Assembly (NCBI RefSeq): GCF_024832785.1
Contig: NZ_CP116615.1
Span: 310,001-374,000, forward strand
Length of the DNA: 64,000 nt
Source: Fontisphaera persica
GTDB lineage: Bacteria > Verrucomicrobiota > Verrucomicrobiia > Limisphaerales > Fontisphaeraceae
Direction of reading: 5' to 3'
This document shows, one piece after another, positions 1 to 64,000 of the stretch. Numbering within the stretch: position 1 is the first letter of the stretch; each line of letters begins with the position of its first letter. Under the pieces are notes generated by a model. The model was not told the DNA's origin. It did no database searches and saw only the letters and a list, made by a program, of their open reading frames with translations. The position numbers were made by a program, and so were the translations under genes.

Positions 1-2
1 CC

Positions 3-1985
<1,983 letters not shown>

Positions 1986-2013
1986 TTGTCGTCGCACGGC
2001 CATTCCTTGAGTC

Positions 2014-2043
2014 AAGGGGCGCAGTACTCTGCGCCCCTTTTTA
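2014..2043 (+). terminator. Rho-independent terminator of katG
   Basis: A perfect 11-bp stem (2014-2024 pairing with 2029-2039, arm aaggggcgcag) closes a 4-base loop (tact) and runs into a short T tract. It starts 28 bases after the katG stop codon, as expected for an intrinsic terminator. Confidence 0.9.
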
Positions 2044-2219
2044 GCGGTACATGCCCGAGCAGTTGAAATAGTAATTACCTATTGGACAACTTGGACGCAC
2101 CCCCCTGAGAAATGGTTGCGACCATGGGGGAAAAGCCCCCTTGCGGCGGAACTGGCCTGCTTGCCTTGCCTGATGGAGAAGGTGGATAAAATCGTGGCGT
2201 CCGCGCCGGTGGGTGCAGC

Positions 2220-4358
<2,139 letters not shown>

Positions 4359-4440
4359 TTAAGCCTCGGCGAGGCCAGCGTCAAGCTGCTGGAATTCGTG
4401 CTTGGCCCGCGGCGGGGCTTTGCGTCTAAATGGCGGCGGC

Positions 4441-6396
4441 ATGAATCGCATCCGCCTGCTGCCCGAGCATGTGGCCAACCAGATTGCCGCTGGTGAGGTG
4501 GTCGAGCGCCCCGCCAGCGTGGTCAAGGAATTGGTGGAAAATGCGCTGGACGCGCAGGCGGGGCGCATTGTGGTGGAAATCCAGGCGGGGGGGCGCAGTC
4601 TAATCCGGGTGACGGATGACGGCATAGGGATGAGCCGCGACGACGCGCTGCTGAGTTTGGAGCGGCATGCCACCAGCAAAATCCAGCGCGCGGAGGATTT
4701 GGCGGCGATTGCCACGATGGGTTTTCGCGGGGAGGCGCTGCCCAGCATTGCCAGCGTCAGCCGTTTCACGCTCACCACGCGGGAGCAGCCCGGTCCGGAC
4801 GGCCAGCCGCTGGAGGCCACGCAAATTGTGGTGCATGGCGGCAAGATGATGGAGGTGCATGCCGCAGGCGCGCCGCCGGGGACGTGTGTGGAGGTGCGCC
4901 AGCTTTTTTACAATCTGCCGGCGCGCCGGAAGTTCTTACGGAGCGAGGAGACGGAGGCGGCCCACATCCAGCATTATCTCACCCTGGCCGCGCTGGCCCA
5001 TCCGGCGGTGGCGTTTGTGTATCAGAAAGACGGGCGGGTGGTGTGGCAACTGCCCGCGCTGGATGTCAGCCGCCCGCTGGAGGCGTTGCGGGAGCGGCTG
5101 CGGGCTTTGTATGGGGACACGGGACAGCTTTTGGCCGTGGATGTTCAGGGCGTGATTGGGCCGGGGGAGGCAGAAGAGGATGTCCCCCCGGAGCGGCCGG
5201 AGGTGCGGCTGTGGGGGTACATTGGCGCGCCGGGGGTATCCCGTGCCACACGGGCGGAGCAACATCTATTTGTCAACCGGCGGCCGGTGGAGAATCGCGG
5301 TTTGAATGCGGCATTGCTGGAAGCCTATCACACGGCCCTCATGAAAGGACGCTACCCGGTTTGTTGTCTGTTTCTGGAAATGGACCCGGCGGCCGTGGAT
5401 GTCAACATTCATCCGGCCAAGCGAGAGGTGAAATTTCATCGTGAGCGCGAGGTGCGCGGTTTTGTGACGCGGGCCGTGCGGCAAAGGTTGTTGGACTTTC
5501 ACACCGCCGCCAGCCCCGGAGGTGCCGCTGCTGCTGAGCCGGTAAAACGCCCGGCTGCGTCCCAGGCGCCGGGGGAAGTGACGCTGCCGGCGGCTCAATT
5601 GCAGTTGGCGGCGCCTGGTCAACCGGCTTTGCCGGTTGCGGCGACGCCCTTGTTCAGCCGACCGGCGGCTGAGGTGTCCGCTCGTGCAGCATCACCCTTG
5701 CCGAAGGCATCCGCTCTGCCGGCCCCAAAAGCGCCGAGTGGGGTGACCTCCGCGCCAGCCCCGGCGGTGGCGCCGGCCAAACCGGGGGGGACTGAGCCTG
5801 TGCCTTTGCTCCGTGTGCCGCTACGTTTGGTTGGGGTGGTGGGGAAACTTTACGTGGTTTTGGAGTCGGATAGGGGGCTGGTGTTATTAGACCAGCATGC
5901 TGCTCATGAGCGGGTGTTGTATGAGCAAATGTTGGAGCGGATGGAACGCCAGGAGGCCGTCCCCAGCCAGCGTTTGTTAGTGCCGCAAACGGTGGAATTG
6001 CCGCCGCGTGAATCCCATTTTCTGAAGGAAAACCTGCCCACTCTGGCGCGTTTAGGGGTGGGTTTGAGCCACTTTGGTGAACGCACCTTTTTGCTGGATG
6101 GCCTGCCTGCTTTTGTGAAAGTGGCAGATTCAAGGCAGTTTCTGGTGGATTTGGTGGATGAACTGCGAGCAGCGGGCGCGGCGGTGAATACTTTGCGACT
6201 GGGAGAGCACGTCATTGCCAAGACGGTGTGCCGGCACGCCGTCAAGGCGCATGATCCGCTGCAAGGCCCGGAGTTGGAGCAATTGATTGAGCAATTGCGT
6301 CATTGCGCCATGCCTTACACCTGTCCGCATGGGCGGCCTACTTTGATTGAAATGAGCTATCGGGAATTGGAAAAAAAGTTTGGACGCATTCAATAA
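4441..6396 (+). CDS. mutL: DNA mismatch repair protein MutL (endonuclease type)
   Basis: MutL couples MutS mismatch recognition to strand removal. The start is the ATG at 4441 (MNRIRLLPEHVANQIAAGEV), the canonical N-terminus; the frame extends 13 codons further without family sequence. The 651-residue protein has a GHKL ATPase domain (ELVENALDA, DDGIGM, GFRGEAL), a Pro/Ala-rich linker at about residues 345-455 and a C-terminal dimerisation/nuclease domain. The metal-dependent nicking motif DQHA-x2-E-x4-E is present from Asp484 (DQHAAHERVLYE), with the accompanying CRHAVK and CPHGRP motifs. It is therefore predicted to be a latent endonuclease like Bacillus MutL and unlike E. coli MutL. The thiC leader lies upstream on the opposite strand, so the two are divergently transcribed. 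Confidence 0.97.
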   Translation: MNRIRLLPEHVANQIAAGEVVERPASVVKELVENALDAQAGRIVVEIQAGGRSLIRVTDDGIGMSRDDALLSLERHATSKIQRAEDLAAIATMGFRGEALPSIASVSRFTLTTREQPGPDGQPLEATQIVVHGGKMMEVHAAGAPPGTCVEVRQLFYNLPARRKFLRSEETEAAHIQHYLTLAALAHPAVAFVYQKDGRVVWQLPALDVSRPLEALRERLRALYGDTGQLLAVDVQGVIGPGEAEEDVPPERPEVRLWGYIGAPGVSRATRAEQHLFVNRRPVENRGLNAALLEAYHTALMKGRYPVCCLFLEMDPAAVDVNIHPAKREVKFHREREVRGFVTRAVRQRLLDFHTAASPGGAAAAEPVKRPAASQAPGEVTLPAAQLQLAAPGQPALPVAATPLFSRPAAEVSARAASPLPKASALPAPKAPSGVTSAPAPAVAPAKPGGTEPVPLLRVPLRLVGVVGKLYVVLESDRGLVLLDQHAAHERVLYEQMLERMERQEAVPSQRLLVPQTVELPPRESHFLKENLPTLARLGVGLSHFGERTFLLDGLPAFVKVADSRQFLVDLVDELRAAGAAVNTLRLGEHVIAKTVCRHAVKAHDPLQGPELEQLIEQLRHCAMPYTCPHGRPTLIEMSYRELEKKFGRIQ

Positions 6397-6649
6397 GGTG
6401 CAACGGGCAGGGGCATGGCGGGGGGCTGAGCAGGGTTGGGATTCAGGCAGATACTTGGTCCGTTGGGGGGCACAAAAGGGACATGAGCATTTTATGGTGG
6501 CTTCCTGGACATGCAGGCTTGTTTGCTCCGTGCAGTTCAATTAATTTACAGTGTGATTTGATTAAGTTTTCATTAATCTTGCCGATGTTCCGGTGAATCA
6601 GCAGGGGTTTAATGATGGCAATTGAGGCAGCGTCCTCGGGGAAGACGGC

Positions 6650-9600
6650 ATGAAGCACGAAACGCCCAGTGGTGAGTCAGAAAAGGGGCCGCAGACTCCT
6701 TTACCCTTGGGGCAGGAAGGGGCGCGGCAATCTTTGTTGCCAGAGTATCTGGCGGCCATTTTCCAGCAAAGCATGATTGGGGTGGCGATATCGGACTTGG
6801 TTACTGGACGTTATTTGCAGGCCAATGCGCGGTTTTCTGAGATTGTGGGCTATCCACTGGAAGAGTTGTTACAACGCACCTTCCAAAGCATCACGCACCC
6901 GAAGGATTTGGCGCAGGGTTTGGAATTACGGGAAGCTTTGCGGGCTGACCGGCTGCGCGAATATCATTTTCAAAAACGCTACCTGCGTCCCAACGGGGAA
7001 GTGGTGTGGGGGTCGGTGGCCATCAGCGCCATCTGCACTCCCGGCCAGCCTTGCGAACGGGCGTTGGTCATCTTGACGGACATCACCGATGCCAAACGTT
7101 TGGAGCAGGCGTTGCAGGAGAGCGAGCGGCAATACCGGGAGTTGGTGGAAAATGCCAATTGCATCATACTGCGATGGGACCATGAAGGCCGAATCACTTT
7201 TATCAATGCTTATGGGGAGCGTTTTTTTGGTTATTCGCGCCAAGAGTTGGTGGGCCAAAACGTTGTGGGCACCATCGTGCCGGAAAGCGAGAGCACCGGG
7301 CGTGATTTGCGGAGCTTGATGGAGGCCATTATCGAGGCGCCTGAAGCCTTTAAGTCCAATATCAATGAGAACATCTGCCGGGATGGGCGCCGGGTTTGGA
7401 TTGAATGGAGCAACCGGTCTGTTTTGAACGAAAAGGGCCGGCTCAAAGAGGTGTTTAGCATCGGGTGGGACATCACCGCCCGCTGGCTGGCCGAGCAGTC
7501 CTTGAAGGAGCGGCATCGGCAATTGTCCCAGTTGGCCGAAGCGGCGCGGCAGTTGCACCGGCATTTGGAGGTGGGGGCCATTTTGCGGTTCCTCGTGGAA
7601 ACTGCGGTGAAATTGACGGGCGCCGTCGGCGGAGCGGCCGGTATGCTGCAACAGGAGCGGATGGTGTTCACCGAGTATTTTCTCAATGGCCGCTGGATTC
7701 CCATTGATTACCAGTTTCCGGCGGGGTACGGGGTGTCGGGCCATGTCATGCAAATCCGCCAGCCCTACATTTCCGCTGATGCGGTGCGGGACAAGCATGT
7801 CATTCCTGAAATTCAACAGGCGCTGGGCTTTACCACGCTGGTCAACATTCCGATTTTCAGCCACGAAGGGCAGTTGCTGGGCTGCTTTGAAATGCATAAC
7901 AAACATGGCGGCCAGTCGTTTAGTTCCACGGATGTTGAATTATTACAAATTTTGGCCGCCACGGCCGGCATTGCGCTGCGTAATGCCCAGCTTTTTCAGC
8001 AAGCCCAGCGGGAGCTGGCTGAACGCGAAAAGGCGGAAGCTGCCCTGCGCGAAAGCGAGGAGCGTTATCGCGCGTTGTTTGAGCGCTCCTCGGATGCTGT
8101 GTTTTTGTGCGATTTTGAGGGGCGGTTTCTGGATGCCAACCAGTCGGCCCTGGACTTGATGGGATACAGTCGCGAGGAGATTCGAGAGCTGGAATTCCGC
8201 CATTTGCTGACGCCCGATCAGCTTCCGGTGGCCTTTCGGTCGGTGCAGGAAATCATGGCGACTGGCCGCCAGGAAACACCCACCGAATACCGTCTGCGCC
8301 GCAAGGACGGCAGCGAAGTGATTGTGGAAACACAGGCCGCCCTGATCATGAAAGAGGGCAAGCCGTATGCCATCCAGGGTATTGGACGCGACATCACCGC
8401 CCGCCGCCGGGCGGAGCAGGCGGAGCGTGAGGCCCGGCAGTTTCTGCAAACCATTCTGGACACGGTGCCGGCACGGGTTTTTTGGAAAGATCGCCAATCC
8501 AGATATCTGGGGTGCAACGTGGCTTTTGCCCGGGATGCCCAGTTGTCCTCGCCCGCTGAAATCGTGGGCAAGACGGATTATGAACTGGTTTGGAAAGAGC
8601 CCGCGGCGGCCTATCAGGCGGTGGACCAGGAGGTCATGGCAACGGGCCAGCCCAAACTGCGTTACGAACTGGCACTCACGCATCCTGATAAAAGTCAAAC
8701 GTGGCTCATTGTCAGCAAGACTCCTTTGCGTGATACACACGGCAACATCATCGGGGTTTTGGGCACCTACGAGGACATCACGGAACTCAAACGCATGGAG
8801 GAAGCCCATGCGCGGATGCAGCAGCAATTTTTGCATGCGCAGAAGCTGGAGTCGGTGGGGCGGTTGGCGGGGGGGGTGGCGCATGATTTCAACAACATGC
8901 TGCAGGCGATATTGGGGAACGTGGAGCTGGTGTTGCAGGAGGGGGGACTGAGCGGGGAGTTGCGGGAGTCGCTGGAGGAGATCCGGCGGTCGGCGGAGCG
9001 GTCGGCGGCGTTGACGCAGCAGTTGCTGGGATTTGCGCGGCGGCAGACGATTGCGCCGCGGGTGGTGGACCTCAACGAGGAGATTGGGCACTTGTTGAAG
9101 ATGCTGCGGCGGCTGATAGGGGAGGACATACAGATGGTGTGGGTGCCGGGGAGCGGGGTATGGCCGGTGAGGCTGGATCCCGGGCAGTTGAGCCAGGTGC
9201 TGGCGAACTTGGTGGTGAACGCGCGGGACGCGATTGGGGGCCGGGCGGGGGGTCGGATTACGTTGGAGACGGCGAATGTGGTGTTGGATGCGACGTATGT
9301 GGAACGGCATGGGGAGGTGGTGGCGGGGGAGTATGTGCTGGTGGCGGTGAGTGACAATGGGGTGGGGATGAGCGCGGAGGTGAAGGAGAAGGTGTTTGAG
9401 CCTTTTTTCACGACCAAGGAACTGGGGAAGGGGACGGGTTTGGGGCTGGCGACGGTGTATGGGATCATGAAACAGAACCGGGGGCATGCGAGCGTGTACA
9501 GCGAGGAGGGGCAGGGGGCGACGATCAAGCTGTATTTTCCGCGGTGGGAGGGGGAGGAGGGGGAGAAGGGGGTGCGTGGGGCGGCGGCGGTAGTGGGGGC

Positions 9601-10012
9601 GGAGGCGTTGCCGGGGGCGCGGGGGAAGGAGGTGGTGATGTTGGTGGAGGACGAGGAGCAGGTGTTGGAGCTGGGGCGGCGGTTGTTGGAGCGGCGGGGA
9701 TATCGGGTGTTGGCGGCGCGGGGGCCTGGGGAGGCGTTGGCGTTGGCGGAGGGGCATGAGGGGAGGGTGGATTTGCTGGTGACGGATGTGGTGATGCCGG
9801 GGATGAACGGGCGGGAGTTGCGGGATCGTTTGCGGGGGCGGTGGCCGGGGTTGAAGTGTTTGTTCATGTCGGGGTACACGGCCAACGTGATTGCGCATCA
9901 CGGGGTGCTGGAGGAGGGGGTGGAGTTCATGCTGAAGCCCTTCACGGCGCAGGATTTCTGCCAGCGCGTGCGCCAGCTTCTCGACGCGGGAGCCGACCCT
10001 GCGGGAGCGTGA
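6650..10012 (+). CDS. Hybrid sensor histidine kinase with four PAS, one GAF and a C-terminal receiver
   Basis: Soluble-looking 1120-residue hybrid kinase with no membrane segment seen. Order: PAS about 30-150, PAS 155-280, GAF 300-445, PAS 460-580, PAS 590-710, HisKA with phospho-acceptor His745 (GGVAHDFNNML), HATPase_c with VVNARDAIGG, DNGVGM and GTGLGLATVYG, then a receiver domain with phospho-acceptor Asp1046 (VTDVVMPGMNG) and the conserved KPF lysine. A GGGGAAG Shine-Dalgarno precedes the ATG. Base composition changes abruptly at the HisKA boundary: from about 8850 to 9950 the coding strand is extremely G-rich and C-poor, unlike the sensor half and the neighbours. The ligand and output partner are unknown, and no cognate regulator gene is adjacent. 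The 253 bases before it (6397-6649) show no convincing gene. Confidence 0.93.
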   Translation: MKHETPSGESEKGPQTPLPLGQEGARQSLLPEYLAAIFQQSMIGVAISDLVTGRYLQANARFSEIVGYPLEELLQRTFQSITHPKDLAQGLELREALRADRLREYHFQKRYLRPNGEVVWGSVAISAICTPGQPCERALVILTDITDAKRLEQALQESERQYRELVENANCIILRWDHEGRITFINAYGERFFGYSRQELVGQNVVGTIVPESESTGRDLRSLMEAIIEAPEAFKSNINENICRDGRRVWIEWSNRSVLNEKGRLKEVFSIGWDITARWLAEQSLKERHRQLSQLAEAARQLHRHLEVGAILRFLVETAVKLTGAVGGAAGMLQQERMVFTEYFLNGRWIPIDYQFPAGYGVSGHVMQIRQPYISADAVRDKHVIPEIQQALGFTTLVNIPIFSHEGQLLGCFEMHNKHGGQSFSSTDVELLQILAATAGIALRNAQLFQQAQRELAEREKAEAALRESEERYRALFERSSDAVFLCDFEGRFLDANQSALDLMGYSREEIRELEFRHLLTPDQLPVAFRSVQEIMATGRQETPTEYRLRRKDGSEVIVETQAALIMKEGKPYAIQGIGRDITARRRAEQAEREARQFLQTILDTVPARVFWKDRQSRYLGCNVAFARDAQLSSPAEIVGKTDYELVWKEPAAAYQAVDQEVMATGQPKLRYELALTHPDKSQTWLIVSKTPLRDTHGNIIGVLGTYEDITELKRMEEAHARMQQQFLHAQKLESVGRLAGGVAHDFNNMLQAILGNVELVLQEGGLSGELRESLEEIRRSAERSAALTQQLLGFARRQTIAPRVVDLNEEIGHLLKMLRRLIGEDIQMVWVPGSGVWPVRLDPGQLSQVLANLVVNARDAIGGRAGGRITLETANVVLDATYVERHGEVVAGEYVLVAVSDNGVGMSAEVKEKVFEPFFTTKELGKGTGLGLATVYGIMKQNRGHASVYSEEGQGATIKLYFPRWEGEEGEKGVRGAAAVVGAEALPGARGKEVVMLVEDEEQVLELGRRLLERRGYRVLAARGPGEALALAEGHEGRVDLLVTDVVMPGMNGRELRDRLRGRWPGLKCLFMSGYTANVIAHHGVLEEGVEFMLKPFTAQDFCQRVRQLLDAGADPAGA

Positions 10013-10091
10013 ATGGCGGGGCCAAACGGCCGGCGGCGATTGCCTTGCCAGTGGAGTTGGGGCATGGTAATTGCCGCGGGATGTTTCAGTT

Positions 10092-11291
10092 ATGAGCGAG
10101 CAAATGCCACGTGAGGAGCCAGCGCCCTGGCGGCAATGGGGTGAGGGGTTGGAGCCGGATGCGGTGCAGCAAATGCAGAATGCCTGCCGGCTGCCGATTT
10201 CGCTGGCCGGGGCGTTGATGCCTGACGCGCATGTGGGCTATGGGCTGCCGATAGGGGGGGTGTTGGCCACGCAAAACGCCGTGGTTCCCTTTGCGGTGGG
10301 GGTGGACATTGCCTGCCGCATGAAGTTGAGCGTGGTGGATTTGCCAGTCAAGGATTTGGAGCGGCGGCGGGACTCGTTGATTCGGGCGATTGAGGCGGAA
10401 ACGCGCTTTGGCGTAGGGGCAGAGTTCAAACATCGCCGGCACCATGAGGTCATGGACGCGGACTGGTCGGTCAGCCCGGTGACGCAGAAGTTCAAAGACA
10501 AGGCCTGGGCACAGTTGGGCACCAGCGGGAGCGGCAATCATTTTGTGGAGTTTGGATTGTTCACTTTGTATGAGCCGTTGCGCGGGCTGGAGGCGGGTCA
10601 GTATGTCGCGCTGTTGAGCCACAGCGGCAGCCGCGGCACGGGGGCGGCGGTGTGCGATTATTACAGCCGGCGGGCGGCGGAGAAGCGAAAGCATCTGCCG
10701 CGGGAGCTGCAAAAGCTGGCCTGGCTGGATTTGGACACGCAGGAAGGCCGGGAGTACTGGGAGGCAATGCAGCTCATGGGACGTTATGCGGCCGCCAATC
10801 ATGCATTGATTCACCAGCACATCGTCCGGCATCTGGGGCTGGAGGTTTTGCTGGATGTGGAAAACCACCACAATTTTGCGTGGAAAGAGGTGCATCGTTT
10901 GCATGGGGTGGAGCGCGAGGTCATTGTCCACCGCAAAGGCGCCACGCCCGCGGCGGCGGGAGTGCTGGGGGTGATTCCAGGTTCCATGGCCTCGCCGGGC
11001 TTCTTGGTGCGCGGCAAGGGAAACCCGGCCTCCCTGAACAGCGCGGCCCATGGCGCCGGGCGGGTGATGAGCCGCACGCGGGCGGAAAAAACGCTGGACT
11101 GGAAAACGGTGCGGGAACGGTTGAAAGAGCGGCAGGTGCATTTGATTTCGGCGGGTTTGGACGAGGCGCCCATGGTGTATAAGGACATCGAGCAGGTCAT
11201 GGCCGCGCAGGCGGATTTGGTGGAGGTGGTAGGCCGGTTTGACCCGCGGCTGGTGAAAATGGCGCCCAGCGGCGAGCGTCCGGAGGATTAA
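10092..11291 (+). CDS. rtcB: RtcB family RNA ligase
   Basis: RtcB joins 2',3'-cyclic-phosphate and 5'-OH RNA ends through a guanylylated histidine, acting in RNA repair. Family motifs are in order: MPDAHVGYGLPIGG, GVDIACRM (metal-binding Cys), GSGNHFVE, SHSGSRG, VENHHNF and the probable guanylylated His in AAHGAGRVMSR. From the ATG at 10092 it is 399 residues, a short-form RtcB. A TTG seven codons upstream keeps the frame open, but the ATG is preferred. It begins about 80 bases after the kinase gene and is followed 3 bases later by the next gene, so these two are probably cotranscribed. No archease or RtcR-type regulator is visible, although both often accompany rtcB. Confidence 0.93.
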   Translation: MSEQMPREEPAPWRQWGEGLEPDAVQQMQNACRLPISLAGALMPDAHVGYGLPIGGVLATQNAVVPFAVGVDIACRMKLSVVDLPVKDLERRRDSLIRAIEAETRFGVGAEFKHRRHHEVMDADWSVSPVTQKFKDKAWAQLGTSGSGNHFVEFGLFTLYEPLRGLEAGQYVALLSHSGSRGTGAAVCDYYSRRAAEKRKHLPRELQKLAWLDLDTQEGREYWEAMQLMGRYAAANHALIHQHIVRHLGLEVLLDVENHHNFAWKEVHRLHGVEREVIVHRKGATPAAAGVLGVIPGSMASPGFLVRGKGNPASLNSAAHGAGRVMSRTRAEKTLDWKTVRERLKERQVHLISAGLDEAPMVYKDIEQVMAAQADLVEVVGRFDPRLVKMAPSGERPED

Positions 11292-11294
11292 AAC

Positions 11295-12053
11295 GTGGCC
11301 ACGCCTGCCGACACCCTTGATTTGCCGGACTCCCTGACCTTGCCGCGCCCCTATGTGCTCGTGAACATGGCGATGACGGCCGATGGCAAAATTGCCACGG
11401 CCAACCGCCAGGTGGTGCATTTTGGCAGCCGGCGTGACCAACGGCACTTGTATGAGCTGCGTGCCACCGCCGATGCCGTGATGTGTGGGGCGCGCACGGC
11501 GGAGGCGCCCGGCGTGACGCTGGGGCCGGGCCCGGCGTCCTTTCGGAGACAACGGCTGCAGCGGGGACTGCGCGAGTGTCATCTGCGCGTGATTGTGAGC
11601 GGGAGCGGCACGGTGAACCTGGAGGCTGCCGTTTTTTCCAGCCGCGTGTCTCCCCTGATCATTCTGACCACTCAACGGGCTGGCGCGGAAAAACGGGCGC
11701 GGCTGCGAGCGGTGGCGGACGTGGTGCGCGTGTGCGGCCGCACCGAGGTGGATTTCCCGGCAGCCCTGGCGTGGTTGCAGCGCGAGTGGGGGGTGCAGCG
11801 GCTGCTGGTGGAGGGGGGCGCAGAATTGAATGCCGCTTTATGGGAGGCGGGGCTGGTGGACGAGCTGCATTTGACGGTGTGTCCCTTGCTTTTTGGCGGA
11901 CGCGAGGCGCCCACCATCGTGGATGGCCCTCATGCTCCTGCCCTGGCGCAGGCGCGTCCCTTGGAACTGGTGAGCGCCCGCAAAGCGGGGGACGAGATGT
12001 TTTTTGTGTTTCGGGCGCCGCGGGTTAAATCGCCAGCACTTCGGCCTGGGTGA
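11295..12053 (+). CDS. RibD C-terminal/dihydrofolate-reductase-fold reductase
   Basis: A 252-residue NADPH-dependent reductase of the RibD_C/DHFR-like fold. Diagnostic segments are VNMAMTADGKIA near the N-terminus, ADAVMCGARTAE and LLVEGGAELNAALWEAGLVDE, matching enzymes that reduce the ribosyl side chain of the riboflavin precursor. There is no RibD deaminase domain, so it is either a stand-alone pyrimidine reductase or a paralogue of unknown substrate. The start is GTG at 11295 with a strong GGAGG 9 bases upstream that overlaps the end of rtcB. It overlaps the convergent ACT gene by 29 bases at the 3' end. The tie to riboflavin synthesis is family inference; no other rib gene is nearby. Confidence 0.85.
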   Translation: MATPADTLDLPDSLTLPRPYVLVNMAMTADGKIATANRQVVHFGSRRDQRHLYELRATADAVMCGARTAEAPGVTLGPGPASFRRQRLQRGLRECHLRVIVSGSGTVNLEAAVFSSRVSPLIILTTQRAGAEKRARLRAVADVVRVCGRTEVDFPAALAWLQREWGVQRLLVEGGAELNAALWEAGLVDELHLTVCPLLFGGREAPTIVDGPHAPALAQARPLELVSARKAGDEMFFVFRAPRVKSPALRPG

Positions 12054-12459
12054 ACAGGCGCAAGCCCTGTTTTTGGAGGACGCGCTGGGCTTCGGACAGC
12101 TTGTGCGTCTCAAACAGGAGCACGGCGCGTTTGCGGGGTTGAGTGACAAAGCCGGAGGCATTTTCGAGATTGATGCCTTCACGGGCAAGGGCGTCAGTCA
12201 CGGCATGAAGGGCGCCGGGTTGGTCGGGCACTTCCACGGCCAGAACTTCCAGGGTGGAGACGGTGAAACCCTCGCGGCGGAGCGCCTCCAGGGCCGGCTC
12301 GAGGCGGTCCACCAGGATTTTGACCACGCCCACCTTGTCCAAGGTGGCGATGGTAATCCAGCGAATGTTGACTTTGGCGCCGGCCAGGCAGCGGGTGAGG
12401 CGGGCAAGCTGCCCCTGTTTGTTTTCCTCGAGAACCGCCAGCAGTTTGATGGTGTGCAT
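12025..12459 (-). CDS. Tandem ACT-domain protein
   Basis: A 144-residue protein made of two ACT regulatory domains. The first is about residues 1-70 (LLAVLEENKQGQLARLTRCL) and the second about 70-144 (VEVPDQPGALHAVTDAL). ACT pairs usually bind amino acids or related acids. Proteins of this layout are commonly encoded beside phenylacetate-CoA ligases, and here the ligase gene ends only 12 bases upstream, so the ACT protein probably senses or modulates ligand for that enzyme. That role is inferred from context, not proven. The convergent reductase gene overlaps its 3' end. Confidence 0.85.
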   Translation of the reverse strand: MHTIKLLAVLEENKQGQLARLTRCLAGAKVNIRWITIATLDKVGVVKILVDRLEPALEALRREGFTVSTLEVLAVEVPDQPGALHAVTDALAREGINLENASGFVTQPRKRAVLLFETHKLSEAQRVLQKQGLRLFTQAEVLAI

Positions 12460-12471
12460 AGGGCAGGGGGG

Positions 12472-13773
12472 TTAGAGGGTGCGTTTGTCCAGGACGCGTT
12501 TGGCCTTGCCCTCACTGACGGGCAGGCTGCCGGGCGCGCAAAGCTCCACGCGCGGGCGGGTCAGCAATTCGGTGCGGAGGCGCTCCGCCACAAGCTGTTG
12601 CAATTCCGCCAGGCGCTCCACGCGGCCATCAAAGGCCGCGGCGCTCAATTCCACCTTGACCGTCATTTCGTCCAGACCTTCGAGCACAATCAAATAATTC
12701 CGGCCCAGCTCGGGGAGGCCCATGAGCACGCTCTCAATCTGTTGCGGATAGATATTGACGCCCCGCACGATGAGCATGTCATCGGCGCGGCCGGTGATGC
12801 GCTGGATGCGGCGGTGGGTGCGGCCGCAGGGGCAGGGTTCGGGGATGAGGGCGGTGATGTCACGGGTGCGGTAGCGCAACAGCGGCATGGCCTCCCGGCA
12901 GAGGGTGGTCAGGACCAGCTCACCCGGCTGGCCGTCCGGGACCGGCTCGCCGGTGGCCGGGTCAATTATTTCCATCAGGAAATGGTCCTCCCAAAGGTGC
13001 ATGCCGTGGCGGGCGGCGCATTCAAACGCCACACCCGGGCCGTTCATTTCGGACAGGCCATAAGAATTATACACTTCGATGCCAAAGGCCTGCTCGATTT
13101 TGCGCCGGGTTTGCTCCGTGTATGGCTCGGCGCCAATGTAGCCGCGGCGCAGGGCCAGGTGCCGGCGGGGGTCAATGCCCTTTTTCTCCAGGAAATCCGC
13201 AAAATACAGCGCGTAGCTGGGGGTGGTGTGAAACATGGTGGAGCGGAAGTCCTGCATGAGCAGCAGTTGCTTCTCCGAGTTCCCCGGGCCGGCGGGAATG
13301 ACCAGGCAGCCGATTTTTTCTGCGCCGTAGTGCATCACCAGGGCGCCGGTGAAGAGGCCGTAGGTCATCATGTTTTGCAGGATGTCGTCCTCGGTGGCGC
13401 CGGTGGCCACCAGGCAGCGGGCGATGAGGTCCGCCGAGTGGTGCAAATCGCGGCGCGAAAAGAAAATGGCCTTGGGCTTGCCGGTGGTGCCGCTGGAGGT
13501 GTGCAGGCGCAGGGTCTTGCGCAACGGCACGGCGAGCAGCCCCGCGGGGTAGGCCTCGCGCAAATCGGCATTGGTGGTGAAGGGCAGATGCCGCACGTCC
13601 TGCAGACTTTTGATTTTTTCCGGGCGCAGGCCGATGGCTTCGAGCTTGCGCTGGTAAAAGGGCACGTGGCGTTCCACGCGGCGCACGACGGCGCGCAGGC
13701 GCTCCAATTGCAGCTCCTCCAATTCCCGGCGGCGGAGGCATTCGGCCGCCTTGTCCCAATAACGTGTCTTCAT
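12472..13773 (-). CDS. Phenylacetate-CoA ligase family (PaaK-like) adenylate-forming enzyme
   Basis: A 433-residue ANL-superfamily ligase that would activate an aromatic acid with ATP and CoA. The P-loop is LHTSSGTTGKPKA (residues about 88-100). Also present are the SYGLSEMNGPG region, YRTRDI and the C-terminal lid with GRADDMLIVRGVNIYP. The start is the ATG at 13773, whose first base is the last base of the upstream stop codon (TGATG), so translation is probably coupled to the DUF2961 gene. A TTG one codon earlier keeps the frame open but is less likely. No paaA-E or ring-cleavage genes are in the window. The substrate may therefore be another aromatic acid, for example indoleacetate or phenylacetate taken in from outside. 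Confidence 0.92.
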   Translation of the reverse strand: MKTRYWDKAAECLRRRELEELQLERLRAVVRRVERHVPFYQRKLEAIGLRPEKIKSLQDVRHLPFTTNADLREAYPAGLLAVPLRKTLRLHTSSGTTGKPKAIFFSRRDLHHSADLIARCLVATGATEDDILQNMMTYGLFTGALVMHYGAEKIGCLVIPAGPGNSEKQLLLMQDFRSTMFHTTPSYALYFADFLEKKGIDPRRHLALRRGYIGAEPYTEQTRRKIEQAFGIEVYNSYGLSEMNGPGVAFECAARHGMHLWEDHFLMEIIDPATGEPVPDGQPGELVLTTLCREAMPLLRYRTRDITALIPEPCPCGRTHRRIQRITGRADDMLIVRGVNIYPQQIESVLMGLPELGRNYLIVLEGLDEMTVKVELSAAAFDGRVERLAELQQLVAERLRTELLTRPRVELCAPGSLPVSEGKAKRVLDKRTL

Positions 13774-14879
13774 CAATTACCGGTGCGGGGGTTGTCTGTC
13801 CAGAGATGGGCGGTGCGGGCGGCGGCGTCGGGCAACGGCGGGAGCGGCGCGCTGGGCACCGGCTCATACCAGAAGGTGGCGCAGGACCAGTCGTCCTGCC
13901 GTTCAAACAGCCCTTGATTCCACCCGATTTGTTGAATGGTGACACGGCATTCTTTCTGCCAGTAAATGGGGTCTGGCAGGTGCCAGCGGTACATGGTCAC
14001 AAAGCCATTTTGATTCAGGCTGCAACCGTTGTAGAGGTAGGCGACTTGTTGAATACCCCAGGACAACCCCACGTAATCCTCGCTGCCGGTGCCGCAGATG
14101 GTGGGCCATTCGCGGTCGCCGTCCAGATAAACCTTCACTTCCCCCTCGCCCCACCAGTGCTCGCCGAGGGCGCGGATGCCAATCACCGAGCCAATGAAAC
14201 GGCCTTTGCCGGCGCGGCGGGGGAGCAGCTCGAAGTCCTGTTTAAGGGTGGTGGGATTTTCCCGGCGGAAAAGCACATGCAGCCGGCCCACATCCTTGGG
14301 GTGCCGGTCCTTGAGGGTGTAGTCAATTTGATAGAAAAGCGGCAATTTTTTGCCGGATTCGTTGGCGAGGGTGAAGCGGGCCCGCCGGGTGAAGGGCATG
14401 GGGAGCCAGATGTTCATGCCCGCGCTCGGCCCCAGGGAATGCACGGCGGACTGGTGGGCCGCCACTTTGCCGTGGGCCAGCCCCATGAAGTCGCCCAAGG
14501 GACATTCGATGCTGGGATGGGCTTGGTTATCCCACCAGGCGCGCAGTACCAGCCCGCGCAGAATCACGGGGTCTGCGGAGGTGGTTACCCAGATGTGGCG
14601 GATGGTGCCGGGGCCTTGAATGTCGGCCAGTTGCACGGTTTCGCCGGGGGCCAGCTCTTTGGCGGGCGCGCCTTTGCGGCCGGGGCCCAGGTTGCTGGCC
14701 GCTTGGCCGCCCTGACCGGGCGCGCCGGTGGGGTTTTCAAACGAGATGGACCGGCTCACCAGCCCTTGGCGCAGATGGTAAGGCTCATGCACCAGGTCCG
14801 GCCCGGCGGACTGGGCGGCTATCGTGGTCGCCATCGTGCAGACGGCCAGGTTCAGCATCAGCCAGCATGATGTTTTCAT
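13773..14879 (-). CDS. Secreted DUF2961 protein (glycoside hydrolase family 172-like)
   Basis: A 368-residue exported protein. The DUF2961 fold is that of GH172, which contains fructofuranosidases and arabinofuranosidases. The start is the ATG at 14879 (MKTSCWLMLNLAVC), which begins a short signal peptide ending near TTIAAQS. The frame continues to 15449 only because it runs through the decayed integrase remnant. Family signatures include GPGTIRHIWVTT, WWDNQAHPSIECPLGDF and, near the end, GEGEVKVYLDGD and GTGSEDYVG. The acidic residues of the last two motifs are the likely catalytic glutamates. It is the first gene of a three-gene leftward unit with the PaaK-like ligase and the ACT protein. 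A polysaccharide enzyme coupled to a CoA ligase is an unusual pairing. Confidence 0.86.
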   Translation of the reverse strand: MKTSCWLMLNLAVCTMATTIAAQSAGPDLVHEPYHLRQGLVSRSISFENPTGAPGQGGQAASNLGPGRKGAPAKELAPGETVQLADIQGPGTIRHIWVTTSADPVILRGLVLRAWWDNQAHPSIECPLGDFMGLAHGKVAAHQSAVHSLGPSAGMNIWLPMPFTRRARFTLANESGKKLPLFYQIDYTLKDRHPKDVGRLHVLFRRENPTTLKQDFELLPRRAGKGRFIGSVIGIRALGEHWWGEGEVKVYLDGDREWPTICGTGSEDYVGLSWGIQQVAYLYNGCSLNQNGFVTMYRWHLPDPIYWQKECRVTIQQIGWNQGLFERQDDWSCATFWYEPVPSAPLPPLPDAAARTAHLWTDNPRTGN

Positions 14880-14940
14880 AGGCGGTAAATAAGTTTTATC
14901 CAACCTGCGCCGGTACTTTGCGCCAAAAGCCGCCTGCCAA

Positions 14941-15400
14941 TCAAGGGCAACCTTGGCAACGCTTGGGAAAGCTGAGTAGATCGTGACCCCTGTGGAGGGG
15001 TGGAGACAAGTGGAGATGATGAAGTTGGGAGAGGTTGAGGTGTCTCCAGTCGAGCAGGGCCCGGGCCAGGGCCGGGGCGCTGGCGTTGAAGATTTGGAAG
15101 GGGCTTTGCCATCCTTTGCCGCCGTTGGGGCGGAAGAGATTGAAGTAAAGCCAGTAGGTGGTGACTTTGGCCCAGAAGTCTTGGGGGCTGGAGAAGGTTT
15201 CGCGGTCGAAGAACTCGTCTTTGACCAGGCGGTGGACGGTTTCGACACCGCTTTGCCAAGTGTAACGTTTGGGGGGGGATGTAGCGGTGGTCGGAGCCGA
15301 GGGCGCGGACGGCGGCTTTGATGCCGTGGGCCCTGGCGAAGGCGGCGAGCTTTTGCGCAACCAATGGCGGTTGGTGCGCATACGCTATAATTCAAAGTAG
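14941..15400 (-). pseudogene. Decayed integrase/transposase C-terminus (IS481-like DDE type)
   Basis: Two minus-strand frames together give the end of a DDE integrase core. The first (about 15400 to 15275) reads VRALGSDHRYIPP. The second (about 15270 to 14941) reads KRYTWQSGVETVHRLVKDEF and then TTYWLYFNLFRPN. They join if one base is changed in the G8 run at 15271-15278. The Glu of VETVHR is the likely third catalytic acid. The N-terminal two thirds, including the first two catalytic Asp residues, is missing, so the element cannot be active. No clear terminal inverted repeats were found at both ends. The family name is from motif memory and is moderately certain. Confidence 0.72.
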
Positions 15401-15439
15401 GTGGTGTGCACGCCTGGAGGATAGCAAGTTTGGCACACC

Positions 15440-15473
15440 GCTGCTGCACCTCCTCTGGAGGAGGTGCAGCAGC
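15440..15473. repeat. Perfect 34-nt palindrome (16-bp arms, 2-nt centre)
   Basis: The arms gctgctgcacctcctc (15440-15455) and their exact reverse complement (15458-15473) flank the dinucleotide tg. It lies 40 bases beyond the integrase remnant and 120 bases before the efflux operon. There is no T tract, so it is not a standard terminator. A shorter inverted repeat, gtgtgc/gcacac, lies just to the left (about 15403-15438). Confidence 0.8.
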
Positions 15474-15593
15474 TCATCCTTGCGGCGTGCACTCAACACA
15501 CTGATCTTGACCACGGGGAGGTCATGTTCTACCCAGTCTGTCCCAAGTTGAGGGGCATTTTCGGCTGGCCAGCCGCGGCGGGATTTCACAAGA

Positions 15594-16865
15594 ATGGCGA
15601 CAATGAAGTGTTTCAGCCGTGGTTGCGCCGGGGCCATTCTCGCACTGGCCCTGGCAGCCGTGTCGTGCAGCCCCGAGAACCGCACGGGGGCGGATAGCGG
15701 CAGTGCGGGAAAAGGAAAGTCCAGCGGCAAGGGCGCTGGTGCCCCGCCGGTCCGGCAGGTTTCGGTGGCGGTGGCCGGGGTGCGCCCCATGGAGCGGGTG
15801 GTGATGGTAACGGGGAGTCTGGCGGCACTGGACCGTTCCACGCTGGCGGCCAAGGTGCCGGGGCGCGTGGTGGAATTACCGGTGGATTTGGGCAGCGTGG
15901 TGCGGCGGGGAGAACTGGTGGCGCGAGTGGACCCCCGGGATTATGAACTGAAGGTGCGGCAGGTGGAGGCGGCGGTGATGCAGGCGCGGGCCGCGCTGGG
16001 GTTGTCCCCCACGGGCGATGATGAAGTGACGCGGGTGGAGGAGGTTACGCAGGTGCGGGTGGCGGCAGCCATTTTTGAGGAGGCGGCGCGGCAATTTGCA
16101 CGCATTCAATCTTTGGTGAAACAAAACGTGGCTTCGCAGGCGGAATACGACAAAACGCAGGCCGAGTTTAATGTGGCCTCCAACCGCCTGATGGCGGCCA
16201 AGGAGGAGGCGCGCATCAATCAGGCGGCGCTGGCGCAGCGCAAGGCGGAGCTGGAGATTGCCCGCCAACAGTTGGAGGACACCCGGCTGCTGGCGCCGTT
16301 CGACGGCGTGGTGGAGGCGCGGCAGGCGAGTTTGGGAGAGTATTTGGGCGCCGGCGCGCCGGTGGTCACGCTGGTGCGCACGGAGCTGCTGCGGTTGAAA
16401 TTGGAGGTGCCGGAGCGGGAGGCCACGCGCATCCAGCTCGGACAGCCAGTGCGCTTCCGGGTGGAGGGCAGCACGAATGTGCATCAAACCACCATCACGC
16501 GGTTGAGTCCTTCCATTACGGAAATGAATCGGATGCTGATGGTGGAGGCGGATGTGCGCGGCGGGGGGGTGCTGCGGCCGGGGGCTTTTGTGCGCGCCGA
16601 AGTGGTGGTGGATGCCAACGAGCCGGGGCTGGCGGTGCCGGCGGAGGCGCTGGTGGTATTTGCGGGTTTGGAAAAAGTGGTGACGGTACAGGAGGGCAAG
16701 GCGCGGGAGCGGGTGGTGGTCACGGGCAGACGGGGGCGGGACTGGGTGGAAATCCTGGACGGCTTGCGGGCGGGGGAACCGGTGGTGCTGCGACCGGGTA
16801 ATTTGCGCACGGGCGATCCCGTGCAAACGAACGCTGCGCCGGCGGGGGTGGCGCCTCGCAGTTAA
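15594..16865 (+). CDS. RND efflux periplasmic adaptor (membrane fusion) lipoprotein
   Basis: A 423-residue adaptor that bridges the inner-membrane RND pump to an outer-membrane channel. The N-terminus has a lipoprotein-type signal ending at Cys25 (LALAAVSC), which suggests membrane anchoring. Family features are the first lipoyl half (SLAALDRSTLAAKVPGRV), a helical hairpin at about 125-225 rich in Gln/Glu/Ala, the second lipoyl half (TRLLAPFDGVVEARQASLGE) and the beta-barrel region after residue 255. The pump gene follows 12 bases downstream with its own GAGGAG, so the two form an operon. No TolC-like outer-membrane factor gene is present, so one must be encoded elsewhere. The start may be the ATG at 15594 or 15603; neither has a strong Shine-Dalgarno. 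Confidence 0.93.
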   Translation: MATMKCFSRGCAGAILALALAAVSCSPENRTGADSGSAGKGKSSGKGAGAPPVRQVSVAVAGVRPMERVVMVTGSLAALDRSTLAAKVPGRVVELPVDLGSVVRRGELVARVDPRDYELKVRQVEAAVMQARAALGLSPTGDDEVTRVEEVTQVRVAAAIFEEAARQFARIQSLVKQNVASQAEYDKTQAEFNVASNRLMAAKEEARINQAALAQRKAELEIARQQLEDTRLLAPFDGVVEARQASLGEYLGAGAPVVTLVRTELLRLKLEVPEREATRIQLGQPVRFRVEGSTNVHQTTITRLSPSITEMNRMLMVEADVRGGGVLRPGAFVRAEVVVDANEPGLAVPAEALVVFAGLEKVVTVQEGKARERVVVTGRRGRDWVEILDGLRAGEPVVLRPGNLRTGDPVQTNAAPAGVAPRS

Positions 16866-16877
16866 CGAGGAGACGCC

Positions 16878-19800
16878 ATGCAAAAGCTGGCCGAAATCTG
16901 CATCCGGCGTCCGGTCTTCGCCTCGATGATCATCCTTTCCCTGTTTGTGGTGGGGGTGGCGGGGTATTTGCATCTGGGGGTGGACCGTTTTCCCGCAGTG
17001 GATTTGCCCACGGTGCGAGTAAGCACGCGGCTGGTGGGGGCCTCCCCGGTGGAGATGGAAACGCAGGTGTCGCAGCCGCTGGAGGAGGCCATCAACACCA
17101 TTGAAGGCATCAAGGAATTGCGGTCCATCAGCGGGCTGGGGCAGTCGTTCATCATTGTAACGTTTGATTTGTCGCGGGACATTGACGCGGCGGCGCAGGA
17201 CGTGCGGGACCGGGTATCGCGGGTGGTGCGCAATCTGCCGCGCGACATCTATCCACCGGTGGTGACGAAGGCCGACAATGATCTTTCGCCGGTGTTGACG
17301 ATGGCGTTGACCGGAGATCGCTCCCAGCGCGAGCTGACGGAGCTGGCGGACAAAATCGTGAAGAAGCAGATTGAGCGTTCGCTGGGGGTGGGGGAGGTCA
17401 ACGTGATTGGGGGCTTGGAGCGGAGCATCAACATCTGGGTGGATGCCGACCGGCTGGCGGCCTATCGGATACCCATCACGGCGGTGCGCCAGGCGGTGGA
17501 GCGGCAGAACGCCAACATTCCCGGCGGGCTGGTCACCACGGCGGTGCGGGAGTCCACCCTGCGCACGATGGGGCGGTTGACGGATCCCAAAGCCTTTAAT
17601 GATTTGGTGGTGGCCACGCGCAACGGCTCCCCCATCCGCGTGCGCGACATTGGCTGGGCTGAGGACGGCACCAAGGAGCAGCGGACCCTGGCGCGGCTGA
17701 ATGGCGTGCCGACGGTGACGCTGGAGGTGATGCGCCAGACTGGGGCCAACACCGTGGCGGTGATTGAAGGGGTCAAGGAGCGTTTGCGGGAAGTGCAGGC
17801 CTTGTTGCCGGGGGATGTGCGGGTGGAGATTATTCGGGACCAATCGCGTTATATTTTCGCCGCGCTGCACGAAATCCAGCGGCATCTGGTGGTGGGTAGC
17901 ATTCTGGCCAGTCTGGTGGTGCTGTTGTTCATGCGCAACTGGCGGGCGACGGTGATTGCGGCGATTGCCATACCGGCCTCGGTGGTGGCCACCTTTGGCA
18001 TGATGAAGGCGCTCAATTTCACCCTCAACAGCGTGACGATGCTGGCGTTGGTGCTGATGGTGGGCATTGTGATTGATGACGCCATTGTGGTGCTGGAAAA
18101 CATCTTCCGTTTTGTGGAGGAAAAGAAGCTGCCTCCTTTTGATGCGGCCCGCGAGGCGACGCGGGAAATCGGGCTGGCGGTGATGGCGACGACCTTCAGC
18201 CTGGTGGTGATTTTTGTGCCGGTTTCCTTCATGTCGAGCATTTCCGGGCGGTTTCTTTATCAATTTGGCCTGACCGCCGCGGTGGCGGTGCTGGTGAGTT
18301 TGCTGGTGGCGTTCACGTTGACGCCCACCATGAGCGCGCGGTTATTGCGTGCCCAGGGCGGGGGAGGGGGGGAGGGGCCGAAGTCGCGCCGGGGATTCTA
18401 CGGCTGGCTGGACCGGCATTACACCGCGCTGTTGCAATGGGCGTTGCGGCACCGGGTGCTGACGGTGGTGCTGGCCACGTGCGTGGTGGCGTCGTCGCTG
18501 CCGATTTATAAGATGGTGCGGCAGGAATACATTCCCACCAATGTGGACGAGGGGGAGTTTGATGTCAGCCTGCTGGCGCCGGAGGGGACGAGTTTCCCGG
18601 CGATGGTGAAAGTGGCCGAGCAGGCGGAAGGTTTGCTGCGTCAGGTGCCGGGCATTCGCCTGGTGCTGACGAGCGTGGGCGGCGGTGGTTTCGGGGGCGT
18701 GAACAGCGCGCGGTTTTATGTGCGGCTGGCCCCGCATGAGGAACGGGTGTTCAGCTTCAAGCGGCTGCTGCAATGGCCGCCGTGGCGCGCCTGGCAGGGC
18801 AATTATTCGCAGCGGGAGGTCATGCAGCAGGTGCGCCGGGCGCTGCGCCAGATGCAGGATGTCCGGATTTCCGTGCGCAATCCTCAGACCTTCAGCATCG
18901 GCGGCCCCAATTTTGACATAGATTTTGCCCTGTTGGGGCCGGACTTGGATGTGCTGGCGGAGTATTCGGAGCGCCTGCGGCTCAAGGCGCCTGACCTGGG
19001 CCTGCTGGACGCGGATACGACGCTCAAGCTGGACAAGCCCGAGCTGCGGGTGGAGATTGACCGCGACCGTGCGGCCCGGCTGGGGGTGGATACGGAGCAC
19101 ATTGCCGAGGCGTTGCGCATCATGGTGGGCGGCGATGAACGGGTTTCCCGTTTTCACGATGAGACCATCAATGAAGACTACGATGTGCAGGTGCGCCTGA
19201 GCGAGGCCGATCGCACCAATGCCACCACCATTGCGCGGCTGTTTGTGCCCGATGCCCAGGGCCGGCTGGTGCGGCTGGACAACGTGGTGCGCTTGGAGGC
19301 CTTTGCCACGGTGTCGCGGGTGGACCGGCTGGACCGGCAGCGGCAGGTCAGTCTGCGCGCGCAAGTGGCGCCCGGGTACGCGCAGGCCGACCGCATTGCG
19401 GCGCTGCGCGAGGAGGTGGCGAAAATGAATCTGCCGCCGGGTTACAGCACGCGGGTCTCCGGCCGGGCGCGGGAATTGGAAACCACCTTCCAAGAGTTTA
19501 TTTGGGCGTTCACCCTGTCGGTTATTTTGATGTACATCATCCTGGCCTCCCAGTTTGAGAATGTGTTGCATCCCTTTACCATTTTGCTTTCGCTGCCGCT
19601 CTCCGTGCCTTTTGCCCTGCTGTCTTTGTGGGCCACCGACCAAACCATCAACCTGTATTCCGCGCTGGGGATTTTGGTCTTGTTCGGCGTGGTCAAGAAG
19701 AATGCCATTTTGCAAATTGACCATATGAATCAGTTGCGCGCCACGGGCATGGAGCGGGCGGCGGCGATTTTGCAGGCCAATCGAGACCGGTTGCGTCCCA

Positions 19801-20012
19801 TCCTCATGACCACCTTCACGCTGGTGGCGGGCATGGTTCCGATGGTATTGGGATCGGGACCGGGGGCGGAGGAGCGGCGGGCCACCGGCGTGGTGGTGAT
19901 TGGCGGGCAGGCGTTGTGCCTGTTGTTGACCCTGGTGGTGACCCCGGTGGTTTATTCGTGGCTGGATGATTTGGGCCAGTGGCTGCGGCGGCGGTTGACC
20001 GGCGGCGGCTGA
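16878..20012 (+). CDS. RND superfamily efflux transporter (AcrB/HAE1-like)
   Basis: Inner-membrane proton/drug antiporter of 1044 residues, the normal AcrB length. It starts with the classic amphipathic MQKLAEICIRRPVFASMII and contains 12 predicted membrane segments. The proton-relay residues are intact: Asp400 and Asp401 in GIVIDDAIVVLEN of TM4, and Lys940 in GVVKKNAIL of TM10. Two large periplasmic loops follow TM1 and TM7. The ATG at 16878 has GAGGAG 6 bases upstream and follows the adaptor gene after 12 bases. The substrate cannot be deduced from sequence. The CusA-type metal-binding methionine set was not looked for in detail, and the overall motifs look more like the HAE1 multidrug type. 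Confidence 0.95.
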   Translation: MQKLAEICIRRPVFASMIILSLFVVGVAGYLHLGVDRFPAVDLPTVRVSTRLVGASPVEMETQVSQPLEEAINTIEGIKELRSISGLGQSFIIVTFDLSRDIDAAAQDVRDRVSRVVRNLPRDIYPPVVTKADNDLSPVLTMALTGDRSQRELTELADKIVKKQIERSLGVGEVNVIGGLERSINIWVDADRLAAYRIPITAVRQAVERQNANIPGGLVTTAVRESTLRTMGRLTDPKAFNDLVVATRNGSPIRVRDIGWAEDGTKEQRTLARLNGVPTVTLEVMRQTGANTVAVIEGVKERLREVQALLPGDVRVEIIRDQSRYIFAALHEIQRHLVVGSILASLVVLLFMRNWRATVIAAIAIPASVVATFGMMKALNFTLNSVTMLALVLMVGIVIDDAIVVLENIFRFVEEKKLPPFDAAREATREIGLAVMATTFSLVVIFVPVSFMSSISGRFLYQFGLTAAVAVLVSLLVAFTLTPTMSARLLRAQGGGGGEGPKSRRGFYGWLDRHYTALLQWALRHRVLTVVLATCVVASSLPIYKMVRQEYIPTNVDEGEFDVSLLAPEGTSFPAMVKVAEQAEGLLRQVPGIRLVLTSVGGGGFGGVNSARFYVRLAPHEERVFSFKRLLQWPPWRAWQGNYSQREVMQQVRRALRQMQDVRISVRNPQTFSIGGPNFDIDFALLGPDLDVLAEYSERLRLKAPDLGLLDADTTLKLDKPELRVEIDRDRAARLGVDTEHIAEALRIMVGGDERVSRFHDETINEDYDVQVRLSEADRTNATTIARLFVPDAQGRLVRLDNVVRLEAFATVSRVDRLDRQRQVSLRAQVAPGYAQADRIAALREEVAKMNLPPGYSTRVSGRARELETTFQEFIWAFTLSVILMYIILASQFENVLHPFTILLSLPLSVPFALLSLWATDQTINLYSALGILVLFGVVKKNAILQIDHMNQLRATGMERAAAILQANRDRLRPILMTTFTLVAGMVPMVLGSGPGAEERRATGVVVIGGQALCLLLTLVVTPVVYSWLDDLGQWLRRRLTGGG

Positions 20013-20118
20013 CGGGATTGAGCGGTTGGGCGGGCCGATTCCCCGTTGGACAAGCGGTGGGGGATTGATTAGAATGGGTGCGTCTCTCCCAAGGGACGAG
20101 GGCATACGACTTTCTATT

Positions 20119-21327
20119 ATGCGCATACTCTTGGCAGGCACAACCTGGCCGGCGGAAATGGTGGCGGCTAATTCGGATACTTTGCCTGGCGGGCCTTGGA
20201 CGGTGATTCCCGCGCCGGATGCCGCGACGGCGCAAGCTGCGGTGCAAAAGGAGGGGGAAATCTTTGACGCCGTGGTGGCCGAGATGGCCCTGCCGGGCGG
20301 CGATGGCCTGCAGTTGCTCGAAACGGTGCAAAAGACCCAGCCGCGCACGCTGCGTTTTTTGTCCGCCGACCTGGCGCAGCGGCGCACCCTGGCCAAGAGT
20401 GTGACCGCCATGCACCAGTTGCTGCCGCATCCGTGTCCGCCCGAGGTGCTGAAAACGGCGCTGGTCCGGGCGCTGACGCTGCGCCAATGGATGCCCGGCG
20501 AGCGCCTGCCGGAGATTCTCGCGCGGCTGCACAAGCTGCCCAGCCCGCCGGAAATCTATTTCCGCGTGGTGCGCGAGCTGCAATCGCCGGACAGCACGTT
20601 GGATGCGGTAGGCGAGCTGATTGCCAAGGACCCTTCCATGAGCGCCAAGCTGCTGCGGGTGGCCAATTCGGCGGCGTTTGGCCTGCAATATCAGGTCAAC
20701 ACGCCCCTCGAGGCCTTGCAAGTGCTGGGCACGGAAACTACGCGGTCCCTGCTTTTGCTCGCCCATAGTTTTTCTTATTTTGAAAACATCAACAGCCGGG
20801 ACTTCTCGGTGGACCGGCTCTGGCGGCACTCGTTGGCGGTGGGTCGGCTGGCCGAGGCGCTGGCTCGCGCGGAGCGGGTGGAGGCCAGGGGGGTGAGCGA
20901 ATCCTTCACAGCCGGCCTGTTGCATGATTTGGGCAAACTGGTGCTGGCGGCCAACCTGCCGGAAGATTACAGCCGGGCCATGCGCCTGGCCCGCGAGCAG
21001 GGGCTTTCGGGTTGCGCGGCGGAGCAGGAGGTGATTGGCGCCTCCCATGCCGAGGTGGGGGCGGCCTTGCTGGGCGTGTGGGGGTTGCCGCTGGACATTG
21101 TGGAGGCAGTGATTCTGCATCACGCGCCCGGCTGGCTCCTGGACCGCGCCTTTTGCCCGCTATCGGCCGTGGCGGCGGCCAACTGGTTGTGCCACGAGCT
21201 TGAGGCCAGCGGCGAGGGAGCGGCGGCCGTAACCGAAGCCACCCAGAAAGCCCTGGAGGCGGCGGGATGGAAGGAGCGTCTGCCAGAATGGCGGCAACTG
21301 GCCCGGGAAGTGCTGCCCCAGGTCTAA
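20119..21327 (+). CDS. HDOD-domain signalling protein with degenerate receiver
   Basis: A 402-residue protein. Residues about 1-125 have receiver-domain shape, but the phospho-acceptor position in FDAVVAEMALPGGDG is Glu where a receiver has Asp. The domain therefore probably cannot be phosphorylated and may mimic the active state. Residues about 135-330 form an HDOD domain (LPSPPEIYFRVVRELQSP, DPSMSAKLLRVANSAAFG) with an HD-like segment GLLHDLGKL. The start is the ATG at 20119; an in-frame start at 20026 adds unrelated sequence. A single-domain response regulator follows 15 bases after the stop and is probably cotranscribed. HDOD proteins usually act as signalling scaffolds; the output here is unknown. 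Confidence 0.85.
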   Translation: MRILLAGTTWPAEMVAANSDTLPGGPWTVIPAPDAATAQAAVQKEGEIFDAVVAEMALPGGDGLQLLETVQKTQPRTLRFLSADLAQRRTLAKSVTAMHQLLPHPCPPEVLKTALVRALTLRQWMPGERLPEILARLHKLPSPPEIYFRVVRELQSPDSTLDAVGELIAKDPSMSAKLLRVANSAAFGLQYQVNTPLEALQVLGTETTRSLLLLAHSFSYFENINSRDFSVDRLWRHSLAVGRLAEALARAERVEARGVSESFTAGLLHDLGKLVLAANLPEDYSRAMRLAREQGLSGCAAEQEVIGASHAEVGAALLGVWGLPLDIVEAVILHHAPGWLLDRAFCPLSAVAAANWLCHELEASGEGAAAVTEATQKALEAAGWKERLPEWRQLAREVLPQV

Positions 21328-21342
21328 CCCGTCCTGCCAGCC

Positions 21343-21759
21343 ATGACTGCTCCGTGTCATCAGGTGTTGATTGTGGATGACGACCTGGTGCTGCTGGAAC
21401 TCATGGGGATGATTCTGGAGCAGTTGGCGGGCGGCCGCTGGAAAGTGCACACGGCTTCACAAGCGCAGGCGGCGCTCGACTTCTTGCAACGCCATCCCAT
21501 GGATTTGTTGGTGGTGGATGTCTGCATGCCGGGGGCGGGGGGGCTGGCTCTCATCCGGGAGGCTCATGAGCGTTACCCCCATCTACTGATTGCGGCCATC
21601 AGCGGCGATGCCCCTCCCGGGCGCGAAGAGGCCTCCCTGCGGGAGGGGGCCGCCTTGTTTCTGGAGAAGCCGCGTTCTGGTGATGGCTGGCAGGCCATTC
21701 AAGCCATGCTGGAGGAGCGGCTGCGGCTGGCGGAGGAAACCGCCCCGCCCCGGCATTGA
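21343..21759 (+). CDS. Single-domain response regulator
   Basis: A 138-residue stand-alone receiver. The acidic pocket VDDD (residues 11-14) is present, with the phospho-acceptor Asp59 in VVDVCMPGAGG and the conserved lysine in FLEKP. It has no DNA-binding or enzymatic output domain, as in CheY or Spo0F. It directly follows the HDOD protein, whose own receiver is degenerate, so this protein could be the phosphorylatable partner of that module. The gene is convergent with the patatin gene, with 25 bases between their ends. Confidence 0.9.
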   Translation: MTAPCHQVLIVDDDLVLLELMGMILEQLAGGRWKVHTASQAQAALDFLQRHPMDLLVVDVCMPGAGGLALIREAHERYPHLLIAAISGDAPPGREEASLREGAALFLEKPRSGDGWQAIQAMLEERLRLAEETAPPRH

Positions 21760-21784
21760 GCGGAGAGGTGATGGCCGCGGCGGT

Positions 21785-23152
21785 TTAGCGCCGCTTGGTG
21801 GGTGAAGATGTCCGAGGCCTCGTAACCGGTTGGGGAGGTGTGGTTTGGGAGGGGGTGGGACGGTACACTTCCATGCCTCCGGGCGGGCCGTCAAACCGGT
21901 CCAGCCAAGGGAATCCGTCCGGCTGGCTGGCTTCGGCATAGCCAAGCTGGTAAAGGGCGCGCATGGCTTCCCGGTCAAACTCCTCTTTGCGCTCCAAGCG
22001 GTGGTCATTAGGGATGGCAGTGAGGTAAAATTGGGCGCCGTGTTCGCGGGTGCGGGTGTAAAGGCGGAATAAATCCCCGTAACTGTTGCTTTTAACGATG
22101 GTGGCCAGGGAGCGTTTGGCAATCGGCACCAGGCGCGCCGGCACTTCCTGCCAGTCGGCGGTGAGATGATTATTACGGATGACAAACAGGCGCACGTTGA
22201 CGGGGCGCTGGAGGTTGTTGGTCATCACCTTCAGAGCGTCCCAGACGGCGTCATAGATGAACACCTGATTAATCAGGCCACCGTCCACGTGCATTTCGTC
22301 ATACTGCCGTCCATTGGCCTCTACGGCCAAATAGACGGGGGGAAAGGCTACTGGAATGGCCGCTGAAGCCAGGAGCACTTCGCGGAAGAGGGTGGAGCGA
22401 TTGGTATGGCCGCTGGCGGCGATGGCACCCAAGTCCCAAATCACCGGCCGCTGGGCGTCGAGGGCGGTGGTGCCGACCAAGAGCCTTCGGCCACGGCGGT
22501 GTTCATAAGCCACCCGCTCAATAAGGTATTCGTCATAATAATTGTACACCATTTGCCGCAGGGGGCGTGTATCGGCTACGTGGTCCCGGGTGAACATCCC
22601 CAATAAATCAAACAGGCGCAGCAGGAAAATCTGTTTGGTGGTGACATTGGTATAGAGCGCCGACATCAAACCATCATATTCCTGCCCCAAAAAGGCGAAG
22701 GGTGCCATCAACGCTCCGGTGCTGATGCCGGTTACAATTTTGAAGCGCGGCCGTTTGCCTGTCTGGCTCCAGCCGGTGAGAAAACCCGCGCCATAAGCGC
22801 CATTAGCCGCGCCGCCGGAAATGGCCAGGATGTCCACTTGGAAAGGCTCGGCTTGGGCGGCGTTGGTGGATTGCAAATCAGCGTCGCCCGCAAAGGCTTG
22901 CGCGATGCTGCGGCGGAAACTCTCGCTCTCAACATCGCCCCAGGTGCGTACGTCCTCCTGGAAACCTGGCATGCGAATGAAGGCTTCCTCCGACTGGGGA
23001 GGCGCGTTGCGCGGGCGGTAGGTGGCGCAACCGGTGCCGACAGCCATCAGCAGGCATCCCAGCAGCACTGCAATGGCCATTGCATCAGCACGCCTGGGGC
23101 TGGGATGGGAGTATGGTTTGGAGGGATTCAGCACCACGAGTGAATTCTTCAT
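21785..23152 (-). CDS. Patatin-like phospholipase, predicted lipoprotein
   Basis: A 455-residue acyl hydrolase predicted to cleave membrane lipids. The start is the ATG at 23152 (MKNSLVVLNP), and a TTG three codons earlier is in frame. A hydrophobic stretch ending in LLMAVGTGC gives a lipobox-like Cys, so export and lipid anchoring are likely. The patatin oxyanion loop is SGGAANGAYGAGFL, the nucleophile is Ser in GISTG, and the catalytic Asp of the dyad is in HVDGGLINQ. A basic Pro/Thr-rich tail ends the protein. It is convergent with the response regulator gene and stands alone on its strand. Confidence 0.9.
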   Translation of the reverse strand: MKNSLVVLNPSKPYSHPSPRRADAMAIAVLLGCLLMAVGTGCATYRPRNAPPQSEEAFIRMPGFQEDVRTWGDVESESFRRSIAQAFAGDADLQSTNAAQAEPFQVDILAISGGAANGAYGAGFLTGWSQTGKRPRFKIVTGISTGALMAPFAFLGQEYDGLMSALYTNVTTKQIFLLRLFDLLGMFTRDHVADTRPLRQMVYNYYDEYLIERVAYEHRRGRRLLVGTTALDAQRPVIWDLGAIAASGHTNRSTLFREVLLASAAIPVAFPPVYLAVEANGRQYDEMHVDGGLINQVFIYDAVWDALKVMTNNLQRPVNVRLFVIRNNHLTADWQEVPARLVPIAKRSLATIVKSNSYGDLFRLYTRTREHGAQFYLTAIPNDHRLERKEEFDREAMRALYQLGYAEASQPDGFPWLDRFDGPPGGMEVYRPTPSQTTPPQPVTRPRTSSPTKRR

Positions 23153-23245
23153 GGCAGACAAGGGACGTCAAGCGCGAATCGGTTCTCAAGAGGTGAACCC
23201 GCAAAAAGAGTTTAAGTTTGGGAGTACCTGTTTTAGGCTTGTTTC

Positions 23246-24598
23246 ATGCAATGCATCGCAGGCATGAGATATTTGGGGATGCTTGGGGCCATGGGCGCGT
23301 GGCTGTGTTATGGCGGGGTGGGAGCGGCTGCCCCGGCGCCGGACTGGGGCACGCCGGAGATGAGCCGGGAGGAAATCATTGAGCGCACCATGATTCCCTT
23401 TCGTGGGGTCTCCAACAAGGGAGCGGACCCCAAAACCATGACCGGCAAGATTTTGTGTGGCTATCAGGGATGGTTTGCCGCAGAGGGCGATGGGGCCGGA
23501 CGGGGGTTTTATCACTGGCAGGGACGGCGCGGTTTTCAGCCGGGCAGTTGCACCATTGATATGTGGCCGGACATGAGCGAAATGGAGGCGGATGAGCGGT
23601 ATCCCACGGCATTCCGGCATGCCGACGGGCGGGTGGCGGAAGTGTTCAGCTCGTTCAACCGCAAGACGGTTTTGCGCCATTTTAGCTGGATGAAACAATA
23701 CGGACTGGATGGCGTTTTTGTGCAGCGATTTGCGGTGGAAGTGTTTAATCCGCGCGGTCTGCGCCATTTCAACGTGGTGTTGAATCATTGCCGGGAGGGG
23801 GCAAACCTGCACGGGCGCACTTATGCGGTCATGTATGATTTGTCCGGCATGCGCACCGGGCAAATGGCGCGGGTGATGGAGGACTGGCGGCTTTTGGTAA
23901 CGCGGATGCGCATTACGCAGGACCCCGCTTATTTGCATCATCGGGGCAAGCCGGTGGTGGCGGTGTGGGGCCTGGGTTTTAATGATGGCCGCCGCTACAC
24001 GCTGGCCGAAGGCATGGAATTGGTGCGGTTTCTCAAGGCTGACCCGGTGGCGGGCCAATGTACGGTGTTGTTGGGGGTGCCCACGGGCTGGCGTACGCTC
24101 GACCAGGATTGTGTGAATGATGCTTTCATGCATGAACTCATCAAGGCCGGAGACATCGTCAGCCCCTGGACGGTGGGCCGTTATGCGGACCTGCCGGGCG
24201 TCCAACGCCACGCGGCGCGCCGCTGGCAGCCGGATTTGGAGTGGTGCAAGGCGAATGGCAAAGATTATCTGCCGGTGGTGTTTCCCGGCTTTAGCTGGCA
24301 CAACATGCGCACCAATGCGCCCCTGAATCAAATCCCCCGATTGGGCGGGCGTTTTCTCTGGGCCCAATATGTGGAGCTGAAGCGCATGGGCGCCACCATG
24401 GCCTACCAGGCCATGTTTGATGAAGTGGACGAGGGCACGGCCATCTTCAAGGTGACCAATGACCCGCCGGTGGGGGCCTCGCCTTTTGTGACCTACGAGG
24501 GGCTGCCCAGCGATTTTTACCTGCGCCTGGTGGGTGCGGCGGGACGGATGTTGCGGGGGGAAATGCCCCTCAGCGAAACCCTGCCCATCAAACCGTGA
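23246..24598 (+). CDS. Secreted glycoside hydrolase family 71/99-like protein
   Basis: A 450-residue exported protein with signal sequence MRYLGMLGAMGAWLCYGGVG. The first mature segments KILCGYQGWFAAEGDG and FYHWQGRR, followed by IDMWPDMSEM, FSSFNRKTVLRHFSWMKQYG and DGVFVQRF, match GH71/GH99-like proteins. These are TIM-barrel enzymes that include endo-alpha-mannanases and alpha-1,3-glucanases. An acidic motif MFDEVDEGTAIFK near residue 390 is a good catalytic candidate. The substrate cannot be set from sequence. The start may be the ATG at 23246 or at 23264. It is divergent from the patatin gene, with about 90 bases between them. Confidence 0.78.
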   Translation: MQCIAGMRYLGMLGAMGAWLCYGGVGAAAPAPDWGTPEMSREEIIERTMIPFRGVSNKGADPKTMTGKILCGYQGWFAAEGDGAGRGFYHWQGRRGFQPGSCTIDMWPDMSEMEADERYPTAFRHADGRVAEVFSSFNRKTVLRHFSWMKQYGLDGVFVQRFAVEVFNPRGLRHFNVVLNHCREGANLHGRTYAVMYDLSGMRTGQMARVMEDWRLLVTRMRITQDPAYLHHRGKPVVAVWGLGFNDGRRYTLAEGMELVRFLKADPVAGQCTVLLGVPTGWRTLDQDCVNDAFMHELIKAGDIVSPWTVGRYADLPGVQRHAARRWQPDLEWCKANGKDYLPVVFPGFSWHNMRTNAPLNQIPRLGGRFLWAQYVELKRMGATMAYQAMFDEVDEGTAIFKVTNDPPVGASPFVTYEGLPSDFYLRLVGAAGRMLRGEMPLSETLPIKP

Positions 24599-24908
24599 GC
24601 CGCGCCGCACGCCGGCGTTGCCCGAGACGGCGAGGAGATTCAGGCGCGCTTTTGGAAGTGGGGATGCGGCGGGGCATCATTAAAAAAACTAAAAACCGTT
24701 GACGCTGCGGCAGCCCGCCGTCAAGATGCAGTCCACGCCAGTTTTTCCTGCTGGCGGACTGTTGGGTTATGAGTGTCTGGAATGTGGCACCCGGCGCGGG
24801 CTTTTGTGGCAGCACAAAGCCGGGGCGCTGTGTGACCAGTCATTCCTGCTCCGGTGGTCAGCAACTTGCCCCTTTAACCTTAACCTTCCGAAACCGATTC
24901 CTTGACGG
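24599..24908. other. 310-bp intergenic region before sucC
   Basis: No supportable gene. Short frames here lack ribosome sites and family sequence. An A-rich stretch near 24680-24697 followed by ttgacg could be part of a promoter, but no convincing -10 sits at the right distance. The last 60 bases are AT-richer and presumably hold the sucCD leader. Confidence 0.5.
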
Positions 24909-26114
24909 ATGAACATACACGAATACCAAGCCAAACAATTGCTCGCCCAATTCGGGGTGGCCGTGCCACCAGGTGAGCCCTGTAAAAGCCCTGAACAGGT
25001 CCGCGCGGCCGCCCAAAAATTGTTGGACGCCGGTTACCGCGCCGTGGTGGTCAAGTCACAAATTCACGCCGGGGGGCGCGGCAAGGGGGTGTTCAAAAGC
25101 GGTTTGCAGGGCGGGGTAAAAGTGGTCAGCAGCGCGGAGGAGGCCTTTGAGCGCGCACAGGCCATGCTGGGCAACACGCTGGTTACCAAACAGACCGGGC
25201 CGGAGGGGCGGGTGGTACATACGTTGCTGGTGGAGGGTGCCGCCAAAATCAAAAAGGAATTCTACCTGGCTGCCCTGCTGGACCGCGCCCAAAGCAAGCC
25301 CATTATCATGGCTTCCACCGAAGGCGGCATGGACATCGAAGAAGTCGCGGCCAGGACGCCGGAAAAAATCATCAAGGAAACCATTGACCCCATGGTGGGC
25401 ATGATGCCTTACCAGGGCCGCAAAGTGGCGGTGGCGCTGGGATTGAAGGGCGATTTGATTGGCGCCGGGGCCAAGTTGTTCACCAGCCTGTACCGCGCCT
25501 TTTGGAGCCTGGACGCCTCGCTGGTGGAGATTAATCCTCTGTGCGTGGTGGAGACGCCGGAGGGCAAGGACGCGCTGGTGTGCGTGGATGCCAAAATTGG
25601 GTTTGACGATAACGCGCTCTATCGCCATGAGAATGTGGCGGCGATGCGGGATTTTGCCGAGGAGTCGCCGTTGGAGACGGAGGCCAGCCGGTACAACCTG
25701 AATTACATCAAGCTCGATGGCAACATTGCCTGCATGGTCAATGGCGCCGGGCTGGCCATGGCCACCATGGACATTATCCAGCATTACGGCGGCATGCCCG
25801 CGAACTTTCTGGATGTGGGCGGTGGTGCCAGCAAGGAGCAGGTCATGGCGGCCTTCAAAATCATTCTCAGCGACCCCAATGTGAAGGCCATCCTCATCAA
25901 CATTTTTGGCGGCATCATGGATTGCAATACCATTGCCGAAGGCGTCATTGGCGCGGTGCGGGAAACCGGGCTGCGCCTGCCGCTGGTGGTGCGGCTGGAG
26001 GGCAACAATGCCGATTTAGGCCGCAAGAAACTCGCCGAATCCGGCTTGTCTTTGATTCCGGCCACTTCCATGGCCGATGCCGCCCAGAAGGTGGTGGGCT
26101 GCTTGAAGAACTGA
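24909..26114 (+). CDS. sucC: Succinate-CoA ligase (ADP-forming) beta subunit
   Basis: Beta subunit of succinyl-CoA synthetase, the substrate-level phosphorylation step of the TCA cycle. It is 401 residues with the canonical start [16 protein letters not shown], an ATP-grasp domain ([39 protein letters not shown]) and the C-terminal ligase domain ([20 protein letters not shown]). The alpha subunit gene follows 30 bases downstream, and together they form the usual alpha2beta2 or alpha-beta enzyme. Nucleotide preference (ADP or GDP) cannot be judged reliably by eye. Confidence 0.97.
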
Positions 26115-26144
26115 ATCTGGAACCTTTTACAGAGCTGAATCGTT

Positions 26145-27035
26145 ATGGCCATTTTAATTCAACCTGACACGAAGATTATCATTCAAGGCATTACCGGCAG
26201 TTTTGGCGCCCGGCATGCCCAACTTTCCCTTGATTACGGCACGCAGGTGGTGGCGGGCGTGACCCCTGGTAAAGGGGGCCAGCTATTTGCCAATCAGGTG
26301 CCGATTTTTGACACGGTGGCCGAGGCTTCGCGGGCTACGGGCGCGAAGGTTTCGGCCATTTTTGTGCCGCCTGCCTTTGCGGCCGATGCCATTCTGGAGG
26401 CGGTGGATGCCGGCTTGGAGCTGGTGGTCTGCATCACCGAGGGTATTCCCATCAACGACATGGTCAAGGTGAAGGCCGCCATGCAGGGCAAGCCCACCCG
26501 GCTGATTGGGCCGAACTGCCCGGGCATTGTCACACCGGGGCCGGGCAAGGACTCCCACGGTGGCTGCCGCATCGGGATTGCGCCCGGTTACATTCACAAG
26601 CGCGGTCACATTGGGGTGGTTTCCCGCAGTGGCACCCTGACCTACGAGGCGGTGTGGCAATTGACCTGCCGGGGTGTGGGCCAATCCACCTGTGTGGGCA
26701 TTGGTGGCGATCCGGTCAATGGCACGTCGCATTTGGACATCATCAAAATGTTCAACGAGGACCCGGACACCCACGGCATCATCATGATTGGCGAGATTGG
26801 GGGCAGCGCTGAAGAAGAGGCGGCGGCGTGGATCAAGCAGCATTGCAAGAAGCCCGTGGCCGGATTTATCGCCGGGGCCACGGCGCCGCCGGGACGCCGG
26901 ATGGGCCATGCCGGGGCCATTATCAGCGGCGGGAAGGGTACGGCGGCCGCCAAGATTGCCGCCTTCAAGGAAGCGGGCATCGGGGTGGCGCCCACACCGT
27001 CGGAGATGGCCGAAACGTTGCTCAAAATGATGTAG
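26145..27035 (+). CDS. sucD: Succinate-CoA ligase alpha subunit
   Basis: CoA-binding subunit with the phospho-histidine. It is 296 residues. The Rossmann start is [16 protein letters not shown], the CoA/active region includes LIGPNCPGI, and the phosphorylated His is His255 in [15 protein letters not shown]. Cotranscription with sucC is expected from the 30-base gap. A region of about 170 bases follows before the next small gene; it holds an imperfect inverted repeat (gcccaacc/gggtgggc near 27070) but no T tract. Confidence 0.97.
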
Positions 27036-27205
27036 GCGGGTGGTGGCCCGGTAATCGCCGCCGGGTGCCCAACCGCCTGTGGGGTGGGCAGTTGCACCGG
27101 CTGGACGGGCAGCTTTCCCTCCCGTTCAATACCGGGGCGGCGTAGGTGAAATTTTTCTGTTATTTCCATCACGGTCGTGTTAACTTATCTTGGTAAAGCG
27201 AATGT

Positions 27206-27451
27206 ATGCCCGCTGATCCTAAAGGCACCTTGACGGCGAAAGAGCTGGAAAAGAACTCGGCGCTTTACCGGGAGTTTCAGCTCGAACGGGAGGAAATTTT
27301 ACGTCACAAGTGGTACGAATCGGAAAAAGCGGGTTACGATATCGGCTTTGAGCGTGCCCTGGCGGATTGGGTGTTGAAGCATCGCTCGAAATGGCGGAAG
27401 AGCCGGCAGGCCACCCAACAGCAGCAGGAGAAGCCGGCCGGCGACAAATAA
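27206..27451 (+). CDS. Small conserved hypothetical protein
   Basis: An 81-residue, strongly charged, all-helical-looking protein. The core is ILRHKWYESEKAGYDIGFER followed by ALADWVLKHRSKWRKSR, with a Gln/Lys-rich tail. I do not recognise a named function. The dense Trp/His/Arg pattern suggests a real conserved family and not chance coding. An AT-rich leader (tgttaacttatcttggtaaag) precedes the ATG. It lies between sucCD and pyrRB with gaps of about 170 and 108 bases, so it is probably a single-gene unit. Confidence 0.65.
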   Translation: MPADPKGTLTAKELEKNSALYREFQLEREEILRHKWYESEKAGYDIGFERALADWVLKHRSKWRKSRQATQQQQEKPAGDK

Positions 27452-27559
27452 GGTGCCGCAGGCGTTCCCCACGCGCCCCCAGCGGCGGGAAGGGGGGCCA
27501 ACCCAGAATTCCGGGATTCCAGTACGACAATTGGCCGCCAGGCCCACATATTCATTTTT

Positions 27560-28093
27560 ATGGCGGAACAACACATTTTGATGGACAGCCGGGAGATTGC
27601 CGGCGCTTTGAAGCGCATGGCGCGGGAGATTCGGGAGCGCAATGGAGATTGCACTGACCTGGTGTTGATGGGGGTGCAGCGCGCCGGCGTGACCCTGGCC
27701 AGGCGCCTGGCGCGTTTGTTGGAGAAGGAACTGGGCCGGCCCGTGCCGGTGGGGACGCTGGATGTGGCCATGCACCGGGATGACCTGGACCAGCGCCTGG
27801 CTCCGCACGTGCATCCCACGCACATTCCCGGCGACATCACCGGCAAAGTGGTGGTGCTGGTGGACGATGTGCTTTTCAGCGGGCGCACCACGCGCGCGGC
27901 GTTGGATGCCTTGAATGATTTTGGCCGCGCCCGGCGGGTGCAACTGGCGGTGCTGGTGGACCGGGGCCATCGCGAGCTGCCCATTCGCGCCGATTTTGTC
28001 GGCAAAAACGTCCCTACGGCGCCGGCGGACCACATCGAGATGCGGCTGGACGAAGAGGGCGGTGAAGATGCGGTTTACTTGATGCGTCCGTGA
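27560..28093 (+). CDS. pyrR: Bifunctional pyr regulator/uracil phosphoribosyltransferase PyrR
   Basis: A 177-residue PyrR. In Firmicutes PyrR binds pyr mRNA to attenuate transcription and also has uracil phosphoribosyltransferase activity. The PRPP loop is [17 protein letters not shown] (residues about 97-113) with the GRTTR signature typical of Pyr[17 protein letters not shown] and [20 protein letters not shown] are also characteristic. pyrB begins 7 bases after the stop, so they form an operon. I saw no obvious anti-antiterminator/PyrR-binding loop in the 108 bases upstream, so an RNA-binding role here is not demonstrated. No good Shine-Dalgarno precedes the ATG. Confidence 0.93.
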
Positions 28094-28100
28094 GTGCATA

Positions 28101-29060
28101 ATGCTGCCGCCTATGACCTGGACCCGGAAACATCTGCTCGACATCGAGAGCCTCTCCGCGGAGGAAATTCAACACATTTTGGCCACCGCCCGGGCGTTCA
28201 AGGCCGTGGGCGAGCGGGCCATCAAGAAGGTGCCGGCGCTGCGCGGCAAAACGGTGGTCAACCTTTTCGTGGAACCCTCCACCCGCACGCGCACCAGCTT
28301 TGAATTGTCGGCCATTCGTCTTTCTGCCGATGTCATCAATTTCACCGCCGAGGCGTCCTCGCTGAAGAAGGGCGAGACACTCAAGGACACGGCGCGGAAT
28401 CTGGAGGCGCTGAACACGGACATCATCATCATTCGCCACAGCGCGGCGGGCGCGCCGCATTTTCTGGCGCGGGTGCTGGACGCCAGCGTGGTGAACGCCG
28501 GCGATGGCGCGCATGAGCATCCCACGCAAGCCCTGCTGGATGCCTTTACCATGTTGGAGAAAAAAGGGCGCATTGCTGGCCTTAAAGTCACCATCCTGGG
28601 AGACATCCTTTACAGCCGGGTGGCGCGCTCCAACATCTGGTTGCTCACCAAGCTGGGTGCGGAGGTGACGCTTTGCGGGCCGAGCACTTTGGTGCCGCGC
28701 CAGTTTGAACGCATGGGCTGCCGGGTGACCTACCACTTGGAGGAAGCCATTCGGGATGCGGATGTGTTGAACCTGCTGCGCATTCAGCACGAGCGGCAGC
28801 GGAAGACGATGTTTCCCGGCACGGGCGAGTATGCCGCCCTGTTTGGTTTGAACAGTGCGCGGCTCAAGCTGACCAAACCCGACGCGCTCATCATGCATCC
28901 CGGCCCCATCAATCGGGGTGTGGAAATTGAAAGTTGGATTGCGGACAGCGACCGTTCCGTCATCCTGGACCAGGTCAACAATGGGCTGGCGGTGCGCATG
29001 GCGGTGCTGTACCTCATCAACGGCGGACAAGGCCCGCAGGAACTGGGGGGCTCCAACTGA
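28101..29060 (+). CDS. pyrB: Aspartate carbamoyltransferase catalytic subunit
   Basis: Catalyses the committed step of pyrimidine synthesis, carbamoyl phosphate plus aspartate. It is 319 residues from 28101; the ATG at 28113 (MTWTRKHLL) is an equally good start. The carbamoyl-phosphate site STRTRTSFE lies at residues 60-68. [34 protein letters not shown] and [12 protein letters not shown] complete the set. There is no regulatory subunit gene (pyrI) or adjacent pyrC, so this is probably the pyrI-independent type partnered with PyrR. Confidence 0.96.
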
Positions 29061-29086
29061 TTCCCCGTGAATATTCCCCGTGAATA
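29061..29086. repeat. Tandem 13-bp direct repeat
   Basis: Two exact head-to-tail copies of ttccccgtgaata directly follow the pyrB stop codon and precede the next gene. The duplication creates a second in-frame GTG (29067) for the downstream gene. It is probably a replication-slippage duplication. Confidence 0.9.
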
Positions 29087-29099
29087 CGGCGGGGTGACC

Positions 29100-29486
29100 A
29101 TGGCACTCACCAATGATTATAAGGCCTGCCGGGTCTATGACTTGCATCCGCACAATCGCCGCCTGGGGCCGTTCATCGTCACCCAATCCACCATCGCGCC
29201 CGATGACCCACAGCAGCAGGAGCAAATCTACCTGCTGCGCCGCGACGGCGTGTGGGTGAGCCTGTTCAGCCCGTTGGTGCAGGAGGAAAGTGACCGCTGC
29301 CTCTTTTGCTTCGGCACGTTGGGCGAAATCGTGCAGCTTTTGCAGAACCTTCCGCCCGCCGCGCAAGTGGAGCAGGCCAGCGTGCCACCGGAGAAAATGG
29401 CCCAATGGCAGCAGGCCGTCGCGCAAGCCGGCGGCCCGCTGGCGTTCATTGAGGAGCGTGTCCGCCAGTGGCGGCAGGCTGTTTAA
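29100..29486 (+). CDS. Conserved hypothetical protein downstream of pyrB
   Basis: A 128-residue soluble protein that I do not recognise. It starts at the ATG at 29100 with GGGGTGA upstream; a GTG at 29067 would add 11 residues from the tandem repeat. The body reads MALTNDYKACRVYDLHPHNR, LGPFIVTQSTIAPDD, then a beta-rich middle and a helical end (FIEERVRQWRQ). One Cys pair (CLFCFG) could bind metal but is not a full zinc motif. It may be the third gene of the pyrRB transcript. Confidence 0.65.
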   Translation: MALTNDYKACRVYDLHPHNRRLGPFIVTQSTIAPDDPQQQEQIYLLRRDGVWVSLFSPLVQEESDRCLFCFGTLGEIVQLLQNLPPAAQVEQASVPPEKMAQWQQAVAQAGGPLAFIEERVRQWRQAV

Positions 29487-29511
29487 GAACTCTGGCCGCA
29501 GTTGGGCCGGT

Positions 29512-30567
29512 CTAAGGAGAGAGTTGCAGCCGCCATTGATACCACCGCTGCACGGCTTGAGTCAGGGGTAGTGCATCCCGGATGGTTATGCGCTCCCTGT
29601 CGCCCAGGTCTTCGACGTGTTGGATGACCATGGTGTTCTCCCAGGAACTACCCAGTAATTGAGTGGCGGCCAGGGGCATGGCCAGCACATCGGTGGCGGC
29701 TTTGGCACGGAAAAAGATTAATGCGCCGTAGGGGGTGCCGTTATGCCGGACCACCGTGGCTTGAGGACGTTCATGGGCATCGGGCAGGTGGGGGTTGGAG
29801 CCTTGGGCGTACTCGGCCACATTGACCACGCCGTCCGCATCGGGGTCGGCGCCGGGGCCGATTAGTTGCGGGTTGCATTCGCACGGCCAGTGGGTGGCCT
29901 GCCAGTTTTCCCACGGCCGCAAGGGCAGGACGTGAAAGATGAACGTGTGCCCGGGGCTCAAGGTGGGCTGGGATTGTCCCACCAAAGTGCCTGCGGCCTG
30001 AAAAGTGAGGCGATAGACGCCCGTGGTGGTAAATCCCCAGGCGTGATGCTTGTGGGCATTCACCTCCAGGGTGGTTTGGTCGTTGGCACTGAGGCCGTCG
30101 CGCGAGTCCATGAGGAGGTTGAACTGGCCGGGCCCCAAGGTTTGCCATAATAAAAAGTGTCCGGGTCCCTCCACACGCGTGAGGCGGATTTCCATGCGGT
30201 TATCCACCAGAACCCCTTCGGGCACGCCTTCGCCGCTGCTGCCCAGCAGGGGCAGGTTGGGCTGCGCGGTTTGCGGCAAGACCCAAAGGGAAGCTCCGGC
30301 TTCGCCGAAAGGCGTGCCGGGCGGCAGCGTGAGGCGGGAGTGTTCCGGCGCCACGATGGTGATTTCGTTGGTGGCAAAACCGGTTTCCAAAGCTTCACAA
30401 TAGATTATCAATCCCAGCGGCGGCGTGGCGCCTTGTGTGAAGGTGACCCGCAAATCGGCGTGTTCAGAGGTCAGATGGAAGCAGGCGCTGCAAAGCGAAG
30501 GGGCGGCGAATCCCATTCCCAGGCCCGCGGTGAGGAGGAAGGAGAACAGAAGTTTTTTCATTAACAT
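29512..30567 (-). CDS. Exported surface protein with choice-of-anchor M-like domain
   Basis: A 351-residue secreted protein with signal peptide MKKLLFSFLLTAGLGMGFAA (ATG at 30567, or at 30561, which gives MKKLL directly). A central segment HKHHAWGFTTTGVYRLTF followed by FIFHVLPL matches the choice-of-anchor M/surface-anchored repeat fold. Near residue 240 there is a calcium-loop signature, DPDADGVVNVAEYAQGSNP, common in large exported Verrucomicrobia proteins. No sorting signal such as PEP-CTERM is visible at the C-terminus. A prepilin-like gene lies 67 bases upstream on the same strand, so the two may be cotranscribed. Function unknown; probably cell-surface or matrix. Confidence 0.72.
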   Translation of the reverse strand: MLMKKLLFSFLLTAGLGMGFAAPSLCSACFHLTSEHADLRVTFTQGATPPLGLIIYCEALETGFATNEITIVAPEHSRLTLPPGTPFGEAGASLWVLPQTAQPNLPLLGSSGEGVPEGVLVDNRMEIRLTRVEGPGHFLLWQTLGPGQFNLLMDSRDGLSANDQTTLEVNAHKHHAWGFTTTGVYRLTFQAAGTLVGQSQPTLSPGHTFIFHVLPLRPWENWQATHWPCECNPQLIGPGADPDADGVVNVAEYAQGSNPHLPDAHERPQATVVRHNGTPYGALIFFRAKAATDVLAMPLAATQLLGSSWENTMVIQHVEDLGDRERITIRDALPLTQAVQRWYQWRLQLSP

Positions 30568-30634
30568 GGTTCATTGGTGGACGGCCGGAGCCGTCCGGTT
30601 TGGTTTTCGTAAGTTTAACTTTTCAAGGCGGTGG

Positions 30635-31351
30635 TCAACGGGGTGGTTTGGCAAAGTTGATGCCCCGGTCCACCAGCGCTTTCAGGTAACTGGCCTTGAG
30701 ACTTTGCACATGGCCGTCGGCGAAGAGGTAGTTGGCCGCCTGGAGATGGCGGTCGGGCTGGATGTCCGCGATGACCGCATTCCAGTTGTTCCAGTTGCGC
30801 GAGTGTGTGTGGTCGTTGTAGGTGCTGTGGCCCAGATGGTCGGCCGCCTCAAACACCGTGAAGGTCTCCGACGGTTTGGGCAGCGCGGAGAGCTTGCGGT
30901 AGGAGGGTTCATTGGGCAGAGGCATCCCAAACGGGTCCAGGGCATCCACCGAGGTGTATTCGTTGAGAATATAACTCGAGGCCTGCCGCTCGACTCGCTC
31001 CGGGCCGTGGGGGTCCGCCAGGCAGACCCGCACTTTGTCCGTGGCAATGTACGGCCGCAGCAAATGAATCCAGGAGCGGTTGGTGTCCCCCCCATGCGAG
31101 GTGGTGGGGCCATAACCGTCGAAGTCCTCGGCGTACATTTGAATGCCCAAGCCGATTTGCCGGAGGTTGGACAGGCAATGGGCGGCCTTGGCTTTGGCCT
31201 TGGCCCGGCCCAGAGCCGGCAACAGCAAGCTGGCCAGGATGGCGATGATGGCAATCACCACCAGCAGCTCAATCAACGTAAATGCCCGCCTCGCTGCACG
31301 GCCTGCTCCGTGCCGACGGCTGTTTGCAAAAGTCATTTTCTTTTGGACCAT
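30635..31351 (-). CDS. Type II secretion/prepilin-like protein with N-terminal methylation motif
   Basis: A pseudopilin-like protein of about 238 residues. The prepilin peptidase site is [20 protein letters not shown], followed by [26 protein letters not shown], the typical PVC version. The C-terminal [12 protein letters not shown] is the H-x9-DG-type end shared by this expanded family. The frame is open to 31381 with TTG; ATGs at 31351 and 31336 are better starts. These proteins are exported and assembled by type II secretion-like machinery, and PVC genomes carry dozens. No secretion genes lie in the window. Confidence 0.85.
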
Positions 31352-31478
31352 CTTTTGAGGAAAACTTGCGGTGACGGTCAAAAACCGCAGTTATGGAGAA
31401 GTTGGATTTATTCCCACCAACAAGCAGGGGGGACTCGCCTGAGTCCCGCGCATGGCTTGCGATGGGAACCGCCGAGAG

Positions 31479-31811
31479 TCAGGCGGAGGGCTGGGGAGGG
31501 GCTCGCTCCGGCATCAAGCGCAGGTCGCTTGCGGGCAGCCAGAGAAAATGATGAGACTGGGGCAGGGAGGTGAGCTGCCAGTGCGGCGCTGGCAGGGCTG
31601 CGGCGTCCGGCCCTTCCAACAACTGGCCTGCGGCCATTTGGGTGGCCACGCATTGGTGATTGGGCGATTGGGCGTCGCAGTGGAAGTAATGATGGATTTC
31701 CTGGCACAAGCTTGCCGCCAGGAGCAGGGAAAACAACGCCATCATCGCGGCTCCCGCCAGCGATTTCCACAGCGGGCGGCGGTGGGCAAAGTTATGGCGC
31801 CGCTTCAACAT
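31479..31811 (-). CDS. Small exported His/Cys-containing protein, unknown function
   Basis: A 110-residue protein with a hydrophobic segment AAMMALFSLLLAASLCQEI at about residues 21-39 (signal peptide or membrane anchor). It is followed by HHYFHCDAQSPNHQCV, where several His and Cys are close together. I do not recognise a family with confidence. The pattern resembles short periplasmic proteins of the DUF2946 type, but this is only a suggestion. It sits between the prepilin-like gene and the sialidase gene, all leftward, with about 80-130 base gaps. Confidence 0.5.
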   Translation of the reverse strand: MLKRRHNFAHRRPLWKSLAGAAMMALFSLLLAASLCQEIHHYFHCDAQSPNHQCVATQMAAGQLLEGPDAAALPAPHWQLTSLPQSHHFLWLPASDLRLMPERAPPQPSA

Positions 31812-31891
31812 GCCTGATTACCTATAGCACAGGAGGCCAGGCGGGACAATGGCAAAGCGCCAGCCAGCCGCCGTTGTCGGCGGTGGCTGAG

Positions 31892-33091
31892 CTAAGGGCG
31901 TGGAGTCCCGGTTTTCAGCCACGTCAGGGGCAAACGCGCCAGCCAAATGGCTTCGTAAGGATTTTTTTCGCCTGCTTCATACAATACAGCAGCTTCCGTG
32001 GGAGAAATTGCGGCGAGACAGGAGTAGGCGGCGGGCCGAGGGTCCACGACTTGTGCCCGGGGCCAGGTGCGGCCATCGTCTTCACTGAGGCGCACGGTGA
32101 GGCGTTCGCGGCGGTTGGTGCTGGCTGGGTTGCTGAACAGGAGCGCCCCGGGGTTCTGCCCCTCCGGCCAGGCAATCCGCCGGAGACTGGCCTGGCAAAT
32201 GGGTTCAATCAACTCAGGCACGTGGCGCTGGTCCGTCCAGGTGAGTCCGCCATCGGCGCTGAAGGCCACCTGGCGGGTGGGGTTGGCGCGGTTGTAATTG
32301 CGCATATTAAGCATCAAGCGGCCGTCGCTTAGCTCCGCAACTTCGCATTCATTGACCGCTGGTTGCGGCGTGCGGCCGCCGAGCTTCCAGATTTGGCCCC
32401 GGTCATCGGAGTAAATGACGTGGGAATAATAACGTTTGGCGCCGGCTTCTATGTGGTCACAGGGAATGACCAGCCGGCCGCGGTGAACTCCTTTTTCCAG
32501 TTGAATGCCGGCTCCCGGGCCGGTGGCAAACCAGGTCCAGTTGGTGGGTTTAACCTGGGCGGTGATTTCACGCGGCGGGGACCAGGTGCGCCCGTGGTCA
32601 TCGGAGTGGGTCACGAAGACGCGGCGGGTATCCTTGCTGGTTTGGTTAATGATTTGGGACTCGCGGTCCTCGCCGCGATTCCAGGTCATCAGCAGGACAA
32701 TGCGGCCGGTTTCGCGCTCGACCACCGGGCAGGGGTTGCCGCAGGTGTTGGTGGAATCGTCCCACACGACTTGCAGGGAGGACCAGGTGCGGCCGCCGTC
32801 AGCACTTCGTTTGAGCACCAAATCAATGTCACCCGCATCACCGGCGCCATGACGGCGGCCCTCGGCCAAGGCCAGCAAATCGCCATTGGCCGCCCGCAGG
32901 AGGGCAGGGATACGGTAAGTGTGATAACCATCCTGGCCGCTGGTAAAAACGGGCACTCGCAACAAAGGAGTGGAGGCAGCTTCAGCGGCGGGAGCTGACG
33001 GACAACAACAGACCAGATGCCAGAGAATGCCCGCAAGGCATGACTGGAATAACCATGAGGCGCGCCGGTGTGGGTTACTGCTATGTTTCAT
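31892..33091 (-). CDS. Exported exo-alpha-sialidase (GH33)
   Basis: A 399-residue sialidase expected to release terminal sialic acids from glycans. The start is the ATG at 33091 (MKHSSNPHRR), followed by a hydrophobic signal to about residue 38; the longer frame to 33166 lacks support. It has the YRIP motif (GYHTYRIPALL), the acid/base region AGDIDLVLKRS and five Asp-boxes of form S-x-D-x-G-x-x-W: SADGGRTW, SDDHGRTW, SDDRGQIW, SADGGLTW and SEDDGRTW. The probable catalytic Glu is in NECEVAEL and Tyr in AAYSCLA. No sialic-acid catabolism genes (nanA/K/E) are in the window. Confidence 0.93.
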   Translation of the reverse strand: MKHSSNPHRRASWLFQSCLAGILWHLVCCCPSAPAAEAASTPLLRVPVFTSGQDGYHTYRIPALLRAANGDLLALAEGRRHGAGDAGDIDLVLKRSADGGRTWSSLQVVWDDSTNTCGNPCPVVERETGRIVLLMTWNRGEDRESQIINQTSKDTRRVFVTHSDDHGRTWSPPREITAQVKPTNWTWFATGPGAGIQLEKGVHRGRLVIPCDHIEAGAKRYYSHVIYSDDRGQIWKLGGRTPQPAVNECEVAELSDGRLMLNMRNYNRANPTRQVAFSADGGLTWTDQRHVPELIEPICQASLRRIAWPEGQNPGALLFSNPASTNRRERLTVRLSEDDGRTWPRAQVVDPRPAAYSCLAAISPTEAAVLYEAGEKNPYEAIWLARLPLTWLKTGTPRP

Positions 33092-33290
33092 ACGCCACGC
33101 AAAATAGTACATTCGATGGTGTTTACAAATGAAGCTAAGGGGACGGAAGGAAAAAGGCCAACACAATCGCTTAAGGCTGGCGGCGCATGAACGGGCAAAC
33201 TTGCAGGCTGTGGCCCGGAGGGGTCTGGTTACTCTGCTGGACTGGGGATTCCTGGTTGCGCAGAGCCGGGATGGCTTTTAGAATGCTGGC

Positions 33291-34565
33291 ATGATGAATC
33301 CCATGCCTCGCCGTCGTTTTTTGCGTGCTACAGGCGCCAGTATGGCCGCTTTGAGCACATTTTCCCTGTGGTCTGCCGAGAATCCGCCCAACCGCCGCCT
33401 GCGGGTGGCGGTGATGGGGCTGGGGCGCGGCCTGGATCATGTGCGCGCGCTGCTGGAATTGCCCGGAGTGGAAATTGCGTGGTTATGCGATGTGGATACC
33501 CGCCGCACAGACCGGGCCGCGGAAACGGTGGCGAAGCAGACCAATTATCGCCCGCAAGGGCAGAAGGATATTCGGAAGGTATTGGAGGATAAAACTACGG
33601 ATGCCCTGTTCATCGCCGCGCCCAATTTCTGGCACACCCCTGCCACGGTGCTGGCCTGCGCGGCGGGCAAGCACGTGTACGTGGAAAAACCCGGCAGCGG
33701 CACAGCGCAAGAGAGCCAGATGATTGTGGCTGCGGCGCGCAAATATGGAAGGCTGGTGCAGATGGGCAATCAGCGGCGCAGTTTTCCGGGCATCATCGAG
33801 GGGATGAACCGGCTGCGGGAGGGCGTGATAGGTCGGGTAATTACGGCGCGCTGCTGGTACACCAACAGCCGCGGCAGCATTGGGCGCGGCCAGCCGGCGG
33901 CGGTGCCGGAGTGGCTGGATTATTCCTTGTGGCAGGGGCCGGTGCCGGAGCGTCCTTACAAGGATAATCTGGTGCATTATAACTGGCATTGGATGTGGCA
34001 TTGGGGCAATGGCGAGCTGGGCAACAACGGCGTGCATTACCTGGACCTGGCCCGGTGGGGGTTGGGCGTGGACGCTCCGCGGCAGGTGGCCTGCACGGGC
34101 GGGCGGTATCATTTCAATGATGACCAGGAGACGCCCGACACGGGGGTGGTCACTTATGATTTTGGCCACTGTTACGCCACTTGGGAATGGAGCAGTTGTC
34201 ATCCGCGTCCCACAGAAAAATATGGGCTGGTGCATTTTTATGGCGAGAAAGGCTCCCTGATTTTTGAGGGGGCGGGCTACCGGATTTTGGATATGAAGGG
34301 AGTGGAAGTCGCCAAGGGTTCCGGCCCGGCGGGAGACAAAGTGCACATCGGCAACTTCCTGGATGCTATTCGGGGCGATGCCAAACTTACCAGTGAGATT
34401 GCCGAAGCCCAGAAAAGCGCGTTGCTGTGTCACCTGGGCAACATCGCCTGGCGGGTGGGCCGGACGCTACGTTATGACGCGGCGCAGGAGCGCATTGTGG
34501 ACGATGCGCAGGCGATGAAGTTGTGGCAGCGGGAGTATCGGCCCGGCTGGGCGCCCAAGGTTTGA
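33291..34565 (+). CDS. Gfo/Idh/MocA family oxidoreductase with Tat signal
   Basis: A 424-residue NAD(P)-dependent sugar or polyol dehydrogenase-like protein. The twin-arginine signal MPRRRFLRATGASMAALSTF predicts export already folded. The Rossmann nucleotide site is RVAVMGLGRGLDHV, and the family EKP motif is VYVEKPGSGT. The active-site region NNGVHYLDLARWGLG carries the conserved Asp/His pair. Exported members are abundant in planctomycetes and Verrucomicrobia; the substrate is unknown. It is transcribed away from the sialidase gene and towards parE. The start is ATG at 33291, with an alternative ATG immediately after. Confidence 0.93.
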   Translation: MMNPMPRRRFLRATGASMAALSTFSLWSAENPPNRRLRVAVMGLGRGLDHVRALLELPGVEIAWLCDVDTRRTDRAAETVAKQTNYRPQGQKDIRKVLEDKTTDALFIAAPNFWHTPATVLACAAGKHVYVEKPGSGTAQESQMIVAAARKYGRLVQMGNQRRSFPGIIEGMNRLREGVIGRVITARCWYTNSRGSIGRGQPAAVPEWLDYSLWQGPVPERPYKDNLVHYNWHWMWHWGNGELGNNGVHYLDLARWGLGVDAPRQVACTGGRYHFNDDQETPDTGVVTYDFGHCYATWEWSSCHPRPTEKYGLVHFYGEKGSLIFEGAGYRILDMKGVEVAKGSGPAGDKVHIGNFLDAIRGDAKLTSEIAEAQKSALLCHLGNIAWRVGRTLRYDAAQERIVDDAQAMKLWQREYRPGWAPKV

Positions 34566-34599
34566 AGCAGGGGCGCGGCTTATTACTGGGTCAGGCGGG

Positions 34600-36438
34600 T
34601 TAATCCTCCACCGGCACCACCAGACGTTCCATGATGTAGTCTTTGCGCTCGGGCGTGTTCTTGCCCATGTAGAACGTGAAAATGCCGGCGGCTTCAGTGC
34701 GTGGCGCATGTTCCACCCGGCTGAGCCGCATGTCCTTGCCGATAAATTGCTTGAATTCAGCCGGTGAGATTTCGCCCAGGCCTTTGAAACGGGTGATTTC
34801 CGGTTTGCCCCCCAGCTCGGTCACGGCTTTGTCACGCTCGGCCTCGCTGTAGCAATAGATGGTGCGTTGCTTGTTGCGGACACGAAACAGCGGGGTTTCC
34901 AGCACGAAGAGCCGCCCCTCGTGGACCACCGGCTCGAAGAAGCGGAAGAAGTAGGTAATCATCAGGTTGCGGATGTGCAGGCCGTCCACGTCTGCATCAG
35001 TGGCCAGGATGATTTTGCCATAGCGCAGGCCCTCGATGCCGTCCTCCAGATTGAGGCTCTGCATGAGGTTGTACAGCTCGTCATTCTTATACATCACATC
35101 TCGCTTCAAATCCCAGACGTTGAGGGGCTTGCCCTTCAACACAAACACCGCCTGGGTGTTGACATCGCGGCAACTGGTGATGGAGCCGGCGGCCGACTGG
35201 CCTTCGCAAATGAAAATCATCGTGTCCTCGCCTTTGCCGCGCTTGCGGTCCAGGTGGTGCTTGCAATCCTTGAGCTGCGGAATGCGCAGGCTGATGGCCT
35301 TGGCCCGTTCGCGGGCCAGCTTTTTGACTTCCTGCAATTCCTTGCGCAACTGCTGGGTGTCCGCGGCCTTGGCCACAATCTGGTCGGCGATTTCCTTGTT
35401 GCGGTTGAAAAAGTGCAGCAGCTCCTCGCGCACCTTGTTGACCAGCTCGCTGCGAATCTCGGTGTTGCCCAGCTTGTTTTTGGTCTGGGATTCAAACACA
35501 GGGTCCTTCAGGCGGATGGCAATCGCGCCCACCATGCTTTCGCGCACGTCGTCACCGTCAAACTTGCCGTTGCTGTATTCATTGACCGCCTTGAGCAGGC
35601 CTTCACGAAACGCGCTCAGGTGCGTGCCGCCGTCGCTGGTGTAGGTGCCATTGACGTAGGAATAAAACGTTTCGCCGTAACGGCTGTTGGTATGGGTGAA
35701 GCAAAACTCCAGCGTCTTGCTGCTGTAATGCAGCGGAGGGTACAGCGGCTCGGCGCCATCGGCGCGCAAATCTTCCATCACCAAATCCAGCAGCCCATGC
35801 CGGGACTGGAAAACTTTGCCATTGAAAACCAGCCGCAGGCCGGGGTTCAAGTAGCTGTAGTGCCGCAGGCGGTGCTCAATGTGTTCCAGGCGGTACTCGT
35901 AGTCCTTGAAGATGTCCGGGTCGGCTTCGTAGGTGACCAGCGTGCCGTCCGGCTCGCCGGGGCATTTGCCCTCGCGTTGTTGTTTGAGTTTGCCCTGTTT
36001 GAACACTGCCTCGGCAAATTCGCCATTCCGATGGCTGCGCACCAGGAAATGCCGCGACAGGGCGTTGACCGCCTTGGTGCCCACGCCGTTCAACCCCACG
36101 CTGAACTGAAAAACCTCGTCGTTATATTTGGCGCCGGTGTTGATGGTGCTCACGCAGTCCACCAGTTTGCCCAGGGGGATGCCGCGGCCGAAATCGCGCA
36201 CCGTGACCTTTTTGTCTTCCAAAGTTATCTGAATCTCCTTGCCATAACCCATGATGTACTCGTCCACCGCATTATCAATGACCTCCTTCATCAGGATATA
36301 GCAACCGTCATCATAATGGGCGCCGGTGCCAATGCGCCCAATATACATGCCGGTGCGCAGCCGAATATGCTCCAGCGACGAAAGTGTCTTGATTTTGCTT
36401 TCGTCGTAAACGTGTTTGTTGCTTTTTGGCTCTGCCAT
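34600..36438 (-). CDS. parE: Type IIA DNA topoisomerase subunit B (ParE, Bacteroidetes-like type)
   Basis: A 612-residue ATPase subunit of topoisomerase IV, which decatenates chromosomes. The GHKL motifs are EVIDNAVDEY, DFGRGIP and GLNGVGTKAVNALS, and the TOPRIM acidic residues lie in FICEGQSAAGS and ATDADVDGLHIR. Wording such as CRDVNTQAVF, GKPLNVWDL, TIYCYSEAERD and ITRFKGLGEISPAEFKQFIG matches the Bacteroidetes-type ParE and not E. coli GyrB. The usual EGDS motif reads EGQS, so Asp is replaced by Gln at the position equivalent to GyrB Asp426, a known quinolone-resistance site. No parC partner is adjacent. The start MAEPKSNKHVYDESK is clear, and transcription is divergent from iclR. Confidence 0.93.
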   Translation of the reverse strand: MAEPKSNKHVYDESKIKTLSSLEHIRLRTGMYIGRIGTGAHYDDGCYILMKEVIDNAVDEYIMGYGKEIQITLEDKKVTVRDFGRGIPLGKLVDCVSTINTGAKYNDEVFQFSVGLNGVGTKAVNALSRHFLVRSHRNGEFAEAVFKQGKLKQQREGKCPGEPDGTLVTYEADPDIFKDYEYRLEHIEHRLRHYSYLNPGLRLVFNGKVFQSRHGLLDLVMEDLRADGAEPLYPPLHYSSKTLEFCFTHTNSRYGETFYSYVNGTYTSDGGTHLSAFREGLLKAVNEYSNGKFDGDDVRESMVGAIAIRLKDPVFESQTKNKLGNTEIRSELVNKVREELLHFFNRNKEIADQIVAKAADTQQLRKELQEVKKLARERAKAISLRIPQLKDCKHHLDRKRGKGEDTMIFICEGQSAAGSITSCRDVNTQAVFVLKGKPLNVWDLKRDVMYKNDELYNLMQSLNLEDGIEGLRYGKIILATDADVDGLHIRNLMITYFFRFFEPVVHEGRLFVLETPLFRVRNKQRTIYCYSEAERDKAVTELGGKPEITRFKGLGEISPAEFKQFIGKDMRLSRVEHAPRTEAAGIFTFYMGKNTPERKDYIMERLVVPVED

Positions 36439-36827
36439 AAAATCATCTGCCGGCGATTTCAGCCGGGCGGACCTCTGGTCAACAACCTATAGCCAGGCGG
36501 ACCGAAAATCAATCCCTTTGCAATGACCTCCACAATCCCTTGCGGGCCTCCATCCATGAACCTACAACAGATTGAGGCAGGCTTAACCATATCCATGGGG
36601 AAAGGTGGGGTAAGACACGCAGCCACCGCATTGTTAGCCCTCGGTTGCTTCATCCCTCGATGTTTATAGGCCTCTCTGCATAAGGGCTTCCCATGCCACA
36701 CCTTGGGCGGCGACAGCGTTATTCCCGACGAGAGGCTGACGCGCCCCGGGGGCGGAATTTTTCACAAAATAGCTTGACGCGGTGCGGGTCAAAGATTTCA
36801 ATAGCGAAAACATTTTCCATAGATGAA
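36439..36827. other. 389-bp divergent intergenic region parE/iclR
   Basis: Holds the promoters of both divergent genes. A rightward sigma-70 candidate is described separately. On the minus strand ttgatt and tatagg (about 36485-36520) form a weaker candidate with a short 15-bp spacer. Frames in this region lack family sequence. Confidence 0.5.
36774..36802 (+). promoter_or_regulatory. Sigma-70-type promoter candidate for the iclR operon
   Basis: A -35 TTGACG (36774-36779) and -10 TTCAAT (36797-36802) are separated by exactly 17 bp. They lie about 25 bases upstream of the iclR ATG. The -35 matches consensus at five of six positions and the -10 at four. Confidence 0.5.
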
Positions 36828-37694
36828 ATGAAACGTCCTGTGCCGCGCACCGTGTCCAGAGCAAGCAGGCCCCGTCCAACCGAGGGGGCTTGTCCGGTGC
36901 CCGGCCTGGAGCGGGGGCTGAGGATTTTGGAATTGCTGGTGGATTATCCGGAGGGATTGACCCAGCGCGAGATTGCCGAGCGGTTGCAGTACCCGGCCGC
37001 CAGTGTGCACCGTCTGAGCCAGACGTTGCAGGCGCATGGATACCTGGTGCGAGATGAGGAAGGGCGGGTGTTGCGGCTCAGTCGGAAACTGGTGGCGATG
37101 GGCAGCCGGGTGTTGGCGGAGGAGGACTGGCTGAGTGAGGCGATGGATGCCGCCAAGGTGTTGCGGGATGGGGTAAAGGAGACTGTTTTGATTGGCACGC
37201 TGGCCGGCGATGCGCTGGTGGTGTTGGGGCAGGTGCTGGGCACGCATCCCTTCAAGTTTTCGGTGGATTTGGGCGCGCGTCTGCCGCTGCATACGGCGGC
37301 GCCCGCCAAGGCGATGCTGGCTTTTCTGCCGGAGGAGGAGCGGCGGCGGGTGTTGCAGCAGATAAAATACGAAAAATTCAATGAGCGCACCTTGTGCAGC
37401 GTCCAAGCATTGGAAGCGGAGCTAATGCAGGTGGAGCGGCAGGGGTATGCGGTGGACCGGCAGGAGCAACTGACGGGCATTCACTGTGTGGCGGCCCCGG
37501 TCTTCAACCGGCACGGCTATCCGGTGGCGGCGTTGTGGACCACCGGGCCGGCGGACCGGCTGCGCGAGAAAGATTTTCCTGCGGTGGCCACTTTGGTCAT
37601 GGAACAGGCGCAGCGAGTTTCGCGGCGGTTGGGGTTTGGATGGATTCCCGCGCCTGAAAAGAACAATGGCAAAACTGGAAACGGGCATGAATAG
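36828..37694 (+). CDS. IclR family transcriptional regulator
   Basis: A 288-residue regulator starting at the ATG at 36828 (MKRPVPRTVSRA); the longer frame from 36693 runs back through the promoter region. The N-terminal winged helix-turn-helix is at about residues 25-85 (LERGLRILELLVDYPEGLTQ, then EIAERLQYPAASVHRLSQTL). The C-terminal IclR effector domain includes VDLGARLPLHTAAPAKAMLA and ITGIHCVAAPVF-type segments. The next gene starts 8 bases before its stop, so it heads a four-gene operon with the HZS-alpha-like fusion, cupin and TPR protein and probably controls it. IclR effectors are usually small carbon metabolites; this one is unknown. Confidence 0.92.
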   Translation: MKRPVPRTVSRASRPRPTEGACPVPGLERGLRILELLVDYPEGLTQREIAERLQYPAASVHRLSQTLQAHGYLVRDEEGRVLRLSRKLVAMGSRVLAEEDWLSEAMDAAKVLRDGVKETVLIGTLAGDALVVLGQVLGTHPFKFSVDLGARLPLHTAAPAKAMLAFLPEEERRRVLQQIKYEKFNERTLCSVQALEAELMQVERQGYAVDRQEQLTGIHCVAAPVFNRHGYPVAALWTTGPADRLREKDFPAVATLVMEQAQRVSRRLGFGWIPAPEKNNGKTGNGHE

Positions 37695-40600
37695 CAGGGC
37701 ATTGGGCATCGGATTGGCTTTAGGATGGGGGTGGATTGGCCTCCTGGCCTGCAGCGCCGAGGCGGCCACGGCCGGCTGGGCGGAGGCGTTGCTGGCGCAA
37801 CGCAAGGCGGCCATGGCAAACGCCGTGGTGCAGGAATCGCCCTGGTTCACCACCGGCCCGTTGCCGGCCAAATCTTTTGAGGAGGCGCTGTTTCCTGAGC
37901 ACGGAGTGGACTTGGAGGCGCGCAGCGCCGACGGGAAACGCCGACTTTGGACGCAACGGGATTATCCCAACGGGGTGGTGAACGATTTGCGGGCGGGCAA
38001 CAGCACGTCCTCCTACTTTTATCGCACTTTGGTGGCCAAGGCGGGCGGGCCGCTGCGGATTGGCCTGGGGAGTGATGACGGCTGCGAGTTCTGGTTTAAT
38101 GGAGAAAAAGTGCTGTCGCGCGATGTGCCGCGGGGGGCGGGGCCGGACCAAGATGTCGTCAATGTCAAGCTGCGGCCCGGCACCAACACCGTTTTGTTCA
38201 AGATTTACAATCGTACCGGCAATTGTGGTTTTTACTACCAGAGCGGGGTGTCTTCCCCTTCGGCGGTGGTGGCGGGATTGGCCGCCCAGTATCCTCGGGA
38301 GATGGCTTTGTTTTCCAAATATGGCCAGCCGGCACGGTGGCTGCGCCAGATGGACAGCACGGCGGTGGAGCAGGAGGTCATTGGCGGTTTGCTGAAGCGG
38401 TTGAAGGAAGCCGACGCGGCGCGCGAGCGTTTGCAATCCCTGGTGAGCGCCAGGACGCCGCCCGACAATCCGGCCTGGTTGAATCTGCTGGTCGAAGTGG
38501 CGGGGGAGGTGGAGGCCTTTGAGCGGGCGCGGGGTGAACTGGAGCGGCTGAATCCGGCAGCCTTGCGACGGGCAGTGGAGGATTTGCGGACAACGTATGG
38601 GGAAAAATATCGCGAAGGGGCGGAGGTGCTGGAGGAACTGGGGCGTTTTGAACAGGAGCTGCCGAAGGTGAAAGCGGCGCTGGCGGCGGGCGAGCGCCAG
38701 GCCCTGAAGGTTCTGCAACAATACCAGGCGCTGGAGCGGCGGGCTTTGTTGAGCAACCCAGCCCTGGATTTTGAGGAAATCCTGCTCATCAAGCGGCAGG
38801 AGGGCAACCTCGGCCTGCCGCAAAACTGGCAGGGCAACACCAACCTGAATCCTCGCATGGACAATGAACTGGTGCGGATGAAGGTGCGCGAGGAAAATCC
38901 AGTTTTGCGGCGGGTGTACAAGCCGGCGAAGGACGTTTTTGTGGGAGATGTGGATTTGCATTACGACGGCCAGAAACTGCTTTTTTCATCCATCGGTTCG
39001 CATGGCCGATGGCAGGTGTTTGAGATTCATGTGGACGGCACGGGGCTGCGGCAGGTCACTCCGGGAGATGAGCCGGACATTGACAGCTACGATGCCATAT
39101 ACCTGCCGGACGAGCGGATTATTTTCGATGCCACGACACCCTTCACCGGCGTGCCTTGCGTGGGGGGGGCGGATTACGTGGCCAATCTGCACCTCATGAC
39201 GCCGGACGGCAAACACATCCGGCGGCTCTGTTTTGACCAGGATAACAATTGGTGTCCGGTAATGTTGCCCAATGGCCGGGTAATGTATCTGCGATGGGAG
39301 TACACCGACAGCGCGCACTACTTCAGTCGCGTATTGATGTCCATGAACCCCGATGGCACGGGGCAGATGGAGTTTTACGGCAGCAATTCCTACTGGCCCA
39401 ACTCCCTGTTTTACGCGCGGCCGCTGCCGGGGAGCGCGACGAAATTTGTGGGCATCGTGAGCGGGCATCACGGCGTGCCGCGCATGGGCGAGCTGGTCTT
39501 GTTCGATGCGGCGCGCGGGCGGCAGAGCGACGCCGGGGCGATTCAGCGCATTCCAGGCTACGGCAAGCCGGTCAAGGCCGTCATCAGGGACGCACTGGTG
39601 GATGGTTCCTGGCCGAAGTTTCTGCATCCGTTTCCTTTGAGCGATAAACATTTTCTGGTGGCCTGCAAGCCAACGCCGCAGGCCGCCTGGGGCATTTACC
39701 TGGTGGACATTTACGACAACATGCTGCTGTTGCGGGAGGAGCCGGGCTACGCGCTGTTGGAGCCGGTGCCGCTGCGCAAGACAGAGCGGCCTCCCATCAT
39801 CCAGGACAAGGTGCGTCCGGGCGCGACCAACGCGGTGGTGTATCTGCACAATGTTTATATGGGGGATGGTCTGAAGGGCGTGCCGCCGGGGACGGTAAAA
39901 AGCCTGCGCCTGTTTCAATATGAGTACTCCTATCGCAACATGGGCGGGCATTATTTCATAGGCATGGAAGGCGGCTGGGATGTGCGGCGCCTGATTGGCA
40001 CGGTGCCGGTGCAGGCTGATGGGTCAGCGTTGTTCAACGTGCCCGCCAACACGCCCATTGCCATCCAGCCGCTGGATGCGGAAGGCAAGGCCCTGCAACA
40101 GATGCGGAGCTGGTTTGTGGGCATGCCTGGTGAGTATGTGTCATGTGTGGGGTGTCACGAGCGCCAGAACCAGTCTTCCACGTTGCGCAATGCCAGTGCG
40201 GCCCGCAGCACGCCGGTGGACCCGCAACCTTGGTACGGGCCCAAGCGGGGATTCAGTTTTTTGCGCGAGGTGCAGCCGGTGCTGGACCGGTATTGCTCCG
40301 GGTGCCATGACGGCAAAGACCCGTCCCGTCCCAACCTGGCCAACACTCAAATCGTGGGGACTACCGTGGGGGCGCGGCTGCCGGTATCCTATTTGAATTT
40401 GCATCCTTTTGTGCGCCGGAATGGGCCGGAGGGCGATTACCATGTGCTCACGCCGCTGGAATTTCATGCTGACACCAGCCGCCTGGTGCAGATGTTGCGC
40501 AAGGGTCACTACAACGTGCGGTTGGATGCCGAGGCGTGGGACCGGCTGATTACCTGGATTGATCTGAATGTGCCGGCCCACGGCACTTTCCATGAGGCCG

Positions 40601-41646
40601 GCCACATCCCGTCCAACTTTGCCCAACGGCGGCGGGAGGCCGCCATCAAATACGCCAATGTGCATGAGGATATCGAGGAAATTCCCCAGCCCCAGCCGCC
40701 ACGGCCGGCCTTTCAACCACCACCGCCGATGCCGCCGCGGCCGGCGCCAGTAACGCTGGCCGGCTGGCCGTTGAGTGAGGCGGAAGCCAGGGCGCGGCAG
40801 GCTCAGTTGGGGACGGTGGAGATGCGGCTGGACTTGGGGGGCGGCCAGACCCTCGTGTGCCGCCGAATTCCGGCCGGCGAATTTCCGATGGGCGATGTGC
40901 AGGGGGAGGCGGATGAGTATCCGATGAAGGTGGTGAAAATTGAGCGGCCTTTCTGGCTGGGGGTGATGGAGGTGAGCCTGGCCCAGTACCAGCAATTTGA
41001 TCCGCAGCATCGCAACGGTTATTACGACATGCACTACAAGGATCAGGTGAAGCCGGGTTATCTCATGGATGCGCCGAATTTGCCGGTCATCCGGGTGTCC
41101 TGGGAGCAGGCCATGGCGTTTTGCCGCTGGCTTTCCGCACGCACCGGCAAACAAGTGACCCTGCCCACCGAAGCACAGTGGGAATGGGCCTGCCGGGCTG
41201 GCACAGCCACTCCTATGTATTATGGGGATTTGAACACGGATTTTGCGCTGTTCGCCAATCTGGCGGATGCCACTCTGCGCCAACTGGCGGTGCAGGGCGT
41301 GGACCCGCAGCCCATCCCCAACCCGGACAAGTTTTGGGATTTTGTGCCGAAGGACGCGCGGTTTAATGATGGTGTGCTGCATCTGGCCGAATGTGGCCGG
41401 TACCGCCCGAATGCGTGGGGCTTGCACGATATGATTGGCAATGTGGCGGAATGGACCTTGGATGATTACCGGCCATACCCATACACCCCCACGCTGCTTT
41501 CGCCGCCCACCGCCCAGACGCGCAAAGTCGTGCGCGGCGGCTCGTGGGCCGAGCGGCCCAAGGAATCGCGGGCCTCCTCCCGCCTGGATTATCCAGTCTG
41601 GCAGCGCGTGTACAATGTGGGCTTCCGCGTGGCCGTGCTGGATTGA
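37687..41646 (+). CDS. Hydrazine-synthase-alpha-like diheme cytochrome fused to an FGE/SUMF1-fold domain
   Basis: A 1319-residue exported protein; the start ATG at 37687 gives signal MNSRALGIGLALGWGWIGLL. Domains: an N-terminal ligand-binding-like beta sandwich (GSDDGCEFWFNGEKVL, residues about 115-200); a coiled-coil-like stretch about 230-370; a beta-propeller region about 415-760 (LLFSSIGSHGRWQVFEIHVD, YLPDERIIFDATT); two c-heme sites, CVGCH (820-824) and CSGCH (870-874); a Pro-rich linker about 1010-1030; and a C-terminal FGE-sulfatase/PvdO-fold domain from about 1056 (WGLHDMIGNVAEW). N-domain, propeller, then two hemes is the layout of anammox HzsA, but no HzsB or HzsC gene is here. The FGE catalytic cysteine pair is absent (RGGSWAERPKESRASSR), so formylglycine generation is unlikely. 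Function unknown; probably periplasmic redox. Confidence 0.85.
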   Translation: MNSRALGIGLALGWGWIGLLACSAEAATAGWAEALLAQRKAAMANAVVQESPWFTTGPLPAKSFEEALFPEHGVDLEARSADGKRRLWTQRDYPNGVVNDLRAGNSTSSYFYRTLVAKAGGPLRIGLGSDDGCEFWFNGEKVLSRDVPRGAGPDQDVVNVKLRPGTNTVLFKIYNRTGNCGFYYQSGVSSPSAVVAGLAAQYPREMALFSKYGQPARWLRQMDSTAVEQEVIGGLLKRLKEADAARERLQSLVSARTPPDNPAWLNLLVEVAGEVEAFERARGELERLNPAALRRAVEDLRTTYGEKYREGAEVLEELGRFEQELPKVKAALAAGERQALKVLQQYQALERRALLSNPALDFEEILLIKRQEGNLGLPQNWQGNTNLNPRMDNELVRMKVREENPVLRRVYKPAKDVFVGDVDLHYDGQKLLFSSIGSHGRWQVFEIHVDGTGLRQVTPGDEPDIDSYDAIYLPDERIIFDATTPFTGVPCVGGADYVANLHLMTPDGKHIRRLCFDQDNNWCPVMLPNGRVMYLRWEYTDSAHYFSRVLMSMNPDGTGQMEFYGSNSYWPNSLFYARPLPGSATKFVGIVSGHHGVPRMGELVLFDAARGRQSDAGAIQRIPGYGKPVKAVIRDALVDGSWPKFLHPFPLSDKHFLVACKPTPQAAWGIYLVDIYDNMLLLREEPGYALLEPVPLRKTERPPIIQDKVRPGATNAVVYLHNVYMGDGLKGVPPGTVKSLRLFQYEYSYRNMGGHYFIGMEGGWDVRRLIGTVPVQADGSALFNVPANTPIAIQPLDAEGKALQQMRSWFVGMPGEYVSCVGCHERQNQSSTLRNASAARSTPVDPQPWYGPKRGFSFLREVQPVLDRYCSGCHDGKDPSRPNLANTQIVGTTVGARLPVSYLNLHPFVRRNGPEGDYHVLTPLEFHADTSRLVQMLRKGHYNVRLDAEAWDRLITWIDLNVPAHGTFHEAGHIPSNFAQRRREAAIKYANVHEDIEEIPQPQPPRPAFQPPPPMPPRPAPVTLAGWPLSEAEARARQAQLGTVEMRLDLGGGQTLVCRRIPAGEFPMGDVQGEADEYPMKVVKIERPFWLGVMEVSLAQYQQFDPQHRNGYYDMHYKDQVKPGYLMDAPNLPVIRVSWEQAMAFCRWLSARTGKQVTLPTEAQWEWACRAGTATPMYYGDLNTDFALFANLADATLRQLAVQGVDPQPIPNPDKFWDFVPKDARFNDGVLHLAECGRYRPNAWGLHDMIGNVAEWTLDDYRPYPYTPTLLSPPTAQTRKVVRGGSWAERPKESRASSRLDYPVWQRVYNVGFRVAVLD

Positions 41647-41690
41647 ATGTCTATGACCCCAACCCTTGAACCTACCACCCCAACCTGAAC

Positions 41691-42349
41691 ATGAATCGGC
41701 GAACTCACCTCAAGATGATGGCCGCGGCGGCCGGCGCAGCAGCGCTGGGCGGCGGCTTGGTTACCGCAGCACAACCCTCTACGAAAATGAAAACCGTGAA
41801 ACTCCCCAAATACACCAACGCAGACTTCTACGATAAAAGCGGCAAGTTTTTGCCGGAAAAGGCCAAAGCCGCCTATTTCGACATGATGAAGCGGCATGGC
41901 TATGACATGCATATTGAGCATGCCAAAAAATGGGCAACGGATTTTTGGGTCACCGATTTTGGCCTTGGCGACTTCGTGAACGTGGGCATGGGCGGGGTGT
42001 TCTGGATTAATTCCCCGGAGCACAATTATTTTGCGCATGAGATTTACCTGCTGCCCGGCCAGATGATTGTGGAGCACGCGCATGTGGAGACCGCCAAGGC
42101 CAAACCCAAGATGGAAAGCTGGCATGTGCGGCACGGCAGTGTTTATTGCTTTGGCGAGACCGGCGGTGACATCCCGGCAGGGGTGGCGCTGCCCAAAAGC
42201 CAGGAAGCTTACATCACCGTGCGCCGTTGCCGGAGGAGGAAAAGGCGGAGGTGATGCAGTTGTTTTTGCAAGTCCGCAAGCTGCTCATGCAGCAGGTTTA
42301 TGATCAATTGATGCCCAGCACCGCCAAATCCATACCCACCCGAAAATGA
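41691..42349 (+). CDS. Exported cupin (D-lyxose isomerase-like), apparent one-base frameshift
   Basis: The reading frame opens at MNRRTHLKMMAAAAGAAALG (export signal) and encodes a cupin. Metal-binding-type residues are in MIVEHAHVETAKAKPKMESW and WHVRHGSVYCF, and FGLGDFVNVGMGG resembles D-lyxose isomerases. As written, the frame ends at 42254 with basic nonsense (VRRCRRRKRRR). Adding one base near 42222-42224 restores YITVRPLPEEEKAEV and runs to a TGA at 42347-42349 that overlaps the next ATG (ATGA). That fit strongly suggests the restored frame (219 residues) is the real or ancestral gene. Either the sequence lacks one C or the gene was recently inactivated. Sugar isomerase activity is only a family guess. 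Confidence 0.75.
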
Positions 42350-44220
42350 TGGATCGCTTGCTCAATAACTGGCGCGAGGCGTGGCGCGGGCGCGGCCCGT
42401 GGGCGCCTTATTTGCGGGCTATTTACCGCTTCTGGGACCGGCTGCTGGCGGCGCTGTTGTTTGTGCCGCGGTTTGTCTGGCAGGGATTGCTGCGGGTGTT
42501 TGAGGCGCTCGAGAACTTTTCCCTGCGCGGCCTCATTTTTGGCGAGGGCAGCGGCGGTTATGGCTATGGTTATGGCTATGGCTACGGCTACGGTTATGGT
42601 TATGGCAGCGGCAAGCCGCGTCCCAAGCGGAAGTGGTACAATCCTTTGGTGTGGATCGCCGCCCTTTGGCGGCTGGTGAGCACCGTTACCCGCGCGTTTT
42701 TTGGCTTCCGCACGGAAGGCATGGTGCCCGGGGTGGTGGCCTATGGCTACGGCCGCACGCGCGCCAAATTGGAAAGCGCGGTGGACAAACACCGTCTCCT
42801 GCTCAAACTCAAGGCGGTGCCGGCGGTCCTCACGATTCTGGGCTGGCTGGGCCTTCTGGGGTTGATGGTGTGGTTCACACCGGCACGCATCGAGGCACGC
42901 TACACCAAGTGGTCTGATGACGCCTACCAGATGGGCAATTTGCCGCGCGCGCGCGTGGCCAGTGAACGCCTGCTGCAGCTTGACAGCACGAATCAATCGG
43001 CCCATTTGCTGCGGCTGGCGCGCAATCTGGCGGCGATGGGATATGCGGATGATGCCCTGGCGCTGGCCAGCCGCACGGCCAAAGACAACGCCCAGGTGGC
43101 CGAGATGCAAATTGAGGTGGCGGAGAATATTATTGGCAACCCCGCCGCCTCGTCCAACATGCTCCATCACGCCGAGCGTTACTTGCTGGGTTTGTTTGCC
43201 AACAAACCGGATCAGGCCGAGGCCGCCGTGCTCCTGGGGCGCTATTACTACCGTCTGGGCGATTGGGAGGAGGCCCGCTGGTATTTGAAACGCGCCTTCC
43301 CCAAGCGCAATGATGCGGGACTGGTGCTGGCGGCCATTGAAATGGGTTACGGCAACACCCTCGCCCGCGATCGCTGGGCCTCCGCCGCCGCCGAATTTTT
43401 CAAGCTGAAAACCACCACCGGACGGCCCAAGGATCCCAAGACCTGGATGGCCCGCCGGCAATGGGCCGAGGCCGAAATGATGCAGGGCAACCTGACCAAC
43501 GCCCTCACCATTCTGAACGAAGGCATCGCCAGCACGGGCCTCAAAATCTACCACCGCATGGCGGCCAGCATTTATAGCGATTTAATCAAGCGCAGTTGGG
43601 CCTTGGACCCCACCAATCACTGGCAGCGCCTGGAATGGATGCGGACGGGTTTGAATCATGATCCGCAGAATGAGTTTTTGCTGCGCCAACTGGCGGCCAT
43701 GGCCAACAGCCAGGGCCCCACCGCCGAGGCGGCGCTATCCTTGGGACGCGAATTGGGCGCGGTGGCAGCCAATCGCCCCGCCCTTTACTATTACCTGGGC
43801 ATGGATTTGTACAGCCGCGGCCAGGAGCAGGGCGCCCGCAATCATCTGGAAGTCGCTTACCTGGGGCAGCCCGACAACCCGGTGGTGGCCAACAATTTTG
43901 CTTATCTTCTGGCCATCACTGACCCTCCGGACCCCTCGCGGGGGTTGAACATCATGAACACCGTCATCGAGCGGCATCCGCGCCAGCTCATTTTCCGGGA
44001 AACGCGCGGCCAGATTTTGCTGAAAATGCAGCGATGGCAGGAGGCCTTGGAAGATTTCGAGGCCGCCAAACCCCTATTCCAAAGCAACTCCGTGTTTCAT
44101 GCCAGCCTGGCCAAGGTCTATGCGGGCTTGGGCCAAAAGGACCTCAGCCGGCAGCATGAAAGCTTGGCGGCGGAATTGCGCGCCGAGGCATTGCGCTTGC
44201 GGGCCGCCCAGAACCCTTGA
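42346..44220 (+). CDS. Membrane-anchored TPR protein with (Gly-Tyr)8 tract
   Basis: A 624-residue protein. The N-terminus holds a hydrophobic segment about 30-50, then a Gly-Tyr tract with eight tyrosines (Tyr72-Tyr86, every second residue), a basic stretch PRPKRKWYNPL, and a clear membrane helix at about 145-170 (VPAVLTILGWLGLLGLMVWF). The rest (about 180-624) is helical TPR-like repeats. Examples are LLGRYYYRLGDWEEARWYLKRAF and YLGMDLYSRGQEQGARNHLEVAY. The start overlaps the cupin stop as ATGA, so translation is coupled. Tyrosine-rich tails of this kind occur on exopolysaccharide tyrosine kinases and their substrates, so phosphorylation is possible but unproven. Confidence 0.85.
   Translation: MMDRLLNNWREAWRGRGPWAPYLRAIYRFWDRLLAALLFVPRFVWQGLLRVFEALENFSLRGLIFGEGSGGYGYGYGYGYGYGYGYGSGKPRPKRKWYNPLVWIAALWRLVSTVTRAFFGFRTEGMVPGVVAYGYGRTRAKLESAVDKHRLLLKLKAVPAVLTILGWLGLLGLMVWFTPARIEARYTKWSDDAYQMGNLPRARVASERLLQLDSTNQSAHLLRLARNLAAMGYADDALALASRTAKDNAQVAEMQIEVAENIIGNPAASSNMLHHAERYLLGLFANKPDQAEAAVLLGRYYYRLGDWEEARWYLKRAFPKRNDAGLVLAAIEMGYGNTLARDRWASAAAEFFKLKTTTGRPKDPKTWMARRQWAEAEMMQGNLTNALTILNEGIASTGLKIYHRMAASIYSDLIKRSWALDPTNHWQRLEWMRTGLNHDPQNEFLLRQLAAMANSQGPTAEAALSLGRELGAVAANRPALYYYLGMDLYSRGQEQGARNHLEVAYLGQPDNPVVANNFAYLLAITDPPDPSRGLNIMNTVIERHPRQLIFRETRGQILLKMQRWQEALEDFEAAKPLFQSNSVFHASLAKVYAGLGQKDLSRQHESLAAELRAEALRLRAAQNP
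42556..42606 (+). repeat. Hexamer repeat encoding (Gly-Tyr)8
   Basis: Alternating ggc/ggt and tat/tac codons form an in-frame 6-bp repeat inside the TPR gene. Third-base variation (tat/tac, ggc/ggt) shows the tract is kept by selection on protein sequence or is old. It could still expand or contract by slippage in units of two residues. Confidence 0.9.
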
Positions 44221-44344
44221 TCCCTTCGCCTTGACTGGTGGATGACCCGGCTTCGCCGGGCAGGCAAACTGCCGGCACCTTTCTTATGCGGTATTTGGAG
44301 GGGTAGACTTGCCAAATCCAACCTTGGCTGGGATATTCTGCCTC

Positions 44345-45328
44345 GTGAAAACCCATCCATCCGTGCCCGTGACGCCCGGCCTTTCGCGCCGGCAATGGTT
44401 AAGAGCAAGCTGTGCCCTGAGCCTGGGGGCGGCTTGGCTTGCGGGGCAGGCGTCGCCAGCAGGGGGGAGCCGCCGCAAGATGCGCATTGCCCTCACTCCG
44501 GGGAGCATCGGCGTGCGCGCCAATCAGGTCGAGGCCATTCAATTGGCGGCCAAACATGGCTTTGAAGCCGTGGAGCCTTATGCCGGATACCTCGCCGGAC
44601 TGGCGGACGACGCCCTGAAGGCGCTGCGCGACGACATGGCCAAACACCAACTGACGTGGGCGGCTGCCGGTTTTCCCCTGCAATTCCGGGGGGATGACGC
44701 GGCTTATCAGGCCAGTTTGAAGGAATTGCCCAAAACCGCGGCCGCATTGCAGCGGGCGGGCGTGGAGCGCATGGGCACGTGGCTCTCGCCCACACATGCC
44801 AGCTTGAGCCGGCAGGAGAATTGGGAGCGTCACGTGAAGCGTTTGCGGGAAGGCGCGCGCCTTTTGGGGGAGCATGGCTTGCGTTTGGGTTTGGAATATG
44901 TGGGCACGCGCAGCGCCCGTGCAAGTAACCGTAAAACCTTCATTTACAACTTAAAAGATACTCAGGCCTTAATTCGCGACATCGGCCAGCCCAATGTGGG
45001 GGTGATTTTGGATAGTTGGCATTGGTGGCAGGCCGGAGAGACGGTGGAGGACGTGCTGGCCCTCAAGAATGCTGGGGTGGTATCTGTGGATTTAAATGAT
45101 GCCCCTGCCGGTGTGGCCATTGATCAGCAACAGGATGGACGGCGGGAATTGCCCTTGGCCACAGGCGTCATTCCTGTAAAGGGATTCCTCAACGCGCTGC
45201 GGCAAATCGGTTACGACGGGCCGGTACGGGCTGAGCCTTTTAATCAGGCGCTCAATGATTTGGACAATGACGCCGCTTGTGCCACCGTGGCCGCCGCGAT
45301 GAAAAAAGCGCTCGACCTGCTGGATTAA
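44345..45328 (+). CDS. Sugar phosphate isomerase/epimerase family TIM-barrel protein, exported
   Basis: A xylose-isomerase-like TIM barrel (AP_endonuc_2 type). A Tat-like signal SRRQWLRASCALSLGAAW precedes the barrel, which starts at RIALTPGSIGVRANQVEAIQ. Metal-ligand regions are LRLGLEYVGTRS (Glu), VGVILDSWHWWQAG (Asp/His), VSVDLNDAP and VRAEPFNQAL. No ATG precedes the signal. I chose the GTG at 44345 (327 residues); a TTG at 44309 is also in frame. It follows the TPR gene after 124 bases and may be separately expressed. The substrate is unknown; such exported proteins often accompany Gfo/Idh/MocA enzymes. Confidence 0.85.
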   Translation: MKTHPSVPVTPGLSRRQWLRASCALSLGAAWLAGQASPAGGSRRKMRIALTPGSIGVRANQVEAIQLAAKHGFEAVEPYAGYLAGLADDALKALRDDMAKHQLTWAAAGFPLQFRGDDAAYQASLKELPKTAAALQRAGVERMGTWLSPTHASLSRQENWERHVKRLREGARLLGEHGLRLGLEYVGTRSARASNRKTFIYNLKDTQALIRDIGQPNVGVILDSWHWWQAGETVEDVLALKNAGVVSVDLNDAPAGVAIDQQQDGRRELPLATGVIPVKGFLNALRQIGYDGPVRAEPFNQALNDLDNDAACATVAAAMKKALDLLD

Positions 45329-45342
45329 CCGGGCAGACTTGG

Positions 45343-45369
45343 GCACAATCTGCCGAAGGGAGATTGTGC
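45343..45369 (+). terminator. 9-bp perfect hairpin after the isomerase gene
   Basis: The arms gcacaatct (45343-45351) and agattgtgc (45361-45369) close a 9-base loop, 15 bases after the stop codon. No T tract follows, so it may terminate weakly, protect the 3' end, or be a binding site. Termination is a tentative reading. Confidence 0.45.
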
Positions 45370-45464
45370 TTGGGGGCAGACAGCCGGTGGCGTCGGCATA
45401 CTTCCCTTGTTGACGATAACCTCTCCTTTGACGCTCCGTAACAATAACGTTGCAAAGAATAATG

Positions 45465-45503
45465 TTGACGGCGGAGGGGGATGTCATATAAGCATTCTCC
45501 GCC
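45465..45503 (+). promoter_or_regulatory. Sigma-70 promoter with flanking inverted repeat before exbB
   Basis: TTGACG (45465-45470), a 16-bp spacer and TATAAG (45487-45492) make a near-consensus promoter ending 43 bases before the exbB ATG. An inverted repeat ggcggag (45470-45476) and ctccgcc (45497-45503) brackets the -10, a good place for a repressor or activator. Confidence 0.65.
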
Positions 45504-45535
45504 AACGCGGTAGTTAGTAATACGGATAACTCTCA

Positions 45536-46936
45536 ATGAGGAGAATGAACTATAAAAGGTACAAGGTGCTCCAAAGCGGGGGAGCCATGCTCTTGTTTCT
45601 GCTGGTGCTCACGGTGGCCGCCGTGGCACAAACCCCTCAATCTTCAACCGGTGGAACCAACGGCCTGTTTGAATTGTTCAACGAGCATTTGCCGCCAGGA
45701 GCGCGCTGGCGGTTGGAATATCAAGGCAGTGGCATTCGGCGGGGCGGAATTGCGGGTTCAAGGGTCAGCACAAACTATCTCTACCTGCGCCGCAGCGACA
45801 GTCCGATAACCATGGAGGGGCTTTCGATACCCATTCGCGAAAACCCCGGGCCGGGAGAGTATCGCTACCTGTCCTTTGCTTGGATAAAATGGGGCGAAGG
45901 TCAGGTGGGGTTGCAGTTCCATGTCCAACCGGACGGAACGGCGGGCGGCAGCACGAATTTCATTTATTTCGCCGGCCAAGGGGACCTCACCAATGGCAAG
46001 GCTTTGAGAATTGCAATGGATGCCGGCTCAAGCTGGTTCCGCGCGACGCGGGATTTATGGAAGGATTTTGGTGAGTTCACCATCACCGGCGTTTCCTTTA
46101 TCGCGATGGGCGGAAGGGATGCAGGTTTTGATAACCTCTACCTCGCGCAGAAGGAAAGTGATTTCAAAAATGCGCCCCCTATCATTCCCTCCCAAGTTGT
46201 GATGCCCGAGCCGCTGCCCCAGGATGCTGGCGAGCACCAAGCCGCCATGGCGGAGGAGGAAACCTCAAAAGGGGTGGGGGCAAATGTGGACATTGACTGG
46301 GGCGAGCAAATCAAGCGGGGCGGTGCGTGGATGTACCCGCTGTACCTGTTGGGATTGCTGGCGGTGGTGATAGCCGTGCAGCGATTGCTGACAGTACGCG
46401 AAGACCGGCTGGCCCCCCGCGCGCTGCGGGAGGCGGTGCGGGCGCATCTGGCCAGCCGCGATTACGAAGCGGCGTTGCGGGATTGCGACCAGCATCCCTC
46501 AACCTTGGCCGAGGCGCTGCGTTTTGTTTTATTGCATCGGGGGGCCGGTTTGGAGGTGGCCAGCCAGTCGGCGGGCGATATAGCGGCACGGGATATTCGC
46601 GGGCACTTGTCCCGGATTTACCCCCTGTCCGTGATCGCTTCGCTGGCTCCCTTGTTGGGGTTGTTGGGCACCGTCATCGGCATGATTCAGGCCTTCGGCA
46701 TGGTTGCCCTGTATGGTGATGAAGGCGGCGCTTCGATGCTGTCGAATTCCATTTCGCTGGCCTTGATCACTACTGCCGCCGGTTTGATCATTGCCGCGCC
46801 GTCCATTGCCATTTATTCCATTCTCAAAAACCGCATCATTAATCTGGCCTCCATCATCGAAGTGGAAATCGAAAATGCCACCACGGAGATTTTCCTCGGC
46901 GGGAACAAACCCGGCGGAGCGAAAGACACGCAATAA
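45536..46936 (+). CDS. ExbB/TolQ/MotA-type proton channel with N-terminal periplasmic domain
   Basis: A 466-residue protein, about twice the usual ExbB length. A hydrophobic signal/anchor (GGAMLLFLLVLTVAAVAQ, residues about 15-32) leads into a 180-residue beta-rich extracytoplasmic domain (WRLEYQGSGIRRGG, YRYLSFAWIKWG, VGLQFHVQPDG) resembling a carbohydrate-binding sandwich. The ExbB core follows: WMYPLYLLGLLAVVIAVQRL, the long cytoplasmic loop, IASLAPLLGLLGTVIGMIQA and LALITTAAGLIIAAPSIAIY. The conserved channel threonines are in these last two helices. It heads a four-gene cluster with two ExbD genes and a TonB-like protein. ATGs at 45536 and 45545 are possible starts; the second has GAGGAG very close upstream. 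Confidence 0.9.
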   Translation: MRRMNYKRYKVLQSGGAMLLFLLVLTVAAVAQTPQSSTGGTNGLFELFNEHLPPGARWRLEYQGSGIRRGGIAGSRVSTNYLYLRRSDSPITMEGLSIPIRENPGPGEYRYLSFAWIKWGEGQVGLQFHVQPDGTAGGSTNFIYFAGQGDLTNGKALRIAMDAGSSWFRATRDLWKDFGEFTITGVSFIAMGGRDAGFDNLYLAQKESDFKNAPPIIPSQVVMPEPLPQDAGEHQAAMAEEETSKGVGANVDIDWGEQIKRGGAWMYPLYLLGLLAVVIAVQRLLTVREDRLAPRALREAVRAHLASRDYEAALRDCDQHPSTLAEALRFVLLHRGAGLEVASQSAGDIAARDIRGHLSRIYPLSVIASLAPLLGLLGTVIGMIQAFGMVALYGDEGGASMLSNSISLALITTAAGLIIAAPSIAIYSILKNRIINLASIIEVEIENATTEIFLGGNKPGGAKDTQ

Positions 46937-46948
46937 AAGGCGAGCGCC

Positions 46949-47413
46949 ATGCGCATTCACTTGGATGACGAAAACGAGCCGGGCGTCCTAATGTCGCCGC
47001 TGATTGACTGTGTCTTTTTGCTGTTGATTTTCTTTCTGGTCACCACCATGTTGCGGAAATGGGAACGGCAAATCCCGGTGAAACTGCCGTCGGCCACCGC
47101 CAGTCTCTCCTCTACCAAGTCCATGCCGGAGACCGAGATCATCGCGATGGGCACGGATAAAAAACTTTTCGCCGTGGTTTCCCATGATGCCTATTCGGGG
47201 CAGACGACGTATCTGCCCATTAATAACCTGCCAGCCTATCTGGCGGCCTTGCGCGCCCGTCGCGGGGCTGACGTTCCGCTGGAAATCGCCGCGGAGCGGG
47301 GGGTGTCTGTGCAGACGGTGATAGACGTGTTCGACATGTGCCAGTTGCAGGGGTTCAAGCAAACACGGGTCCGTCTTGGAGGAAAGCCCAGTGCAGATCA
47401 AACTTCAGAATGA
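46949..47413 (+). CDS. ExbD/TolR-family protein, first copy
   Basis: A 154-residue single-pass protein. The short cytoplasmic N-terminus MRIHLDDENEPGVLM precedes the membrane helix SPLIDCVFLLLIFFLV, whose Asp is the conserved proton-carrying residue. A periplasmic domain of about 110 residues follows. It starts 12 bases after the exbB stop. The second ExbD gene begins inside its last codons, so translation is coupled. Two unlike ExbD copies suggest a heteromeric stator. Confidence 0.92.
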   Translation: MRIHLDDENEPGVLMSPLIDCVFLLLIFFLVTTMLRKWERQIPVKLPSATASLSSTKSMPETEIIAMGTDKKLFAVVSHDAYSGQTTYLPINNLPAYLAALRARRGADVPLEIAAERGVSVQTVIDVFDMCQLQGFKQTRVRLGGKPSADQTSE

Positions 47414-47813
47414 GGAAGAGCCGGAAGTCTCGATGGCGCCCTTGATTGACTGCGTCTTTCTGCTGTTGATCTTCTTTTTGGTTTCCAGCATGACCAAGGT
47501 CAAGAGCAAAGACATCCCCGTCAATCTGCCCGCCTCCCAGGCAGCGGAAAAAATGCGCCCCAGCGACAAGCAGGTGGTGGTGGGCATTGACCGCGACGGC
47601 AAATTCTATTGGAACGGCGCCCCGTGTACCAGTAATTTTCTTCTCGAACAACTGCGAAGCCTTTGCATTGCCGACCCCGGCCGCCGTGTGCGCATTGATA
47701 TGGACCAAGACGCTCCTTTTGGGCGCTTTGTCGAAGTTATGGACGCCTGTCAGTTCTACAATCTGGGCAATATCGGCATTCGGACTTATGACGAGAACTA
47801 CAACCGCCGCTGA
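47391..47813 (+). CDS. ExbD/TolR-family protein, second copy
   Basis: A 140-residue single-pass protein starting at GTG 47391, chosen because GGAGG (47378-47382) sits 8 bases upstream. A TTG at 47376 is also in frame. The acidic N-terminus QIKLQNEEEPEVS is followed by MAPLIDCVFLLLIFFLV with the conserved proton-path Asp, then a periplasmic domain. It overlaps the first copy by 23 bases and the next gene by 26 bases, so all three are tightly linked. Sequence identity to copy one is high in the helix and low outside it. Confidence 0.9.
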   Translation: MQIKLQNEEEPEVSMAPLIDCVFLLLIFFLVSSMTKVKSKDIPVNLPASQAAEKMRPSDKQVVVGIDRDGKFYWNGAPCTSNFLLEQLRSLCIADPGRRVRIDMDQDAPFGRFVEVMDACQFYNLGNIGIRTYDENYNRR

Positions 47814-49269
47814 CCGGCGAACGGTGCTCATCTCCTGGATCGTCGCGTTGCTCGTGTTGGGAGGTGGCACCTTGTGGCTTGCTCTGATGCCGGCTCAGCC
47901 GGTGAAGAAGCTGCCTCCCACCGAAACCAAACGCCGTCTCCAGCAGCCTCCGGCTTCGCGCCCTCCCAAACCACTCCCCGAACAGTTTGTGTTGGACCTC
48001 GTCAAACAGGCTGAAATACTGACCAAACAGGAATTGCAACAGCGGTTGCAAAAGTTTGAACAAATGAGCGTGGACATGAGCCAGCGCAAACTTCAGTTGC
48101 TGAACAAAATCGAGGCGCGTCCACTTCTTTCCCACTCGCCCACCAATGCCAATGACACCTCCATGGCACGCGAAGGTTCATTCACCAACTACCCCCCATT
48201 GGGGGCTGACCCCTCTGTGGAGGCACTGTACCAGCGGCTGGCCCAGTACGAATCTCAGATCCAGAACGATTACATTCATGTCAAGGCAGCAGAGTGGGCG
48301 CTGCAGCGTGGCCAATCTTTTCCGGAAGTCCTCCTGAGCATGCAACCGCCCTCGACACTCATGCCGCCTTTCGAAGCATTGATCAGCAGGCAGACCGGGG
48401 GCACGGACTGGAGACGGTCGCCCGACAGCCCTGCCAGCGCCGGCTTGGTGATTGCCAATGTGGAGGATTTAAAGAATTACCGGGGGGTGCTGGGGCTGGC
48501 TTCGCTGGAATCAGGCTTGGCGGAATCCCGGCTTGACAGTCTTTTTAGCTCCAGCCGGCGAGGACGTCCCCCCCCGCCTGGTTTCAGCGGAGCCACCGGC
48601 GGGACCCGTGGTCCGCCGATGGAGTATGCTCCCTATGAGGCCAAGCTGGACCCCGAGATGGTGAAAGCGCAAGCCCTGCCTGGCCGCCGGTTTTCGCGGA
48701 GCTCCGAGCGGCGCGGCTGGTTATACATCAATACTTGGTATATGATCGGTCCGTGGGATGGTTTCGGGCGGACCGATTTCTCCATCCCCCACCCGCCCGA
48801 ACTGGCGGTGGACCTCGACGCCACTTATACCGATGGTCTGATAGGCCGGGGCATCGAGGAAACCGAGTCGGACCCCCTCAAGGTCAAGGGCAATGTGGTC
48901 ATGCTGGATGGCACATTGCGCTGGAAGTTCATGCAGAGCGAATCCATGCATAATACCGTCCCCGTGACCGTTGATGGGGGAGTTTACTATGCCTATACGG
49001 AACTCTATTTTGACGAGCCGGCGATTATGTTGGTGGCCTTGGGCACGGATGATGCCGGCAAAATCTGGATCAACGGCCAGGAGATTTGGAAGGACGTAAA
49101 ACCAAGCTGGTATCACATTGATGAACATTTGGTGACCTTTCAATTCCAGCAGGGGTGGAATCGGATTCTGGTACGGCTGGAAAACACCGGCGGTGCAGCC
49201 ACCGGTTTCAGTTTCCTCATCTGTCCGAAAGATGCGGCAACTCTTTCCAAAACGAGCAAAAGCCCTTGA
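47788..49269 (+). CDS. TonB-like single-pass protein with novel C-terminal domain
   Basis: A 493-residue protein starting at the ATG at 47788 (MTRTTTAADRRTVLIS); the upstream frame is only the exbD shadow. One N-terminal membrane helix (VLISWIVALLVLGGGTLWLAL, in two parts) is followed at once by a Pro-rich segment (TETKRRLQQPPASRPPKPLP), the TonB layout. A helical region (about 60-140) and a Pro/Gly-rich stretch follow. The C-terminal domain (about 310-480) has WYMIGPWDGFG, YYAYTELYFDEPAIMLVALG and IWINGQEIWKDV, which resembles PA14/galactose-binding sandwiches and not TonB_C. It is probably the output arm of the ExbB-ExbD motor, reaching the periplasm or outer membrane. The TonB His of the SHLS motif is absent. 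Function unproven. Confidence 0.75.
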   Translation: MTRTTTAADRRTVLISWIVALLVLGGGTLWLALMPAQPVKKLPPTETKRRLQQPPASRPPKPLPEQFVLDLVKQAEILTKQELQQRLQKFEQMSVDMSQRKLQLLNKIEARPLLSHSPTNANDTSMAREGSFTNYPPLGADPSVEALYQRLAQYESQIQNDYIHVKAAEWALQRGQSFPEVLLSMQPPSTLMPPFEALISRQTGGTDWRRSPDSPASAGLVIANVEDLKNYRGVLGLASLESGLAESRLDSLFSSSRRGRPPPPGFSGATGGTRGPPMEYAPYEAKLDPEMVKAQALPGRRFSRSSERRGWLYINTWYMIGPWDGFGRTDFSIPHPPELAVDLDATYTDGLIGRGIEETESDPLKVKGNVVMLDGTLRWKFMQSESMHNTVPVTVDGGVYYAYTELYFDEPAIMLVALGTDDAGKIWINGQEIWKDVKPSWYHIDEHLVTFQFQQGWNRILVRLENTGGAATGFSFLICPKDAATLSKTSKSP

Positions 49270-49620
49270 GGTGTTTCCGGAGAGGGCTCACATGCTGCCG
49301 GCCATACTGGATTGAAGGAGTCCAGTCCACGAGCCGTAATCCTGGAAAAGTGATGTCCGGACTTGGCGCATCAGTCAAAAGAAGGGACGGTGTGTTTCCA
49401 ATCGCCGCTGAGACTGGAGACCGGATGACCTCAGGGGACCGCCCGGAAGCCTATCTTGGCGGGCGGGCCGTCCCATTTTTTGATTCCGCTTATTGCCCGG
49501 CGGATACCTTTTCCACTTGGCGCTCCTGCCGCAGCGTTCCCCCCTGCGCGACTGAAGCTGCCCTTGATGCAGGTCATTTTCATTTTGGTTTCGCCGAGGT
49601 ACGTATTACTTTTGAAGCTT
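49270..49620. other. 351-bp intergenic region after the Exb cluster
   Basis: No supported gene. Short inverted repeats occur: agccct/agggct at 49261-49288, actgga/tccagt at 49306-49326, and ccgcccg/cgggcgg at about 49441-49468 followed by gccgtcccatttttt. The last could act as a weak rightward terminator. The in-frame extension of the next gene (ATG 49456) lacks family sequence. Confidence 0.5.
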
Positions 49621-50757
49621 ATGAATGATGTAGCTGTGCCGGTTACAATACACGATCCGATCAACGAGAAGATTTTGGTCGTTAGCGAGGATCGGGTGCA
49701 GGGTTTTCAACTGGACCCGCTGGGCGAAATCTCCCGCATGTCCGGAGTGGATCGCGCCACGGTGTTGGAACGCTTGCAGGCGATGCTGCGTGCCGGCGTG
49801 ATACGGCGTATTCGCCAAACTTTGCTGGCCACCAATCTGGCACAAGGCGCCTTGGTGGCCTGGGAAACTCCCCCCGACTTGTTGGAGACAACATTTGATT
49901 GGATGTTTGCGAACGACCCCTTTACCGGTCATGTTGTTATTCGGAGCACTGATCCGGGCACGGCGGGCAGTCAGTACCGTCTTTGGACGACACTGAAGGT
50001 CCCCCAAGGTTATTCCCTCGTCAAACACTGCGATTATCTGAAATCCCGAACGGGCGCGTTGCGTTATGTCCTATTGCCGGCTCGCAAAGTGTTTGCTTTG
50101 GGGGTGGGGCACCTGCGGCGCCGTGGTTTGCAGCCGGGGGATCGTGCTTCCCAGCCCGCCGAACCGGCTGATGTGGCAGTAACCACGCTGTCTGATTTGG
50201 AGTGGCGCGTGTTGGTAGCCCTTAAACGGGAGTTCACCCCGGAGGAGCTGGAGCTGAATCCCTTGTGGGGGCCGCGGGCGAAAGAAGCCGGTGTGTCGTT
50301 GGAAACCTTTTATGAAGTAGCCACGGAATTGAATCGCCGCCGTGTAATTGGACGTTTTTCCACTTTTTTGGAACATACCAAACCGGCGGAAAACGGCGAA
50401 CGAGTGGCGCGCTTCAATGCCTTGTTTCACTGGGCAGTGCCGCCGGGGCGGGAAATTGACGCGGGCAAGGAAGTGGGCCGCCATCACGTCATGACTCATG
50501 CCTATTGGCGGGACGCAGGACCGGAATTTCGCAATGTCAACATCATGGGCGTGGCGCACGGCGCGGAGAAGGAAATGGTGCTGGCCCATAAGGCCGCCAT
50601 TGACCGCCATTTGGAGGAAGCGGGTATTCCGGTGCTCTATACCAATGTGTTTTGGGGCGGGCGCAGCGAAATCAAGCCTTCAGAAATCTCCCCCATGGCC
50701 TATCAGGATTGGTGCCGCCAGCAGGGCCTCGACCCGCAGCAGATGCGCGAGGCGTAA
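49621..50757 (+). CDS. Two-module Lrp/AsnC-type protein resembling fused siroheme decarboxylase subunits (AhbA/AhbB-like)
   Basis: A 378-residue protein from the ATG at 49621. It holds two copies of the same architecture. Module one has a helix-turn-helix (FQLDPLGEISRMSGVDRATV) and then GHVVIRSTDPGTAGSQYRLW. Module two has WRVLVALKREFTPEELELNP and then MTHAYWRDAGPEFRNVNIMG followed by VAHGAEKE. The H-x-Y-x-R, Asn and MxHG-like pattern is that of siroheme decarboxylases (AhbA/AhbB and NirD/L/G/H), which make heme by the alternative pathway or heme d1. Module one lacks the Tyr of that motif. No other ahb or nir gene is in the window. It could instead be an Lrp-type regulator; I favour the enzyme family at moderate certainty. 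Confidence 0.65.
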   Translation: MNDVAVPVTIHDPINEKILVVSEDRVQGFQLDPLGEISRMSGVDRATVLERLQAMLRAGVIRRIRQTLLATNLAQGALVAWETPPDLLETTFDWMFANDPFTGHVVIRSTDPGTAGSQYRLWTTLKVPQGYSLVKHCDYLKSRTGALRYVLLPARKVFALGVGHLRRRGLQPGDRASQPAEPADVAVTTLSDLEWRVLVALKREFTPEELELNPLWGPRAKEAGVSLETFYEVATELNRRRVIGRFSTFLEHTKPAENGERVARFNALFHWAVPPGREIDAGKEVGRHHVMTHAYWRDAGPEFRNVNIMGVAHGAEKEMVLAHKAAIDRHLEEAGIPVLYTNVFWGGRSEIKPSEISPMAYQDWCRQQGLDPQQMREA

Positions 50758-50813
50758 GGGGACCCGGGGGATTCGGACTTGTCAGAGAAGGCTGGCGGGG
50801 TGATGTTAAGGGC

Positions 50814-51575
50814 ATGAACATTGCCCGAGCCTCGCGTTGGTTGTGGGGTGTTGTGTTGGTGGCCGGCTTGGAAGCCGCCGAGGCGCCCCCGTGGCAGTCC
50901 CTGTTTGACGGCAAGTTTCCAGTTTTTTTCCGGGGCTACAAGATGATGCAGTTTCCGGTCAATATTTGGACTGCCAAGGCCGGCGTGATTGCATCGGTGC
51001 CGGGGGGGGAACAAACCGATTTAATGTTGCGTCAGCGATACGCTCATTTTGAATTTTCCGTGGAATACCGGCTGCCGCCGGGAGCGGCCTCGGGGATTGT
51101 TTATTTGGTGCAGGAGGGTGCGCCCCGGGCGGCCTTGGGGGGGCTGAAGATGGTGCTGGCCGATGATGAACGCCATGCGGACGCCAAAAACAATCCCCTG
51201 TATCGGAGTGGCTCGTTGTACGCCTTGTTGCCGGCCACCAATGCGCAGCCGCGGCCGGTTGGGCAGTGGAATGAAGCCCGCGTGCGGGTCTGGGGCAAAA
51301 AGGTGGAGCATTGGTTGAACGGGGAGAAGGTGCTGGAGTTTGAATTGGACAGCGAGGCATTCGAAAGCGCCCTGCGCCGCGGGCGGGTAAAAAATCTGCC
51401 GGATTTCAAGGAGGTGCGGGAAGGTTATATTGGACTGGAGCATCCCGGTGTGGAGATGTGGTTTCGGAATCCCCGTATTCGGGTCCTGCCCGAACCGGAG
51501 AAGGAAGCCGCGGAAGGGGTAGGCGCTACCAATTCGCCGTCCCCGGTGGAGACGCCGGCTTTGCCTCCGCCTTGA
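50814..51575 (+). CDS. Exported DUF1080 (3-keto-disaccharide hydrolase-like) protein
   Basis: A 253-residue secreted protein starting at the ATG at 50814 (MNIARASRWLWGVVLVAGLE). The jelly-roll DUF1080 fold is indicated by QSLFDGKFPVFFRGYKMM, the middle segment YAHFEFSVEYRLPPGAASGI and the end GYIGLEHPGVEMWFRNPRI. Some members of this family hydrolyse 3-keto-glucosides; others bind carbohydrate. A Pro-rich tail follows from about residue 230. Its position between the Lrp-like gene and a discoidin-like exported protein does not fix a substrate. Confidence 0.82.
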   Translation: MNIARASRWLWGVVLVAGLEAAEAPPWQSLFDGKFPVFFRGYKMMQFPVNIWTAKAGVIASVPGGEQTDLMLRQRYAHFEFSVEYRLPPGAASGIVYLVQEGAPRAALGGLKMVLADDERHADAKNNPLYRSGSLYALLPATNAQPRPVGQWNEARVRVWGKKVEHWLNGEKVLEFELDSEAFESALRRGRVKNLPDFKEVREGYIGLEHPGVEMWFRNPRIRVLPEPEKEAAEGVGATNSPSPVETPALPPP

Positions 51576-51701
51576 GGCGTATATCCCGCAAGAAGACTTG
51601 AATGGGGCGGGCGCGCGTGCGTCCAATGAACGGGCATGCATTGCGGCCGGGGTGGTGAAACAAGATTGACCCCGGCGGGTGAACAAGTACAAAGACAGGC
51701 C

Positions 51702-52403
51702 ATGAAATTGACGAAAAACACTGTTTGGTGGCGCGGGACGGGCGCAGCGATGATTCTGGCGGCGGGTTTGTGGTGGTTGCAGGCGGCGGACGCCGGCAAG
51801 GCGGAGCTGGCGCCGTTGCCATTAAAACTGCCCACCCCGGCTTTCAAAGGCACGCCGGCGGAGATGCCACCCGACACCACGGCGGAAAAACCGACGGGCA
51901 AACCACGCCCGCCATTCCTGGCGCCCAAGGGGGTCACCAATGTGGCGTTGAACAAAAAGGTCATTTGCAGCGACAAGGCGCCCATGACCGGGGCGCCGGA
52001 GCTGGTGACCGACGGCAACAAGGAGGCCACCGAAAGCTCGGTGCTCATCATGCGCAAGGGGAGCCAGTATGTGCAGATTGATTTGGAAAAGAATTACGCC
52101 ATGTACGCCATTCTAATCTGGCATGCGCATGACGCCCCCAAAATCTACCGGGATGTGGTGGTGCAGGTGGCAGATGATCCGGATTTCATCGAGAATGTGC
52201 GGACCATATTCAACAATGACCACGATAACAGTTCCGGGTTGGGAATTGGGACGGATCGCGAATACTTTGAGGGTTTCGAGGGCAAGTTGATTGATGCCAA
52301 GGGCATCGTGGGCCGTTATCTCCGCTTTTACAGCCGCGGCAGCACGGACAGCGCCCTCAATGAATACACCGAAATTGAGGTGTGGGCCTTGCCGGCCAAT
52401 TAA
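51702..52403 (+). CDS. Exported discoidin (F5/8 type C)-like protein
   Basis: A 233-residue protein starting at the ATG at 51702 (MKLTKNTVWWRGTGAAMILA), with a signal peptide ending near LQAADAG. A Pro-rich spacer (about 35-80) is followed by a discoidin-like sandwich: NVALNKKVICSDKAP, then LVTDGNKEATESSVL, YVQIDLEKNYAMYAILIWHA and RYLRFYSRGSTDS. Such domains bind carbohydrate or anchor proteins to the surface. There is no catalytic domain, so this is a binding or structural protein. It is convergent with folA, 15 bases apart. Confidence 0.78.
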   Translation: MKLTKNTVWWRGTGAAMILAAGLWWLQAADAGKAELAPLPLKLPTPAFKGTPAEMPPDTTAEKPTGKPRPPFLAPKGVTNVALNKKVICSDKAPMTGAPELVTDGNKEATESSVLIMRKGSQYVQIDLEKNYAMYAILIWHAHDAPKIYRDVVVQVADDPDFIENVRTIFNNDHDNSSGLGIGTDREYFEGFEGKLIDAKGIVGRYLRFYSRGSTDSALNEYTEIEVWALPAN

Positions 52404-52418
52404 ATCGCGTTATTGCGA

Positions 52419-52964
52419 TTAGAGACTTTGACAGGCAGCGGCGGCATCGGCAGGTGCCGCCGCCAGTTTTTGGGGGTGGAGGTTGCGGAAATGAAGGATG
52501 CGAAAATCCGGGGTTTCTTTGACCACTGCCGCCAGTTCAAACCGGTCTTCAAAGGGGGGAAAGAAGGCATCGCCCTCCACGTTCCGGAGCACTTGGGTGA
52601 GGTATAAATCCTCACAGAAAGGCAGGGCCAGCGTGTAAATTTGCGCGCCGCCGCAGATAAAAAACCGGCGGTTACCGGGCATCCGGGCCAGCTCTGCCAA
52701 ATCTTGAATCACGGTGACACCCGGATGGGCAAATCCGCTGCGGCTGATGACCACGGTATCTCGTCCCGGCAAGGGACGGCCGATGGACTCAAACGTCTTG
52801 CGGCCCATCACGAGCACATGGCCCATGGTGACGGACTTGAACCATTGAAAGTCCTCGGGCAGATGCCAGGGCAGGTGTCCCTCGCGGCCGATGACGCGAT
52901 TGGCGGCCATGGCCGCAATGGCCGTGAGCCGTGGACGGTTTTCAGTGGGCATCAATGCGCTCAC
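52419..52964 (-). CDS. folA: Dihydrofolate reductase
   Basis: NADPH-dependent reduction of dihydrofolate. It is 181 residues. The N-terminal strand TAIAAMAANRVIGREGHLPW and the following HLPEDFQWFK carry the active-site acidic residue (Glu where E. coli has Asp). VLVMGRKTFESIGRPLPGRD binds NADPH. The C-terminal FICGGAQIYTLALPFCEDLYL and VEGDAFFPPFE are typical. The start may be 52964 or the Met at 52952. It stands alone on its strand; no thyA is adjacent. Confidence 0.95.
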   Translation of the reverse strand: MSALMPTENRPRLTAIAAMAANRVIGREGHLPWHLPEDFQWFKSVTMGHVLVMGRKTFESIGRPLPGRDTVVISRSGFAHPGVTVIQDLAELARMPGNRRFFICGGAQIYTLALPFCEDLYLTQVLRNVEGDAFFPPFEDRFELAAVVKETPDFRILHFRNLHPQKLAAAPADAAAACQSL

Positions 52965-53034
52965 CGCCGGCGAGTTTAGGGGCAGGCCCAGGCCGGGCCG
53001 AGGAAAACTTATTCACAACCTTTTTGGCTGGGCG

Positions 53035-54144
53035 TCAGGGCAGCTTGCCGCGGGTTTTGGTTTTGACGCGCAGCAAATCGTGATTGGCAGTGATGTAGAG
53101 CACGCTGCCGTCATTGCCCCAGGCGCAATTGGCGGTGGGCCGGTCAGTCTTGATGGTGCCTAAATGCTTGCCTTGGGGGGACAGGACCAGAACTCCACCC
53201 GGACCAGTGGCAAAAACGTTGCCTTTGATGTCCACCTTCAGTCCGTCGGGCAGGCCGGGCCGGCCCTTGCTGGCCAGTTCGGAGGCATCGAAAAAGATGC
53301 GGCGATTGCCCAAGGTGCCGTCTTTATTGATGGGAAAAGCGAAGATGGCGGGGTTGGAGCGGTCAGAATTGGCCACGTAGAGGGTTTTTTCATCCGGTGA
53401 CAAGGCGATGCCGTTGGGGCGGCTTAATTTGTCGGAGAGCAAGGTGACCTCGCCCTGGGGCGAGACGCGGTAGATGCCCTGGAAGGGAATTTCTTTGCGC
53501 GGGTCCGCCATTTGGGCGGGCAAGCCGTAAGGGGGGTCGGTGAAATACAAATTGCCTTTGGAATCAAAGACGGCGTCATTCGGACTGTTAAAGCGCCGCC
53601 ATTGGTAATATTGGGCCAGCGGAGTGAACGAGCCGTCTTTTTCCAGCCGGGAAACGCGGCGGTCGCCGTGCTGGCAAATGACGAGACGTCCCTGACGGTC
53701 GCGCGTCAGGCCATTGGACCCCATTTCTCCGCCGCGGGGGTCGGTGCCGGTGTAGCCGCTCGGCTCCAGAAACACGGAAATGCCGAGGCCTTCTTCCCAT
53801 TTGTAGATGCGATTGGTGGGCACATCAGAAAAAAGCAGGTACTTGCCCATCCAAACAGGCCCTTCACTCCAGATGAAGCCGGAGGCCAGCGGCTCGAGGA
53901 AAGTATTGGTGGGGAGCAGGGCGTTGATGGCGGGGTCCAGACGCTCCACATGGTCGGCCACCGGCGGCGGTGTGGGCTTGGCGGGCTTGACGGGTTTGGC
54001 CGTTTTGACGGCCTCTTTTTTTACTGCCGGTTTGGTTTTGGCAGCGCTCGATTTGGCGGGGGCATTGGTGGCGGCGCCTGATTGCCCGAGGGCCAGCATC
54101 AGGGCGGCGAGACATCCGATGGCTTTGCGGTAATGGTTATACAT
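53035..54144 (-). CDS. SMP-30/gluconolactonase-family exported protein
   Basis: A 369-residue beta-propeller lactonase-like protein. The signal peptide MYNHYRKAIGCLAALMLALG precedes a Lys/Ala/Pro-rich linker (about 25-62). Probable metal ligands lie in the canonical places: Glu in IWSEGPVWMG, Asn in RRFNSPNDAVFD and in SRPNGIALSPDE, and Asp in GLPDGLKVDIKGN. The family hydrolyses sugar lactones such as gluconolactone; export suggests action on periplasmic sugar oxidation products. It is divergent from pgpA, with 194 bases between the starts. Confidence 0.9.
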   Translation of the reverse strand: MYNHYRKAIGCLAALMLALGQSGAATNAPAKSSAAKTKPAVKKEAVKTAKPVKPAKPTPPPVADHVERLDPAINALLPTNTFLEPLASGFIWSEGPVWMGKYLLFSDVPTNRIYKWEEGLGISVFLEPSGYTGTDPRGGEMGSNGLTRDRQGRLVICQHGDRRVSRLEKDGSFTPLAQYYQWRRFNSPNDAVFDSKGNLYFTDPPYGLPAQMADPRKEIPFQGIYRVSPQGEVTLLSDKLSRPNGIALSPDEKTLYVANSDRSNPAIFAFPINKDGTLGNRRIFFDASELASKGRPGLPDGLKVDIKGNVFATGPGGVLVLSPQGKHLGTIKTDRPTANCAWGNDGSVLYITANHDLLRVKTKTRGKLP

Positions 54145-54338
54145 GATGCAATGCGCTCAGGAGTGTGGCGGGGTGGGGCAGCGGCGGTCAAGTCCGAAGG
54201 TTGGGAGGACGGCTATAACCTGTGGGAAAACCGGACCGTGCCGGGCCGGAGGGTGGTCGGCTGGGTAACCGCAGCCGGAAAGGTGTGCGGGATGGGATTT
54301 TGTTTGAGAATCGGGGGCGGCGGGGGCATGGTGACGGC

Positions 54339-54914
54339 ATGGCAGGTTTGTGGGAAAAGACAAGCTTGTGGCTGGCGCAAGGGCTGGGTGTGGGGCGATT
54401 GCCGTTCGCGCCGGGTACGTGGGGGGCAGCCCTGGGTGTGGTTTGGTGCATGGCGCTGCTGGCCGGGGGCAGCTTTTGGTTGTATCTGGCGGGCATTTTT
54501 TGCTCTTGCGCTGCATCAGTTTATTTATGTGGACGGGCGGAGGCCATGCTGGGGGAGAAAGACCCCGGCTCGGTGGTGTTGGATGAGATTATTGCTTTGC
54601 CCATTAGTTTCCTGCCCTTTGTGGCGGCGGCTTGGTGGCGCAACGGCGCGCTGCCGGGCCCGGGAAGTTTGTGCGAAAAAAACGGCCCCCTCATTGGGCT
54701 GACGGTTTTTGTGCTTTTTCGTCTGTTTGACATCCTCAAACCTTGGCCGGTCAAGCAGAGCCAGGCTCTGCCCGGGGGATGGGGCATTACGGCGGACGAC
54801 GTGCTGGCGGCGATTTACACCGCCGCGGTGGCGTGGGTGGTATTGCGTTTGTTTCAGCGCCACACGCTGGGATCAAGGGCGGGTTGGCATTTGCTGCAGG
54901 TTGAGTCATTTTAG
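54339..54914 (+). CDS. pgpA: Phosphatidylglycerophosphatase A
   Basis: Dephosphorylates phosphatidylglycerophosphate in phospholipid synthesis. It is 191 residues from the ATG at 54339 (MAGLWEKTSLWLAQGLGVGR). The PgpA signatures are present: GVGRLPFAPGTWGA, VVLDEIIALPISF, FRLFDILKPWPVK and GITADDVLAAIYT. Several hydrophobic helices place it in the inner membrane. The upstream in-frame extension from 54222 is a basic non-family sequence. The ABC transporter gene begins 5 bases after its stop, so the three form an operon. Confidence 0.93.
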   Translation: MAGLWEKTSLWLAQGLGVGRLPFAPGTWGAALGVVWCMALLAGGSFWLYLAGIFCSCAASVYLCGRAEAMLGEKDPGSVVLDEIIALPISFLPFVAAAWWRNGALPGPGSLCEKNGPLIGLTVFVLFRLFDILKPWPVKQSQALPGGWGITADDVLAAIYTAAVAWVVLRLFQRHTLGSRAGWHLLQVESF

Positions 54915-54919
54915 CGCCT

Positions 54920-55597
54920 GTGGCTTTGCTGGAATTGCAAGGTTTGCGCAAAAGTTTCCCCACGCCCGCCGGTGGTTTGCGGCGGGTGGTGGACGTGCCT
55001 GCCTTTAAGCTGGAGGCTGGCGAGCAGGTGGGGGTGTTTGGTCCCAGTGGTTCGGGCAAAACCACTCTTCTGCATTTAATCGCCGGCATCCTGCGCCCGG
55101 ATGCCGGACGTATTCTGCTAAATGGCCGCGATTTGGTCCTGCTCCGGGAGCCGCAATTGGACCGGGTGCGGGCGCAGCAGATGGGTTTGATTTTTCAGTC
55201 CTTCAATCTACTTCAAGGTTTCACGGCGCTGGAGAATGTGGCGCTGGGCATGGCGTTTGGGCGAGGCGTGGATTGGGGGCGCGCCCGCCGGTTGTTGGAG
55301 CGGGTGGGGCTGGGTGAGCAGGGCGATTATTTGCCCGCGCAGCTTAGCACGGGCCAGCAGCAACGGGTGGCGGTGGCGCGGGCGCTGGCGCAGCGGCCCG
55401 CGCTGGTATTGGCGGATGAGCCGACCGCCAGTCTGGATGCCGCGCATGCGCAAGCCGCGTTGGGACTCATCCGGGAGCTGTGTCAGGAGGAGTCGGCCGC
55501 GTTGTTGTTGGTCAGTCACGATGCCGAAGTGCTGCGGGCTTTGCCGCGTGGCTTCGAGATGCCCGTGCCGAAACCACCGGAGGAGGTGAGGCCGTGA
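54920..55597 (+). CDS. ABC transporter ATP-binding protein (LolD/MacB type)
   Basis: A 225-residue ATPase. Walker [11 protein letters not shown]-loop [19 protein letters not shown], signature [15 protein letters not shown], Walker [13 protein letters not shown] and switch His in [10 protein letters not shown] are all present. It starts at GTG 54920 and has a very short distance to pgpA. The permease gene starts inside its stop codon (GTGA overlap). MacB/LolCDE-type ATPases move lipoproteins, peptides or drugs across or out of the inner membrane; this one's substrate is unknown. Confidence 0.94.
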
Positions 55598-56805
55598 TTC
55601 TACCCTTATTAATCCGCCGCAGTTTGCAACAGCACGCGGCATCGAGCGTGATTACGGCGTTCTCGGTGGCCCTGGCTGGCGGCTTGCTGCTGACAGTGTG
55701 GGGGACTCGCGACCAGGCGCGGCGGGCTTTTGCGGGGGCCACCACGGGGTTCGACGCGGTTCTGGGCGTGCGCGGCGCCAAGCTGCAACTGGTGCTCAAC
55801 GCGGTGTTTCATCTGGAAGCCTCGCCCGGCAATTTGAAGTGGGAGGATTTTCAGGAGATTCGGGACCATCCGGCGGTGGAGCTGGCGGTGCCGCTGGCCT
55901 TGGGGGACAATTATCATGGCTACCGCATTGCCGGGACGACGCTGGACTATTTCCAGCGCGCCGAGCCTGTCCCGGGGCAGAAGTTTGCGTTGGAGCCGGG
56001 CGGGCGCTGGTTTGATCCTCTGCGGCGGGAGGCAGTGGTGGGAAGTTTTGCAGCACGGCGGTTGGGCCTGCGTGTGGGGGATAAGTTTCATCCCTATCAC
56101 GGTCTGGCGTTTGATGCGGAGCATCAGCACGAGGAGGATTATCTGGTGGTGGGCGTGTTGAAGCCCTCCAATACTCCGGCGGACCGCGTGATATGGATTC
56201 CGCTGGCTGGCGTGCAGCACATGAGCGGGCATGACCCGGCGGCGGCGACGGACTTGAGCGCCGTGCTGGTCAAGCTCAAAGGGGGCAGTCCGCTGGCGGG
56301 CTTTCAACTGGACCAATATTACAACCGGCAGGGCGCACGGCTGACGTGGGCGTGGCCCATTGGGCGGGTGGTGGCGGAATTGTTTGACAAGCTGGCCTGG
56401 CTGGACCGGGTGTTGGCGGCGGTGGCGGGGTTGGTGGCCGTGGTGGCTGCGGCGGCCATCATGGCGAGTTTGTACAACGCCATGCACGCCCGGCGGCGGG
56501 ACCTGGCCATTTTACGGGCCTTGGGAGCTCACCGGCGGACGGTATTTGCCGCCACGTGGGCGGAGGCGCTGTGCATTTCCGGGTTGGGAGTATTGGGGGC
56601 TTTTCCGGTTTATGTCTGTTGCATGGCGGGAGTGGCGGCGCTGGTGCGGGCCTCGACCGGGGTGGTGTTGGAGGTGTGGTCCTGGCATCCGGCCATGCTG
56701 TGGATGCCGCTGGGGATGGTTGTCTTGGGAGGGCTGGCGGGATTGGCGCCGGCGCTCAGGGCCTATCGCACGGAAGTGTCACGGCATCTGGCGCCAATTT
56801 CTTGA
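55594..56805 (+). CDS. ABC transporter permease (FtsX/MacB-LolC type)
   Basis: A 403-residue permease from GTG 55594, with a strong GGAGGAGG 8 bases upstream; the longer frame belongs to the ATPase. The first membrane helix lies in AASSVITAFSVALAGGLLLT. A large periplasmic MacB-like domain (about 50-255) follows. Then come LAAVAGLVAVVAAAAIMASL with RRRDLAILRALGAHRRTVF (the FtsX coupling helix), and two further helices (ISGLGVLGAFPVYVCCMAGV and LWMPLGMVVLGGLAGLAPAL). It pairs with the preceding ATPase. With only one permease gene it is probably a homodimer. Confidence 0.92.
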   Translation: MILPLLIRRSLQQHAASSVITAFSVALAGGLLLTVWGTRDQARRAFAGATTGFDAVLGVRGAKLQLVLNAVFHLEASPGNLKWEDFQEIRDHPAVELAVPLALGDNYHGYRIAGTTLDYFQRAEPVPGQKFALEPGGRWFDPLRREAVVGSFAARRLGLRVGDKFHPYHGLAFDAEHQHEEDYLVVGVLKPSNTPADRVIWIPLAGVQHMSGHDPAAATDLSAVLVKLKGGSPLAGFQLDQYYNRQGARLTWAWPIGRVVAELFDKLAWLDRVLAAVAGLVAVVAAAAIMASLYNAMHARRRDLAILRALGAHRRTVFAATWAEALCISGLGVLGAFPVYVCCMAGVAALVRASTGVVLEVWSWHPAMLWMPLGMVVLGGLAGLAPALRAYRTEVSRHLAPIS

Positions 56806-57040
56806 AGACGGGTTGCGTGAGGGGCATGTCTGGCGGCTGGGGTTTGACGGACAGATAGGCGGTGCTTGATTAAGGTTGTTGAATGTGGTTTATTAGTGAT
56901 GTCAATTTAGCAAAACGATCATTTTTTTATTGAATACCGTCCTTGATACAGTAGGCTGACGCATCGGATTTAACCCAAGATGGGCGGGCTGGCGGGTCTT
57001 TGGCAGGGGCCGCGCCAGCAGCCCGGAAAAACGCAAATCT

Positions 57041-60000
57041 ATGAAAAACAACGCAGTGTTTGGGATATGGAAAAAGGCAGGTCTGCTGTGCGCACTAGTC
57101 GCCAGCATGACCGTGGGACAAGCAGCGATTTCAATCCAGTTAGGCAATAACGGCCCATATAATTTCGATGCTGCACCCACTGCAGCGGATGGATGGACAA
57201 CGGGTGCACAGGGGGCAACGGGTGGGGGAACTGCCGGGGCCAATATTTCCAACACTGACCAACTGGACACCCATGTTCAAACGCAAAGCGCTTCTTTGAT
57301 TGTTAGCAACCTGCCGACCAGTGGCACTGTGAACCCGCCTTCCACCCATCAATGGTTCCGATATAATACCGCATTGCAAGCCATTCAGAGCCGGGTGACG
57401 GGTGTGGAGTATAATATGCTGCTGGCCACCTTACAAAACAACTCGGGCAGTCCCATCGGTCAGCTCACCATCAGCTACACCCAAACCAGCTATGCTACCG
57501 ATGTGACGGAGCAGGTTCCTGCCCATCGGGTGTACTTCAGTTTGACCGGAGAGCCTGGGAGTTGGCAGGTAATACCGGGCTTGTCGAGTCAGCCGGATGG
57601 CAACCTCAGTGCCAGCATTGCCACTACTGGCTGGAGTCCGGGGGCCAACTTGTACATCCTGTGGGTGGATGATAACGCCAACCCTGGCACAGACCCGGCC
57701 TATACTATTGATAGTGTGAGCTTTAATGCAGTGGGCGCGAGCGGTCCTTTGCAGATTGTGAATCCGAATTTGCCGCAAAGCCTGGGTTTGCAGGAATACG
57801 ACCGGGCCACGTTCCAGTTTGTCGTTTCGGGGCAGTCGCCGTCTTTCCAATGGTACAAAAACGGGCAGCCGATACCCGGGGCCAACAATGCCAATTTTAC
57901 CATAAACTCGGTTACACCGGCCGATGCTGGACAATATTATTGCGTGGCCAGCAACCCGGTTCCGAGTGTGGTGACCAGCCGGGTGGCGGTGTTGAACGTG
58001 GCGCCGGATGAAATCAAACCGGCTGTGGCGACGGTCAGTGGGGTTGGGGCGGCGAAGGTGCGCGTGGTGTTCAGCGAGGCGGTGCGCGCTTCCACGGCAA
58101 CCAACGCGGGCAACTACACGGTATTTCTGCCTAGTGGTGGCGGCAGCATCGCCGTGCAATCAGTGACCTTGTTGAACACCAACACGGTGGAACTGACCCT
58201 GGCCGCTCCGCGGCAATACGCGGTGGAATACTATTTGACGGTGCGCAATGTCCAGGATTTGGCGCAAACGCCCAACACGATTTTCACGCAGACGGAAACG
58301 ATTCCGGCGGAATACAACATGCCCATTTTCCAGATGAACCATGTCTGGAAATACAACACCAACGGCACGGATTTGGGCACTGCCTGGCGCAATGTGGGGT
58401 ACAACGACGCAGATTGGCCTTCCGGCCAAGGCATCCTTGGTTTTGAAGATTCGGCCGCAACCTTGGCGGCTTTTGCCGCAGCCGGGGAGTCCGTGCGCAC
58501 AGACTTTGGCTCGCTCACCGGCCGCAGTATACCCACTTATTACTTCCGCACAACTTTCACCAATACCAACACCATTTCGGGTCTGGGACTGATGGTGGAA
58601 GGGTGGATTGATGATGGTGCGATTTTCTTCCTCAACGGGGTGGAGGTGGGCCGTTGGACCAGCCCGGGCACGTGGACGGACCCGGTGGTGTTCACCAGCC
58701 TGGTGAGTGCGGCCGCCAGCCCGGAGGGCACGGTCAAGACGGTGGTTTTGGATGCCACGCCATTGCGTTTTGGGGAAAACACCCTGGCAGTGGAGGTGCA
58801 CCAAAACAGCCTGACCAGCTCCGACGTGGTTTTGGGTATTCGTTTGAACCAGGTGATTCCGGCGCCGCTGGCCATCACACAGCAGCCACAGGGCACCAAC
58901 ATTTTTGACGGCCAGACCTTAACCCTGACGGTGGGTTATTCCGGCTCTCTGCCTCGCTTCCAATGGTACCGCAATGGCGTGCCGGTGGCGGGAGCCAATT
59001 CGGCCACGTACTCAGTGGCTTCGGCGGTGACCAATGATTCGGGCAATTATTACGTGGTCATCACCAACGGCATCTCGGCGGTGACCAGTGCGACGGTGAA
59101 CGTGACGGTGCGGGTGGATAACATTCCGCCGGCGGTGTATGGGGCCTTGATGCAAACCAATGGTTTCGACCAGAACTGGGGTGACGCCTGCGTGGTGCAA
59201 ATCGCCTTCACCGAGCCGGTGAACACCAACGACGCGGTGAACCTTGCCAATTACTTCATCGTGCGGCAGGGCGATGCCACGAACGTCACCTTGCAAATCT
59301 TCCAGGCGACAATTGACGCCTCGGGGACAAACCTGACGTTGATTTGCGCTCCGAAACAGGAAACCAGCCTGGTTAACTACAGTCTGTACATTGGGAACAT
59401 TCGCGACCGTGCGGCCGCCCAGAACGTGATGACGCGGACCAACCTGTTCATGTTCCAGCGTCATTATTTGGTTAAATCGCAGACCCAGGCTTGGCGGTAT
59501 AATGCCTCGGGGCAGGATTTGGGCACGGCGTGGATTGCGCCGACCTTTAACGACTCGGCGTGGGACCAGGCCTACACGCCGTTTGTGGATGAATCATATC
59601 AAAATACCATCCCCAACGGGTGGGGTGCCCCGTCGGTGTACATCCCGGTGAGCAACACCATCACCTCCTACTATTACCGTACCACGTTCAACCTGCCAGT
59701 GGACCCGGCGGGCGTGCGGCTGCAGTTTGAAATCTGGGCGGATGATGGCTGCGTCATGTACCTGAACGGCACCGAACTGCGCAGTGATCAGGACAACGCC
59801 AACAACCCTGGTGGCCGTTACTACATGACCAATGGCACGGAGCAGGTCCGGGCGACGACGCTGGCGCAGAATCACGCGGCGGGCACGCCGTCGCAGCGCG
59901 CTCCGCTGTATCCGGTGAACCTGCGCAACGGGCAGAACACGCTGGCGGTTTCGGTGCATCAGAGTGCGAATGACATGGGTGGGACGACGCAAGACCATGC

Positions 60001-60850
60001 GTTTGCCATTCAGGTGATTGCCACCGTTCCGCCGTTGAACCAGGCGGTGCGGCCGTCGCTGGTGCAACAGCCGGCCAACATCACCACCAACCTGGGCGCC
60101 ACGGTGACTTTCCGTCCGGTGGGCGACGGCACGCTGCCATTGACGGCGGTGTGGTATTTCAACACCAACACGCCGATTCGCACCAACGTGGTGGCTTCGG
60201 GCACGGCGATCACCAACATCCCGAATCTGATTGCCCTGACGTTGAACAACGTGACGGGCGCCAATGAGGGCACCTACACGCTGGTGTTGCAGAACTCGGC
60301 CGGGGTCGTGACCAGCACCGTGGCCACTTTGACGGTGCTGCGGCCGCCCACCTTCCTGGTGCAACCGACGAGCGTCAGCGCCGCGGTGGGCAGCAACGTC
60401 ACCTTTACGGCACAGGCCGAAGGCACCCTGCCGTTGCGGTATCAATGGTACTTCAACGGGGTGAACCGGCTGGTGGGCGAGACCAATGCCACGCTGACGC
60501 TGCTCAACGTGCAGACGGAGCAGGCCGGCAACTACAGCGTGGTGGTGACCAACAGCGTGGGGGCGGTGACCAGCCAGGTAGCCACCCTCACGGTTATTGG
60601 CGGTCAAGCCACGCCGCCGAACATCCCGCGCGGCAGTTTGGTGTATCGCGGTCCGGGCAACAACTTCTCGTTACAGGTGCCGACGCAGGCGGGCTTTACG
60701 TATCGCCTGCAATGGAACCTCAATGTGGAGGATCGCAACGGCTGGCAAAACGTGCCGGGTGCCACGGTGAGTGGCGATGGCTCGGTGCGTACCTTGACGG
60801 ATATCAATCCGGCCGGCCCGAGACGGTTCTATCGGATTGCGGTGGATTAA
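57041..60850 (+). CDS. Large exported Ig-like surface protein with duplicated modules
   Basis: A 1269-residue secreted protein with signal MKNNAVFGIWKKAGLLCALV. From about residue 30 to 240 is a unique beta domain. Ig-like domains sit at about 245-320 (FQWYKNGQPIPGANNANFTI), 612-690 (RFQWYRNGVPVAGANSATYS), 1002-1105 and 1105-1190 (RYQWYFNGVN). Between them are two copies of a galactose-binding-like module, at about 425-610 (NTNGTDLGTAW, EGWIDDGAIFFLNGVEVG) and 805-1000 (NASGQDLGTAW, EIWADDGCVMYLNGTEL), each preceded by a bacterial Ig-like unit with an FSEAV/FTEPV motif. The C-terminus (GFTYRLQWNLN, RRFYRIAVD) is a typical Verrucomicrobia end module. There is no catalytic domain, so adhesion or matrix use is likely. 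A promoter-like TTGATT-17-TTTATT lies at 56866-56894. Confidence 0.85.
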   Translation: MKNNAVFGIWKKAGLLCALVASMTVGQAAISIQLGNNGPYNFDAAPTAADGWTTGAQGATGGGTAGANISNTDQLDTHVQTQSASLIVSNLPTSGTVNPPSTHQWFRYNTALQAIQSRVTGVEYNMLLATLQNNSGSPIGQLTISYTQTSYATDVTEQVPAHRVYFSLTGEPGSWQVIPGLSSQPDGNLSASIATTGWSPGANLYILWVDDNANPGTDPAYTIDSVSFNAVGASGPLQIVNPNLPQSLGLQEYDRATFQFVVSGQSPSFQWYKNGQPIPGANNANFTINSVTPADAGQYYCVASNPVPSVVTSRVAVLNVAPDEIKPAVATVSGVGAAKVRVVFSEAVRASTATNAGNYTVFLPSGGGSIAVQSVTLLNTNTVELTLAAPRQYAVEYYLTVRNVQDLAQTPNTIFTQTETIPAEYNMPIFQMNHVWKYNTNGTDLGTAWRNVGYNDADWPSGQGILGFEDSAATLAAFAAAGESVRTDFGSLTGRSIPTYYFRTTFTNTNTISGLGLMVEGWIDDGAIFFLNGVEVGRWTSPGTWTDPVVFTSLVSAAASPEGTVKTVVLDATPLRFGENTLAVEVHQNSLTSSDVVLGIRLNQVIPAPLAITQQPQGTNIFDGQTLTLTVGYSGSLPRFQWYRNGVPVAGANSATYSVASAVTNDSGNYYVVITNGISAVTSATVNVTVRVDNIPPAVYGALMQTNGFDQNWGDACVVQIAFTEPVNTNDAVNLANYFIVRQGDATNVTLQIFQATIDASGTNLTLICAPKQETSLVNYSLYIGNIRDRAAAQNVMTRTNLFMFQRHYLVKSQTQAWRYNASGQDLGTAWIAPTFNDSAWDQAYTPFVDESYQNTIPNGWGAPSVYIPVSNTITSYYYRTTFNLPVDPAGVRLQFEIWADDGCVMYLNGTELRSDQDNANNPGGRYYMTNGTEQVRATTLAQNHAAGTPSQRAPLYPVNLRNGQNTLAVSVHQSANDMGGTTQDHAFAIQVIATVPPLNQAVRPSLVQQPANITTNLGATVTFRPVGDGTLPLTAVWYFNTNTPIRTNVVASGTAITNIPNLIALTLNNVTGANEGTYTLVLQNSAGVVTSTVATLTVLRPPTFLVQPTSVSAAVGSNVTFTAQAEGTLPLRYQWYFNGVNRLVGETNATLTLLNVQTEQAGNYSVVVTNSVGAVTSQVATLTVIGGQATPPNIPRGSLVYRGPGNNFSLQVPTQAGFTYRLQWNLNVEDRNGWQNVPGATVSGDGSVRTLTDINPAGPRRFYRIAVD

Positions 60851-60873
60851 CCTCCACTTGAAACTTGAAACAC

Positions 60874-60911
60874 GCGAGGCTGGGGCGAGGGCTCCAGCCT
60901 CGCTCGTTTTT
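60874..60911 (+). terminator. Rho-independent terminator of the Ig-like gene
   Basis: The 10-bp perfect stem gcgaggctgg (60874-60883) with ccagcctcgc (60894-60903) is followed by tcg and five T. It starts 24 bases after the stop codon and ends 52 bases before the mntR ATG. Confidence 0.88.
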
Positions 60912-60963
60912 GGCATTGGCAAGGGTTGATGCTTTGCGGCACCATGGGACTACAGGTGGCGCC

Positions 60964-61464
60964 ATGAGCAAGACCATGCGGCAAAAGACGAGAGGACGCC
61001 GGCGCAGCAAAAATAGCCAGGCGAATCCCAGCATCAGCGCAGAGGATTATCTGGAGCGGATGGCAGAACTGATTGAGGCCAAAGGTTTTGCCCGTGCAGT
61101 GGATTTGGCGGCCGCACTGGACATCAGCCAGCCTTCTGTGACGGCCATGGCGCAGCGGCTGGCACGCGAGGGTTATGTGGTGTACGAGAAATACCGGCGC
61201 CTGCAATTGACGGAGTCCGGGCAGGATTTAGCCGCGAAAATCCGCCGTCGTCATGCCACGCTGCAGTGTTTTTTATCTCTGTTGGGGGTGGACCAGCAAA
61301 CTCAGGAGGACGATATCGAGGGTTGGGAGCACTGCCTGAGCGCGGACACCTTGGAGCGGCTGGGGAGGTTGACCGATTTTATTCGGGCGCGTCCCGCCTT
61401 GTTGGCGGAATTGCAGGCCAACATGACTCAACCGGCGGTGCCGCCAGCTACCACCACGTCTTGA
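60964..61464 (+). CDS. mntR: MntR/DtxR-family metal-dependent regulator
   Basis: A 166-residue regulator from the ATG at 60964, with AGGTGG just upstream. The winged helix is at about 22-80 (VDLAAALDISQPSVTAMAQR, LAREGYVVYEKYRRLQLTES). MntR-type metal ligands appear in place: Asp and Glu in AEDYLERM, His in RRRHATLQC, and Glu-x-x-Glu-His in IEGWEHCLS. It has no SH3 domain, like Mn-responsive MntR and unlike Fe-responsive DtxR/IdeR. It is expected to repress uptake genes when manganese is plentiful. A perfect MntR-type palindrome occurs 2.5 kb downstream at 63914-63937. Confidence 0.9.
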   Translation: MSKTMRQKTRGRRRSKNSQANPSISAEDYLERMAELIEAKGFARAVDLAAALDISQPSVTAMAQRLAREGYVVYEKYRRLQLTESGQDLAAKIRRRHATLQCFLSLLGVDQQTQEDDIEGWEHCLSADTLERLGRLTDFIRARPALLAELQANMTQPAVPPATTTS

Positions 61465-62434
61465 AGCGCACGACGGGATTGGTATTGCTGTGGTACACCC
61501 GGAAGCGCCACTGCTTTTGCCGCTGGCGCAACTCTTCCCATTCCTGCCGTAGCGCCAGTTCTTCTTTTTGCAAGTTTGCCCTGCGTTTTTCCAAGTTTTC
61601 AACTTCGTTTCGGCGCTCTGGCGGCCAGGGTGGCGGGCCGAGTTTCTGGGCAGCCTCGCGGACGGCCCGGGCCTCGTCGGCGGCGCGTTTGCGGCGTTCT
61701 TCCAATTGGGCCTGGTCTATTTCCATTTTGGTCCAAATCCGGTCCACCTGCTCGTAGCGCGAATAGTGGTTGGGGTCCGGGAAGCCAATGTCCAACGGCA
61801 GGCGTCCGTAGGGCTTCCCGGTTTGCAGGTAGCCAAAGGTATCGAATTCCTGGCGGGGAACGGCGCCCGGAAGGCCACCCGTGCAATCCACATAGACCAC
61901 GCCTTTGTCGGTGGTTTCAAACGCATTCAAAACATGGCCTTCGCCACGGGTAAAATCCACCATCACCACCCCGGCGCGCAGACCGGCGGCCTCGGCGGCA
62001 TTGTGGAGGGCTTGGGCGAATTCCGTGCAAACGAATTTGCCGGGTTGAAAGGTGGCGTAGTTCACCGGGTTGGTGCGGAGAAAAAGCACCAGTTGGCGCA
62101 GGCTGACGTTGGTGGCGCCGGGATGATTGCGCAACTCCACAGGCTGCCCCGAGGAATTGCGCAAGGGAATGATGCGCACAATAAACTCGGTGTTGGTGGC
62201 GGCAGGTTCCGCCGTCGAAAATGGTGCGGAGATGAGGGGGGCCACCAAGTTGACCTTCCAGGTCATTATTGCCACCCAAGCAAGAAGTGGGAGGGCAATC
62301 GCCCGGGACGGGATGCAACGACACTGGCGGTGCAACTTCAACACGCGCAAAAGGTAACGCAAACAGGAGAACTTAACAACTTCGCGGCGCTTTCGCGGGC
62401 GCCTTACGGCCCATGCCGGGAGGGTATGCTCCAT
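61448..62434 (-). CDS. Exported transglutaminase-like cysteine protease-fold protein
   Basis: A 328-residue protein. A basic N-terminus leads to a membrane helix (IALPLLAWVAIMTWKVNL, about 46-63). The transglutaminase-type triad can be read as Cys in KFVCTEFAQALHNAAEAAGL, His in RGEGHVLNAFET and Asp in VVYVDCTGG. From about residue 235 a charged helical coiled coil (AQLEERRKRAADEARAVREA) continues almost to the end. The true start could be further inside. It converges with mntR, overlapping it by 17 bases. Such proteins often cleave or crosslink peptides in the periplasm; the substrate is unknown. Confidence 0.78.
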   Translation of the reverse strand: MEHTLPAWAVRRPRKRREVVKFSCLRYLLRVLKLHRQCRCIPSRAIALPLLAWVAIMTWKVNLVAPLISAPFSTAEPAATNTEFIVRIIPLRNSSGQPVELRNHPGATNVSLRQLVLFLRTNPVNYATFQPGKFVCTEFAQALHNAAEAAGLRAGVVMVDFTRGEGHVLNAFETTDKGVVYVDCTGGLPGAVPRQEFDTFGYLQTGKPYGRLPLDIGFPDPNHYSRYEQVDRIWTKMEIDQAQLEERRKRAADEARAVREAAQKLGPPPWPPERRNEVENLEKRRANLQKEELALRQEWEELRQRQKQWRFRVYHSNTNPVVRFKTWW

Positions 62435-62470
62435 GGTTTGAGATGATGAGCATCAAACACCGCCAGGGGA

Positions 62471-62905
62471 TTATTTGGGGGTGGTGGAGGCGGTGTTGGT
62501 GGCAGGGGATAAATTAAAAGTTTTTTGGAATTTTTCCGTGCGGCGGGCGTTGAGATTGGAAAGCACGAGAGCCTGGTCGGGGGTGAGTAGCGCTTCCACC
62601 TCGGCATTAAAGCGGCGGTGCAAGGCGCCGAAGCGTTTGAAGGTATCATTGCGCAGGGCCATGACTTCGGGCTGGTAGCGGTCGGCTATGGCTCTGACTT
62701 TTTCGGTCTGCTCCGGCGTAAGTTTGAGATGATGCTGCAAGTCACGGGTGGTGCGGCGATTCCAGCCTTCCATGCTCAGCCCGCGGACTACGGCTTTGCC
62801 GACGGCGGAGGCGGTCAGGACGCCGCCACAGACCAGCCCGGCCAGAAAGAGGCCTGCCATGAGCAGCAGGATTTTCCAGTATTTGAATGGATTGGGCAGT
62901 TTCAT
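62471..62905 (-). CDS. Spy/CpxP-like periplasmic protein (heavy-metal resistance/stress type)
   Basis: A 144-residue protein anchored by one N-terminal helix (ILLLMAGLFLAGLVCGGVLT). The periplasmic helical domain contains LTPEQTEKVRAIADRY and LLTPDQALVLSNLNAR, the LTxxQ-type repeats of Spy/CpxP/zinc-resistance-associated proteins. The ATG at 62905 overlaps the upstream gene's stop (ATGA). It ends a three-gene leftward operon headed by an ECF sigma factor, so it is probably a stress-output or sensor component. Confidence 0.8.
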   Translation of the reverse strand: MKLPNPFKYWKILLLMAGLFLAGLVCGGVLTASAVGKAVVRGLSMEGWNRRTTRDLQHHLKLTPEQTEKVRAIADRYQPEVMALRNDTFKRFGALHRRFNAEVEALLTPDQALVLSNLNARRTEKFQKTFNLSPATNTASTTPK

Positions 62906-63195
62906 AGGTCGGCAACCACTTCCAGCCAGGGGGCGGAGCCGGACAAGGCGGTCCAAGTGTCGTCCCAAGGCAGGTAGCTCAGCACCAAGGCCGCCGTCAT
63001 GACCAGGACGGCACTCAGAAGGACCCGCCGGCCCATCCAGGCCATGATTTCGACGGTGGCAGCTTCCTCGGCTTGTTCTGCCTGCCAACGATGGATGATG
63101 CGGTCCACCCGCCCCCAGGGAGGTTCCAGTGCGGGGTTGGGGGCTTGCCGGGCAGCCTGGGTTAATTGCCGCCAAAGTTTATCGGGGGACTTCAT
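62902..63195 (-). CDS. Small single-pass membrane protein, putative anti-sigma factor
   Basis: A 97-residue protein. The cytoplasmic N-terminal half (MKSPDKLWRQLTQAARQAP) is helical and charged, and one membrane helix (LLSAVLVMTAALVLSYLP) is at about 59-76. It is encoded 7 bases after the sigma gene and overlaps the Spy-like gene. It has no zinc-finger anti-sigma (HxxxCxxC) motif, so the anti-sigma role is inferred only from its place and topology. Confidence 0.6.
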   Translation of the reverse strand: MKSPDKLWRQLTQAARQAPNPALEPPWGRVDRIIHRWQAEQAEEAATVEIMAWMGRRVLLSAVLVMTAALVLSYLPWDDTWTALSGSAPWLEVVADL

Positions 63196-63202
63196 GGTGA
63201 CT

Positions 63203-63778
63203 TTATTGCATCAATCTCGCCAGTTGCTTCCGTAGTTTGCGGCGCGCCCGGAAGGCGCGCACTTTAATCATAGCTTCTGACCAGCCGGTGAGTTGGCTGA
63301 TTTCCGCGACGCTCCGCTCTTCCATGTCCAACCAGACCAGAATCAAGCGGTCTTCCGGCGCCAAAGTTTCCAACAGTTTTTCCACCAGGTCCCGTGCGGC
63401 CACCGCATGCGCCACGGGCGGCTCGTCGGTGTGCAGGGCGGTGGTCAGGGCTTGGGCTTCGTCTTCGCTGAGATCCGCCCACCGCACTTCAGGGCGGACG
63501 CGCAGGGCGCGCAGGGCATTGCGGCAGGTGTTCACCGCCACGCGAGCCACCCAGTGTTCCAACGGCATTTGCCCGCGGTATTGATGCAGGCGGTTGAAGA
63601 CCTTGGCAAAGATTTCCTGGGCCAGGTCTTCTTCCTGCAACCGTGGGGACAGGTGCGCCCGGACAATTTTCATGACCAGCGGATGCAAAAACTCAACCAG
63701 TTGGCGCGCTGCCTGTTCATCACGCCTGCGGACGCCTGCCAGACAGGCCGCGACATCAAACCCTTGCGTGTGGTCCAT
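63203..63778 (-). CDS. ECF-family RNA polymerase sigma factor
   Basis: A 191-residue sigma factor. Region 2 is in VMKIVRAHLSPRLQEEDLAQ and EIFAKVFNRLHQYRGQMPLE, with HWVARVAVNTCRNALRALR. Region 4 is in LEKLLETLAPEDRLILVWL-type sequence, then EERSVAEISQLTGWSEAMIK and RAFRARRKLRKQL. It heads the operon with the small membrane protein and the Spy-like protein, the usual layout of an envelope-stress sigma unit. The promoter should lie in the 188-bp region shared with the divergent right-edge gene. I saw no typical AAC-type ECF -35 there. Confidence 0.92.
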   Translation of the reverse strand: MDHTQGFDVAACLAGVRRRDEQAARQLVEFLHPLVMKIVRAHLSPRLQEEDLAQEIFAKVFNRLHQYRGQMPLEHWVARVAVNTCRNALRALRVRPEVRWADLSEDEAQALTTALHTDEPPVAHAVAARDLVEKLLETLAPEDRLILVWLDMEERSVAEISQLTGWSEAMIKVRAFRARRKLRKQLARLMQ

Positions 63779-63913
63779 AGCGGCGCGGCGACTGGCTCAT
63801 GTCCGAATTAAGTGACACGGTAGGCGGCAGCATGGTTACGGCTGAGGCGCAAAAAATCAAGCGGGATGAGAAATTTGACAGGCAGACAGGGGACGGCTAA
63901 GTTAACTGGCAGT

Positions 63914-63937
63914 AAAACTTAGATATGTCTAAGTTTT
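63914..63937. promoter_or_regulatory. Perfect palindromic MntR/DtxR-type operator
   Basis: aaaacttaga (63914-63923), tatg, tctaagtttt (63928-63937): 10-bp perfect arms with a 4-base centre. This matches the general form of manganese-repressor boxes (TTAGAnnnnTCTAA). A possible promoter, TTGACA (63875-63880), 17 bp, TAAGTT (63898-63903), sits just upstream, so a bound regulator would block the start region of the right-edge gene. Confidence 0.8.
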
Positions 63938-63966
63938 GCTCGGCGCGGTTTAACCGAGGTTTATTT

Positions 63967-64000
63967 ATGTGGATTTACATTGCGGGTTGCCTGGGAATCG
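63967..64000 (+). CDS. Start of a gene cut by the window end
   Basis: ATG at 63967 with GAGGT 6 bases upstream. The 11 visible codons read MWIYIAGCLGI, a hydrophobic start typical of a membrane protein or signal peptide. The operator 29 bases upstream suggests a manganese- or iron-controlled transporter, but the product cannot be named from 11 residues. Confidence 0.55.
   Translation, partial: MWIYIAGCLGI

Follow-up and report, generated by a model that had tools for sequence, protein, structure and literature searches.

Four genes in the order exbB-exbD1-exbD2-arm lie at 45536–49269 on the plus strand of the window (the whole 64,000-nucleotide stretch of DNA analysed), and all features given below are on this strand. 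The preliminary description of a four-gene exbB-exbD-exbD-arm cluster is thereby confirmed. It had also stated that both exbD genes overlap their neighbours. This holds for exbD1/exbD2 (about 23 nt) and exbD2/arm (26 nt), but exbB and exbD1 are separated by a 12-nt gap without overlap. A weak sigma-70-like promoter match, TTGACG-N16-TATAAG, is found at 45465..45492, 43 nt upstream of exbB. The near-consensus promoter claimed for this position therefore exists as a sequence (10/12) but only at chance level: it is the single match in the window when up to two mismatches are allowed, 0.79 being expected by chance, so it is no evidence by itself. A stricter scan of the plus strand found none.

Elsewhere in the window, the motor has an AsnC-type regulator, a 3-keto-disaccharide hydrolase and a xylose-isomerase-like gene as neighbours, none of which matches the genes that adjoin the module in relatives. 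TPR genes are located close to the module in Lentisphaeria and in the window.

The motor subunits

The exbB gene (45536..46936) encodes an ExbB/TolQ-like motor subunit of 466 amino acids. Pfam MotA_ExbB is matched with E 1.7e-21 (76.7 bits against a gathering score of 22.9), and the same model is matched by the ExbBs of 14/14 relatives. The fold agrees with TolQ/ExbB at Z values of up to 16.9, and pore-lining Thr379 and Thr412/413 align with TolQ. A membrane helix at residues 4–29 is followed by an extra periplasmic beta-sandwich at about residues 41–213 (45656..46174), modelled by AF2 as a block with pLDDT mostly 57–91. This corresponds to the added periplasmic domain that had been noticed before, and its size is about 170 residues. 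It is strongly conserved across phyla. In the VIA-align comparison the predicted domain reached Z 11.2 to CBM8 and about 10 to CBM29; it thus resembles carbohydrate-binding modules, and carbohydrate binding is a putative function.

The two ExbD proteins are indeed different, as had been proposed. exbD1 (46949..47413) matches Pfam ExbD with E 5.2e-19 and exbD2 (47391..47813), which is unlike exbD1, with E 4.5e-33, both above the gathering score. The proton-binding Asp is present in both, and in ExbD1 the proton-path Asp20 lies within PLIDCVFLLLIFF. The longest exbD2 ORF begins at TTG 47376, but the likely start, chosen from the position of GGAGGA and the N-termini of relatives, is the GTG at 47391 downstream of GGAGGA. 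ExbD2 and its counterparts, the second ExbDs of relatives, share 71–78% identity.

The arm and its C-terminal domain

The last gene (47788..49269, ATG start) encodes a force-transducer-like protein of 493 amino acids, hereafter the arm. Full-length relatives that are encoded in an identical gene order show 45–51% identity to it. A Pfam search of the arm returned nothing at E<=1, nor was there an NCBIfam match. Its TonB-like N-terminus was correctly recognized in the preliminary description: a membrane helix at residues 10–32 (47815..47883) is followed by a Pro-rich segment at residues 33–64 (47884..47979) with 10 Pro in 32 residues. Next come a periplasmic helical region (residues 65–257, 47980..48558; AF2 pLDDT about 80–95 over most of it), a Gly/Pro-rich linker (48559..48642) whose length varies among relatives, and a CBM/PA14-like C-terminal domain, or tip (residues 286–484, 48643..49239). 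The tip is the most conserved part of the arm, with a mean column identity of 0.83–0.84.

The docking His of TonB (S-x3-H), which the arm was said to lack, does not occur at the corresponding position in any of the 16 close arms; in one of them the membrane helix has a His, but only at its extreme end. Where TonB and TolA carry the SHLS motif, the close family has an S-W motif without His, and a TonB_C protein of this same genome also has an S-W type helix without His. Two distant arms with the same tip, G002 and G013, contain an exact SHLS (SIGFHTIVLGWLIFFS and SAVFHTLVLGWLALFS, respectively). They are the only strict SHLS matches in 143,703 residues and both are encoded behind ExbD genes, a point in favour of a transducer role for the arm.

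No Pfam match to TonB_C or TolA_C, either of which would have spoken for a conventional arm, was obtained in any of the 16 members, while the three TonB_C proteins of this genome were readily found. The 16 members did not match vWA either. A standard TonB or TolA arm was consequently rejected, its C-terminal domain being unmatched in every member.

The structure matches of the arm cover residues 298–484 only, the helical region lying outside them. The modelled tip resembles CBM6/35/36 and PA14, with Z about 7.5, a value which was obtained on a low-confidence AF2 model (pLDDT only about 23–66) and which can mean a common sandwich only. The PA14/galactose-binding-like sandwich proposed earlier for the tip is compatible with this resemblance; Pfam PA14 stays below its gathering score (best E 0.037, 2/16 members). 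Asp421-Asp422 (49048..49053) is invariant in 16/16 alignment rows, distant arms included. Since consecutive Asp residues bind Ca and sugar in PA14 lectins (PMC8092209), this pair may be comparable, on sequence grounds, to their Ca-binding Asp-Asp. When the tip sequence was searched against solved structures, the only hits were short repeats of designed propellers, and these were judged spurious. Nor was the tip alone accepted as a family marker, since many unrelated proteins secreted by Verrucomicrobiota have domains related to it.

Distribution and linkage to polysaccharide loci

The exbB-exbD-exbD-arm order is kept in Bacteroides, Paraprevotella, Dysgonamonadaceae, Prevotellaceae, Lentisphaeria and Haloferula, with about 50% identity per protein, and a more divergent set with the same order and longer arms was found at four further loci in other Verrucomicrobiota. 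As the order is conserved in other phyla, the cluster is far beyond chance and is not a peculiarity of this genome. Most of the closest relatives found belong to Bacteroidota, so that the module is not PVC-specific, and it is rare and patchy (4/388 genomes, and 4/301 in Bacteroidaceae). In trees of arms and ExbBs the splits between phyla are unresolved at depth; the direction of transfer therefore cannot be told. No paper describing the module was found in our literature search, and the search on DUF5008/DUF4983 gave unrelated papers only.

A conserved surface cassette, SusC-SusD-FAS1 (fasciclin)-DUF5008-phosphodiesterase/LamG-M60-like-phosphodiesterase/LamG, is present in whole or in part beside the motor in 7/7 Bacteroidota loci with enough contig. 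Glycoside hydrolases GH43, GH105, GH28, GH35 or GH2 are encoded at most of these loci. Among 301 Bacteroidaceae, the motor and DUF5008 co-occur in the same four genomes. In the Dysgonamonadaceae locus a hybrid two-component regulator separates the cassette from the motor, and a gene related to it adjoins the Prevotellaceae module. The presence of close copies inside Bacteroides polysaccharide clusters suggests a dedicated engine that pulls on sugars or on the uptake machinery.

The situation is different in the window, where no polysaccharide locus or TonB-dependent receptor is adjacent to the motor. A SusC-SusD pair, present in the Bacteroidota relatives, was seen neither beside this motor nor in other Verrucomicrobiota loci, and DUF5008 was absent from five non-Bacteroidota genomes tested, although they contain the module. 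The glycan machine proposed from the window thus finds support in the SusCD-type loci of Bacteroidota and in the CBM/PA14-like folds, but not in the surroundings of the window motor itself; this motor being apart from any clear polysaccharide locus, its putative glycan role is ascribed to it by homology. Moreover, loci that lack the SusCD cassette have a tip of about the same conservation, so what the tip contacts directly may be something else.

Comparison with known systems and possible mechanisms

With the Ton system (ExbB-ExbD-TonB) the module shares the motor subunits, an arm made of membrane helix, Pro-rich segment and globular tip, and, in Bacteroidota, a link to SusC-type transporters; it differs by the lack of a TonB_C tip, the lack of SHLS in the close family, the second ExbD and the CBM-like ExbB domain. 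The Tol system (TolQ-TolR-TolA) likewise has a helical arm, and TolQ/TolR were the best-scoring motor models, but the module has no TolA_C, is accessory and rare, and neither TolB nor Pal was present in the flanks scanned. vWA force transducers occur beside TolQ/TolR-like pairs in PVC and Bacteroidetes (PMC12204202). They too combine a membrane helix, a linker and a non-TonB globular tip with a TolQ-like gene and two unlike TolR-like genes, whereas the module has a CBM/PA14-like sandwich tip, an extra ExbB domain, a link to polysaccharide loci and no SHLS in the close family. Tandem exbD genes are also found in the TonB-ExbB-ExbD1-ExbD2 system of Xanthomonas campestris, in which ExbD2 is needed for pectate lyase induction and the tandem is tied to the pectin response (PMC3551730), but its arm is an ordinary TonB. 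PA14 lectin domains (PMC8092209) resemble the tip in sandwich fold and consecutive Asp pair; the tip, scoring below the Pfam PA14 threshold, belongs to a periplasmic motor arm and not to an adhesin. As for SusCD polysaccharide utilization loci, the Bacteroidota copies adjoin SusC, SusD and surface lipoproteins together with glycoside hydrolases, and no such locus with its own motor and non-TonB arm was found in the literature searched. The module is best read as a variant within the Ton/Tol/vWA transducer class, and would add a further type to the periplasmic force transducers TonB, TolA and vWA.

Shared TonB-ExbBD complexes are thought to power polysaccharide uptake in gut Bacteroides. A locus equipped with a motor of its own and with an arm that is not TonB would imply either that its substrate demands additional or other work, or that the outer membrane can be energised in a second way. 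Our favoured reading, which we hold to be probable but far from assured, is a pmf-driven motor of the ExbB-ExbD/TolQ-TolR type that moves a dedicated arm for the capture or import of complex glycans. The gene set, motor residues, gene order, fold resemblance, SusCD linkage in Bacteroidota and docking motif of the distant arms are computed; the stoichiometry, the domain ring and the force on the arm we infer, as we do that the ligand is a glycan and that import results. An ExbB pentamer would surround an ExbD1/ExbD2 pair, its extra domains forming a periplasmic ring of carbohydrate-binding-module-like sandwiches. The arm would dock at the side of the motor by its membrane helix and cross the periplasm through the Pro-rich segment, the helices and the flexible linker, its CBM/PA14-like tip engaging either glycan chains on their way in or a partner at the outer membrane. 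Driven by proton flow, the motor would pull or release. A fuller version seems doubtful to us. In it the module would be a further energised engine of uptake, whose arm grips glycan and, together with a collar made up of five glycan-binding domains, draws long sugar chains off the outer membrane or through it. Its genes would belong to polysaccharide loci and would have been passed among gut Bacteroidota, Lentisphaeria and Verrucomicrobiota.

The module could instead be a Ton/Tol-type motor whose tip binds no sugar but an outer-membrane protein, such as a porin, a lipoprotein or an extension of SusC, the sandwiches serving as protein contacts. The extreme conservation of the tip across phyla fits a fixed protein partner more than a substrate binder, SusC is within the same cassette in Bacteroidota, and sandwich extensions of Bacteroidota TonB-dependent transporters are implicated in interaction with TonB, according to work cited in PMC12204202. 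However, the neighbourhood of the motor in Verrucomicrobiota and Lentisphaeria revealed no common outer-membrane partner, DUF5008 is absent there as well, and the best fold matches are carbohydrate-binding modules. We regard this explanation as a serious one, if on the unlikely side.

Peptidoglycan holds the TolR and MotB motors in place. By analogy, the ExbB ring and the tip might bind peptidoglycan or the cell's own surface polysaccharide, in a wall-anchored machine for envelope tension or tethering, and the linkage to polysaccharide loci would reflect a shared mobile island. Consistent with this are the five genomes that carry the module without the DUF5008 cassette and the TPR genes near it in Lentisphaeria and the window, such genes also occurring near vWA transducers in PVC (PMC12204202). 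A rare and patchy occurrence (4/388 and 4/301 genomes) is unlike housekeeping envelope systems, however, and in Bacteroidaceae the module strictly accompanies one surface cassette; both points make this proposal quite improbable. Least credible by far is a sensing device whose motor and arm report surface glycan to a regulator as for Xanthomonas ExbD2: the pectin-linked tandem (PMC3551730) and the regulator genes of the Dysgonamonadaceae and Prevotellaceae loci would fit, but neither in the window nor at most other loci was a regulator observed next to the motor, and Xanthomonas ExbD2 is accompanied by an ordinary TonB.

The favoured reading, a dedicated glycan motor, is testable, since relatives of the module are present in the cultured gut species Bacteroides faecis, B. 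finegoldii and Paraprevotella clara.

Gene layout and motor subunits

The four genes lie on the + strand and are tightly packed, as the preliminary description had stated: exbB (45536-46936), exbD1 (46949-47413), exbD2 (47391-47813) and the arm gene (ATG 47788 to 49269). Pfam identifies the products of the first three; for the arm it has no match, even at E 1. The start of exbD2 is probably GTG 47391, judged from the GGAGGA ahead of it and an N-terminus resembling that of its relatives; from there exbD2 shares 23 nt with exbD1 and 26 nt with the arm gene. The promoter proposed earlier (TTGACG-16-TATAAG at 45465) is indeed present, but chance alone predicts 0.79 such matches per window. Two genes upstream of the motor is encoded a TPR protein that contains a (GY)n run (42346-44220); TPR genes also lie close to the module in Lentisphaeria, and close to vWA transducers that have been reported.

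The membrane stretch PLIDCVFLLLIFF, including its Asp, is found in both ExbD1 and ExbD2, the two pore Thr regions are present in ExbB, and the predicted ExbB model aligns with structures of TolQ and ExbB at Z values of up to 16.9. On these sequence and model features the motor parts look functional, and the genes were assigned as ExbB/ExbD members. The extra ExbB domain noted earlier occupies residues 41-213, after the N-terminal membrane helix and ahead of the first helix of the motor; its model, of fair confidence, matches CBM8 at Z 11.2 and CBM29 at Z about 10. Ordinary Ton genes are encoded in the same genome too (7 ExbD, 3 TonB_C and 4 Plug matches, the two ExbDs of the module included).

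The arm and its tip

The 493-residue arm has a single membrane helix (10-32) followed by a Pro-rich segment; after these come long helices (65-257), then a linker rich in Gly and Pro whose length varies, and lastly a C-terminal domain, the tip (286-484). Conservation is by far highest in the tip (mean column identity 0.83-0.84 vs 0.43-0.70 elsewhere). As had been proposed, TonB_C is lacking (0/16 members), and no convincing Pfam domain of any kind was found in these 16 arms; PA14 reached a best E of only 0.037 on the tip, in 2/16. The best matches of the low-confidence tip model are mostly jelly-roll sandwiches (Z about 7.5): CBM6, CBM35, CBM36, PA14 and the domains with which GH2 enzymes bind sugar. 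The adjacent residues Asp421 and Asp422 are conserved without exception across the tip alignment, whose 16 rows include distant arms. In PA14 lectins a consecutive Asp pair binds Ca and sugar (PMC8092209); this likeness, drawn by analogy, is a lead rather than a test.

A Verrucomicrobiota family of about 400 aa (loci L008, L010, L015, L017, L018, L023, L028 and L031) carries at its C-terminus a related W-x3-GPF domain with other residues in place of the Asp-Asp pair, e.g. GCKNAWKIW. Within the window, a 1386-aa ORF (37486-41646), whose middle domain is hydrazine-synthase-alpha-like and whose C-terminus is FGE-sulfatase-like, weakly matches proteins containing the tip domain.

TonB and TolA share a helix motif, S-x3-H-x6-L-x3-S (SHLS). 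The docking His is missing from close-family arms, as the preliminary description had it for the arm of the window, and S-W (or A-W, T-W) stands at the equivalent place. Exact SHLS occurs in two more distant arms that share the tip, those of G002 and G013 (33-34% over about 200 residues), the only 2 strict matches among 143,703 residues of collected proteins. Both lie directly behind ExbD, that of G002 behind ExbB as well. In the window's genome, one TonB_C protein (L089:946-1755; G000:C1 near 2836 kb) has, like the arm, an S-W helix without docking His, LSWLLALVVQGAILFGI; another of the three keeps the SHLS form, S-x3-H followed by L and S at their positions. Because of these distant SHLS arms and this S-W TonB_C protein, we infer that the absent His is compatible with docking on the motor. 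The arm was classed as one that would work like TonB/TolA yet is neither. The tip-sharing arms whose helix is exact SHLS, encoded immediately behind ExbD at L055:7246-9645 and L057:484-2925, are long (about 800 aa) and probably form a second branch of this transducer family in Verrucomicrobiota.

Distribution and neighbouring genes

The four-gene order is kept outside this genome, in Bacteroides (B. faecis, finegoldii, acidifaciens and others), Paraprevotella (P. clara, P. xylaniphila), one Dysgonamonadaceae and one Prevotellaceae bacterium, rumen Lentisphaeria and Haloferula (H. luteola). The four-gene finding is real, and its interest is wider than its place in one genome. The motor is rare: 4/388 genomes of the window's phylum (its own genome counted), 4/301 Bacteroidaceae and 1/395 evenly drawn Bacteroidota, where the sole positive is the centre genome itself. 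In a broader Verrucomicrobiota set with exbB-exbD-exbD-arm (G393, G244, G214 and a second Haloferula locus), the arms measure about 650-810 residues and ExbB lacks the extra domain. In trees the close family groups together, the branching order of phyla being left unresolved.

In 7/7 Bacteroidota loci with enough contig, the motor adjoins all or part of a conserved cassette: SusC, SusD, a fasciclin protein, a DUF5008/DUF5122 propeller, two phosphodiesterase-like + LamG proteins and an M60-like + F5/8 protein. Since the loci of B. faecis and the two Bacteroides MAGs are nearly the same, the linkage is backed by about six lineages. Genes of GH43, GH105 (Pfam Glyco_hydro_88), GH28, GH35 or GH2 occur at most Bacteroidota loci, and in the Dysgonamonadaceae locus a hybrid two-component regulator separates cassette and motor. 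Motor and DUF5008 occur in exactly the same 4/301 Bacteroidaceae (chance 3e-9, without kinship correction); weaker DUF5008 relatives exist without the motor in other Bacteroidota. DUF5008 was not found in the window's genome, Haloferula or three Lentisphaeria-group genomes, so the motor can exist without the DUF5008 cassette. Glycan handling is the use we somewhat favour as most likely for the module; its main rival is that the arm's partner is an outer-membrane protein.

A 2025 survey describes, for PVC and other groups, vWA-tipped force transducers next to a TolQ-like gene and two TolR-like genes that differ from each other, and states that more await discovery (PMC12204202). In Xanthomonas, tandem exbD1-exbD2 is linked to pectin response, but there the arm is a normal TonB (PMC3551730). 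In the literature searched, mostly outside subscription journals, we found neither a CBM/PA14-tipped transducer described nor a polysaccharide locus that encodes a motor of its own together with a non-TonB arm. The whole module was classed under proton-driven force transduction, as a new form of it.

The M60-like protein of the cassette (L065:8470-10590 and equivalents at six other loci) lacks HExxH in 7/7 copies and, on that sequence feature, may serve in binding instead of acting as a peptidase.
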